Part shown: positions 1 to 32,419 of the stretch, in pieces | Layout: each line of letters starts with the position of its first letter | Numbering within the stretch: position 1 is the stretch's first letter | Virus record (IMG/VR): IMGVR_UViG_3300011115_000084 | Location: 1-32,419 of that record | Reading direction: 5' to 3' (one strand) | Source of the DNA: a virus | DNA length: 32,419 nucleotides | Translations under genes and position numbers: made by a program | The notes under the pieces: model-generated | Database searches by the model: none | Seen by the model: only the letters and a program-made list of their open reading frames with translations | Told to the model about the DNA's origin: nothing

Positions 1-11
1 CTCCGTTTTAA

Positions 12-67
12 TGAGCGCTCAGTGTAGCCGAGATTTGTGCTAAAGTGCAATTCTGCATTTCGCAGAA
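12..67. promoter_or_regulatory. Leader of the SSB gene with palindrome and short hairpin
   Basis: Positions 12-21 form a perfect 10-bp palindrome, TGAGCGCTCA. A possible extended -10 (TG at 38-39, TAAAGT at 41-46) follows, without a recognisable -35. A 6-bp perfect inverted repeat (TTCTGC at 51-56, GCAGAA at 62-67, 5-nt loop) then lies just before the ribosome binding site of the ssDNA-binding protein gene. The palindrome could be an operator and the hairpin could lie in the leader mRNA. This is position-based inference, and nothing identifies the binding protein. Confidence 0.3.
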
Positions 68-98
68 AAGTGAAAACCTAAACCCAAGGAAACTTAAA

Positions 99-674
99 AT
101 GTCTACAAGAGTCGTAACCGGTAAAGTCCGTTTTTCTTATTTCAGCGCCTTAAGCGCACGCAAGAATGAGATGAATGGCAAAGAGGAATTCAGCACGCAA
201 GTGCTTGTTCCAAAGTCAGACACCGAAACCATCAATGCTTTGAAGGCCGCAGCCAAAGCAGCGTTGACAGCCAAGTTCGGTGACAAAATCCCCAAAACTG
301 TTCGCAATCCACTTCGTGATGGCGACACTGAAACCAAGTCCGATGGTGGTCAATTGGGGGCTGAGTACGCAGGCCACTACTTCTTTAACACCAAGTCCAC
401 CAATAAGCCTGGTGCAGTGGATGCCCACGGCCATGACATCATTGGTAGTCAAGACATCGTGTCAGGCGACTTTGGGCGTGTCAGCTTAAATGCCTACGCA
501 TATGACCAGGCTGGCAACAAAGGAGTTGCGTTTGGTTTGAACAACATCATGCTTGTGAGCAAAGGTGACAGTCTTGGAGGGGCCAAGCCTTCGGCTGCTG
601 CTGACTTTGGCATCACCAAAGGGACTGGTCCAAAGCCTAGCCTTACTGTTGAATTAACTGACGGCGACTGGTGA
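99..674 (+). CDS. Single-stranded DNA-binding protein, DUF2815 / T7 gp2.5-like
   Basis: This 191-aa protein resembles the DUF2815 family of phage ssDNA-binding proteins, which coat single-stranded DNA during replication and recombination. The N-terminus reads STRVVTGKVRFSYFSAL, followed by a segment typical of the family (KEEFSTQVLVPKSDTETI). It ends in an acidic tail with a terminal aromatic residue (ELTDGDW), like the acidic tails through which phage and bacterial SSBs contact partner proteins. I chose ATG 99 because AAGGA at 86-90 precedes it by 8 nt; an upstream in-frame start at 45 has no such site. Its 3' end overlaps the convergent regulator gene by 21 bp. The polymerase and helicase that such a protein normally serves are not in the window. 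Confidence 0.85.
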   Translation: MSTRVVTGKVRFSYFSALSARKNEMNGKEEFSTQVLVPKSDTETINALKAAAKAALTAKFGDKIPKTVRNPLRDGDTETKSDGGQLGAEYAGHYFFNTKSTNKPGAVDAHGHDIIGSQDIVSGDFGRVSLNAYAYDQAGNKGVAFGLNNIMLVSKGDSLGGAKPSAAADFGITKGTGPKPSLTVELTDGDW

Positions 675-854
675 TTTTGCAATCAGTCTTTTTAAAGCTA
701 AATCCAGTTGATTAACTGATGTCCACAGAGGCTCCACAGTCCCAGCAGTCCAACGACTCGCTTGGGACTGCTGGATGCCAGCCTCCCTGCACAGGGCGGT
801 CATGGTGATCTTGTGGGCCTTGGCCTTGGCCTTGATGGTGTGTATAGAGTCCAT
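654..854 (-). CDS. Small helix-turn-helix regulator (Cro/XRE-like)
   Basis: This 66-aa protein has a clear helix-turn-helix: a first helix around residues 5-15, then TMTALCREAGIQQSQASRW at about 17-35, with the usual small residue and Gly at the turn and a Ser-Gln-Ala-Ser-Arg-Trp recognition helix. It is transcribed away from the early cluster starting at 1005, the classic position of a Cro/CI-type regulator acting on the 855-1004 region between them. There is no good ribosome binding site before the ATG, but a -10-like TACAAT lies 6 bases upstream, so the mRNA may be leaderless. Its 3' end overlaps the SSB gene convergently. No integrase was found, so a role in lysogeny is not implied. Confidence 0.72.
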   Translation of the reverse strand: MDSIHTIKAKAKAHKITMTALCREAGIQQSQASRWTAGTVEPLWTSVNQLDLALKRLIAKSPVAVS

Positions 855-860
855 AGGTGG

Positions 861-866
861 ATTGTA
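861..866 (-). promoter_or_regulatory. Putative -10 box of a leaderless promoter for the regulator
   Basis: On the minus strand TACAAT (complement of ATTGTA) lies 6 bases before the regulator ATG at 854. A normal start 6-7 bases downstream of the -10 would place the 5' end at about the A of the ATG, so the message would have essentially no leader. The lack of a Shine-Dalgarno sequence fits this. No good -35 is visible. Confidence 0.35.
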
Positions 867-911
867 CTTGCGTTTTAAGGCAATACTTGACTACTTTGTA
901 GGGTTTATTTA

Positions 912-949
912 AGGGGTATTGACAGCCCCTACTTTATTTCTGCCATAAT
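912..949 (+). promoter_or_regulatory. Early promoter with overlapping operator-like inverted repeats
   Basis: TTGACA at 919-924 (perfect -35) and CATAAT at 944-949 (5 of 6 to -10) are separated by 19 bp, slightly longer than ideal. Two inverted repeats surround the -35: AGGGG (912-916)/CCCCT (926-930) and GTAGGG (898-903)/CCCTAC (927-932). This arrangement suggests a repressor site occluding RNA polymerase, probably bound by the divergent helix-turn-helix protein. It would drive the cluster starting at 1005. Confidence 0.55.
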
Positions 950-1004
950 TCGTTTCACCAGAACAAATCGTTGTTTTGGTTAACGACAGAAACGGAAAAA
1001 CGAA

Positions 1005-1262
1005 ATGACACTAGCAACACAAACCAGCCGCAACGAATCAATGTACGGCTTTGCAGATATTGATTCTTACATGGAGTCAGTCAAAGAATCCATTACTTAC
1101 AAATTTACAGGGGCAAACATGGTAGTTGCTGGCCTGATGTCAGATGCTCAAGAGTTGATGACAAGAGACACAGAACGTGCTCGTCAAACCCTCAACATTG
1201 CCAAAGCAGTTTTGTTTCAAATCATGGACGGCAAACTGGTTGGTACAGTTGAACGCAAATGA
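1005..1262 (+). CDS. Hypothetical early protein, first gene of the cluster
   Basis: I do not recognise this 85-aa protein. It is mostly predicted helix, with no Cys-rich motif or membrane segment, and ends in a basic stretch (GTVERK). It is the first gene after the putative early promoter and has only a weak ribosome binding site (CGGA at 993-996). Its stop overlaps the start of the next small gene in an ATGA arrangement, which implies translational coupling. First genes of early phage operons often encode host-takeover or regulatory factors, but nothing here shows that. Confidence 0.6.
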   Translation: MTLATQTSRNESMYGFADIDSYMESVKESITYKFTGANMVVAGLMSDAQELMTRDTERARQTLNIAKAVLFQIMDGKLVGTVERK

Positions 1263-1387
1263 ACCGAAAGCAACAAATGAAAAACATCAAACTTACAGAG
1301 AGGGCTGAAGCAGCCCTCGATTTTCTCACCGCCCTGGTCATTGGCGTTGGCCTTGCAGCCCTTATTGCAGCTTGGTGGTCAGCATGA
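1259..1387 (+). CDS. Small single-pass membrane protein (42 aa)
   Basis: Translated by hand because it is very short. Residues 1-20 are polar and basic (MNRKQQMKNIKLTERAEAAL). They are followed by one convincing membrane segment of about 20 residues (FLTALVIGVGLAALIAAWW) and a two-residue tail. The start ATG overlaps the previous stop (ATGA), and its own stop overlaps the ATG of the gene at 1384 in the same way, which strongly supports it as real. A second in-frame ATG at 1277 is possible. A perfect 8-bp hairpin lies inside the coding sequence at 1300-1318. Its role is unknown; it is too small and badly placed to be called a holin. Confidence 0.65.
   Translation: MNRKQQMKNIKLTERAEAALDFLTALVIGVGLAALIAAWWSA
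1300..1318 (+). terminator. Perfect 8-bp hairpin inside the small membrane gene
   Basis: GAGGGCTG (1300-1307) and CAGCCCTC (1311-1318) form a perfect GC-rich stem with a 3-nt loop, followed by GATTTTC. The weak T tract makes this a possible partial terminator or attenuator between the first early gene and the rest of the cluster. It also lies within codons of the 42-aa membrane protein, so it may be only a coding palindrome. Confidence 0.35.
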
Positions 1388-1638
1388 GCCTTGTTGATTT
1401 TTGCTCAACCCCCAAGACGATGGCAAAGTGTCGTGAAGAAGGGTTTACCAAAGACATGGTTTACAACGCCGTCAAGCACGGGAAACTGGTCAATGTGACC
1501 AGACATGATGCTTGGGGCCGTATCGCACACAACAAGATCGGGATGTTCGTCAACCCTGACGCACTGCCAGCCTACAACACCCAACCCCTTTTATCCGTCT
1601 GGAATCAAAATGTCAGCCATCAAAACCCAAGTGCTTGA
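1384..1638 (+). CDS. Hypothetical protein, possible DNA-binding fold
   Basis: This 84-aa protein starts at ATG 1384, which overlaps the previous stop (ATGA); the longer reading would need a TTG start at 1372 inside the membrane gene. The centre (FTKDMVYNAVKHGKLVNVTR) looks like a helix-turn followed by a short hairpin, as in small winged-helix proteins (KHGKLVNV, then KIGMFV). This is a weak resemblance, not an identified family. The last 29 bp overlap the next gene in another frame. Confidence 0.6.
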   Translation: MSLVDFCSTPKTMAKCREEGFTKDMVYNAVKHGKLVNVTRHDAWGRIAHNKIGMFVNPDALPAYNTQPLLSVWNQNVSHQNPSA

Positions 1639-1924
1639 GGCGCTTGAGCGCTTTAGCAAAACACCTCGATGCCCAAAGGGGTTTTTCGAGCATGAGACTT
1701 CAATCGAGGGGATTAACCTTGTTTGTTTTCTTGAACACGATCCAGCGGAAATCGGATCAGTCGATTCGATGGGTATGAAATACGAACCCGACATTCCCGA
1801 GAGGATGATGCTACAGCACGCCTACATCGATGGCACTGACACCGACATCGCCCATATCATTTTGCAGTACCTGGTAGATCAAATTGAGGAAGAGGCATTG
1901 CGCCGGATGTGGGAGGGTGGATGA
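1610..1924 (+). CDS. Hypothetical acidic early protein
   Basis: This 104-aa acidic protein is not recognised. The frame stays open upstream to 1505, but that part overlaps the previous gene and looks non-natural (many Thr, Ser and Cys). ATG 1610 with GGAA at 1601-1604 begins MSAIKTQVLEALERFSKT, a typical N-terminus. The middle (EGINLVCFLEHDPAEIGSVD) has a beta-strand pattern, and the C-terminus is helical with an acidic run (DQIEEEALRRMWEGG). It overlaps the gene before it by 29 bp and the next start by 4 bp. Confidence 0.6.
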   Translation: MSAIKTQVLEALERFSKTPRCPKGFFEHETSIEGINLVCFLEHDPAEIGSVDSMGMKYEPDIPERMMLQHAYIDGTDTDIAHIILQYLVDQIEEEALRRMWEGG

Positions 1925-2103
1925 GCAATCAAGACATCCCCCTGGCCCTTCAAGCGTGCTTGGACCTGACCATAGCGTTGACAAGTCCAGAAGGCTATGG
2001 CCACGCTACGCCTCAAGAGGTCAGAGTCCATGCATTCGTTGTCAGAAAGATGCTAGAGCGCTTAAAAGCAAGACTTGAGGGCCAAGCATGGCAAGAGGAT
2101 TAA
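1921..2103 (+). CDS. Hypothetical small helical protein
   Basis: This 60-aa helical protein of unknown function contains a basic C-terminal helix (RKMLERLKARLEGQ). ATG 1921 has a strong ribosome binding site (GGAGG at 1912-1916) and overlaps the preceding stop as ATGA. It ends 16 bp inside the next gene. The dense overlaps place it in the same early transcription unit. Confidence 0.6.
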   Translation: MSNQDIPLALQACLDLTIALTSPEGYGHATPQEVRVHAFVVRKMLERLKARLEGQAWQED

Positions 2104-2474
2104 AGCCTCGCCTAGAGCCTGCAATCGAGAAAGCATTGCAGGCCAAGAGCAATCTGTCTGACTTGGACTTGACTTTGATTTGCCATTGCGACCGGCGTAG
2201 TGCAGCACGAATCCTTGCTGATTTAAGGCGCTACAAACTGGTCCACATCAGTAGCCATGTCCGGATTCATGCAAATGGGCAGTACAGACCTCTGTGGTCA
2301 TGGGGTGAGGGGGTTGATGCCCAGCCGCCAGCAGCCGTGCCGCCAGCGCAAAGAAGTGCAAAGCACAGGGCCAATCAGAGCCAGCAGGACAAAGACTTTA
2401 ATTTGGCCAGGCGCAGGCAGCACCGCAAAGTTATCAAGATTGATCCACTAACCGCAGCTTTTTTTGGGAGATGA
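2088..2474 (+). CDS. Putative winged-helix DNA-binding protein
   Basis: This 128-aa protein has an N-terminal half that reads like a winged helix: LSDLDLTLICHCDRRSAARI (about residues 23-42), LADLRRYKLVHISSHVRIH, then a wing-like strand pair (GQYRPLWSWGEG). The C-terminal half is low-complexity and basic (Ala, Gln, Arg, Lys), possibly a flexible nucleic-acid-binding tail. Similar small proteins in phage early regions are transcriptional regulators or replication-initiation accessories, but I cannot assign a family. It is read from ATG 2088 inside the previous gene. Confidence 0.55.
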   Translation: MARGLKPRLEPAIEKALQAKSNLSDLDLTLICHCDRRSAARILADLRRYKLVHISSHVRIHANGQYRPLWSWGEGVDAQPPAAVPPAQRSAKHRANQSQQDKDFNLARRRQHRKVIKIDPLTAAFFGR

Positions 2475-2475
2475 A

Positions 2476-2643
2476 ATGAAAACTGAAATGTTGATTAAGG
2501 TGAGAAAACTGTTTAATGTTGATTATGTGCCGAGGCACATAAACCGGCATAACCAGTTGGCTTATGTCCGTGCCATGAGGTCACTGGGTGACAAGTGGTT
2601 GTTAGCAAAGAAAGTGCAAAGGCTTGAAGGAGCAAAACCATGA
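2476..2643 (+). CDS. Hypothetical basic small protein (55 aa)
   Basis: Found by direct translation, starting at ATG 2476 with GGGAG at 2466-2470 and one base after the previous stop. The product is basic (RHINRHNQLAYVRAMRSLG, then KWLLAKKVQRLEGAKP) and probably helical. Its last codons contain the ribosome binding site (AAGGAG at 2627-2632) of the next gene, whose ATG overlaps its stop. Function unknown; a nucleic-acid contact is possible from the charge. Confidence 0.55.
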   Translation: MKTEMLIKVRKLFNVDYVPRHINRHNQLAYVRAMRSLGDKWLLAKKVQRLEGAKP

Positions 2644-2819
2644 ATGATAAAAAAGAATTTGTTAGTTTGCAAGATGACCAGTTTGAGGCAATGTACAGCA
2701 AACATTTTCAAGGTGAAGATTGCAAATTAAATGCAGCAGACAGACAGTTAGCATCTGAATGGTGGATGCAGGGTTGTCGTGATGCAAACGCAAGCATAAA
2801 AAAATCAAACGAAAAATGA
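2640..2819 (+). CDS. Hypothetical small protein (59 aa)
   Basis: Found by direct translation. ATG 2640 overlaps the previous stop (ATGA) and is preceded by AAGGAG at 7 nt spacing, which decides the start. The protein is mixed-charge and contains LNAADRQLASEWWMQGCRDA, a helical stretch with a Trp pair and one Cys. It ends in a Lys-rich tail and overlaps the next ATG by 4 bp. No family recognised. Confidence 0.55.
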   Translation: MNDKKEFVSLQDDQFEAMYSKHFQGEDCKLNAADRQLASEWWMQGCRDANASIKKSNEK

Positions 2820-3004
2820 TTCCCCGCCCACCTCTTTGGCAACTGTGGGAGATAGCGCAGGAGCTGGGCGTTCCGCACCGGCATCTGACGGCGCTAATCG
2901 CTACTGACAAGGCTGGCCCAAGGCCAGTCCTGACACCGAGAAAAGAAAAACGGTTTTACAACAAAGAAGCAGTAATCAAATGGTTTAAGGAGAAACAAAC
3001 ATGA
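2816..3004 (+). CDS. Small excisionase/MerR-like DNA-binding protein
   Basis: This 62-aa protein reads as a single small winged helix: IAQELGVPHRHLTALIATD forms the helix-turn-helix (residues about 13-31) and TPRKEKRFYNKEAVIKWFKE the wing and final helix, the layout of AlpA/excisionase-type DNA-binding proteins. Xis-like proteins bend DNA in recombination but also act as regulators, and with no integrase visible a regulatory role is more likely. The start overlaps the preceding stop (ATGA). Its 3' end carries the AAGGAG site for the next gene, which produces the C-terminal KEKQT. Confidence 0.6.
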   Translation: MIPRPPLWQLWEIAQELGVPHRHLTALIATDKAGPRPVLTPRKEKRFYNKEAVIKWFKEKQT

Positions 3005-3321
3005 AAGAAGCGTTGAAGATGGCGCTGGAGGCGTTGGAAATGTTCTGTGAACACGGAGCAATCTTGCGTCCGATTGAGACCAGAGATGCCATTAAAGCCG
3101 CACTAGAAGCGAAGGATGAGCGTGAGGTGGTGGCTAACTGGATTATGGATAGAGGTTTTGCTACTGGTCATGGAGATTCTATCGTTGATTTGCTTGACCA
3201 CCTTGAATGGCAAATAGCAGAGCGTGAGCGTGAGGCGTGTGCAAAGGTGTGTGAAGAATTTAATTTTGGGCAAGCGCCAATGATGATTCAACAAGCCATT
3301 CGAGCAAGGGGAAACACATGA
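3001..3321 (+). CDS. Hypothetical protein with EALKMALEALE module and AIRARG end
   Basis: This 106-aa protein is modular. It starts with a helix KEALKMALEALEMF that is nearly repeated at the start of the protein at 3956. It continues with RDAIKAALEAKD, then a charged helix EWQIAEREREACAKVCEE, and ends with QQAIRARGNT, a C-terminus shared with the protein at 5320. Proteins built from these modules are common in betaproteobacterial phages, but no function is known to me. The start has an excellent site (AAGGAG, 2987-2992). Confidence 0.6.
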   Translation: MKEALKMALEALEMFCEHGAILRPIETRDAIKAALEAKDEREVVANWIMDRGFATGHGDSIVDLLDHLEWQIAEREREACAKVCEEFNFGQAPMMIQQAIRARGNT

Positions 3322-3455
3322 ACGACTTATTCAAACCGCACCAATGCCCACGATGCTTTGGGCTATTCAAGGTGGGAGACAGGTTTTGGAATGACTCAGG
3401 GACTGTGTACCACTGGGTGTGCTGGGTCAATAAGTCAAAGGAGAAACAAACATGA
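3318..3455 (+). CDS. Small Cys-containing protein (45 aa)
   Basis: Translated directly. ATG 3318 overlaps the previous stop (ATGA). Residues 8-13 read HQCPRC, a zinc-knuckle-like CxxC, followed by a short hydrophobic segment and a third Cys in YHWVCW. The fourth ligand of a zinc site is unclear (His 8 or His 32 are candidates). The C-terminal KEKQT again results from the ribosome binding site of the next gene. Function unknown. Confidence 0.55.
   Translation: MNDLFKPHQCPRCFGLFKVGDRFWNDSGTVYHWVCWVNKSKEKQT
3438..3454 (+). repeat. Recurring intergenic translation-start cassette
   Basis: The 17-mer AAGGAGAAACAAACATG occurs identically at 2987-3003 and 3438-3454 and in a shorter form (AAGGAGAAACAAGATG) at 3587-3602. 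Related versions start the genes at 4546, 5102 and 5320. It supplies the ribosome binding site of the next gene while encoding the last residues (KEKQ) of the previous one. Confidence 0.7.
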
Positions 3456-3613
3456 ACAACGAAACGCAAAGACTCATGGAAGCACTCATGTTGATCTACG
3501 GCAGTGACTTGCAAGCCGCAACAATAACTGTGCTACTCAAGGATAACGAAACTGGGTTTCGTTTTATATCTCAAACATTGCCGCAAAAGGAGAAACAAGA
3601 TGACACCAACTGA
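3452..3613 (+). CDS. Hypothetical small protein (53 aa)
   Basis: Found by direct translation from ATG 3452, which has a repeated strong ribosome binding site (AAGGAG at 3438-3443) and overlaps the previous stop. The N-terminal half is helical (TQRLMEALMLIYGSDLQAAT) and the rest looks like two strands (TITVLLKD, GFRFISQTL). It extends 14 bp into the gene at 3600. No family recognised. Confidence 0.5.
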   Translation: MNNETQRLMEALMLIYGSDLQAATITVLLKDNETGFRFISQTLPQKEKQDDTN

Positions 3614-3959
3614 AAAAGCAATCAGAGACTTTTGTGGACACCATGCAGACTGGTGGCCCTCTACTACTCAAGTGCAGGAGATGTTGGCCTTGGCACAGCC
3701 ATGCCCAACTTGTGAGGCGTTAGCCAGTACTGTGATGCTTGACCAGACACCGCATGACCAATTCAAACCCGACTGGGACGCAATGGCTGTGCTGGTGGAA
3801 GAACAGCAGCGCATGGCATCAGAGTTAAAAGCCGCAAATGAGTGGATAAAGAAGTCAGAGAAAATCATTGCTAATCAAGACGCAATGCTGGAACGCCAAA
3901 CAGCCCGCATCGTTGACTTGCAAACACACATTAAAAACTTGGAAGGGGAAGACCAATGA
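3600..3959 (+). CDS. Hypothetical protein with C-terminal coiled coil
   Basis: This 119-aa protein has two parts. Residues 1-45 contain KAIRDFCGHHADWWPSTTQV and CPTC, a possible metal-binding pair. Residues from about 63 on form a long charged helix (VEEQQRMASELKAANEWIKK, then DAMLERQTARIVDLQTHIKN), very likely a coiled coil and therefore an oligomer. The start follows AAGGAG at 3587-3592. The stop overlaps the next start (ATGA). Confidence 0.6.
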   Translation: MTPTEKAIRDFCGHHADWWPSTTQVQEMLALAQPCPTCEALASTVMLDQTPHDQFKPDWDAMAVLVEEQQRMASELKAANEWIKKSEKIIANQDAMLERQTARIVDLQTHIKNLEGEDQ

Positions 3960-4348
3960 CACACACTGAAGCATTGAAGATGGCGCTTGAGGCGCTGGAG
4001 GGAGTTTTAGATGATGCCCCGAAAGTGTTGGATGCGTCTATTGCAGGAGGCTTGTATGAGGTGGTTCAATGCCGAGATGCCATCACCGCTATCAAAGAAG
4101 CCTTGGCACAGCCAGAGCAAGAGCCTGTGGCGTGGGACAACTGCCGAAGCGAAAAACAATGCCGAAGTTGGTGTGGAAATTCAACGTGCGTGAGCCATTG
4201 GAGTTACACCACCCCACCACAGCGCAAGCCGCTGACGGATGAGGAGGCGCTAGACATGGCCAGAACATTTGGGGCACAACCGTGGCCTCCCGGCAGTTGC
4301 GTGGCATTCGCCCGAGCCGTAGAAGCCGCTCACGGCATCAAGGAGTGA
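3956..4348 (+). CDS. Hypothetical modular protein (EALKMALEALE family)
   Basis: This 130-aa protein starts with HTEALKMALEALEGVL, near-identical in both protein and DNA to the start of the gene at 3001. The next module (QCRDAITAIKEALAQPEQEP) is followed by a Cys-containing loop (CRSEKQCRSWCGNSTC) and a linker TTPPQRKPLTDEEALDMART that recurs in the protein at 4546 (PPPQRTWVSLTDEEV). Such proteins look assembled from exchangeable modules. Function unknown. The four Cys in the loop could bind a metal. Confidence 0.6.
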   Translation: MTHTEALKMALEALEGVLDDAPKVLDASIAGGLYEVVQCRDAITAIKEALAQPEQEPVAWDNCRSEKQCRSWCGNSTCVSHWSYTTPPQRKPLTDEEALDMARTFGAQPWPPGSCVAFARAVEAAHGIKE

Positions 4349-4350
4349 CC

Positions 4351-4533
4351 ATGAACAAGCAGCCCAGCTTAACTGTCATCCCATCGTCAGACCAAAAGGC
4401 CTTGGGCGTGGACTTAATGAACGAGCTAAGAGATGTTATCAACGCGCCCAAGTATGACCACATGACAATCGCCACGGTGATCGGTGTGCTAGAGATGACA
4501 AAACTGCACTACTGGTCTGTGAACCAAGAATAA
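4351..4533 (+). CDS. Hypothetical small protein
   Basis: This 60-aa protein starts at ATG 4351 with AAGGAG at 4340-4345; the open frame upstream overlaps the previous gene and is not used. The sequence (VDLMNELRDVINAPKYDHMT, then IATVIGVLEMTKLHYW) suggests two amphipathic helices. There is no membrane segment and no recognised family. It is followed by a 12-bp gap with another AAGGAG. Confidence 0.55.
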   Translation: MNKQPSLTVIPSSDQKALGVDLMNELRDVINAPKYDHMTIATVIGVLEMTKLHYWSVNQE

Positions 4534-4545
4534 AAGGAGTAACAC

Positions 4546-5109
4546 ATGACAGACAGAGAACTGATGCAGCAGGCGCTGGATGCGCTGAAGTTGATTGACG
4601 ATGCTATGTCGTTTCCTGTGGCAAAGCTGGCAATAAAGAACCTGCGCGAAAGGCTGGCGAAGCCGGAGCGTGTGGCAAAAAAGCACGAGCCAAAGATTGA
4701 TTTAGGCAAGTACGCCGGGACTTATGGCGGCTACACCATCACACAGACAGGCGTAGGCATAGGCAAACGCGCAGAAGAAGCATATGAGGCTGCTAAAGAG
4801 CGTGGATGGGTTGGTGTGTCTGACGATCGGTTGATGAAGATGGTAGAGCAGGTAACTTGGCGCAATGCGGCTATTCGCGTGGGGGAAGACCTTTGCTCTG
4901 TTGGCCCATTTGGGTATTACGACATGACCGCACAGCAATGGCTTGATTGGGCTTTGAGTGTCGTCACAGTTCATGCGCCCCCACCACAGCGCACATGGGT
5001 GTCGCTGACGGATGAGGAGGTTGGTGACCTATCTGATTTTGCATATGCAAATGATGAGGAATTTGTACGAAATGTAGAAAAATACTTAAAGGAGAAGAAC
5101 AATGGCTAA
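4546..5109 (+). CDS. Hypothetical modular early protein
   Basis: This 187-aa protein begins with a helix related to the neighbouring families (RELMQQALDALKLIDDA) and the AIKNLRERLAKPER segment. A Gly/Tyr-rich stretch follows (YAGTYGGYTITQTGVGIGK), then KERGWVGVSDDRLMKMVEQV, and the C-terminal module PPPQRTWVSLTDEEV shared with the protein at 3956. The shared modules suggest recombination among early genes. It has a strong start (AAAAGGAG, 4531-4538) and overlaps the next gene by 8 bp. Confidence 0.6.
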   Translation: MTDRELMQQALDALKLIDDAMSFPVAKLAIKNLRERLAKPERVAKKHEPKIDLGKYAGTYGGYTITQTGVGIGKRAEEAYEAAKERGWVGVSDDRLMKMVEQVTWRNAAIRVGEDLCSVGPFGYYDMTAQQWLDWALSVVTVHAPPPQRTWVSLTDEEVGDLSDFAYANDEEFVRNVEKYLKEKNNG

Positions 5110-5323
5110 GTTACCTTACACATACACAATCTGCCCCGACCAAGAGGAACCAAAGAAATTTACGGCAAGTTGTAAAGACATGGGTGAGTTGTTGCGGCAC
5201 AGCCCCAATGGTGATCTGACCATCAACCAAAGGCGCACAGCTACATGGGATATGTGGTCAGGCAATCACATGGGCCACATTGAGGAAGTGTTGCATGAGA
5301 TGACTAAGAAGGAGAAGTTATGA
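5102..5323 (+). CDS. Hypothetical small protein
   Basis: This 73-aa protein of unknown function begins with beta-like sequence (KLPYTYTICPDQEEPKKFTA) and continues KDMGELLRHSPNGDLTINQR. It ends in a helix with a Lys-rich tail (TKKEKL) that encodes the AAGGAG site of the next gene. The start at 5102 follows AAAGGAGAAG, and the stop overlaps the next ATG by 4 bp. Confidence 0.6.
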   Translation: MAKLPYTYTICPDQEEPKKFTASCKDMGELLRHSPNGDLTINQRRTATWDMWSGNHMGHIEEVLHEMTKKEKL

Positions 5324-5802
5324 ACAGAGAAGACATTATTCGCATGGCACGAGAGGCGGGGTTTGAATCCAACTCTTTGGGAATTACCTACACAAGCGGT
5401 AGGCTCTCAGAATTGCTTGAACACTTTGCCGCCCTTGTCGCTTCTGCCGAGCGTAATCGCACATGGACACAAACCCATTGGACTGAATACGAACACGCAA
5501 TAGTTGCTAAAGAACGCGAAAACACAAACAACGCATACAAGGAGCGCAATCAGTTGGTCGCCTTGTTGTCTACTGTGTTTCCATCAGGCAAAGCCAAAAC
5601 TGCAATTGATGGCTGGGATGAGGCTTGGCATGGTTGCGTTTACATTGACTTCCCGTGGGGTCAGGCATCTTGGCACTACCACACCGATGATGGGTGGATG
5701 TTTGAACATCTGCCACCATACAAAAAGCAATGGGACGGACACACTACAGAAGCCAAATATGCGGCTATTGCTAACGCCATCCGAGCAAGGGGACAAGCAT
5801 GA
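5320..5802 (+). CDS. Hypothetical modular protein with aromatic C-terminal domain
   Basis: This 160-aa protein has three parts. The N-terminal module (REDIIRMAREAGFES, LSELLEHFAALVASAERN) is widespread in phages of Gram-negative hosts. A charged helix follows at about 57-82. The aromatic domain (WDEAWHGCVYIDFPWGQASW, then HYHTDDGWMFEHLPPYKKQW) recurs in phage proteins of unknown function. It ends AIANAIRARGQA, the same terminus as the protein at 3001. The start overlaps the previous stop and has AAGGAG. Confidence 0.65.
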   Translation: MNREDIIRMAREAGFESNSLGITYTSGRLSELLEHFAALVASAERNRTWTQTHWTEYEHAIVAKERENTNNAYKERNQLVALLSTVFPSGKAKTAIDGWDEAWHGCVYIDFPWGQASWHYHTDDGWMFEHLPPYKKQWDGHTTEAKYAAIANAIRARGQA

Positions 5803-6053
5803 GCATTTCCACTACGGACAAATACGAATTGGTACTGCATAACGTACCAATGTGTGCGGGGTGCAACAAGCCAGTCGAGCGTGTTGAGTCTAGATACAGA
5901 TTTGAATTGGCGGCAAAGCATTTCCGTGTGTACTGCCACGGCGATATGGAGGAGGCGATGCTTGACGATGTGACCATTGAAGACTGCGCTAGCGTTCAGT
6001 TTGGTCAAGCATTTATTGACAAGTTACCGCAAAAACAACTGGAGCAAAAATGA
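5799..6053 (+). CDS. Hypothetical protein with CxxC motif
   Basis: This 84-aa protein carries MCAGCNKPVERVESRYRFEL (residues about 18-37) and later VYCHGDMEE. The CxxC plus Cys-His spacing suggests a small zinc-binding fold. The rest is acidic. The start overlaps the previous stop (ATGA), and the stop overlaps the next ATG. No family or function recognised. Confidence 0.6.
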   Translation: MSISTTDKYELVLHNVPMCAGCNKPVERVESRYRFELAAKHFRVYCHGDMEEAMLDDVTIEDCASVQFGQAFIDKLPQKQLEQK

Positions 6054-6253
6054 AAACTGACGAAGACGAAGCCTTTGACGCAATCAAAGCAGTGACCGGC
6101 TGGCGCAAGCGGTTGATCTTGAGGACTTGGTTTAGCGATGACGAATTTATTGACCGGGATGCATCAGCAGCCGACATCCAGCACCACAAGAATGTCTGCC
6201 CACCTTGTACAAATCACTGCAACCAAGGCCGAGAATGTCCGGCAAGAAAATAG
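6050..6253 (+). CDS. Hypothetical protein with Cys-rich C-terminus
   Basis: This 67-aa protein has an acidic N-terminus (KTDEDEAFDAIKAVTGWRKR) and a C-terminal cluster HHKNVCPPCTNHCNQGRECP containing four Cys and several His, very likely a zinc- or iron-binding knuckle. Its last 19 bp overlap the following gene. Function unknown. Confidence 0.6.
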   Translation: MKTDEDEAFDAIKAVTGWRKRLILRTWFSDDEFIDRDASAADIQHHKNVCPPCTNHCNQGRECPARK

Positions 6254-6414
6254 AGCATTGGTCGTGCATAGAGGAGCATATTGTCCTTAATGCACCCAAT
6301 AGGGCGCAGGCTTACAAACAACTGCATTTGGAAGGGTTCAAGCGAACCCAGAACGCTACTTGGGCTAAGTACCGCAAACTCAGGCGTATGGCCGTGTCCC
6401 TGACTTGTCAATGA
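6235..6414 (+). CDS. Small protein, possible helix-turn-helix; last early gene
   Basis: This 59-aa basic protein is read from ATG 6235 inside the previous gene. The segment EEHIVLNAPNRAQAYKQLHL followed by KRTQNATWAKYRKLRR resembles a small DNA-binding helix pair, but the match is loose. Its 3' end overlaps the convergent endopeptidase gene by 35 bp, so it closes the plus-strand early cluster. No obvious terminator separates the two convergent units. Confidence 0.5.
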   Translation: MSGKKIEHWSCIEEHIVLNAPNRAQAYKQLHLEGFKRTQNATWAKYRKLRRMAVSLTCQ

Positions 6415-6811
6415 TGAGCGCTTGACGGCGGGGCGCTGCCTCTGGGGTGTTTGGGATGCTCAGATGCGTCCAGCGGTCAAACTCTCTAATGATTTGATCG
6501 TAGGCAAGACCTGACGCAATAATCGTCTGTACGACTTGATCTGGGGTCAGTTCAGGGACTCGGATGTCCACAGCAGTACCAAGCCGATGCTGAGAAGTAT
6601 CACGGCTACCCACTGCATCATTAACCAGCTTTGATCTGAAAGCTGAATTAACCATAATTGGACGGCCTCCCAAGAGGGCTTTAACTTCTTCAAGGAATTG
6701 CGCAAGTCGTTTAAGGTTTTCATATTCGGCCTCATTAGGTACGTTGTCGAACTCACGGTGATCCGTGTGGGTCAGTTCCGCAAGGGAGAAGTGCTTACTT
6801 AGCTGCGACAT
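6380..6811 (-). CDS. Endolysin: M15-family peptidase (peptidoglycan endopeptidase)
   Basis: This 143-aa protein is a zinc peptidase of the M15 (VanY/Ply) type that cuts peptidoglycan stem peptides. It shows KHFSLAELTHTDHREFDNVP at the N-terminus, INSAFR-like VNSAFRSKLVN, the metal-binding pair H75 and D82 in SQHRLGTAVDIRV, and the distal H116 in RWTHLSI. I chose ATG 6811 because AGAAGG precedes it; the frame opens upstream to 6826. It has no signal peptide or membrane anchor, so release depends on the adjacent holin gene, which it overlaps by 17 bp. It is the last gene of the late unit. Confidence 0.9.
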   Translation of the reverse strand: MSQLSKHFSLAELTHTDHREFDNVPNEAEYENLKRLAQFLEEVKALLGGRPIMVNSAFRSKLVNDAVGSRDTSQHRLGTAVDIRVPELTPDQVVQTIIASGLAYDQIIREFDRWTHLSIPNTPEAAPRRQALIIDKSGTRPYA

Positions 6812-7181
6812 TGTTGACCTTCTCAAATGTGCGTAAGCCGCCCAGCCCCAGCATACCCATCATCAACTGCCACAAGTTCTCGTCAAGGCCGGGGAAGGTG
6901 AGGGCGGGGTAGAAGGCGGTAATGAACGGGCGCACAAGATACTGATAGCACATCGCCAAGGCGCAGACCCATCCGATTGCTGGACGCCAGCCGCTAACGA
7001 ATATGCTACTGCTTGCCGCCTCGACTTTGTTGATCTCGGTCTGGGCAGTCATGGCAGCGAGTTCACCCGATTGCTGTAGCTTCATCAGCTCAAGCCGCGC
7101 CGCATCTTGGGCAGCGGGGTCAGGGATCAGGCGTGAGATCAGCGTGTTGCCTATCCCAAGAATTGCGTCTAGTCCGATCAT
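6795..7181 (-). CDS. Holin, 3-TM type
   Basis: This 128-aa protein matches the three-transmembrane phage holin family (GTA_holin_3TM). It has an N-terminal segment IGLDAILGIGNTLISRLIP and a charged middle with Gln/Glu/Lys. The characteristic FVSGWRPAIGWVCALAMCYQ leads into YLVRPFITAFYPALTF, and a last hydrophobic stretch QLMMGMLGLGGLRTFEKV follows. Such proteins make holes in the inner membrane to release endolysin. It lies directly upstream of the peptidase and overlaps the preceding membrane gene by 4 bp (ATGA). Confidence 0.88.
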   Translation of the reverse strand: MIGLDAILGIGNTLISRLIPDPAAQDAARLELMKLQQSGELAAMTAQTEINKVEAASSSIFVSGWRPAIGWVCALAMCYQYLVRPFITAFYPALTFPGLDENLWQLMMGMLGLGGLRTFEKVNNVAAK

Positions 7182-7402
7182 TTGTCTGCTTTGCTGTCCA
7201 GTTTGTCAAATATCTTGCCTAGCATATCTCGGATGTCTTTGATGTCAGCACGGTAGTCATCTCGCCCAACGTACTGGGACGGCATATTTCTCACATCGCT
7301 GTCGAGCCGGTCCAGCGCAACGTAGATTCTGTTGAGAATCCATCCACCAAAGAACCCTGCGCCTGCCACAGCCAAGTTAAAGAATATCTGGTAATCCATC
7401 AT
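7178..7402 (-). CDS. Small membrane-anchored lysis-cassette protein
   Basis: This 74-aa protein has one N-terminal membrane segment (FFNLAVAGAGFFGGWILNRI, residues about 7-26). A charged, probably coiled-coil tail follows (DDYRADIKDIRDMLGKIFDK). The layout resembles small phage lysis or spanin-type inner-membrane proteins, but no lipobox partner is seen, so the function is open. It overlaps both neighbours as ATGA and is co-transcribed with the holin and peptidase. Confidence 0.7.
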   Translation of the reverse strand: MMDYQIFFNLAVAGAGFFGGWILNRIYVALDRLDSDVRNMPSQYVGRDDYRADIKDIRDMLGKIFDKLDSKADK

Positions 7403-9213
7403 GGTGCTAATGCGTTTTTAGATTTAGCTGTTGGAGCTAATGCGTTGAAATTAACAGCTTCTTCAACTTTTTTGCCAAGTGATTGTTTGCGTGCTGCTTC
7501 AGCGGCCATGCTGGTAAACGGCAACTTTGTTTTTTCAAGTGCATCAAAAACCCGAACCATTGCGCTTGCTGTATTGGAATAATTCACAGCACCAGGTGGT
7601 TTGACCAAGGCATCTTTAACCGTGTCTCTCAAATCAATGATCTGGTCACGGCCAGTCTTGCCAAACAAATAAGACAGCTTGCCTTCACGGTCCAAGTTAT
7701 CAATGGTTGTTTTGAGTTTTGCAAATGACAACTCGCCACTTGCGTTTTTAGTTAATTGGTCTTTCATGTGCTGGATGGTCTGACCTTGAACCTCGGCCCA
7801 AGCCTGTTGTCCCTGTGGCCCAGCCTTCTTCAATAGCACTGCCACATTTTGCATCTGTTCTTTGCTGCCGTCCAAGACAATGTGCCTAAACACATCATCA
7901 AGCGCAACTTTGCGGTCTGCATAACCGGCCTTTTTACCAAGCAACTCAGCAACCCTAAAGTTATCGTCAAATTGGTTTGCAAGTTCTTTTCTTTGTGTTC
8001 TTGCAGCTTTGTACAGATCACCACCAGCACCCTCAGTTACTTGGTCAAGGACGTTTTTAATGTCCTTCATGTATTTGCCAGATGTCTCGCCAGGCTTGCC
8101 TAACTTATTGGCGACTTGATAAATTGACTCAATATCGTCAATGGTTACCTGACCATTTTTTAATTCTTTAAACGCTTTTAATTTGGCGCTGATTGAATTG
8201 ATCTCTGGCACTGAAAGCGCCTCTGCTGCAAGACTTGTTAAATAATCGTCTATGGGTTTTGTATCAACAACTGCTTTAGTTTCGTTGGCCTTTCTTGCCT
8301 TTTGATAAGCTACATCAACTTTGTTAATTTTAGCCTCGTAAGCACTGACCAACTCTTTGTCAAGCAGAGTGCCTAATTTTCGGTAGGATTCTGAGTCAGA
8401 CAAAGCACCCTGTGCGCCTGTCTCTTCTGCCATTCTGTCCATGCGGTTCAAAATATCAGTCTTTTGTGCAGCCTTGGCCTCAAGCAACGGTTTGCCAACT
8501 GTCTCTGGGAAATTCTTGGCTGTTTCCGATTCAAACTGTAACTGGCCAAGGTTTTGTTGTTGTTCGCCTTTGAGTAGTCTGATGCCTTGGCGCTGCGCTC
8601 TCTCGGCCCTCAAGATGTCTTCTTGAGTAGTGGCTGCACCCATGCCCACCATTTGTTTTTCTGCTGGAGTTACTGCTTTAATTGCCTTCTGAACTGGGAT
8701 CATCGCTTTTTGCACATAAGGGGTCGCAGCAATTTTTGCTTGTATAGCGGTGGCTGGAGCCAAAGCATTGAGTATTGTTCCGGTGCTGCCAAATGTTGGC
8801 GGCAACGCATTTAAAGCATTGCCCATCATGTTCACAATCTCTGGGCCAGTCTCGGTCCGAGGTTGGTAAAACTGGGCCGCTGCCGTGCGTGCAGCTTCTT
8901 CACCAGCGGCCTTGCCCTGTGGCGTGCCATAGCCGCCCAAAGCCTCGCCGTACATTTTTGCAAATGGGGAAACAATTGCTCTGCCAAGGCCACCAGCAAG
9001 AATGGCCGGAGTTTCAATAGCACCCATGATGCGGTCTTGCAAACCAATTTGTGGGGCAGGTGGCGTGATTATCCCCGGCGCTCTTGGTATCTGGGATGCA
9101 CCTGTAGGTTTCCAAGTTGATGCCGCAAAAGCAATAGCATCTTGCTCTGTGGCCCCATCTGGCGCATCAACCAAAATAATTGATCCATCCGGAGCATTAA
9201 CATTAAAGCGCAT
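7399..9213 (-). CDS. Putative internal virion / DNA-ejection protein
   Basis: This 604-aa protein is largely helical. The N-terminus (FNVNAPDGSIILVDAPDGAT followed by EQDAIAFAAS) carries a short module common in phage internal virion proteins. A Pro/Ala-rich segment and a hydrophobic Gly/Ala-rich region (about 50-190) precede a long helical body. In P22-like order, the genes after the tail hub encode proteins ejected with the DNA, and this is the third and last of three such genes. No lytic transglycosylase motif is visible. The role comes mainly from position, size and composition. Confidence 0.6.
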   Translation of the reverse strand: MRFNVNAPDGSIILVDAPDGATEQDAIAFAASTWKPTGASQIPRAPGIITPPAPQIGLQDRIMGAIETPAILAGGLGRAIVSPFAKMYGEALGGYGTPQGKAAGEEAARTAAAQFYQPRTETGPEIVNMMGNALNALPPTFGSTGTILNALAPATAIQAKIAATPYVQKAMIPVQKAIKAVTPAEKQMVGMGAATTQEDILRAERAQRQGIRLLKGEQQQNLGQLQFESETAKNFPETVGKPLLEAKAAQKTDILNRMDRMAEETGAQGALSDSESYRKLGTLLDKELVSAYEAKINKVDVAYQKARKANETKAVVDTKPIDDYLTSLAAEALSVPEINSISAKLKAFKELKNGQVTIDDIESIYQVANKLGKPGETSGKYMKDIKNVLDQVTEGAGGDLYKAARTQRKELANQFDDNFRVAELLGKKAGYADRKVALDDVFRHIVLDGSKEQMQNVAVLLKKAGPQGQQAWAEVQGQTIQHMKDQLTKNASGELSFAKLKTTIDNLDREGKLSYLFGKTGRDQIIDLRDTVKDALVKPPGAVNYSNTASAMVRVFDALEKTKLPFTSMAAEAARKQSLGKKVEEAVNFNALAPTAKSKNALAP

Positions 9214-9223
9214 GATATTTGCC

Positions 9224-10855
9224 CTATTGTGACGCAGGTATGCTAAAGCCTGGGAAACTTGGATGAGTTATTGCTTTGGCAGATAGTGCAGTAGATTGCG
9301 GCTTTGCATATTGGTCAATGTATTTTCTGCCTTCACTTGTGGTTGATATTTTCATACCCTCAATTGCACGTTCTCTAGCACTTCGTTTTTGATCCATGAC
9401 TGGCTTTTCTTCACCAATTAACGGAAAAAACTCTTGAACAGTATTTGAAAGTTCAGATGGCCCAAATGCCGCCCCAGATGTTTTTCTCAAATAAGCAATA
9501 GCAAATGATATTTGCGCTTGTGCCAATTTAGCTTGGTCATTTGTAATTCCACCTAATGACGATGTAATTTGACGCATTGCAGATTCAGCAGAATTTGCTG
9601 CGTTTTCACCTTTGCCAAAGAAATCAGGAGAAAGTCTTGCAAGACCTTTCATAACTTCAGCACCCACATGAGGCTTGACCACGCCTTTCTTTTCCAAGTC
9701 GGACATAGTGTTATGTGCTTGCGCCATAGCGCCGCCAAACATTGCCGCATTGCTTTGAGTTTCTGTCATTTGAGTACCCTTACCCTGCACCGGCGTGCCA
9801 GGTGTACCAACAGGTGGTACGCCAACAGGTGGTGTAACGGCAGCAGGTGGTGTAACGGCAGCAGGGGCAGTCTGGTCAAGCACGCTGGTCATGCCTGGAA
9901 TGGCAGGCGCACGCTGACCAGGAATGCCAGCGCCTTGGCGCATGATGCTTGGTGCAGCAGCCGGTGCAGGGGCGCTAGGGATGCCAGCCGGTGCAGGGAC
10001 AATACCAGTCTGACCATAGACCACTGGAGTTGCTTTTTGAGTTCTTGTATTAACTGCAAGCAATGTCCCATCCCCATTTTCATGGATTGACATTGTTGGA
10101 TTATCTTTTTCCCATTTAAATTTGGTTTGGTCAAATTGAAGGCGTTGTTTTGCTCTTGCGTCTGCCAACAAATCACCAGGTGTTGCGGTCATTGCTACTT
10201 CACTACCAGGCACTACAGTAGCGCCACCAAACCCCAGACCTGGGGTAGACAATAACCGAGTTAATGCGCCAGTTCCTTGAGCAGTAACAGAAGGTTTGTT
10301 TTGTTTAATAAATTCCTCAATGCCCAAAGCATTTTTAGCTTTCCATTCTTGAAATTTAGCCGGGTCTTGAGGTATTTGTCTTACTGCTTCTTCAAACGGC
10401 ATTTGCGCCATAAGAGGACCAAGCACGGGGTGATTGTATTGTTTATCTAACCAATTAACAGCGGAATCGTAATTATTAACATTAGTTAATTGTTTTTTAA
10501 ATTGTTCAGATACATCGTTTTGCAACTTAGGTGTTTGTGCCGATATTTCACCGCGCAATTTTTCTTGCGTTAAGCCTGCGGCTTGAGCTTCCTGTTGCGC
10601 TTTAAACGCCGCCATGCCTGGTGCGCCATATTGAACAGCAGTTGTAAAATCTAATTTAAAACCCGGTTGTTGTGCCGCAGCGTACAAACTTCTTTGTTGC
10701 TCATCCGCACGTTGGGCTGAACTTAACTGATACTGCGCCAAGGCGTTCTGATTTTGGGCGTTTTGAATCTGTGAGACTTGCGCAAGTTGGTTCATCGGGT
10801 TAGGCAATTCGCCCATGCCCCGATAGCCCATAATGATTGATGGATCGAATGCCAT
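9224..10855 (-). CDS. Putative internal virion / DNA-ejection protein
   Basis: This 543-aa protein has a Gln/Asn/Ala-rich helical N-terminus (QLAQVSQIQNAQNQNALAQY) and a Pro/Ala/Val-rich linker with tandem repeats around residues 285-365. A conserved-looking C-terminal domain contains AQISFAIAYLRKTSGAAFGP, then SELSNTVQEFFPLIGEEKPV and QKRSARERAIEGM. That last pattern (Arg-Lys/Glu-Ser-Gly-Ala-Ala, then a Phe-Pro and a QK..R motif) is frequent in phage internal virion proteins. It lies between two other candidate ejection genes. The exact P22 counterpart (gp7, gp20 or gp16) cannot be assigned by eye. Confidence 0.62.
   Translation of the reverse strand: MAFDPSIIMGYRGMGELPNPMNQLAQVSQIQNAQNQNALAQYQLSSAQRADEQQRSLYAAAQQPGFKLDFTTAVQYGAPGMAAFKAQQEAQAAGLTQEKLRGEISAQTPKLQNDVSEQFKKQLTNVNNYDSAVNWLDKQYNHPVLGPLMAQMPFEEAVRQIPQDPAKFQEWKAKNALGIEEFIKQNKPSVTAQGTGALTRLLSTPGLGFGGATVVPGSEVAMTATPGDLLADARAKQRLQFDQTKFKWEKDNPTMSIHENGDGTLLAVNTRTQKATPVVYGQTGIVPAPAGIPSAPAPAAAPSIMRQGAGIPGQRAPAIPGMTSVLDQTAPAAVTPPAAVTPPVGVPPVGTPGTPVQGKGTQMTETQSNAAMFGGAMAQAHNTMSDLEKKGVVKPHVGAEVMKGLARLSPDFFGKGENAANSAESAMRQITSSLGGITNDQAKLAQAQISFAIAYLRKTSGAAFGPSELSNTVQEFFPLIGEEKPVMDQKRSARERAIEGMKISTTSEGRKYIDQYAKPQSTALSAKAITHPSFPGFSIPASQ
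9826..9861 (-). repeat. Two tandem 18-bp repeats in the ejection-type gene
   Basis: CAGGTGGTGTAACGGCAG occurs at 9826-9843 and again at 9844-9861, with a degenerate copy just before (9811-9825). They encode the Thr/Pro/Pro/Ala/Val linker of the protein at 9224-10855. Such in-frame repeats usually come from slippage and can change linker length. Confidence 0.75.
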
Positions 10856-10857
10856 TT

Positions 10858-11952
10858 TTATCTCCCGTAGCCAGATTGACGCACCGCAGTAGCCAAGTCT
10901 TGGTTAGCGTTGTAATTCAAATACTGACCTAAGCCGCTAGCCAAAGCATTAGCGCCGCCCATTGTGCCAGCAGCTTGTGCGCCGCCGATGTTGGTCAAGC
11001 CTTGCGCAGCCTGCGTGCCGTAGTTACCCGCAGCATTAGCCTGACCCGCAGCAGAGGCTTGGCCTGTGTTGATCAAGGACTGGTACGGTGCAAGTTTGGC
11101 CGCACGCTCGGTCTGATAGCGGTTAAAAGCATTTTGATACTCTTGCGATGCCGCTTCTTGGCCGTAGGCTGCAATGCGCTTGCCTGTACCGCCAGAGAGC
11201 AACCCGCCACGGGCCGCAGCGCTGCGCTCTAGCGCCTTTTGACCTTCAGACAGTCTGAACGCATAACCGGGGTCTGCTTGGAACTGGCTCGTCCCAAACG
11301 GGGTGTAATCAGCCATGCCTTGGAACTTACTAAGCGCATTCACGCCTGCCGCAGAGTAGGGCTGCAAGTCAGCACGTTGCTGCTGGTATTGCTGGGCCAG
11401 CAATTGGTTAGCTTGTTGCTGGGCCGCAGCTTGTGTATTGGCCGCTGACTTGGCAGCGCCTGCGCCGATCAATGAACTGCCCAATATTGCGCCCGGAACT
11501 AGATAATTGCTTGCTGCCCCAGCTAGATTGTTTAAAAAGCCGCCGCCAGCCGCCGCGCCGCCGCCGCCTGTGATTGACGCATCGCCAAGCGTATATGACG
11601 CAGGAACATAATTACCATAAGCATCCATAGCAGCTCCTGGGGCACTTGACATGGCCGCCGCATCAGTACCGACTAATCCAGCAGCGTCTGCGCCGCCGGT
11701 AAACATCCCCGTAAGTTTGTCGTAGCCAGTACCATAATTGGAAAAATTACCCGCGCCGCCCATATCGGTTGGCAGGCCACCATAAACGCCAGATCCAAGT
11801 TGAGCTACTTTGCCCAAATCTGAACTTAGATTTTTTTGCGCGCCTTTACTAACAAGTTGAGAAGATACAAGTGACGAACCGGGCAAAACAACATTCCCTG
11901 CTATCACCGCTACTGATTCAACAGCGTCCCGTAGTTTAGTCCAAAAGCTCAT
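10858..11952 (-). CDS. DNA-transfer / ejection-type virion protein
   Basis: This 364-aa protein is rich in Gly, Ala and Gln. After a hydrophobic Gly-rich middle (LVPGAILGSSLIGAGAAKSA, about 150-170) comes a long helix with Gln repeats. Then follows FQADPGYAFRLSEGQKALER with SAAARGGLLSGGTGKRIAAY, a segment widely seen in phage proteins annotated as DNA transfer or tail-assembly proteins. It is the first gene after the tail hub and fibre genes in a P22-like order, consistent with entry into the host with the genome. That role is inferred from context. Confidence 0.65.
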   Translation of the reverse strand: MSFWTKLRDAVESVAVIAGNVVLPGSSLVSSQLVSKGAQKNLSSDLGKVAQLGSGVYGGLPTDMGGAGNFSNYGTGYDKLTGMFTGGADAAGLVGTDAAAMSSAPGAAMDAYGNYVPASYTLGDASITGGGGAAAGGGFLNNLAGAASNYLVPGAILGSSLIGAGAAKSAANTQAAAQQQANQLLAQQYQQQRADLQPYSAAGVNALSKFQGMADYTPFGTSQFQADPGYAFRLSEGQKALERSAAARGGLLSGGTGKRIAAYGQEAASQEYQNAFNRYQTERAAKLAPYQSLINTGQASAAGQANAAGNYGTQAAQGLTNIGGAQAAGTMGGANALASGLGQYLNYNANQDLATAVRQSGYGR

Positions 11953-11956
11953 AGTA

Positions 11957-12811
11957 TTACTCCAGTAACAAGCAGTTATTGGCCGCTGCTTGCATTATTA
12001 ACCAATTCGTGCCATCTGACACCAAAGTTGCCCAATTTCCGGGCACACCCAATAAAATATCCACCGCTGCTGCGCCGCCGATACGGGGCACAACATTGGC
12101 TGACGCAGACACCAACGTCTGCGTCTGGTAGTTCAAGAAAGTCACCGCACGCCCAGGCCAACTCGCCGCCGCAGGCAGCGTCACCGTGCAAGTTGACGTT
12201 GACTTGTTGTTGATCACCCAGTTCTCAGTCGCCGCAAGTGTGAAATCCGCTGTCTTGGTAACCGGAGCTGATGTGGCGCTGGACGCAATCGTCACCGCCC
12301 CCGCCCCGTTTGTCACCGTAATGCCTGCGCCAGCAGTCAAAGTTGACTTGGCTAGGGTATTGCCTGTGGTATTGCCAATCAACAACTGCCCGTCCGTGTA
12401 ACTGATCTGGCCCGTGCCGCCGTTGTTCACATCTAGCGTGCCAGCCAGCACCACAGCCCCTGTCGTGGGCGTAGCGGGTGTCAGGCCAGTAGCACCTGCA
12501 CTGAAGCTCGTAACGCCGCTGGAGGCGATTGTGATCGTTCCGGGGCCGTTGGTAATCGCTATTCCCGTGCCTGCGGTCAGATTGTTGACATCGTAGGCCG
12601 TCCCTGTGCCGATCAGCAGTTGGCCAGCCGCCGGTATGACATCCGTTCCAGTACCGCCGTTGATGATGGGGGTAATCCCTAGACCGCTACCTGTGATGGT
12701 GTAGAGGTTGTAGAAAAACCGATACCACGCCACCGACATTGTATTCGTGCGCTCATCAATGAGGGGCACACGAGGCGCAATAATCTGCGTGATGTTAGGC
12801 GTTGTTGCCAT
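11957..12811 (-). CDS. Putative fibre-type virion protein
   Basis: This 284-aa protein has an N-terminal segment (IIAPRVPLIDERTNTMSVAW, YRFFYNLYTITG) typical of small phage proteins that attach to the virion. Glycine/threonine repeats follow, with the unit LTAGTGIAITNGPGTITIAS repeated as LTAGAGITVTNGAGAVTIAS. The C-terminal domain (AVTFLNYQTQ, LVSDGTNWLIM) is beta-rich and common in phage tail proteins. ATG 12811 is 3 nt past the previous stop; a TTG at 12817 would add two residues. Probably trimeric, but receptor binding is not shown. Confidence 0.65.
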   Translation of the reverse strand: MATTPNITQIIAPRVPLIDERTNTMSVAWYRFFYNLYTITGSGLGITPIINGGTGTDVIPAAGQLLIGTGTAYDVNNLTAGTGIAITNGPGTITIASSGVTSFSAGATGLTPATPTTGAVVLAGTLDVNNGGTGQISYTDGQLLIGNTTGNTLAKSTLTAGAGITVTNGAGAVTIASSATSAPVTKTADFTLAATENWVINNKSTSTCTVTLPAAASWPGRAVTFLNYQTQTLVSASANVVPRIGGAAAVDILLGVPGNWATLVSDGTNWLIMQAAANNCLLLE

Positions 12812-12813
12812 GC

Positions 12814-14352
12814 TCAAGCATTCGTTGGTGAGAGCAGCAGTTCAGCGCCCATCACGGCAAGTTTGACTGGATCAGTTCCCGAAATCTCATAGACCCTATC
12901 GCGCAACTTGAGCGTCATCCCCAAGCGCCGCCAGAAGACGCGCCGGTAATACTCACCCAGCTTGCCCATGCTGGCCCAAGTTTCATTGGACCATGTGTGA
13001 CCGCCATCGTCTGACCAGCGCAGCATGACCTGCGGGTTGTAGCCGGGTGCGGCTGGGTAGCCAACAGTTGTCAGGTACAGGCCATCTTCAGTGACCAGCT
13101 CTAGGCCAGCCTCAGTCTTTAACTCTTCTGGCTCATAGCCTGGGTAGAGGTTTAGACCCGTACCCGACTGGCAGTCCAGTTGCAGGCTGTGGTGCGCTGT
13201 ACGCTTTAAAGTGTTCTGACCCGTTGGCAGCGCACGCCATGAGCGCAGCCACTTTTGAATCTGGCCGTTGTCAGCGTAAGTGTCAAGGTCCAATGTGTAG
13301 ATGTTGCCGTTCTGGTAATCGCCAACAATGGTGTTGCCGCCAAAGTTGCACTGGCAGTTGCTGCGGTGACGGGTAAATTCGCCGTTGTCAAAGCCAGCCC
13401 TTTCATGCCACGCCTTGGTCGCCACATCGTAGACCCAAGTTGCGTTGCCGGTAGGAAAACTGATCACATAAAAGGCATGTCCTTCTTGCTGATAGGTGTA
13501 GGCCACAGCGTCCGAGATGTTGCCGTACTGGGCAATCGCATACTCGACCGCATGGGTAGAAACCCTAGCACCTGTGTAGCCGTTGGCACGATAGACAATA
13601 CCTTGCCCCCGAGCGTCTGTGCCCAGCCAGAACAGGCCGTTGTCCAGCTTGGCAACGCTAAAGGCCGCAACGCAGCCGATCTCGTTGAAAGCGCCTTGGA
13701 TGCGGGCTAGGGGAAAGTCAGGAGGCGCAATCCCTGCGTCATACCAGACCTCAACCGAATCAGTCCCAAACAGCCACGCCTCACGGTGGTCCACATTGAT
13801 GGCCACTAGCCCATCTGGTGAGCCTTCAGCGCTGGCAAACTCTTGGGGGATCAGGCCGTTGTACAGGTCAGTGACCCAGACCTTTTGGGAGTTTGGCTCG
13901 TTGTAGACGAAATAGCCGTCCAGATAGCCCACGGTGACAGCGCCTGCAAAGGCAGGGTCTGTGATCTGTGTGAATGTGTTTGCCGCCTCATCGTAGATGA
14001 AAGCGTCAGGGTTGCAGGCAAAGAACAGTTGCGTGCCGTTGTCGGCAATCGAGACTGGCCCCGAGCCAGAGACTGTGCCCAGCAGTATGGGCGTGCCGGT
14101 CATGCTTTCAAGTTTATAGACCTTCTGGCCGCTGACGACATAAAAATCCGACCCATTGGTCTGGTGCGCCCACAGCGCCCTGATTGGCCCATCGCCCACG
14201 GTCTGCAAGAAGTTCAATCCTGGCGCACGGTTAAGAAACGCCGCTTCCTTGCCGCCCTCGGGGATAACCTCGGGGAACAAGTTAACGCACCTATTGTCAG
14301 CAGCGTTGATGCTGCGGGCGACATAGCTAGAGCCAAGGATGGGTGTTTTCAT
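12814..14352 (-). CDS. Tail hub / packaged-DNA stabilisation protein, P22 gp10-like
   Basis: This 512-aa protein begins MKTPILGSSYVARSINAADN followed by RCVNLFPE, the typical N-terminus of the P22 gp10 family, which seals the portal vertex after packaging and carries the needle and tailspikes. The body is beta-rich with repeated Gly-Asp turns (VYKLESMTGTPILLGTVSGS, AWLFGTDSVEVWYDAG). The frame extends upstream to 14442, but ATG 14352 sits one base after the preceding stop and gives the conserved start. P22 gp10 is 472 aa, so the size fits. Confidence 0.85.
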   Translation of the reverse strand: MKTPILGSSYVARSINAADNRCVNLFPEVIPEGGKEAAFLNRAPGLNFLQTVGDGPIRALWAHQTNGSDFYVVSGQKVYKLESMTGTPILLGTVSGSGPVSIADNGTQLFFACNPDAFIYDEAANTFTQITDPAFAGAVTVGYLDGYFVYNEPNSQKVWVTDLYNGLIPQEFASAEGSPDGLVAINVDHREAWLFGTDSVEVWYDAGIAPPDFPLARIQGAFNEIGCVAAFSVAKLDNGLFWLGTDARGQGIVYRANGYTGARVSTHAVEYAIAQYGNISDAVAYTYQQEGHAFYVISFPTGNATWVYDVATKAWHERAGFDNGEFTRHRSNCQCNFGGNTIVGDYQNGNIYTLDLDTYADNGQIQKWLRSWRALPTGQNTLKRTAHHSLQLDCQSGTGLNLYPGYEPEELKTEAGLELVTEDGLYLTTVGYPAAPGYNPQVMLRWSDDGGHTWSNETWASMGKLGEYYRRVFWRRLGMTLKLRDRVYEISGTDPVKLAVMGAELLLSPTNA

Positions 14353-14353
14353 G

Positions 14354-15403
14354 TCAGACGTAGCTCGGATACCATTTGGCGGTTCCGCTGTCATAGACCA
14401 TCGTGAGCGCCCTGTTGACAACTGCCGTTCCTGCCACTGCAATGTTTCCTGCTGTTGTCCAAGTAAAAGCGCCTGTTGGGATCAAGGTGATAGAGCCGCC
14501 GCCCTGCGTCAACAAGGTTACGGGGGTGATCGTGACAACAGCAGTCGTGCCGCTTATGAAAGTGGTTGGGCCTGTCGGTGCAATGGTTGTTGCGCTTGCG
14601 ATTGTCGATGCGCTTGCAGTTGTAGCCGTAATGCCCAAGACCGCAAAGGCCGCATTGACCCGCAGAATCTGACTAGAAGGCGTAGCGTCAAACGTCCCAT
14701 ACATCAGGGACTGCGCTTTGTCTCCTGCGGTATTGGTGCGGTTTTGGTTGTTCACATAAAAAGTATTGGAGCCTGTCTCGTAGGTTCCAGCGTATGTGCC
14801 AATGGCGACATTACCCGTCCCCGTTACGTTGCTTAGTGCTATCCATCCAACTGCCGTGTTGTAGTCGCCGTTTGAATTTGAAAACAAACTTTGGTAGCCT
14901 ACGGCGGTGTTGCCATCGCCGCCAAGGTTGGTGTTAAGGGCTTGATCTCCAACAGCCGTGTTTTTAGTGCCTACTTGATTGGTCAGCATGGCCCTGTAGC
15001 CAACGGCCACATTCTCATCTCCGGTCGTGTTTGCCGCTAAAGCACTTGTTCCAAAAGCACAATTGGTGCTGATTGCGCCCAAGCCCCTGCCCACGGTCAG
15101 ACCTTGGACAACTGCGCCGCCTGTGAGGGTGGACACGCCCGTCACGCCAAGGGTTGTACTTAGCGAAAGGCTTGTGCCTGTAGCGGCCCCAAGCACAGGC
15201 GTGACCATTGCCATGCTGGTGCTGGTGCAAGCGCTGATGTTGCCGCTGGCCACAGTCCCAAGCGCAGGAGTGACCATTGCGGGGCTTGTAAACAGCAGCG
15301 TCTTTGAGAGTTGCTTGGTTACGCCCGATTGAACAATTGGCAGAACATCTGCGCCAGCCATGCTTGTGGCTACAGGTAGAGAGGAGATTGCAATGGTGGT
15401 CAT
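14354..15403 (-). CDS. Tail fibre with YadA-like head repeats
   Basis: This 349-aa protein has an N-terminal virion-attachment module (ISSLPVATSMAGADVLPIVQ, SGVTKQLS) that is nearly the same as in the fibre at 22461. Residues about 120-215 show successive beta-roll repeats of the YadA/Hia adhesin-head type (DENVAVGYRAM, TKNTAVGDQAL, DGNTAVGYQSL, DYNTAVGWIAL, TGNVAIGTYAG). The C-terminal domain (ITLIPTGAFTWTTAGNIAVA, TMVYDSGTAKWYPSYV) is frequent in phage fibres. It probably forms a trimer that contacts the host surface. AGGA precedes ATG 15403 by 9 nt. Confidence 0.8.
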   Translation of the reverse strand: MTTIAISSLPVATSMAGADVLPIVQSGVTKQLSKTLLFTSPAMVTPALGTVASGNISACTSTSMAMVTPVLGAATGTSLSLSTTLGVTGVSTLTGGAVVQGLTVGRGLGAISTNCAFGTSALAANTTGDENVAVGYRAMLTNQVGTKNTAVGDQALNTNLGGDGNTAVGYQSLFSNSNGDYNTAVGWIALSNVTGTGNVAIGTYAGTYETGSNTFYVNNQNRTNTAGDKAQSLMYGTFDATPSSQILRVNAAFAVLGITATTASASTIASATTIAPTGPTTFISGTTAVVTITPVTLLTQGGGSITLIPTGAFTWTTAGNIAVAGTAVVNRALTMVYDSGTAKWYPSYV

Positions 15404-15423
15404 ATCAATAATCCTGACATTGG

Positions 15424-15432
15424 TGCTATACT
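15424..15432 (+). promoter_or_regulatory. Extended -10 promoter for the homing endonuclease
   Basis: TGCTATACT (TG at 15424-15425, TATACT at 15427-15432) is an extended -10, about 7 bases ahead of a likely start near 15439, and TGGAGA at 15448-15453 is the ribosome binding site for ATG 15460. No good -35 is visible. A dedicated promoter fits a selfish gene lying against the late transcription. Confidence 0.5.
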
Positions 15433-15459
15433 ACCATTCATATTAAATGGAGATAGACT

Positions 15460-16002
15460 ATGGAAACGTGGAAACCAGTTCTTGGCTTTGAGGGCTTGTA
15501 CGAAATCAGTGATTTTGGAAACGTGCGCCGTATTGCCAGAGGCAAAACTCTTGACGCTACCAAAATTCCTGAAGCTAAACAAATGTTCGAACATGGCGCT
15601 ACCCTTAAACAAGTCGCTGAGTTTTTGGGCACTAGCATACCCACAGCTCATTCTATCAAGTTGGGTAAAACTTGGGCGGGCAATGCGGCTTACCGTTTGA
15701 CAAAAGTTCAATTGCTTAAGGGATATTTCGTTGCCAGCTTGTGCAAAAATGGAAAATACATTCGGCGTGGCGTGCATCGCATGGTGTGGGAATCGTTTAA
15801 AGGGCGCATTGAAAACCGATTGGAAATAAACCACAAAGACCTTGACCGCGCCAACAATCAATTGAATAACTTGGAAGTTGTTACACATCAGCAAAATCTC
15901 CAACATGCGATTGACGCATACAAAGCCAAAGGACTTTTGCGGGCAGTCAAAGGCGTGAAGGGCTTTATTGCAGGAAAACATAGCGAGTATAACAATAGTT
16001 GA
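15460..16002 (+). CDS. HNH homing endonuclease, NUMOD4 with inserted helix-turn-helix
   Basis: This 180-aa free-standing homing endonuclease opens with a NUMOD4 module (WKPVLGFEGLYEISDFGNVR, residues 4-23). It closes with an HNH nuclease: YFVASLCKNGKYIRRGVHRM, then the catalytic core INHKDLDRANNQLNNLEVVT with H106 and N124/H125 and the conserved downstream Asn residues. Between them (about 36-75) is an extra helix-turn-helix (IPEAKQMFEHGATLKQVAEF, LGTSIPTAHSIKLGKTW). Such enzymes cut cognate alleles lacking the gene and spread by repair. It lies on the opposite strand to the virion genes around it, with its own promoter-like signal, and does not interrupt either neighbour. Confidence 0.9.
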   Translation: METWKPVLGFEGLYEISDFGNVRRIARGKTLDATKIPEAKQMFEHGATLKQVAEFLGTSIPTAHSIKLGKTWAGNAAYRLTKVQLLKGYFVASLCKNGKYIRRGVHRMVWESFKGRIENRLEINHKDLDRANNQLNNLEVVTHQQNLQHAIDAYKAKGLLRAVKGVKGFIAGKHSEYNNS

Positions 16003-16014
16003 ATACTATATTTG

Positions 16015-16728
16015 TTAATAATTGCCACTATAAATATTAAAGCGCTGACGAGTCGCCACGATAGCATATGGCATTGACATCACATCGTCAGGGTTGTTAA
16101 TCCGCTTGATGTCACGCTTAGAAGTCATGGCAATGCGCTGGACCTGTGGGCTAGGCTCCACACCAAACTCAGGCGCAAATTCCATCGCCAAGTTGTAGAC
16201 GAACGCACGCAGATAGCCAGGTGGGAAGGTCAAGTCCGTCACCAAGGTGGCCGGTTGGCTTAACTCTTCAACGCTGACAAAATGCCACTCCAAGTCCCTT
16301 GTAGGCTTGGGGTAGATCGTCATCGTGATGTTAGGGTATTCCATGTTGATCCACATGACCTGCGGGTATGTGGATGTCACGGTCTTTACAGCAATGCCGT
16401 TGTACTGCTGCTGATTGATAAACTTGATACCGAAAGACACATTTGTGCCTGGGTCACGGTAGTAGGTGGAATCATCTAGCAGCACAGGCCGCAGACCCGC
16501 AAAGTCCCCAGTAGGGCCAAGCGTGCGGGTGATGATGCCGGTGGGCCAAGTAAATATCTGATCTTGCGTGTTGAAAACCGAGAGTCGCTCGGTGTTCCAC
16601 GAGTCAATCATCTGGTTTAGCGCAATCAGCGCATCCTGCGACATTGATGCGGAGGGTGTCTCACCTTCAGCGAGAATGCCAAGCAGTCTCAGCGCTCGGT
16701 TGATTTGATCGCCAGCGGTGGTCGCCAT
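16015..16728 (-). CDS. Tail accessory factor, P22 gp4-like
   Basis: This 237-aa protein belongs to the P22 gp4 tail-accessory family. The start TTAGDQINRALRLLGILAEG and ALIALNQMIDSWNTERLSVF are typical of the family's helical N-terminus, which docks onto the portal ring. The region after residue 90 is beta-rich (MTIYPKPTRDLEWHFVSVEE). P22 gp4 has 166 residues, so this form carries an extension. It follows the head genes and precedes the tail genes, as in P22. Some family members also have peptidoglycan-hydrolysing activity, which cannot be judged here. Confidence 0.85.
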   Translation of the reverse strand: MATTAGDQINRALRLLGILAEGETPSASMSQDALIALNQMIDSWNTERLSVFNTQDQIFTWPTGIITRTLGPTGDFAGLRPVLLDDSTYYRDPGTNVSFGIKFINQQQYNGIAVKTVTSTYPQVMWINMEYPNITMTIYPKPTRDLEWHFVSVEELSQPATLVTDLTFPPGYLRAFVYNLAMEFAPEFGVEPSPQVQRIAMTSKRDIKRINNPDDVMSMPYAIVATRQRFNIYSGNY

Positions 16729-16736
16729 AATTGCCC

Positions 16737-16928
16737 CTAAGTTATTTCAGCCAGTGCGGGTCTACCCCTACGGCGCTTGACATCCAAAGTGTTGACGATC
16801 TCCTCTTGGGGAGGCGGCTCGTCTAAGGTGTATCTCACCCAATCATTCTTCTCATCATACACAGCCTCGGCCTCAACGCAAGCGACTTTGCAGCCGTGAA
16901 TTGGGTGACGCAAATAAATAACAGCCAT
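16737..16928 (-). CDS. Small conserved head-region protein
   Basis: This 63-aa protein reads IYLRHPIHGCKVACVEAEAV, YDEKNDWVRYTLDE, then a basic end (VKRRRGRPALAEIT). The pattern of a His-Pro-x-His-Gly turn followed by an acidic Trp-Val-Arg-Tyr segment and a basic tail is common for small genes between coat and head-tail connector genes in related phages. The role is unknown; it may be a minor head or connector component. It begins 33 bp after the gene at 16962. Confidence 0.6.
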   Translation of the reverse strand: MAVIYLRHPIHGCKVACVEAEAVYDEKNDWVRYTLDEPPPQEEIVNTLDVKRRRGRPALAEIT

Positions 16929-16935
16929 ATCAATG

Positions 16936-16956
16936 ATGGGGGTGATTAGCCCCCAT
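16936..16956 (-). terminator. GC hairpin between head genes, no T tract
   Basis: ATGGGGG (16936-16942) and CCCCCAT (16950-16956) form a perfect 7-bp stem with a 7-nt loop between the genes at 16962 and 16737. On the transcribed (minus) strand it is not followed by a T run, so it is more likely an mRNA processing or stability element than a full terminator. Confidence 0.4.
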
Positions 16957-16961
16957 TTGGT

Positions 16962-17408
16962 TTAACTAGCCACCAAAGGAACCGAATACCACTGAGTTGT
17001 GGAAGACGCTACCAGCATTGAGCTAGTAACGTTGGTAATGCTATACGCACCGTTAGCCGCAACAGCGTTGACTGCCCCGCCAGTAGCGGGATAAATCTTC
17101 AGCGCTCCAGCCGCAGTGTTTTTAACAATGATCACCATACCAGCAACAGCCGTTGGCAAGATCACGCCTTTAGTACCGTCTGCCGCCGAAACGACATTGA
17201 TACCTTCAGCCAGCGCAGCCGCATCGCCTTGTGTGCTACCCGCCGCAGCAACAGCCGAAACAGGCAGACGAATCGCACCTGTTGTTGGGCCACTGTTTGT
17301 GATGGATGTAGCAGTTACCGCTGCCAAAGTTGACGTACCGCTAACGGTAACGCTGTCCAAGGCAGGGTCAGAGTAAGCAACGCCTACCGGTTTTGTGTTT
17401 GTAGCCAT
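16962..17408 (-). CDS. Putative head decoration / virion protein
   Basis: This 148-aa protein is rich in Ala, Thr, Val and Gly with a beta pattern (TTGAIRLPVSAVAAAGSTQG, GVILPTAVAGMVIIVKNTAA) and ends YSITNVTSSMLVASSTTQWY. Its N-terminus (TKPVGVAYSD) nearly repeats that of the protein at 26248 (TKPIGVAYLD). The position just downstream of coat suggests a surface decoration or minor capsid protein, which is inference. A UUCG hairpin separates it from the gene before it. Confidence 0.6.
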   Translation of the reverse strand: MATNTKPVGVAYSDPALDSVTVSGTSTLAAVTATSITNSGPTTGAIRLPVSAVAAAGSTQGDAAALAEGINVVSAADGTKGVILPTAVAGMVIIVKNTAAGALKIYPATGGAVNAVAANGAYSITNVTSSMLVASSTTQWYSVPLVAS

Positions 17409-17419
17409 GATGTAATCCT

Positions 17420-17442
17420 TTAAAAACAGGGGCCGAAGCCCC
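17420..17442 (-). terminator. Intrinsic terminator-like UUCG hairpin
   Basis: On the minus strand GGGGC-TTCG-GCCCC (17442 down to 17429) is followed by TGTTTTT, a typical rho-independent terminator with a stable UUCG loop. It lies between the genes ending at 17451 and starting at 17408, so it would reduce transcription downstream of the coat-proximal gene. Confidence 0.65.
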
Positions 17443-17450
17443 CATTCATA

Positions 17451-17858
17451 TTACTTCAGGAATGCCGAGTAGGCAGCATCACCAGTCTTCACGAAACGGT
17501 ACGTGTAAGCACCAAAACGTGGGACAGTGACAGATCCAAAGATCGTAATGCCGGTGCCGGTGGTGACAGGCACGGTAGACGATGTACCAGCATTTCCGTT
17601 GTTGCAAATAGTCAATTCAAAAGCAGAACCAACTTTTGCACTTGGGATAGCTGCATCAAGCAACGCTGCCGTAGGCAAGGTTACGGTCAATGTAGCATCA
17701 GAACCCTTGGTGCAAACAACCAAGCCGACGGCTACTTGAGCAGCAGTCAGCGTGGTGTCGCCAGTCAGGGTTGTAGGGATGGTCTGTACGACCAATTGAG
17801 CTTCAGTCAGATTGCCGTCACCGAGTTGATAACCGCCGCTGCCATTAGGGAGAGCCAT
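17451..17858 (-). CDS. Putative small head protein downstream of coat
   Basis: This 135-aa protein is rich in Thr, Val, Gly and Ala (ALPNGSGGYQLGDGNLTEAQ, TPTLT-like TTLTGDTTLTAAQVAVGLVV) and ends YTYRFVKTGDAAYSAFLK. The composition and the predicted beta-sandwich fit capsid decoration proteins. I chose ATG 17858 because AAGGAAA lies just upstream; the longer frame to 17906 runs through the hairpin at 17891. It is the first gene after coat, flanked by hairpins on both sides. No family recognised with confidence. Confidence 0.6.
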   Translation of the reverse strand: MALPNGSGGYQLGDGNLTEAQLVVQTIPTTLTGDTTLTAAQVAVGLVVCTKGSDATLTVTLPTAALLDAAIPSAKVGSAFELTICNNGNAGTSSTVPVTTGTGITIFGSVTVPRFGAYTYRFVKTGDAAYSAFLK

Positions 17859-17890
17859 GATAATTTCCTTAAAAAATGTTGTGAAATGAA

Positions 17891-17904
17891 GCCCCCGAAG
17901 GGGC
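17891..17904 (-). terminator. UUCG hairpin directly downstream of the coat gene
   Basis: GCCCC (17891-17895) and GGGGC (17900-17904) flank CGAA, which reads cUUCGg on the transcribed strand, a very stable tetraloop. A T6 run follows only about 14 nt later. It lies just after the coat stop (17912), so it may be a partial terminator or a 3' end that protects the coat mRNA. Confidence 0.5.
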
Positions 17905-17911
17905 ATTCAAT

Positions 17912-19120
17912 TTAGCCCCAAAGACGGCAAGCCATCTGTGGGCGAATGGTGCTAAAACCATACAAAACGTCAATACGGCAAGGCAGACGGTCGTTGTTGA
18001 TGTCGTACTGACGAACCACACGCAAGCTGATGCCGTTGTGGTTTGCACGAGCAGCCATGTCCACGCCTTGGGGCAGGAGCAAGTCAGCAGTAGCAAATGT
18101 GATCGCATCTTTGTGATAGATCAAGTTCTGTGGGTACGCAGTCGATGCAGAACCAATGAAGGTCACGGCAGCGTTGTCAGCAGGGAAGCTGTCAACAGTA
18201 GCCAAGGCGCTTGCGCTGGTGTAGATCGCAGGGCTGATGGCCATGTTCACCATGTCAGCAGTGGCAGCGGTTTGTGCAACGGTCACAACGAATTGCTGCA
18301 ATGAACCAGTTGACTCACGAGTTTGTGGGTTAACTGCGTACACGCCAGCGATTGTGAATACGTCACCGGCAGTCACTGTGGTGTTGCTGCTAAAGCCGTC
18401 CAAAGTGATAGTCGATTGGCCTTGGGTGCTGACAGCGCCATTGACAAGGATCGTACCAGCACGGGAGCCGGTAGTGTGAACCTTGATGGACTGGCTCATG
18501 TTGACTTCATCAAAGCCCAAAACACCAGTGCCCATCATGCCGTTTTTGAATTGGCGGGAAACAGTGTCAGTAGGATTGAACAAGCCCTTCATGCCTTCAA
18601 CCAAACCAGCGTTAGCGGCTGGGTTGACGGTGGCGTAGCGGGGAGACATCACGGCTGCGTTTTCGTTCAGTTTTTGCTGCGCTTGCAACAGAACCAAAGA
18701 AGTCGCAGGCACAGTGCCAGGCGTGCCAACGGAAGCATAAATGTTCTTGTACGCATTGGCTACGTCGGCATCGATAGACGATGCCAATTGGCTAATACGG
18801 GGTTTCAGAACACGGTCAGCAAAGTCGTCCAATTGCATGGTCAGTTCAGCAGAGGTGAAGTTAACACCAATGTGCTTCTGGCTGGCAACGGTCAAAGTTG
18901 TGTACTGCTCGTTGTCGTCTTGCGTTTGCAAGGCAGCACCGTCAGTTACCAAGGCGCGGTCGGGCAAGCGAATACGCAGGGTCGAACCAATCTTAGCACC
19001 TTCAACAGCAAAGCTGTCATCGTACTGACGGTTCACGTTACGGGTGATCACCAGGTTGTTCTCGAGAATTTCGAGAGCCTTGCGGGTGATCATATCAATC
19101 GTTAAGATCGAATTAGACAT
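17912..19120 (-). CDS. Major coat protein, P22 gp5-like
   Basis: This 402-aa protein follows the scaffold gene and resembles the P22 coat (gp5) family, which forms the HK97-fold shell. It starts SNSILTIDMITRKALEILEN, then ITRNVNRQYDDSFAVEGAKI and GSTLRIRLPDR. A beta-rich inserted part (about 215-290, HTTGSRAGTILVNGAVSTQG, GDVFTIAGVYAVN) probably matches the I-domain. It ends with SLRVVRQYDINNDRLPCRID and a short tail. P22 gp5 has 430 residues. AAGGA lies 9 bases before the start, and a UUCG hairpin lies after the stop. Confidence 0.88.
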   Translation of the reverse strand: MSNSILTIDMITRKALEILENNLVITRNVNRQYDDSFAVEGAKIGSTLRIRLPDRALVTDGAALQTQDDNEQYTTLTVASQKHIGVNFTSAELTMQLDDFADRVLKPRISQLASSIDADVANAYKNIYASVGTPGTVPATSLVLLQAQQKLNENAAVMSPRYATVNPAANAGLVEGMKGLFNPTDTVSRQFKNGMMGTGVLGFDEVNMSQSIKVHTTGSRAGTILVNGAVSTQGQSTITLDGFSSNTTVTAGDVFTIAGVYAVNPQTRESTGSLQQFVVTVAQTAATADMVNMAISPAIYTSASALATVDSFPADNAAVTFIGSASTAYPQNLIYHKDAITFATADLLLPQGVDMAARANHNGISLRVVRQYDINNDRLPCRIDVLYGFSTIRPQMACRLWG

Positions 19121-19143
19121 GGTTAAAAATCCTTAAAAAAATG

Positions 19144-19914
19144 TTAGCGGATAGCTCGTGCCTGCAACGCTTTCATCTGCCTTGCTCTATCGGCTTCAAT
19201 CCACTGACTGGTGGTCATGGTCTTGATAGACCGTGGGTCAGTCGTGTCATGGGCCGGTGATCCAGTGGACCTAGCTGTGACAGGAGAAATCGGCGCTGGC
19301 GCTGATGTAGTTCTCTTTGTCGGTGGGTCTGACGCTAATTTAGCCTCAATCCTTCCGATCTCTTTGGCCTGACTCAGGGGCGACATCCGTGAGATACGGT
19401 CTGCTTCCTTTGGATTTGTGCCGAGAAAGTAAGCTAACTCTGGCCCAATGTCCGAGGATTGGATCGTTTCTGCCATCACGTTTGTAATGGGGAGTTTGGG
19501 GTTGTACGCAACTTGTTCAAAGTCCTCGTACTTGCTCCGCGCTTCCTCTTCACGCTCGTGATAACTTTCAAGAACCTGACTCTGCTGCTTGGCTGCTTCA
19601 CGCTGGGCAATCAGTTGTTCTGCCTTCTGGTAGGCCAATGCGTCTGCATAGGCTTCAGTTGACTCAAACTGATCCGGCTGTTGGGCCGGTGCTGCTCGTA
19701 GCGTTTGCATTTCTGCCGCTTTTGCCGCTGATTCTCTTTCCCACTTTCGCTGCTCTCTTGCGAGGCGCTTACCAATGGCTGCATCCAAGTCTTCTTGTGA
19801 GAAGGTTTTGGTCGCTTCTACTGGCACTTCCGGCGTTTGAACTTCAGTCTCAGGCGCAGCCGTTGCAACTTGATCTGGCACGGGTAGTGATTCCGCTAGT
19901 ACTTCTTCAGTCAT
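19144..19914 (-). CDS. Scaffolding protein
   Basis: This 256-aa protein is highly charged and helical, without globular motifs, as expected of a phage scaffold that directs coat assembly and then exits the procapsid. The N-terminus is Pro/Glu-rich (VQTPEVPVEATKTFSQEDLD), then a long coiled-coil region (RLAREQRKWERESAAKAAEM, KAEQLIAQREAAKQQSQVLE) ends near residue 125. The end has a basic helix (EADRARQMKALQARAIR), like the coat-binding C-terminus of P22 scaffold. It lies directly before coat. P22 gp8 has 303 residues. The call rests on composition and position. Confidence 0.8.
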   Translation of the reverse strand: MTEEVLAESLPVPDQVATAAPETEVQTPEVPVEATKTFSQEDLDAAIGKRLAREQRKWERESAAKAAEMQTLRAAPAQQPDQFESTEAYADALAYQKAEQLIAQREAAKQQSQVLESYHEREEEARSKYEDFEQVAYNPKLPITNVMAETIQSSDIGPELAYFLGTNPKEADRISRMSPLSQAKEIGRIEAKLASDPPTKRTTSAPAPISPVTARSTGSPAHDTTDPRSIKTMTTSQWIEADRARQMKALQARAIR

Positions 19915-19963
19915 TTTGAACCTATAAAGATTCCCTGGTCATTGGGCCAGTACAGTTAATATA

Positions 19964-20464
19964 TCAGAAATAGGTCACTTCAATCAAGGATGTTGTTGGA
20001 GGAGCCTCAGAAAAGATTAAACTTGTGCCGCTGATTGAGTAAGTATTCTTGTTTTGGTAGACACCATTGATGTAGACCCAAGTGTTGTTTTCGGTGATAG
20101 GCGTACCCGTTAGGGTAAAAACCGCTGTCGAGCCGTCACCTGTAAAGTTTTCTACCGACCAAGTAACGCTGCCTGTGCTGGGAATGTTGTCGTAAGTGGC
20201 TATGCTGACATCGGCAGAGGTTGTCAAAAGAAACTTGTAGGTTTTGTCTTGCTCCACCCAAACTTGGCCCCCAGGCACTCGGCCTGCTGAGTCCAAGATG
20301 ATTGGGTTGGTGTGGTAGATGCTGCCTGCGCTTGTGGTGTAAGTCAGGGCAGGCGTAGTCGTTCCAGCCTCATAGGTGTAGATTTTCCCGCCAGCCAAAG
20401 GCGAACCGTTAGCGTCAGACAGTTGCCAGCCTACGCCAGCAAAGGAAGATAGAGCGTAGATCAT
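19964..20464 (-). CDS. Tail fibre / adhesin-type protein, head-binding module
   Basis: This 166-aa protein begins FAGVGWQLSDANGSPLAGGK with IYTYEAGTTTPALTYTTSAG and NPIILDSAGRVPGGQVWVEQ, a module that starts many phage tailspikes and fibres. It ends FTLTGTPITENNTWVYINGV, YQNKNTYSISG, another common fibre domain. It has no long receptor-binding region, so it may be an adaptor to which a larger fibre attaches. Its start overlaps the stop of the holin-like gene (ATGA). Confidence 0.7.
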   Translation of the reverse strand: MIYALSSFAGVGWQLSDANGSPLAGGKIYTYEAGTTTPALTYTTSAGSIYHTNPIILDSAGRVPGGQVWVEQDKTYKFLLTTSADVSIATYDNIPSTGSVTWSVENFTGDGSTAVFTLTGTPITENNTWVYINGVYQNKNTYSISGTSLIFSEAPPTTSLIEVTYF

Positions 20465-20661
20465 TTGTCAGCCAATGCAGTAGTGGTTAGTTCACGCAAC
20501 ACCAACATTACAACGGGCCACAACATAACGATGTAAGCGTTGTAAGGTGCTGGCAGCAACTGTCCAATGAAGCCGCTATTGGCTTCAATGACAGTCAGCA
20601 GCGCACCTACTAGGGCTACCCAGTAGGTCTTGGACTTTAGGCGCTGTACTAAAGCATTCAT
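20461..20661 (-). CDS. Holin-like small membrane protein
   Basis: This 66-aa protein has a basic N-terminus (NALVQRLKSKTYWVALVGAL) and two membrane segments (about 13-25 and 40-56, AYIVMLWPVVMLVLREL), ending in a short polar tail. This is the topology of class II phage holins. It is far from the endopeptidase and embedded between fibre genes, so it may be a second holin, an antiholin or an unrelated membrane protein. ATG 20661 overlaps the previous stop; the longer reading would use TTG. Confidence 0.65.
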   Translation of the reverse strand: MNALVQRLKSKTYWVALVGALLTVIEANSGFIGQLLPAPYNAYIVMLWPVVMLVLRELTTTALADK

Positions 20662-21005
20662 GTTGTCACCCAAGGCAGAGCCGGTTCAGCAGCAGCTTGT
20701 GCCCGCTGACGAGCGATCTGTCCAGCAACCTGTGCTTCACCTTCGTCCTTAACCAAACTGGTGCTTGACTGCTCAACATCATCCATGTCTGTCCAAGTGG
20801 TGATAACAGGTTCAAAGCACCAAGCAAGCACTTGTGCTTCGGTAAGCTGGTCGTAAGGGATAAACGAATCCCCACGGGTAAGAGTGCGAGTGTATGCAGC
20901 AGAAGCTGTGTTGTCACCATCAGTAGCGGTAACTGTCAGATCAACCTTGACAACTAAATTGTCTTCAGCGACTGTGACTTTATTAACTGACCATTTGAAT
21001 TCCAT
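20658..21005 (-). CDS. Hypothetical protein in the fibre cassette
   Basis: This 115-aa protein has a beta-rich first half (EFKWSVNKVTVAEDNLVVKV, DLTVTATDGDNTASAAYTRT). The second half is helical (PYDQLTEAQVLAWCFEPVIT) and ends with AEPALPWVTT. The helical part and the Ala-Glu-Pro-Ala-Leu-Pro-Trp end recall small proteins found with phage tail fibres, possibly assembly factors. No function is established. It starts 10 bp after the tailspike gene. Confidence 0.6.
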   Translation of the reverse strand: MEFKWSVNKVTVAEDNLVVKVDLTVTATDGDNTASAAYTRTLTRGDSFIPYDQLTEAQVLAWCFEPVITTWTDMDDVEQSSTSLVKDEGEAQVAGQIARQRAQAAAEPALPWVTT

Positions 21006-21014
21006 GATTGTTCC

Positions 21015-22451
21015 TTAGACAAAGTATGTGGCGGAGAATGTAATTGTTGCAGTTGCAGCAATTGCGCCAGCAGAAGTTACGTTTGTAGTTGTGCAAATAA
21101 CAGATGCAAATGCAGTATTAGCTGCATTGGTGGCTGAACCATGACCGGCTGTTCCTGCCGTAAATGGAAGATTGTTTGTAATAACACCAGCAGCCGTAAC
21201 AGCTACACTTGTTGCACCAGTAACAGTTCCGCTAATTGTTACTTGTCTTCCAACCCTTGTCCAAGTTCCAGAAGACGTAAACGCACCCACTACAGTCAAC
21301 CCAACTCCCGCAGTTGGTGACCAAGTACCTTGTGAATAGGTTGCATAATTTGCATCTGCAAGCGCCACGCCTGCTGAAAAGTTATTAAAGCAAACGGCTT
21401 TAGATGATAAATCATTTATACCAGTGCCTTGTGTAAACATATTGTTTTCAATAACAGGAGGTACATAAGAACCAGGAACTTCAGGATTAATCTGAATGTA
21501 GCCACTGGCCCCGGCCATTGTATTATTTCTAATAACTACTGGCACTTTGGGATCAATAATGAGTGGATTAGCAACCCCTTGAATTGTGTTGCGTTCTATA
21601 ACATGGGTTCGTACAGGGCCAAAAACTTGGTCTACATATGTAAGAAAAGCAATACCAGCAGTGCTTTCAGTATAGCTATCTACAATAGTCAATCCTGAGG
21701 TGCTTCCTTGTACATAGAACCCGTATGAGCCATAAGCAATATCACAAGATTGGAAGTTAATGGTATTGACCCCCCGCAACAAAACACAAATTTCTGTACC
21801 AGTAATGGAGCATCTACGGAATGTAATCAAGAAGGTGTTTGTAGACTGAAGTTTTATTCCAACGGCTGCTTGGGCAAAGCCGGGTGATTGGTTAAACACA
21901 CAATTAATGAATTCAATCATATCCACTTGGATATTAATTACGGGATCACCTAAGAAGAAAATAATTCCCGTAGCGGGTGTGGCGTTTTGAAAACTAACAT
22001 TGGTGTAAGTGTGTTTGGTGCATCCCTGCTGCAAATGCATCACAATGTCTGACACCCCATTACCATCAAGCACCATATCTTGCATTGTGAACCTATGCGC
22101 GTAGTTCACAAACCAAAACACAGCACAAGCACCAGACGCTACAATTCTTGTTTGCTGTTGAGTTGACGATTGGTAGCCATCGGTATAAGCTGAAGAAGCC
22201 CCGATAAAAATTTTATTACTTAGCGCGGGATTCGCACCAACATTCCAAGTAATTGGGTCACAAATATAAAGGCCAGCCGGAAAATAGACAGTGCCATTAC
22301 TAGCGGCAGCATTTACAGCGGCTTTAATAGCATTAGTTACGTTAATCCCTGTGCCAGAACTTACTGCTGAAATTTCAGCAGGTGTCATGTGGTCAAAAAC
22401 ATTAACCCAAGAACCTTGAATCATGGAATAGGTTGCTTTTGTAAGAGACAT
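21015..22451 (-). CDS. Tailspike with right-handed beta-helix
   Basis: This 478-aa protein has an N-terminal pectate-lyase-like start (NVTNAIKAAVNAAASNGTVY, FPAGLYICDP). A long series of beta-helix rungs follows (DMVLDGNGVSDIVMHLQQGC, YTNVSFQNATPATG, FRRCSITGTEICVLLRGVNT, VIERNTIQGVANPLI). The C-terminal domain (QGTWSPTAGVGLTVVGAFTS, WTRVGRQVTISGTV) is shared with the fibre at 22461. Such spikes bind and often cleave host surface polysaccharide. Catalytic Asp/Glu residues cannot be fixed by eye, so enzyme activity is inferred. It lies in the receptor-binding cassette between portal and scaffold. Confidence 0.85.
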   Translation of the reverse strand: MSLTKATYSMIQGSWVNVFDHMTPAEISAVSSGTGINVTNAIKAAVNAAASNGTVYFPAGLYICDPITWNVGANPALSNKIFIGASSAYTDGYQSSTQQQTRIVASGACAVFWFVNYAHRFTMQDMVLDGNGVSDIVMHLQQGCTKHTYTNVSFQNATPATGIIFFLGDPVINIQVDMIEFINCVFNQSPGFAQAAVGIKLQSTNTFLITFRRCSITGTEICVLLRGVNTINFQSCDIAYGSYGFYVQGSTSGLTIVDSYTESTAGIAFLTYVDQVFGPVRTHVIERNTIQGVANPLIIDPKVPVVIRNNTMAGASGYIQINPEVPGSYVPPVIENNMFTQGTGINDLSSKAVCFNNFSAGVALADANYATYSQGTWSPTAGVGLTVVGAFTSSGTWTRVGRQVTISGTVTGATSVAVTAAGVITNNLPFTAGTAGHGSATNAANTAFASVICTTTNVTSAGAIAATATITFSATYFV

Positions 22452-22460
22452 ACTTATTCC

Positions 22461-23081
22461 TTAAATTTGGTAAACGATGGTTATAGCAACACCCGCATTA
22501 GACACTTGAGCGTTGGTCAAATTGGTGTTGTATGTTGTTGGCAATGCTATCTGAATTGTGTTACTACTAGACGAAATATAGGCTACTCCAGCATTGCCAC
22601 CGCTTGATGAAAAAGACCCAGTGCTAAACCCCAGTGCAACTGTTGAATATGGAAGTCCGGCAATTGTAAAAGAGCTGGCATTTGCTGAAATATCAACAAT
22701 GAAAAAGGCAGTTGCCGTTACTTGTCTACCAATCCTCGTGTAAACAGTACGTCGATTACTAAAGGCCCTTCCAGCCCCCGACCCATCAGTAGGTGTCCAA
22801 GTACCCTCCTCATACCAGTTCAGCAACTGACTCGTCATTCCCGCTGCTGGGGTGTTGGCGGTGAAGTTGATGCCTTTGGCTGCGGTGCTGGGGATTAAAT
22901 TGCCTGTAGACAATGTGGCATCACCAGTTACTGTTAACGCACCCGTAGCAACAGCCCGTCCAGCAGTCAAGTTAGCAACGGTAACTTGCTTGGTGGTACT
23001 GCTTTGAACAATGGGCAGTACCTCAGTACCAGCAAGCGGTGTCGTTGATGCCGGTAAGGCAGAGATTTTTGAATCAGCCAT
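22461..23081 (-). CDS. Putative tail fibre
   Basis: This 206-aa protein begins with a virion-attachment module (KISALPASTTPLAGTEVLPI, VQSSTTKQVTVANLTAG) that is nearly the same as in the fibre at 14354. It continues TGNLIPSTAAKGINFTANTP and then carries EEGTWTPTDGSG and VYTRIGRQVTATAFF, the C-terminal module also present in the tailspike at 21015. It therefore looks like a chimera of parts found in its neighbours. No enzyme motif is seen. Confidence 0.7.
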   Translation of the reverse strand: MADSKISALPASTTPLAGTEVLPIVQSSTTKQVTVANLTAGRAVATGALTVTGDATLSTGNLIPSTAAKGINFTANTPAAGMTSQLLNWYEEGTWTPTDGSGAGRAFSNRRTVYTRIGRQVTATAFFIVDISANASSFTIAGLPYSTVALGFSTGSFSSSGGNAGVAYISSSSNTIQIALPTTYNTNLTNAQVSNAGVAITIVYQI

Positions 23082-23084
23082 TTA

Positions 23085-23246
23085 TCACTCCAAAAGGATC
23101 AGACCGCCATCCTCTTGCACGAGGTTATTGCCGATCTCGGTTAATAGATTGCCCTGCACAGTCGCATCCGCATATCCCGATAAAAACGAGATCACGCTGC
23201 CTAGCCCGATGGCTATGCCGTTTCGGACTGCAATGCCAAAGCTCAT
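23085..23246 (-). CDS. Small protein before the tail fibre (53 aa)
   Basis: Translated directly. The start ATG 23246 overlaps the stop of the gene at 23243 as ATGA, and the stop lies 3 bp before the fibre start. The sequence (SFGIAVRNGIAIGLGSVISF, LSGYADATVQG) has a Gly/Ala-rich hydrophobic start, and the end (LLTEIGNNLVQEDGGLILLE) is of a type common at the start of phage minor virion proteins. Probably a small virion component; function unknown. Confidence 0.6.
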   Translation of the reverse strand: MSFGIAVRNGIAIGLGSVISFLSGYADATVQGNLLTEIGNNLVQEDGGLILLE

Positions 23247-23545
23247 TGGATGTTAATCGGTTTGCAATAGATCGTACCATCTGTAGATACTCTAATTGCA
23301 CTGACACGCCACACTGCACCTGTGCCCTGGGGCACTTTGAAAGGCACTGGGGTAAAAGGAGGGATAGGGGTGCTGCTGGTGGTGGCTGTTACGCCCTCGC
23401 CCACCAAAATGTAGCACGCCTGATCGGACCAGACCACAACACCTTGAGGGCCAGCAGGCCAAATGTCGGTCACGCCAGCAGTGCCGGTGTAAGTAATGAT
23501 TTTGCCGGGGAATGGGCCATCGGCCAGAGGGTTCAATAATTCCAC
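23243..23545 (-). CDS. Small virion-type protein with GTG start
   Basis: This 100-aa protein is best read from GTG 23545, because AAGGAG (complement of 23552-23557) lies 6 bases before it and the upstream part of the frame runs back into the neighbouring gene. It starts ELLNPLADGPFPGKIITYTG and has a beta-rich body (WPAGPQGVVVWSDQACYILV, AVWRVSAIRVSTDGTIYCKP). It is followed by the 53-aa gene with an ATGA overlap. The role is unknown, but the context suggests a minor virion or connector protein. Confidence 0.6.
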   Translation of the reverse strand: MELLNPLADGPFPGKIITYTGTAGVTDIWPAGPQGVVVWSDQACYILVGEGVTATTSSTPIPPFTPVPFKVPQGTGAVWRVSAIRVSTDGTIYCKPINIQ

Positions 23546-23555
23546 AAGGTTCTCC

Positions 23556-23918
23556 TTACGCCAAGAAGCGCAACTTATACAGGGTCGAAAGATAAAGCTC
23601 AACGATATTATCTATCAGTTGTTGCAATGAAGTGTCGGTTTTTTCGCAAACCTCATAGCGCCCAGCTTCGATCTCTGCAAGCTGGTCTGTCAGAAACTCG
23701 ATGATGTTGGTTGTCTTCTTAGCGCTCATCAGGCTGATTGGCCCGATCAGGCCATGCCTGCCTTGGTAGGCTTCGGCAAACGCATCAGCAAGGTCAATAA
23801 TCTCATCGTAGAAGGTATTGAGCGCCATGTGCTTGCTAAAGCTGCGGGTGTTCAGATGCACGGAATGTGCAACATCCCGAGCCAAAAACAGCATCCCTAC
23901 AAAATCGTTGCATTTCAT
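23556..23918 (-). CDS. DUF5856-like helical protein
   Basis: This 120-aa all-helical protein resembles the DUF5856 family found in many phages. The segment GMLFLARDVAHSVHLNTRSF followed by YDEIIDLADAFAEAYQGRHG recalls the first helices of ferritin/Dps-like bundles, with His, Asp and Glu at ligand-like positions. A metal or DNA-protection role is only a suggestion from this pattern. The start overlaps the portal stop (ATGA), so it is co-translated with the portal and may act in the same assembly step. Confidence 0.72.
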   Translation of the reverse strand: MKCNDFVGMLFLARDVAHSVHLNTRSFSKHMALNTFYDEIIDLADAFAEAYQGRHGLIGPISLMSAKKTTNIIEFLTDQLAEIEAGRYEVCEKTDTSLQQLIDNIVELYLSTLYKLRFLA

Positions 23919-26098
23919 TGTGGCATTCCTTGTTGCGGTGCGTATTCGGCGCTTTCAGGCATCATCTCATTTTGCTCACGACCTGGCATCTCGGCAACCA
24001 AGTCGCCAGAAGTAATCATCGAATGCACAGTGCCCATAACAATCTCTTGGATTTGCTCTGGACTCATGTTTGCTTGAACTTGTGCCAACCGTTTAGTCTC
24101 GGCCTCGTATGCCTTGACCTGTGCCTCAAAGTCTTTGCGCTCCATGTCTTGAGCCTCAATCGACTTGCCGACATTCTTGATCATCTCATGCATCTGGTCC
24201 ATCTCTTGGCCCATCGCTTGAATCTGCTGCTCTGCGGCCTGCAACTCTGGCGACTTGTCGCCGTCTTCCATGAGCTTAGGATCAATGGTCTTGGCAAAGC
24301 GCTTGGCCATCTCTTGAGCGCCCGGCCAGTCCATGTTCTTGATGAACAAGTCACCGGCAACAGCCCACAACTGTGGGTTGCCTTGCAGGAGCTGCGCCAT
24401 CGCTTCCAGCGACTCTTGCCGCTTGGTGGCGTACCCAGGGCCTGTGGTCACGACCACATCGTACTTGCCTACTGCTGGGTTGTAAATCTTGTCGATTGTG
24501 ATGCCCTGCTCGTCAACAATGCGCTTGACGGGTTCTTGCTGCATAGGGTCAATCTTGGCCATGTCAGTCTCGCCGTCTTCGCCAATGATCCGAGCAATCC
24601 GCTGGGTATCGTAAATCTTGGGAATCAGGTCCACCAGTTGGCGGGTCACATAGCGCACCGCACGGGCTAAGTTGTCAACGTAGTGGTATGTGCCGGTGTC
24701 CGACTCACGCTGGCGTGCAAGGATCGCCTTACCGCTGCGCTCGTTGCTTGCCATGCCCAAGGATGCGTTGTACTGGCCTGTGGTGTTCTTGATGTCCTCG
24801 GCTGCGCCCGACTTGGCCTGCAATAGACCGCTAGAGGCCATCGGCGGCTGCGCCCGTTGGGGCAGTGGCAGCGTTGCGCCTTGGCCATCTGTCACATCAG
24901 GGTTGACTTCCAAATACGGCCAGTTGGTCGTGTTCGCTGTCTTCCACTGTGTCTCATAACCCTCAAACTGACCGCCGTAGCCAATGAATGGCGCTTTGGG
25001 GGCCAAAGCCAGCATCTCAGCTTCTTGACTCACCCAGTAGTTGTACATCCTTTGGGCATCCTTGGCGTTACGCACAAGGCCCGAGACATATAAACGGCCA
25101 TCAACTTCAAATTCGTTGCCCACCACCCGCACGACAGGAATGTGCTTGCCCGCCCAGTCACGCTCTTCAAGGATTTCGTAGCCGTTGATCTTGCAATACT
25201 TGACCTTGACCCGATCAGACTCACGGGTGCGGCTGGGTTTGCCGTAGATTGCCGTTAACTGTGCATCTTCGGGCGTGCCCTTGAACGCTGTGGCGTTGCC
25301 AGGGTAGAGGTTCAGCGTTGCCTTGTCATGCTCGATGTAGTAGTAATCGGCAATCCGCACGGTGTCTTCGTTAAGCCACTGCGACAGATTTTGATCGCCA
25401 ACACCGAGCGATTGCAAGGTTGTGATCGGGGCCGAGTCAGGATACATCCTCTCGTAGTCTTTCTTGGCCACATCCTCAGTGATAAAGCACCAACGTGCAT
25501 CACTGCCGCATGGGTCTTGGATCATCGGGTCCATGTAGACGCTAAATGAGTTGCGTACACGGCCAATCTTGATGTCTTGGTCAAACGTGTTTGCATCGCA
25601 GTATTCGGTCAAGACCCTGATGTAGCCTTCGCCGTAAGACACTTGATTTTCGCAGGCGGTGTCGTAAGCCACATCCGCATCGCTGATGTACTCGATGTGC
25701 CGCACGATGCCGTTGAAGATTTCGGCGACTTCAACGTCCCCTTTATCATCGGCTGGAATAACTTTGCCACTTGGCCTGTTTTGGCGTTGGTCATTGGTCA
25801 CCTGCCTAACGTGCTGGGGCAACTTGTTGATCGTCAAGCACGGGCGTGCGTTGATCGTCTGTCCCTGCACCGCCCCACGGGTTGCAAGCACATCTGCTGG
25901 CCATTGCCAATGGTTATCCGGTGAGCCAGCATAGAATTTCAGATCGTCAATCTCGTCTTCACGACTTTCAGATAACGCCGAAATAGCCATTTCCATACGG
26001 CTTCTGGCAGTTGCCAAAATGTCGGAGTTGCTTTTGTCTTTGGTTGAGCCGCCGTTAGCGACAGCCCCCGCAGCGGCGATGCCTGTGTAGTCAGCCAT
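23915..26098 (-). CDS. Portal protein, P22 gp1-like
   Basis: This 727-aa protein is nearly the same length as the P22 portal (725 aa) and has its features. The N-terminal part contains RSRMEMAISALSESREDEID, LKFYAGSPDNHWQWPADVLA and RPCLTINKLPQHVRQVTNDQ. A central stem/clip region follows (DEQGITIDKIYNPAVGKYDV), and a long C-terminal coiled coil runs from about 615 to 680 (LQAAEQQIQAMGQEMDQMHE), like the P22 barrel. It forms the 12-subunit ring through which DNA is packaged. It follows TerL by two small genes, and the DUF5856-like gene overlaps its stop. Confidence 0.9.
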   Translation of the reverse strand: MADYTGIAAAGAVANGGSTKDKSNSDILATARSRMEMAISALSESREDEIDDLKFYAGSPDNHWQWPADVLATRGAVQGQTINARPCLTINKLPQHVRQVTNDQRQNRPSGKVIPADDKGDVEVAEIFNGIVRHIEYISDADVAYDTACENQVSYGEGYIRVLTEYCDANTFDQDIKIGRVRNSFSVYMDPMIQDPCGSDARWCFITEDVAKKDYERMYPDSAPITTLQSLGVGDQNLSQWLNEDTVRIADYYYIEHDKATLNLYPGNATAFKGTPEDAQLTAIYGKPSRTRESDRVKVKYCKINGYEILEERDWAGKHIPVVRVVGNEFEVDGRLYVSGLVRNAKDAQRMYNYWVSQEAEMLALAPKAPFIGYGGQFEGYETQWKTANTTNWPYLEVNPDVTDGQGATLPLPQRAQPPMASSGLLQAKSGAAEDIKNTTGQYNASLGMASNERSGKAILARQRESDTGTYHYVDNLARAVRYVTRQLVDLIPKIYDTQRIARIIGEDGETDMAKIDPMQQEPVKRIVDEQGITIDKIYNPAVGKYDVVVTTGPGYATKRQESLEAMAQLLQGNPQLWAVAGDLFIKNMDWPGAQEMAKRFAKTIDPKLMEDGDKSPELQAAEQQIQAMGQEMDQMHEMIKNVGKSIEAQDMERKDFEAQVKAYEAETKRLAQVQANMSPEQIQEIVMGTVHSMITSGDLVAEMPGREQNEMMPESAEYAPQQGMPQ

Positions 26099-26238
26099 TA
26101 TTTCTTCTTCATTGGTGGTGCTGCGCGTTTGACGCTGTAAGCAATCGCCACGGCTTGCTTGACTGGCTTGCCAGCAGCGACTTCAGCCTTCACGTTCTTA
26201 CGGAAGGCTTCTGGTGTTTTCGACTTAACAAGAGGCAT
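26098..26238 (-). CDS. Short basic conserved phage protein (46 aa)
   Basis: Translated directly from ATG 26238, with its stop overlapping the portal ATG by one base (TAATG). The sequence (MPLVKSKTPEAFRKNVKAEV, AAGKPVKQAVAIAYSVKRAA) belongs to a widespread type of very short phage protein with a helical, Lys-rich core and a basic end. Function unknown; the basic charge fits a DNA- or RNA-binding or packaging role. The one-base overlap suggests translational coupling to portal. Confidence 0.65.
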   Translation of the reverse strand: MPLVKSKTPEAFRKNVKAEVAAGKPVKQAVAIAYSVKRAAPPMKKK

Positions 26239-26247
26239 GATTATCCT

Positions 26248-26682
26248 TTATGCAGGCAAAACATGAAGAATCGCAAAATTGATTTTAAGCGTATCTGTGT
26301 ATGCATTGCTTGATACGTTGTCTAAATTGATTGTAAACGCACCATCGGTTACTGTCACCACGGCAATAAGGTACGCAAAGGTGGCAGTAGCGCCCGAGGC
26401 AATGTTCACAATAACTGTGTCTAGCGCAGACGCTTGGCTGTTAGTGACAATAAACGCAACTTTAGCACTGGGAGCCATTTGTGCGTTGGCTGTTGTGATA
26501 GTCCCCGCCGTCTTGTTTATCGTAACGCCAGTGGCTTTGTTGTTTTGCTGAGTAACTGTCCCATAACCCGCATTGGTGTAGCCTAGTTGTGACGCAGCGT
26601 AGATCACAGTTGCATTGACCGTATCTGCGCCAATAATGTCTTGGTCAAGGTACGCAACGCCGATAGGTTTGGTAAAGCTCAT
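26248..26682 (-). CDS. Putative virion (head decoration-type) protein
   Basis: This 144-aa protein starts TKPIGVAYLDQDIIG, near-identical to the protein at 16962. It then has a beta-sandwich-like body: TQQNNKATGVTINKTAGTIT, KVAFIVTNSQASALDTVIVN, DGAFTINLDNVSSNAY, LKINFAILHVLPA. This pattern recurs in small structural proteins of many tailed phages. It lies between TerL and portal. Decoration of the capsid is a reasonable guess but is not shown. Confidence 0.6.
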   Translation of the reverse strand: MSFTKPIGVAYLDQDIIGADTVNATVIYAASQLGYTNAGYGTVTQQNNKATGVTINKTAGTITTANAQMAPSAKVAFIVTNSQASALDTVIVNIASGATATFAYLIAVVTVTDGAFTINLDNVSSNAYTDTLKINFAILHVLPA

Positions 26683-26711
26683 TTATTTCTTCTTCGCAGT
26701 TTTGATACGCT

Positions 26712-28238
26712 TCACGCACCCATCCAAGATGTTGTAGGACTACTGCCTTGGGCATTAGTACGAATTGTTTTTTCTAAATTATAAGCACGATGTGCCACCG
26801 GAAACGCAAAGGTAACCGCCAAAGCATCTGCCGCATCTGGACTAGCCAACCCTCGCGCCCTCATTTCCTTTTTTCCTTCAAGAAATATCTTACCACTTGA
26901 ATCCGGCTTTTTGGTTGGCCCCGTCAAATCTGCCTTTAATTGCCGGTCCACAGGGATACTTGCCGTCTTAAGCCAGTTCCTCATGTCGTTCCACATCTCA
27001 GCCCTCTTATTCCCAAACGCCACACTCAACTTTGCCTTATTCCCAAAGTTTACCCCCCTAACCTTGTACCTCTGCTCGGTCAGCCGGTCCAGTATCCCGT
27101 ACCCCAATCCCCCCTCGTCAATTACCGTGAGAGCTGGCTTAAATTCCTCAATTGCCTCAATTACCCGCCCAACAATCGTCATCGTGTCCTCGCCCTGGTA
27201 ACGCTTTAAAGCCACCAAGTCCCGACCCTGACGCACCGCAATCACCGTGGCATCGGCTCCACCCCTTGCCGGATCAACGCCCACAATGATTGGAGCCGTT
27301 AAATCCTTCCACTTCACCCTGGCCGCAGCATCATCAACCAACACCGGACTGATGAACTGGTCCTCCCCAGCACTTGGGAACTCACCATACACCTCAACCT
27401 TGGCCTGGCTCGAATCAGGCCCATACTCCGCAATAATTTGCTCATATATCGCCTTGTCCGTATCTTCCACAGTCCGAGCATCCACGCACCTGGTGTCCCA
27501 AAAGTCCCGCTTTGCATGGAAAGTTTCAAAGAAATATCCCTCATTACGCCGAGGATTGCTAAACGCAAACCAATACCTGTCCGGCGTGTTCTCAGTGAAA
27601 AACCCAGCCCCAACCTCCCAAATCGGGTTAGGAATACCACTGCTCTCATCAAATATCAACATCATTCCATCCTGGTTATGCACACCCGCATACGAATCAG
27701 GGTTCTCCGCACTCCACAACTTACCCTCACACGCCCAATACCTCGTACCCTTCTTCAAATCTTTCTCCACCAACTCCGTCAACCAGTTTGCTGGCACTAA
27801 CTTTGTCGCGCTAATCTCCCACCAATGCGAATTGATCAACATCGCAGCCCACTTGGTCAACTCAGCCCAAGTCACAGACCGCAACTGGTTCTCACTGTTG
27901 GCACTCACCACCACACTCCCACCAATCCGTGTCGTCAACATCCACAATATCAACCACGACACCAATGCACTCTTGCCAATCCCCCGACCACTGCTGACCG
28001 CCATCCTGATCGTGTCGTAATCAACCAACCCCTTTTGCTTCTTGATGTGATTCGTTATATCCCTCAACACCTCACGCTGCCACGCCCTTGGCCCAGTAAA
28101 CTTGTGCAACGGCGTGTTCTTCTGCCCCCAAGGAAATGCATACAAAACAAAGTTCTCAGGGTCATCAGCAATAGCAGGTGACCACAACTCCACCATCAAC
28201 TTCTGCTCGTGTTCACTTTTGTAGATTGGGAGTTGCAT
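26712..28238 (-). CDS. terL: Terminase large subunit
   Basis: This 508-aa protein is the packaging motor. Its ATPase domain has Walker A SSGRGIGKSALVSW (about 82-95) and Walker B MMLIFDESSG (192-201). The C-terminal RNase H-like nuclease has VGVDPARGGADATVIAVR with D322, then VIDEGGLGYGILDRL with D374, and a final acidic residue in SPDAADALAVTFAF. It cuts concatemeric DNA and pumps it through the portal. The N-terminal segment with FTGPRAWQREVLRD is usual for this family. It is separated from TerS by the 732-aa gene and a plus-strand gene, which is unusual. Confidence 0.95.
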   Translation of the reverse strand: MQLPIYKSEHEQKLMVELWSPAIADDPENFVLYAFPWGQKNTPLHKFTGPRAWQREVLRDITNHIKKQKGLVDYDTIRMAVSSGRGIGKSALVSWLILWMLTTRIGGSVVVSANSENQLRSVTWAELTKWAAMLINSHWWEISATKLVPANWLTELVEKDLKKGTRYWACEGKLWSAENPDSYAGVHNQDGMMLIFDESSGIPNPIWEVGAGFFTENTPDRYWFAFSNPRRNEGYFFETFHAKRDFWDTRCVDARTVEDTDKAIYEQIIAEYGPDSSQAKVEVYGEFPSAGEDQFISPVLVDDAAARVKWKDLTAPIIVGVDPARGGADATVIAVRQGRDLVALKRYQGEDTMTIVGRVIEAIEEFKPALTVIDEGGLGYGILDRLTEQRYKVRGVNFGNKAKLSVAFGNKRAEMWNDMRNWLKTASIPVDRQLKADLTGPTKKPDSSGKIFLEGKKEMRARGLASPDAADALAVTFAFPVAHRAYNLEKTIRTNAQGSSPTTSWMGA

Positions 28239-28260
28239 TTAGTCTTTAGATGAGTAAAAT
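28233..28260 (+). promoter_or_regulatory. Sigma70-like promoter for the plus-strand gene at 28280
   Basis: TTGCAT (28233-28238) and TAAAAT (28255-28260) are 16 bp apart and lie just before the gene's ribosome binding site (TAGGAG, 28268-28273). The -35 overlaps the TerL start codon, so activity here could interfere with TerL transcription. Confidence 0.5.
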
Positions 28261-28279
28261 GTATGTCTAGGAGCAATCA

Positions 28280-28471
28280 ATGAAAAAAGTTCAATCACGT
28301 GCGGAACTTGATTGGCGCAAAAAGCGTTGTGATGAACGCTGGGAGAAGCGCGTTGAGTACCTCGAATTTGCCTTCAGCGGTGTTTCCACCATGCTGCCAA
28401 GCCAAATTACCCACCTGAAATCCGAGGCAGTCAATCACGCCCCAATGAGTTATCAGAATTCACAGACATAA
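28280..28471 (+). CDS. Small plus-strand protein between TerL and the 732-aa gene
   Basis: This 63-aa basic protein begins KKVQSRAELDWRKKRCDERW, a Lys/Arg/Glu-rich helix, followed by EYLEFAFSGVSTMLPSQITH. It has a good ribosome binding site (TAGGAG at 6 nt spacing) and a promoter-like pair upstream. Its 3' end overlaps the minus-strand gene by 41 bp. It is one of two plus-strand genes in the late region. A regulatory or anti-restriction role would fit its size and charge, but no family was recognised. Confidence 0.55.
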   Translation: MKKVQSRAELDWRKKRCDERWEKRVEYLEFAFSGVSTMLPSQITHLKSEAVNHAPMSYQNSQT

Positions 28472-30629
28472 ATACTGCTGGGACCGTGCCGGCTTTGGCT
28501 GCATCTTTTAAACCTTGCCAGCCATATTTAGCAAATATTTCTCTAGCCCTCATCACATCAGCGCGGCTAACGCCATACCCAGCCTTTGCTGCCATGGCAT
28601 CACGCTCATTTCTTCTTAGCACTGTGTTTCGATAAAGCTGGTTGCCCTCAAGCATTGCAGCCGTTTTAGGGGCTGCTTCCAAGTGCTTCATTAATTCATT
28701 AGTGACAGAGCCAGGTACGCCGCTTTTGTATGCATCCCCATAATCAATGTAGTTACTTTTTAAAGCGCCAAAATCAACTTTTGCGTCTTTAAATGTTTCT
28801 TTGTTGCCTTTAAGAATTGACCTAACATCATCAGCAAACAACTTACCCGCTGGGGTCCCATCATTGGCCATCACTGTGATGCCCTCAGGCGCACTGGCTA
28901 AGTAGTAACCTTTTTTCTCAAACAATGGTGCAACTTTTTCCATGTCTGATTGACTGAATGGCTTACCAAAATTAATTCTTGCTCCGGAATAATTGTCAGC
29001 ATTTTTGGCCGGCATTAGCTTGTGCCACGCACCCGCCTCTTGCACGTCAAAATAAGCCCTTGCCGCCTCAACCGCAGTCATTCCCCTTGCCGAGCCGGGT
29101 GTCATCACCCTTTGGCCATCAGCCATTGTTTCAGTGCCAACAACTGGCCGCGCAACAAATGCAGGGTTTGCGCTGTTTTTAAATCTACCCACCGTTTCAG
29201 CCGTTTGACCTGGCAACATCCCAGCCGCGGTGTATCCAATATCTCGTCCAGATGCAGATGTGTTCCATGTGCCTAAAGGGTCAGCCGTGTATCTCAAACG
29301 CGCATCAAATGGCGCATCCAGCAAGCCCTGCAAATGCCCCGTAACCGGCGAACTTACAGCCTCATAAGTCGCATTGGCCTCATGCAATGGGAAATACGTG
29401 GCATAAGACTTTGCCGCATCACCAGGAGACAAATCACCCCTGCGAATTTTGTTGCCCGTCCATGCTGCTGCTTGTGCATTGCCAGTGTTCCAATCACTGA
29501 ACCCGCCCAGCTTTATCTCATTGGCCTTGGCAATCGCCCGTGCTCGAACCTCATCCATGAATGCGTGTTGCGTAGCACCACCAACTTTGCCAGAAGGGTA
29601 GCCCATCAACTCAGCCTCATGCATGTCATTGACACCGCGGCCAATTCTCTCGGGCGCATACTCAACACCAAGTTGAGTCGCAAAAGGATCACGCTTGTGG
29701 CCCAAATACTCAGCCATTCTTGCGTTGTACATTTCTTGCAATGGCGGCGAATCCTTGCTCGGGAAACGCCCAGTTTTAATCGGATCACCCGTGGCAGCCT
29801 GTATGTGCGCTTTGGCAGACATTGACGTATTGCCGCCCACATTGTTTGCGCGACTCAGAATTGCAATGTTTTGCGCCAACAAATCCGACTCATTAATATT
29901 TTGACCTGTTCGCGCAAAAATATCGGCACTTGAGTCCGTGTAAAAACTTCTACCAGGCAAGCCTTCCATCATTCCCTTCATGTAGTCATTGACCATCGCA
30001 CCCAACTTCTGCGGCGAATCAACACCAGGAGGCGCACCAACATATTGCCCCGAAGTATTTGAGCGCCTGTTTGCCCTTGTCACTTCAGCCTCACGCGCAG
30101 TCGATGCTTTTACACTTGGGTCCATTGCAAACTTAATTGGTGATGGCGCAAACGCTTCAGGCACACCAGGAATGGTCGATCGCCCAGACATCATCCTGTT
30201 GGCCAATTCTTCACCAACCATGCGGCCACCAGCCATCAACCCTTGCCTGGTTAATTGCAAACTCCTGAGAATTTCAGCAGGCGTTAACGGGGCCATCCCT
30301 CCCGCCTGCCCAGCCACTTGCCCCAGCCTCGATGTCGGGGCCATAGGCAACTCTTTTAAGAAATACTCTGTTGTATAAGGCAGTTGCGCTGGCGGCTCAT
30401 AACTTACATCGCCAAACATCTCCATCGGACTAGGCGACCTGACCAAATTTGCAATGTCAGTAGGGGTTCCCATCGTCCCAGCAAACCGTCCACGGGTAAC
30501 ATCAACCGGCAAATTAAGCGCATCCCTCGGATCGCCACGCCGATACCTATTTAACTGAGGAAAAAATCCAAAAACAGCGTTGCTGTTTAAAGCATTTAAG
30601 TCTTCAGGGGCTAAATTATTTGTTGCCAT
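28431..30629 (-). CDS. Large protein of unknown function between TerS and TerL
   Basis: This 732-aa protein starts at ATG 30629; the frame opens upstream to a GTG at 30671. It is rich in Pro, Ala, Gly and Met early on (PPAQLPYTTEYFLKELPMAP), then helical (LTPAEILRSLQLTRQGLMAG, ADIFARTGQNINESDLLAQN). A possible folded C-terminal part follows (PLFEKKGYYLASAPEGITVM, DDVRSILKGNKETFKDAKVD). I do not recognise a family. The size and position beside the packaging genes suggest a virion or host-interaction protein. No ribosome binding site is visible, but a -10-like element ends 7 bases before the ATG, so the message may be leaderless. Confidence 0.65.
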   Translation of the reverse strand: MATNNLAPEDLNALNSNAVFGFFPQLNRYRRGDPRDALNLPVDVTRGRFAGTMGTPTDIANLVRSPSPMEMFGDVSYEPPAQLPYTTEYFLKELPMAPTSRLGQVAGQAGGMAPLTPAEILRSLQLTRQGLMAGGRMVGEELANRMMSGRSTIPGVPEAFAPSPIKFAMDPSVKASTAREAEVTRANRRSNTSGQYVGAPPGVDSPQKLGAMVNDYMKGMMEGLPGRSFYTDSSADIFARTGQNINESDLLAQNIAILSRANNVGGNTSMSAKAHIQAATGDPIKTGRFPSKDSPPLQEMYNARMAEYLGHKRDPFATQLGVEYAPERIGRGVNDMHEAELMGYPSGKVGGATQHAFMDEVRARAIAKANEIKLGGFSDWNTGNAQAAAWTGNKIRRGDLSPGDAAKSYATYFPLHEANATYEAVSSPVTGHLQGLLDAPFDARLRYTADPLGTWNTSASGRDIGYTAAGMLPGQTAETVGRFKNSANPAFVARPVVGTETMADGQRVMTPGSARGMTAVEAARAYFDVQEAGAWHKLMPAKNADNYSGARINFGKPFSQSDMEKVAPLFEKKGYYLASAPEGITVMANDGTPAGKLFADDVRSILKGNKETFKDAKVDFGALKSNYIDYGDAYKSGVPGSVTNELMKHLEAAPKTAAMLEGNQLYRNTVLRRNERDAMAAKAGYGVSRADVMRAREIFAKYGWQGLKDAAKAGTVPAVFMSVNSDNSLGRD

Positions 30630-30907
30630 AAACCAATTTATACCATACAAAATAAAATAAAAATTCTGCACGGATACACCGTAACTGTGACCCCTTGCCG
30701 CCGGGACCTACCCACCCCCACCTCGGCTGGGTGGAAGGGCAATGCCAAGAACCATGCCACCCTTATCCACAGGGTTTTGTGCCCACTTATTCACATTACC
30801 TTGTGGATAACTTTGGCAGTAGCTATTCGGTATTCTTTTTTCTGTGGATAACTTTGGAGTCGGTTAACATAATGGACACTGTATTAAGTAGCAGTAGGGG
30901 TTAACCC
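30630..30907. other. Candidate replication origin: DnaA-box cluster with AT-rich stretch
   Basis: This gap (no supported gene) holds four exact matches to the DnaA box consensus TTATNCACA: 30763-30771 and 30787-30795 on plus, 30802-30810 and 30843-30851 on minus. The last two lie in a 15-bp direct repeat, TGTGGATAACTTTGG, spaced 41 bp apart. An AT-rich stretch (30630-30666) lies about 100 bp to the left, as an unwinding element would. The palindrome GGGTTAACCC is at 30898-30907, and a GC stem (CCACCC 30712-30717, GGGTGG 30729-30734) is between. Host DnaA binding and origin function are inference from the boxes. Confidence 0.6.
30637..30645 (-). promoter_or_regulatory. Extended -10 immediately before the 732-aa gene
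   Basis: On the minus strand TGGTATAAA (complement of 30637-30645) is an extended -10 of the TGnTATAAT type, with one mismatch in the hexamer. Its 3' end is 7 bases from the ATG at 30629, so transcription would begin at or near the start codon. The flank is very AT-rich. No -35 is visible. Confidence 0.4.
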
Positions 30908-31434
30908 TCGTTTTGTGCGTTTTCAATGCGTTTGACGCTGACATCAATGATGTTCGATTGAACCCGTGCTTGCGCTGCCTCTAACGCATCCAAAACGCTG
31001 ATTCGCGTGTCAGTCACGCTGACATCAATGCGGTCGCCATAAGTGCGAGGCTTGAGCTTGCTGGCTACCCACTTGCGTGCATCAACCTGGACTCGCAACT
31101 GCTGCACCCAGGCACTGGCTGCTTGTCCTTCCAAGCCTGCTGGTATCTTTTGATCGGCCAAGTCAATGATCTCCTCGGCCATGCGGTCTGCACGGTCTTC
31201 CACGGCCTTCTCATAGGCTTCCTTGAATGATTCATTGGTTCTGATCATCAACTTGGCCAGCGAATAGCTCGGCATATTTGGCATTCTCAAAATGCTCGAT
31301 AGGCTTTTTCCGTTGGCAATTCCATCAATGATTTTTTCCCAAACAGGGTTTTCAATTGGAAACTCGACAGGTCGCCCCATAATTCCTTTGGGTTTTTTGT
31401 CATAGTTTTTTTCTATTGCATTGCTGTTTTTCAT
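30901..31434 (-). CDS. terS: Terminase small subunit, Sf6-like
   Basis: This 177-aa protein fits the small terminase of the Sf6 type, which binds the packaging site and feeds DNA to TerL. The N-terminal DNA-binding part contains EKIIDGIANGKSLSSILRMP, SYSLAKLMIRTNESFKEAYE and KAVEDRADRMAEEIIDLADQ. The rest is a helical oligomerisation region (WVQQLRVQVDARKWVASKLK, PRTYGDRIDVSV) and a variable tail. AGAGGA precedes ATG 31434. The 100 bp upstream (31435-31534) have no clear promoter that I can name. Its stop codon overlaps the palindrome at 30898. Confidence 0.82.
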   Translation of the reverse strand: MKNSNAIEKNYDKKPKGIMGRPVEFPIENPVWEKIIDGIANGKSLSSILRMPNMPSYSLAKLMIRTNESFKEAYEKAVEDRADRMAEEIIDLADQKIPAGLEGQAASAWVQQLRVQVDARKWVASKLKPRTYGDRIDVSVTDTRISVLDALEAAQARVQSNIIDVSVKRIENAQNEG

Positions 31435-31534
31435 TGTTTTCCTCTATGCGTGTGTGCGTAACTGGGCAAATTGTTCTTGTTTACCGTCCAACCTATGTAT
31501 CTTAATCGTTAATTACCGTGTTTACTGAGTCATG

Positions 31535-31942
31535 CTAATTGACTGACAATTTGTTAATCTTTTGCGTGTTGCTTTGATTATCCACAACCCTGAGATAATC
31601 CTCGATGAGTTTAATTCCTTCATTTGCTGATCTGGCGATGAGGCACAAATAACCTTTATCGTTTAATTGTTTAGATAATGCTGATTGTTTATGACTGACA
31701 ACGCCTATTTTTGTTTTCATTTCAACAAACAGTCCATGAAATCCATTTAAAGGCTCTAGGACGCAAAGATCAGGCATCCCAGCAAGTACCCCTTCATGGG
31801 CCAAGCGTAATCGTTCTGACGAGCTTCTGTTGCCGCCGTTGGGTATTGCGGCCACGATGATGTCTGGATGAAATGCACGGATGTAAGCCACCAGTTTGAC
31901 TTGCTCTGAATGTTCAATGCTTTTGCGTTTCAAGTGATCCAC
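31535..31942 (-). CDS. VRR-NUC domain nuclease
   Basis: This 135-aa protein is a single VRR-NUC (PD-(D/E)xK) nuclease domain. It shows the N-terminal Glu (HSEQVKLVAYIRAF, E13), the PNGGNRSS loop, catalytic D58 in GMPDLCVLEP, and FVEMK with E74 and K76, followed by KQSALSKQLNDKGYLCLIAR with Q86. Such stand-alone phage enzymes process replication intermediates or Holliday-junction-like DNA. It overlaps the gene before it by 13 bp and lies next to TerS, so it may help replication or resolve DNA before packaging. A DnaA box lies inside its coding sequence at 31578-31586. Confidence 0.88.
   Translation of the reverse strand: MDHLKRKSIEHSEQVKLVAYIRAFHPDIIVAAIPNGGNRSSSERLRLAHEGVLAGMPDLCVLEPLNGFHGLFVEMKTKIGVVSHKQSALSKQLNDKGYLCLIARSANEGIKLIEDYLRVVDNQSNTQKINKLSVN
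31578..31586 (+). promoter_or_regulatory. DnaA box within the nuclease gene
   Basis: TTATCCACA is a perfect strong DnaA box. It is isolated by about 700 bp from the clusters on either side, but in the same 1.6-kb zone that holds all eight boxes I found in the window. Confidence 0.55.
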
Positions 31943-32274
31943 CAGTCTGCATTTTCTGTTGCTGATGGTTTAGCCTGGAACATTGTGCATCGGTGTTTAA
32001 TGTTGACAGGGAATGTGGCCAGGCTTGTCTGACTGCACTGCTGCTCATCCCATGAGACTGTTGCCCAGTTGTCCTTGATCTTGACCTCTTCAAACATCCA
32101 GTGTGATGCTGTGTGGTTGTTCTTTCTCAGTTTTTCAAACTGATCTGTGGTCATGCTCATACGCTGTCGTTGTTTTACCGCATTAGAGCAGTTTTGGCAC
32201 AAAACCCTGTCATCTTCGACCCATTCCTCAGATTGTGGATAACCTGTGTATAACTGCTGAACTTGTTCGACCAT
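31930..32274 (-). CDS. Hypothetical CxxC protein at the right end
   Basis: This 114-aa protein has DDRVLCQNCSNAVKQRQRMS (CxxC near residue 27), then Trp/Lys-rich segments and a C-terminal part HRCTMFQAKPSATENADWW. The Cys pairs could bind zinc. The body (NNHTASHWMFEEVKIKDNWA) does not match a family that I know. GGAGAG lies just before ATG 32274, which decides the start; a TTG reading adds one residue. It overlaps the nuclease gene by 13 bp. Two DnaA boxes lie inside its 5' end. Confidence 0.6.
   Translation of the reverse strand: MVEQVQQLYTGYPQSEEWVEDDRVLCQNCSNAVKQRQRMSMTTDQFEKLRKNNHTASHWMFEEVKIKDNWATVSWDEQQCSQTSLATFPVNIKHRCTMFQAKPSATENADWWIT
32234..32253 (-). promoter_or_regulatory. Two tandem DnaA boxes
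   Basis: TGTGGATAA (32234-32242) and TGTGTATAA (32245-32253) are two same-strand matches to the DnaA box consensus, 11 bp apart (one helical turn), inside the first codons of the last gene. Tandem boxes at one-turn spacing favour cooperative binding. Confidence 0.55.
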
Positions 32275-32292
32275 CAAAACTCTCCAAAAGGG

Positions 32293-32349
32293 GTGATTTC
32301 TAATCCGGTAAGACCAAAGGAATTTACCGGATTACCGGATTAGAATCAC
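32293..32349. repeat. Iteron-like repeats with a long inverted repeat
   Basis: TTACCGGA occurs twice in tandem (32324-32331, 32332-32339), and the reverse-complement copy AATCCGGTAA is at 32302-32311. The outer arms GTGATTTCTAATCCGGTAA (32293-32311) and TTACCGGATTAGAATCAC (32332-32349) form a near-perfect 18-bp inverted repeat with one extra base. The block lies upstream of the last gene, so it may be an operator or replication iterons. Confidence 0.7.
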
Positions 32350-32374
32350 AAACCACCAAAACAGGGTGACTGGC

Positions 32375-32412
32375 TTGTGGATAAAGGGTGCTAGCGCCCC
32401 CCTTTATCACAA
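32375..32412. other. Large inverted repeat containing a DnaA box
   Basis: The arms TTGTGGATAAAGGG (32375-32388) and CCCTTTATCACAA (32400-32412) match except for one extra G, around a GC-rich loop with GCTAGC at 32390-32395. The left arm contains a perfect DnaA box (32376-32384). The same structure could act as a bidirectional terminator, because short T runs flank the GC stem on both strands. The window ends 7 bp later. Confidence 0.55.
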
Positions 32413-32419
32413 CAATCCT

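Follow-up and report, generated by a model that had tools for sequence, protein, structure and literature searches.

The window, by which we mean the whole 32,419-bp stretch analysed, is an IMG/VR entry of a P22-type phage and represents a fragment, given that a near-identical contig (L220) runs on past its right end. It carries on its minus strand the terminase small subunit gene terS of the Sf6 family (30901..31434; PF20901 6e-28, phrog_1482 2e-31), a downstream gene of 732 codons (28431..30629; ATG at 30629), for whose 732-aa product family searches returned no match, and the gene of the terminase large subunit TerL (26712..28238; phrog_2 8e-45). A preliminary description had placed four DnaA boxes between terS and the 732-aa gene of a P22-like phage, and it named both neighbours correctly; the portal and TerL are of the P22 type. 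Just before the 732-aa gene, a conserved G-rich leader with a T-rich tract at its end occupies 30630-30745 on the minus strand, and a search for Rfam structured RNAs that included this leader gave no match. The AT-rich stretch previously remarked on near the boxes is real (~30640-30665) but forms part of this separate leader and also occurs in relatives that lack the boxes. The gene that follows toward TerL differs between the window (28431-30629) and L220 (2126-3517), and it looks like an exchange slot because the two phages are ~99% identical on both sides of it. By eye, the starts of the proteins encoded in this slot look alike in several relatives.

The intergenic region contains exact matches to TTATNCACA at 30763(+), 30787(+), 30802(-) and 30843(-), as first described. 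The 15-bp direct repeat that had been reported corresponds to TGTGGATAACTTTGG, which occurs at 30802 and 30843, 41 bp apart. The earlier estimate of about one such 9-mer by chance agrees with dinucleotide shuffles of the whole window, which give 1.15 expected in 32.4 kb and a maximum of 4, compared with the nine boxes in the window. Another four are found at 31578, 32234, 32245 and 32376, so that the last 1.7 kb holds eight of the nine (30763 to 32384).

What accompanies the four boxes in related phages? Relatives were fetched by terS and, together with the window, comprise 78 terS-linked regions. The check for boxes in relatives proposed in the preliminary description has a clear outcome: 151 exact boxes fall in the 23.4 kb right after terS and 8 in 581 kb elsewhere, an enrichment of ~470-fold, whereas the reversed motif used as a control occurs 0 times right after terS and 10 times elsewhere. 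A second conserved element of these intergenic regions, overlooked in the earlier work, is a 28-bp near-palindrome, ACTTNATACAATGNCCATTATGTTAAGT. The 28-mer and the boxes are inherited together, with 67 regions containing both, 11 containing neither and none discordant. In the window, the 28-mer lies at 30862..30889 on the minus strand and consists of a putative XerC arm (ACTTAATACAG, 30879-30889), a central region TGTCCA (30873-30878) and a putative XerD arm (TTATGTTAACC, 30862-30872). Published dif sites have the same layout, with 11-bp arms on either side of a 6-bp centre.

A profile of the arms only, built from 18 published dif sites, ranks the 28-mer first genome-wide in 14 of 16 module-bearing phages, with scores of up to 30.8 (19-36 for known dif sites), and it yields nothing above 12, that is, shuffle-level matches only, in seven module-less genomes. 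The window's own copy is the top match in its genome, but its score of 10.9 is inside the shuffle range; the identification as an Xer site therefore rests on the family. The family as a whole displays the arrangement of Xer sites, namely two inverted 11-bp arms, a centre of 6-8 bp and a XerD arm of the TTATGTTAA type, of which the window copy taken by itself is a weak example. The Rhodoferax dif (ACTTGATACGATGTATATTATGTTAAGT) and an Acinetobacter assay site (ACTTCGTATAATCGCCATTATGTTAAAT) are close to the phage 28-mer. Among 57 distinct 28-mers, taken from 147 loci that were partly chosen by their XerD arm, every XerC arm has C at position 9, a trait shared with cer and psi, and most centres terminate in CCA, like the GATCCA of pSC101 psi, which the window's centre resembles. 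These features favor a resolution site of the plasmid type over a dif of the chromosomal type. The window's XerD arm also resembles that of psi (TTATGTTAAAC), and most phage XerC arms end in ACAA, like the TACAA end of the cer arm.

The boxes are arranged at fixed distances from the 28-mer. In the window, box 1 (TTATCCACA, 30843..30851, minus strand) is separated from the XerD arm by 10 bp (offset +10) and is on the site's strand in most relatives. Box 2 (TTATCCACA, 30802..30810, minus strand; offset +51) is 41 bp from box 1, and two inverted boxes follow on the plus strand: box 3 (TTATTCACA, 30787..30795; offset +66), which mostly has one mismatch in relatives, and box 4 (TTATCCACA, 30763..30771; +88 to +90 in relatives). 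Across the family, offsets from the end of the 28-mer are mostly +10 and +51 on one strand and ~+66, +76 and +88-90 on the other, and the subgroup L009-L021 mostly adopts a register of its own (+4, +50, +65 and +99). With consensus 9-mers at such conserved positions, the window array qualifies as a predicted DnaA binding locus. Conservation, in loci selected by the XerD arm, peaks in the core together with the first box and declines farther out, and the XerC-side flank is little conserved (0.41 bits). The unit is present as a single copy in the genomes searched; the exception, a contig with a second copy at a distance of 36.9 kb from the first, is consistent with overlapping ends. The clustered boxes probably form the constant part of a two-part phage DNA module, the other part being an Xer-like recombination site.

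Could the module instead be an operator, with the 28-mer and the 9-mers recognized by a regulator, from phage or host, that controls the neighboring genes? Such a role would be in keeping with the near-palindromic 28-mer and with a position between two genes. However, in eight loci the entire unit is flipped with respect to terS while its internal spacing stays unchanged, its core matches Xer sites, and the G-rich leader persists where the module is absent, all of which make a regulatory element very unlikely.

The preliminary description interpreted the boxes as an origin fired by host DnaA or as a DnaA-titrating locus. A conserved cluster of DnaA boxes does accompany the packaging genes, but neither function is supported, because the boxes keep their register to the adjacent Xer site and invert with it. 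A DnaA-dependent origin, whose replicon the Xer-like site would also serve, would account for four consensus boxes and a nearby AT-rich stretch; the AT-rich tract, however, is shared with box-less relatives, and a separate region is the better origin candidate as judged from its sequence. This iteron-type region (32234..32419 and beyond, minus strand), 1.4 kb from the module in the window, has the boxes at 32234, 32245 and 32376 around ACCGGATTA-type repeats. In L220, which is ~99% identical, the sequence beyond the window end has more repeats and then a PriCT_2/AAA_25 primase-helicase gene, and three other phages (G028, G029 and G034) keep the box spacing (11 bp and ~120-132 bp) with a different repeat sequence. 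GC skew was uninformative as an origin test, as it follows gene orientation and contig ends.

A clade of relatives bears on both the origin and the recombination readings. In MW202879, a gamma-delta resolvase gene directly follows terS and the module is absent. The module is likewise absent in 14 of 14 loci found via the MW202879 terS, and a serine resolvase (59-99% identity) sits at its place in all 13 clade loci with enough sequence, whereas no resolvase match was obtained in module-bearing loci. Module and resolvase thus share the position after terS, but the resolvase is a phage-encoded enzyme of phages that lack the Xer/DnaA module. The replacement may have been a single event. Those clade loci with upstream DNA keep DnaA boxes 1.2-1.35 kb upstream, in the iteron region by the primase-helicase gene. 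The clade thereby ties the module to recombination and separates its boxes from the origin candidate, and, because resolvase-bearing relatives without the module boxes keep those at the iteron region, we consider it quite unlikely that the module is an origin. A locus of the datA/DARS type, titrating DnaA or promoting its hydrolysis and thereby acting on host replication, would explain a conserved multi-box array. It is nonetheless highly improbable, because neither the fixed spacing nor the resolvase swap would be predicted by titration; the same applies to the co-inherited Xer site and the inversion of the unit, and the boxes per genome are few.

A group of phages from water carries the module beside the packaging gene. 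The pattern of XerD arm, N12 and box has at least 120 viral matches, compared with 2 for a reversed-box control, and many of them are located after recognizable terS genes. Divergent terS genes are among these, as are phrog_1482 members, where the pattern is inverted. No convincing plasmid or named phage with the module was found by DNA similarity, plasmids yielded no close relative of either TerL or the primase, and the module is missing from DSL-LC05 and MW202483, two named relatives by TerL. A phage-encoded DnaA domain was rejected as the binder of the boxes, since PF08299 is present in one of 30 records and that record lacks the module. A DnaA domain IV-type helix-turn-helix (PF08299, 3e-19) lies at 31423-31719 of L092 (MW202483.1), a relative without the module.

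The module could also be an attachment site that targets host dif for XerCD-mediated integration, as in CTXphi and VGJphi, and the boxes would then modulate integration. In favor of this, the site is similar to dif of the host type, especially the Rhodoferax dif, no phage tyrosine integrase (PF00589) was detected in 30 records, and phages that use XerCD in this way are known; the dif-like attP of CTXphi and VGJphi likewise belongs to phages that encode no integrase and is an Xer site of the host type. These phages, however, are filamentous and integrate at dif, whereas no integrated copy of the phage module was recognized in 84,980 prokaryote species genomes (257 Gb). Integrated copies would keep the XerD arm-N12-box pattern, which has 12 matches in these genomes, and on inspection the only module-like one is in L220. 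L220 is a phage contig near-identical to the window that is binned in an 'Acidimicrobium' metagenome-assembled genome, probably by a binning error. A dif search in 369 genomes for the identity of the host gave one uninformative match, and the prophage junctions at host dif that mark XerCD-using integrative (IMEX) phages were not found. Furthermore, the central region varies, with 19 hexamers among the 57 distinct sites, and none of them is the TGTATA common in listed proteobacterial dif sites. Given that the resolvase clade also fits resolution and not integration, integration at dif is unlikely.

We consider it probable, from the sequence comparisons, that this ~130-bp locus serves site-specific recombination, as a putative resolution or circularization site for host XerC and XerD beside the packaging gene. 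Its two parts would be an Xer site of the plasmid type, 28 bp long, and the DnaA boxes that follow at set distances. Phages of the P22/Sf6 type start headful packaging at terS, and the module lies just downstream of terS, near the presumed packaging start. A single Xer site needs a partner copy, which favors circularization or multimer resolution; should packaging begin at terS, concatemers or terminally redundant genomes would contain the module twice in direct orientation. Host XerCD would then recombine the two copies to circularize injected DNA or resolve multimers. Most of the relatives L022-L034 argue against this reading, since L022, L023, L025-L029 and L031-L034 contain neither the module nor a resolvase (PF00239), nor PF00589 in those searched.

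The psi site of pSC101 and the cer site of ColE1 are likewise 28-30 bp XerC/XerD sites with ~130-200 bp of accessory DNA on one side. The phage module is distinguished by DnaA boxes in place of the known ArgR, ArcA or PepA sites and by its location in tailed phages. Known Xer accessory sequences are on the XerC side, whereas the boxes are on the XerD side, which counts against a recombination module. Because the array is on that side and the XerC-side flank is little conserved, we do not count the module among the cer/psi-type plasmid resolution systems, although it may work like psi. The Cre/loxP system of P1 likewise has one recombination site per genome; loxP is near pac and allows terminally redundant DNA to circularize and dimers to be resolved. 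Unlike P1, no phage recombinase was found, so that the module would rely on host XerCD, next to a presumed pac.

What would the boxes contribute to recombination by XerCD? Host DnaA bound to the array could act like ArgR or ArcA with PepA at cer and psi, and a DnaA-built synapse would favor copies on one molecule or time the reaction. We tentatively propose, as a possibility somewhat short of probable, that host DnaA assists and times Xer site-specific recombination as an accessory factor, coupling circularization or resolution of phage DNA to the host replication initiator. No precedent was found for DnaA in such a role, and a search of one literature collection on Xer accessory sequences and the DnaA box returned no match.

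If this interpretation is correct, the module would define a class of tailed phages that leave circularization or multimer resolution to host XerCD, and DnaA could join the accessory proteins of Xer recombination as a new member. The alternation of module and resolvase after terS constitutes a natural swap that makes the function directly testable.
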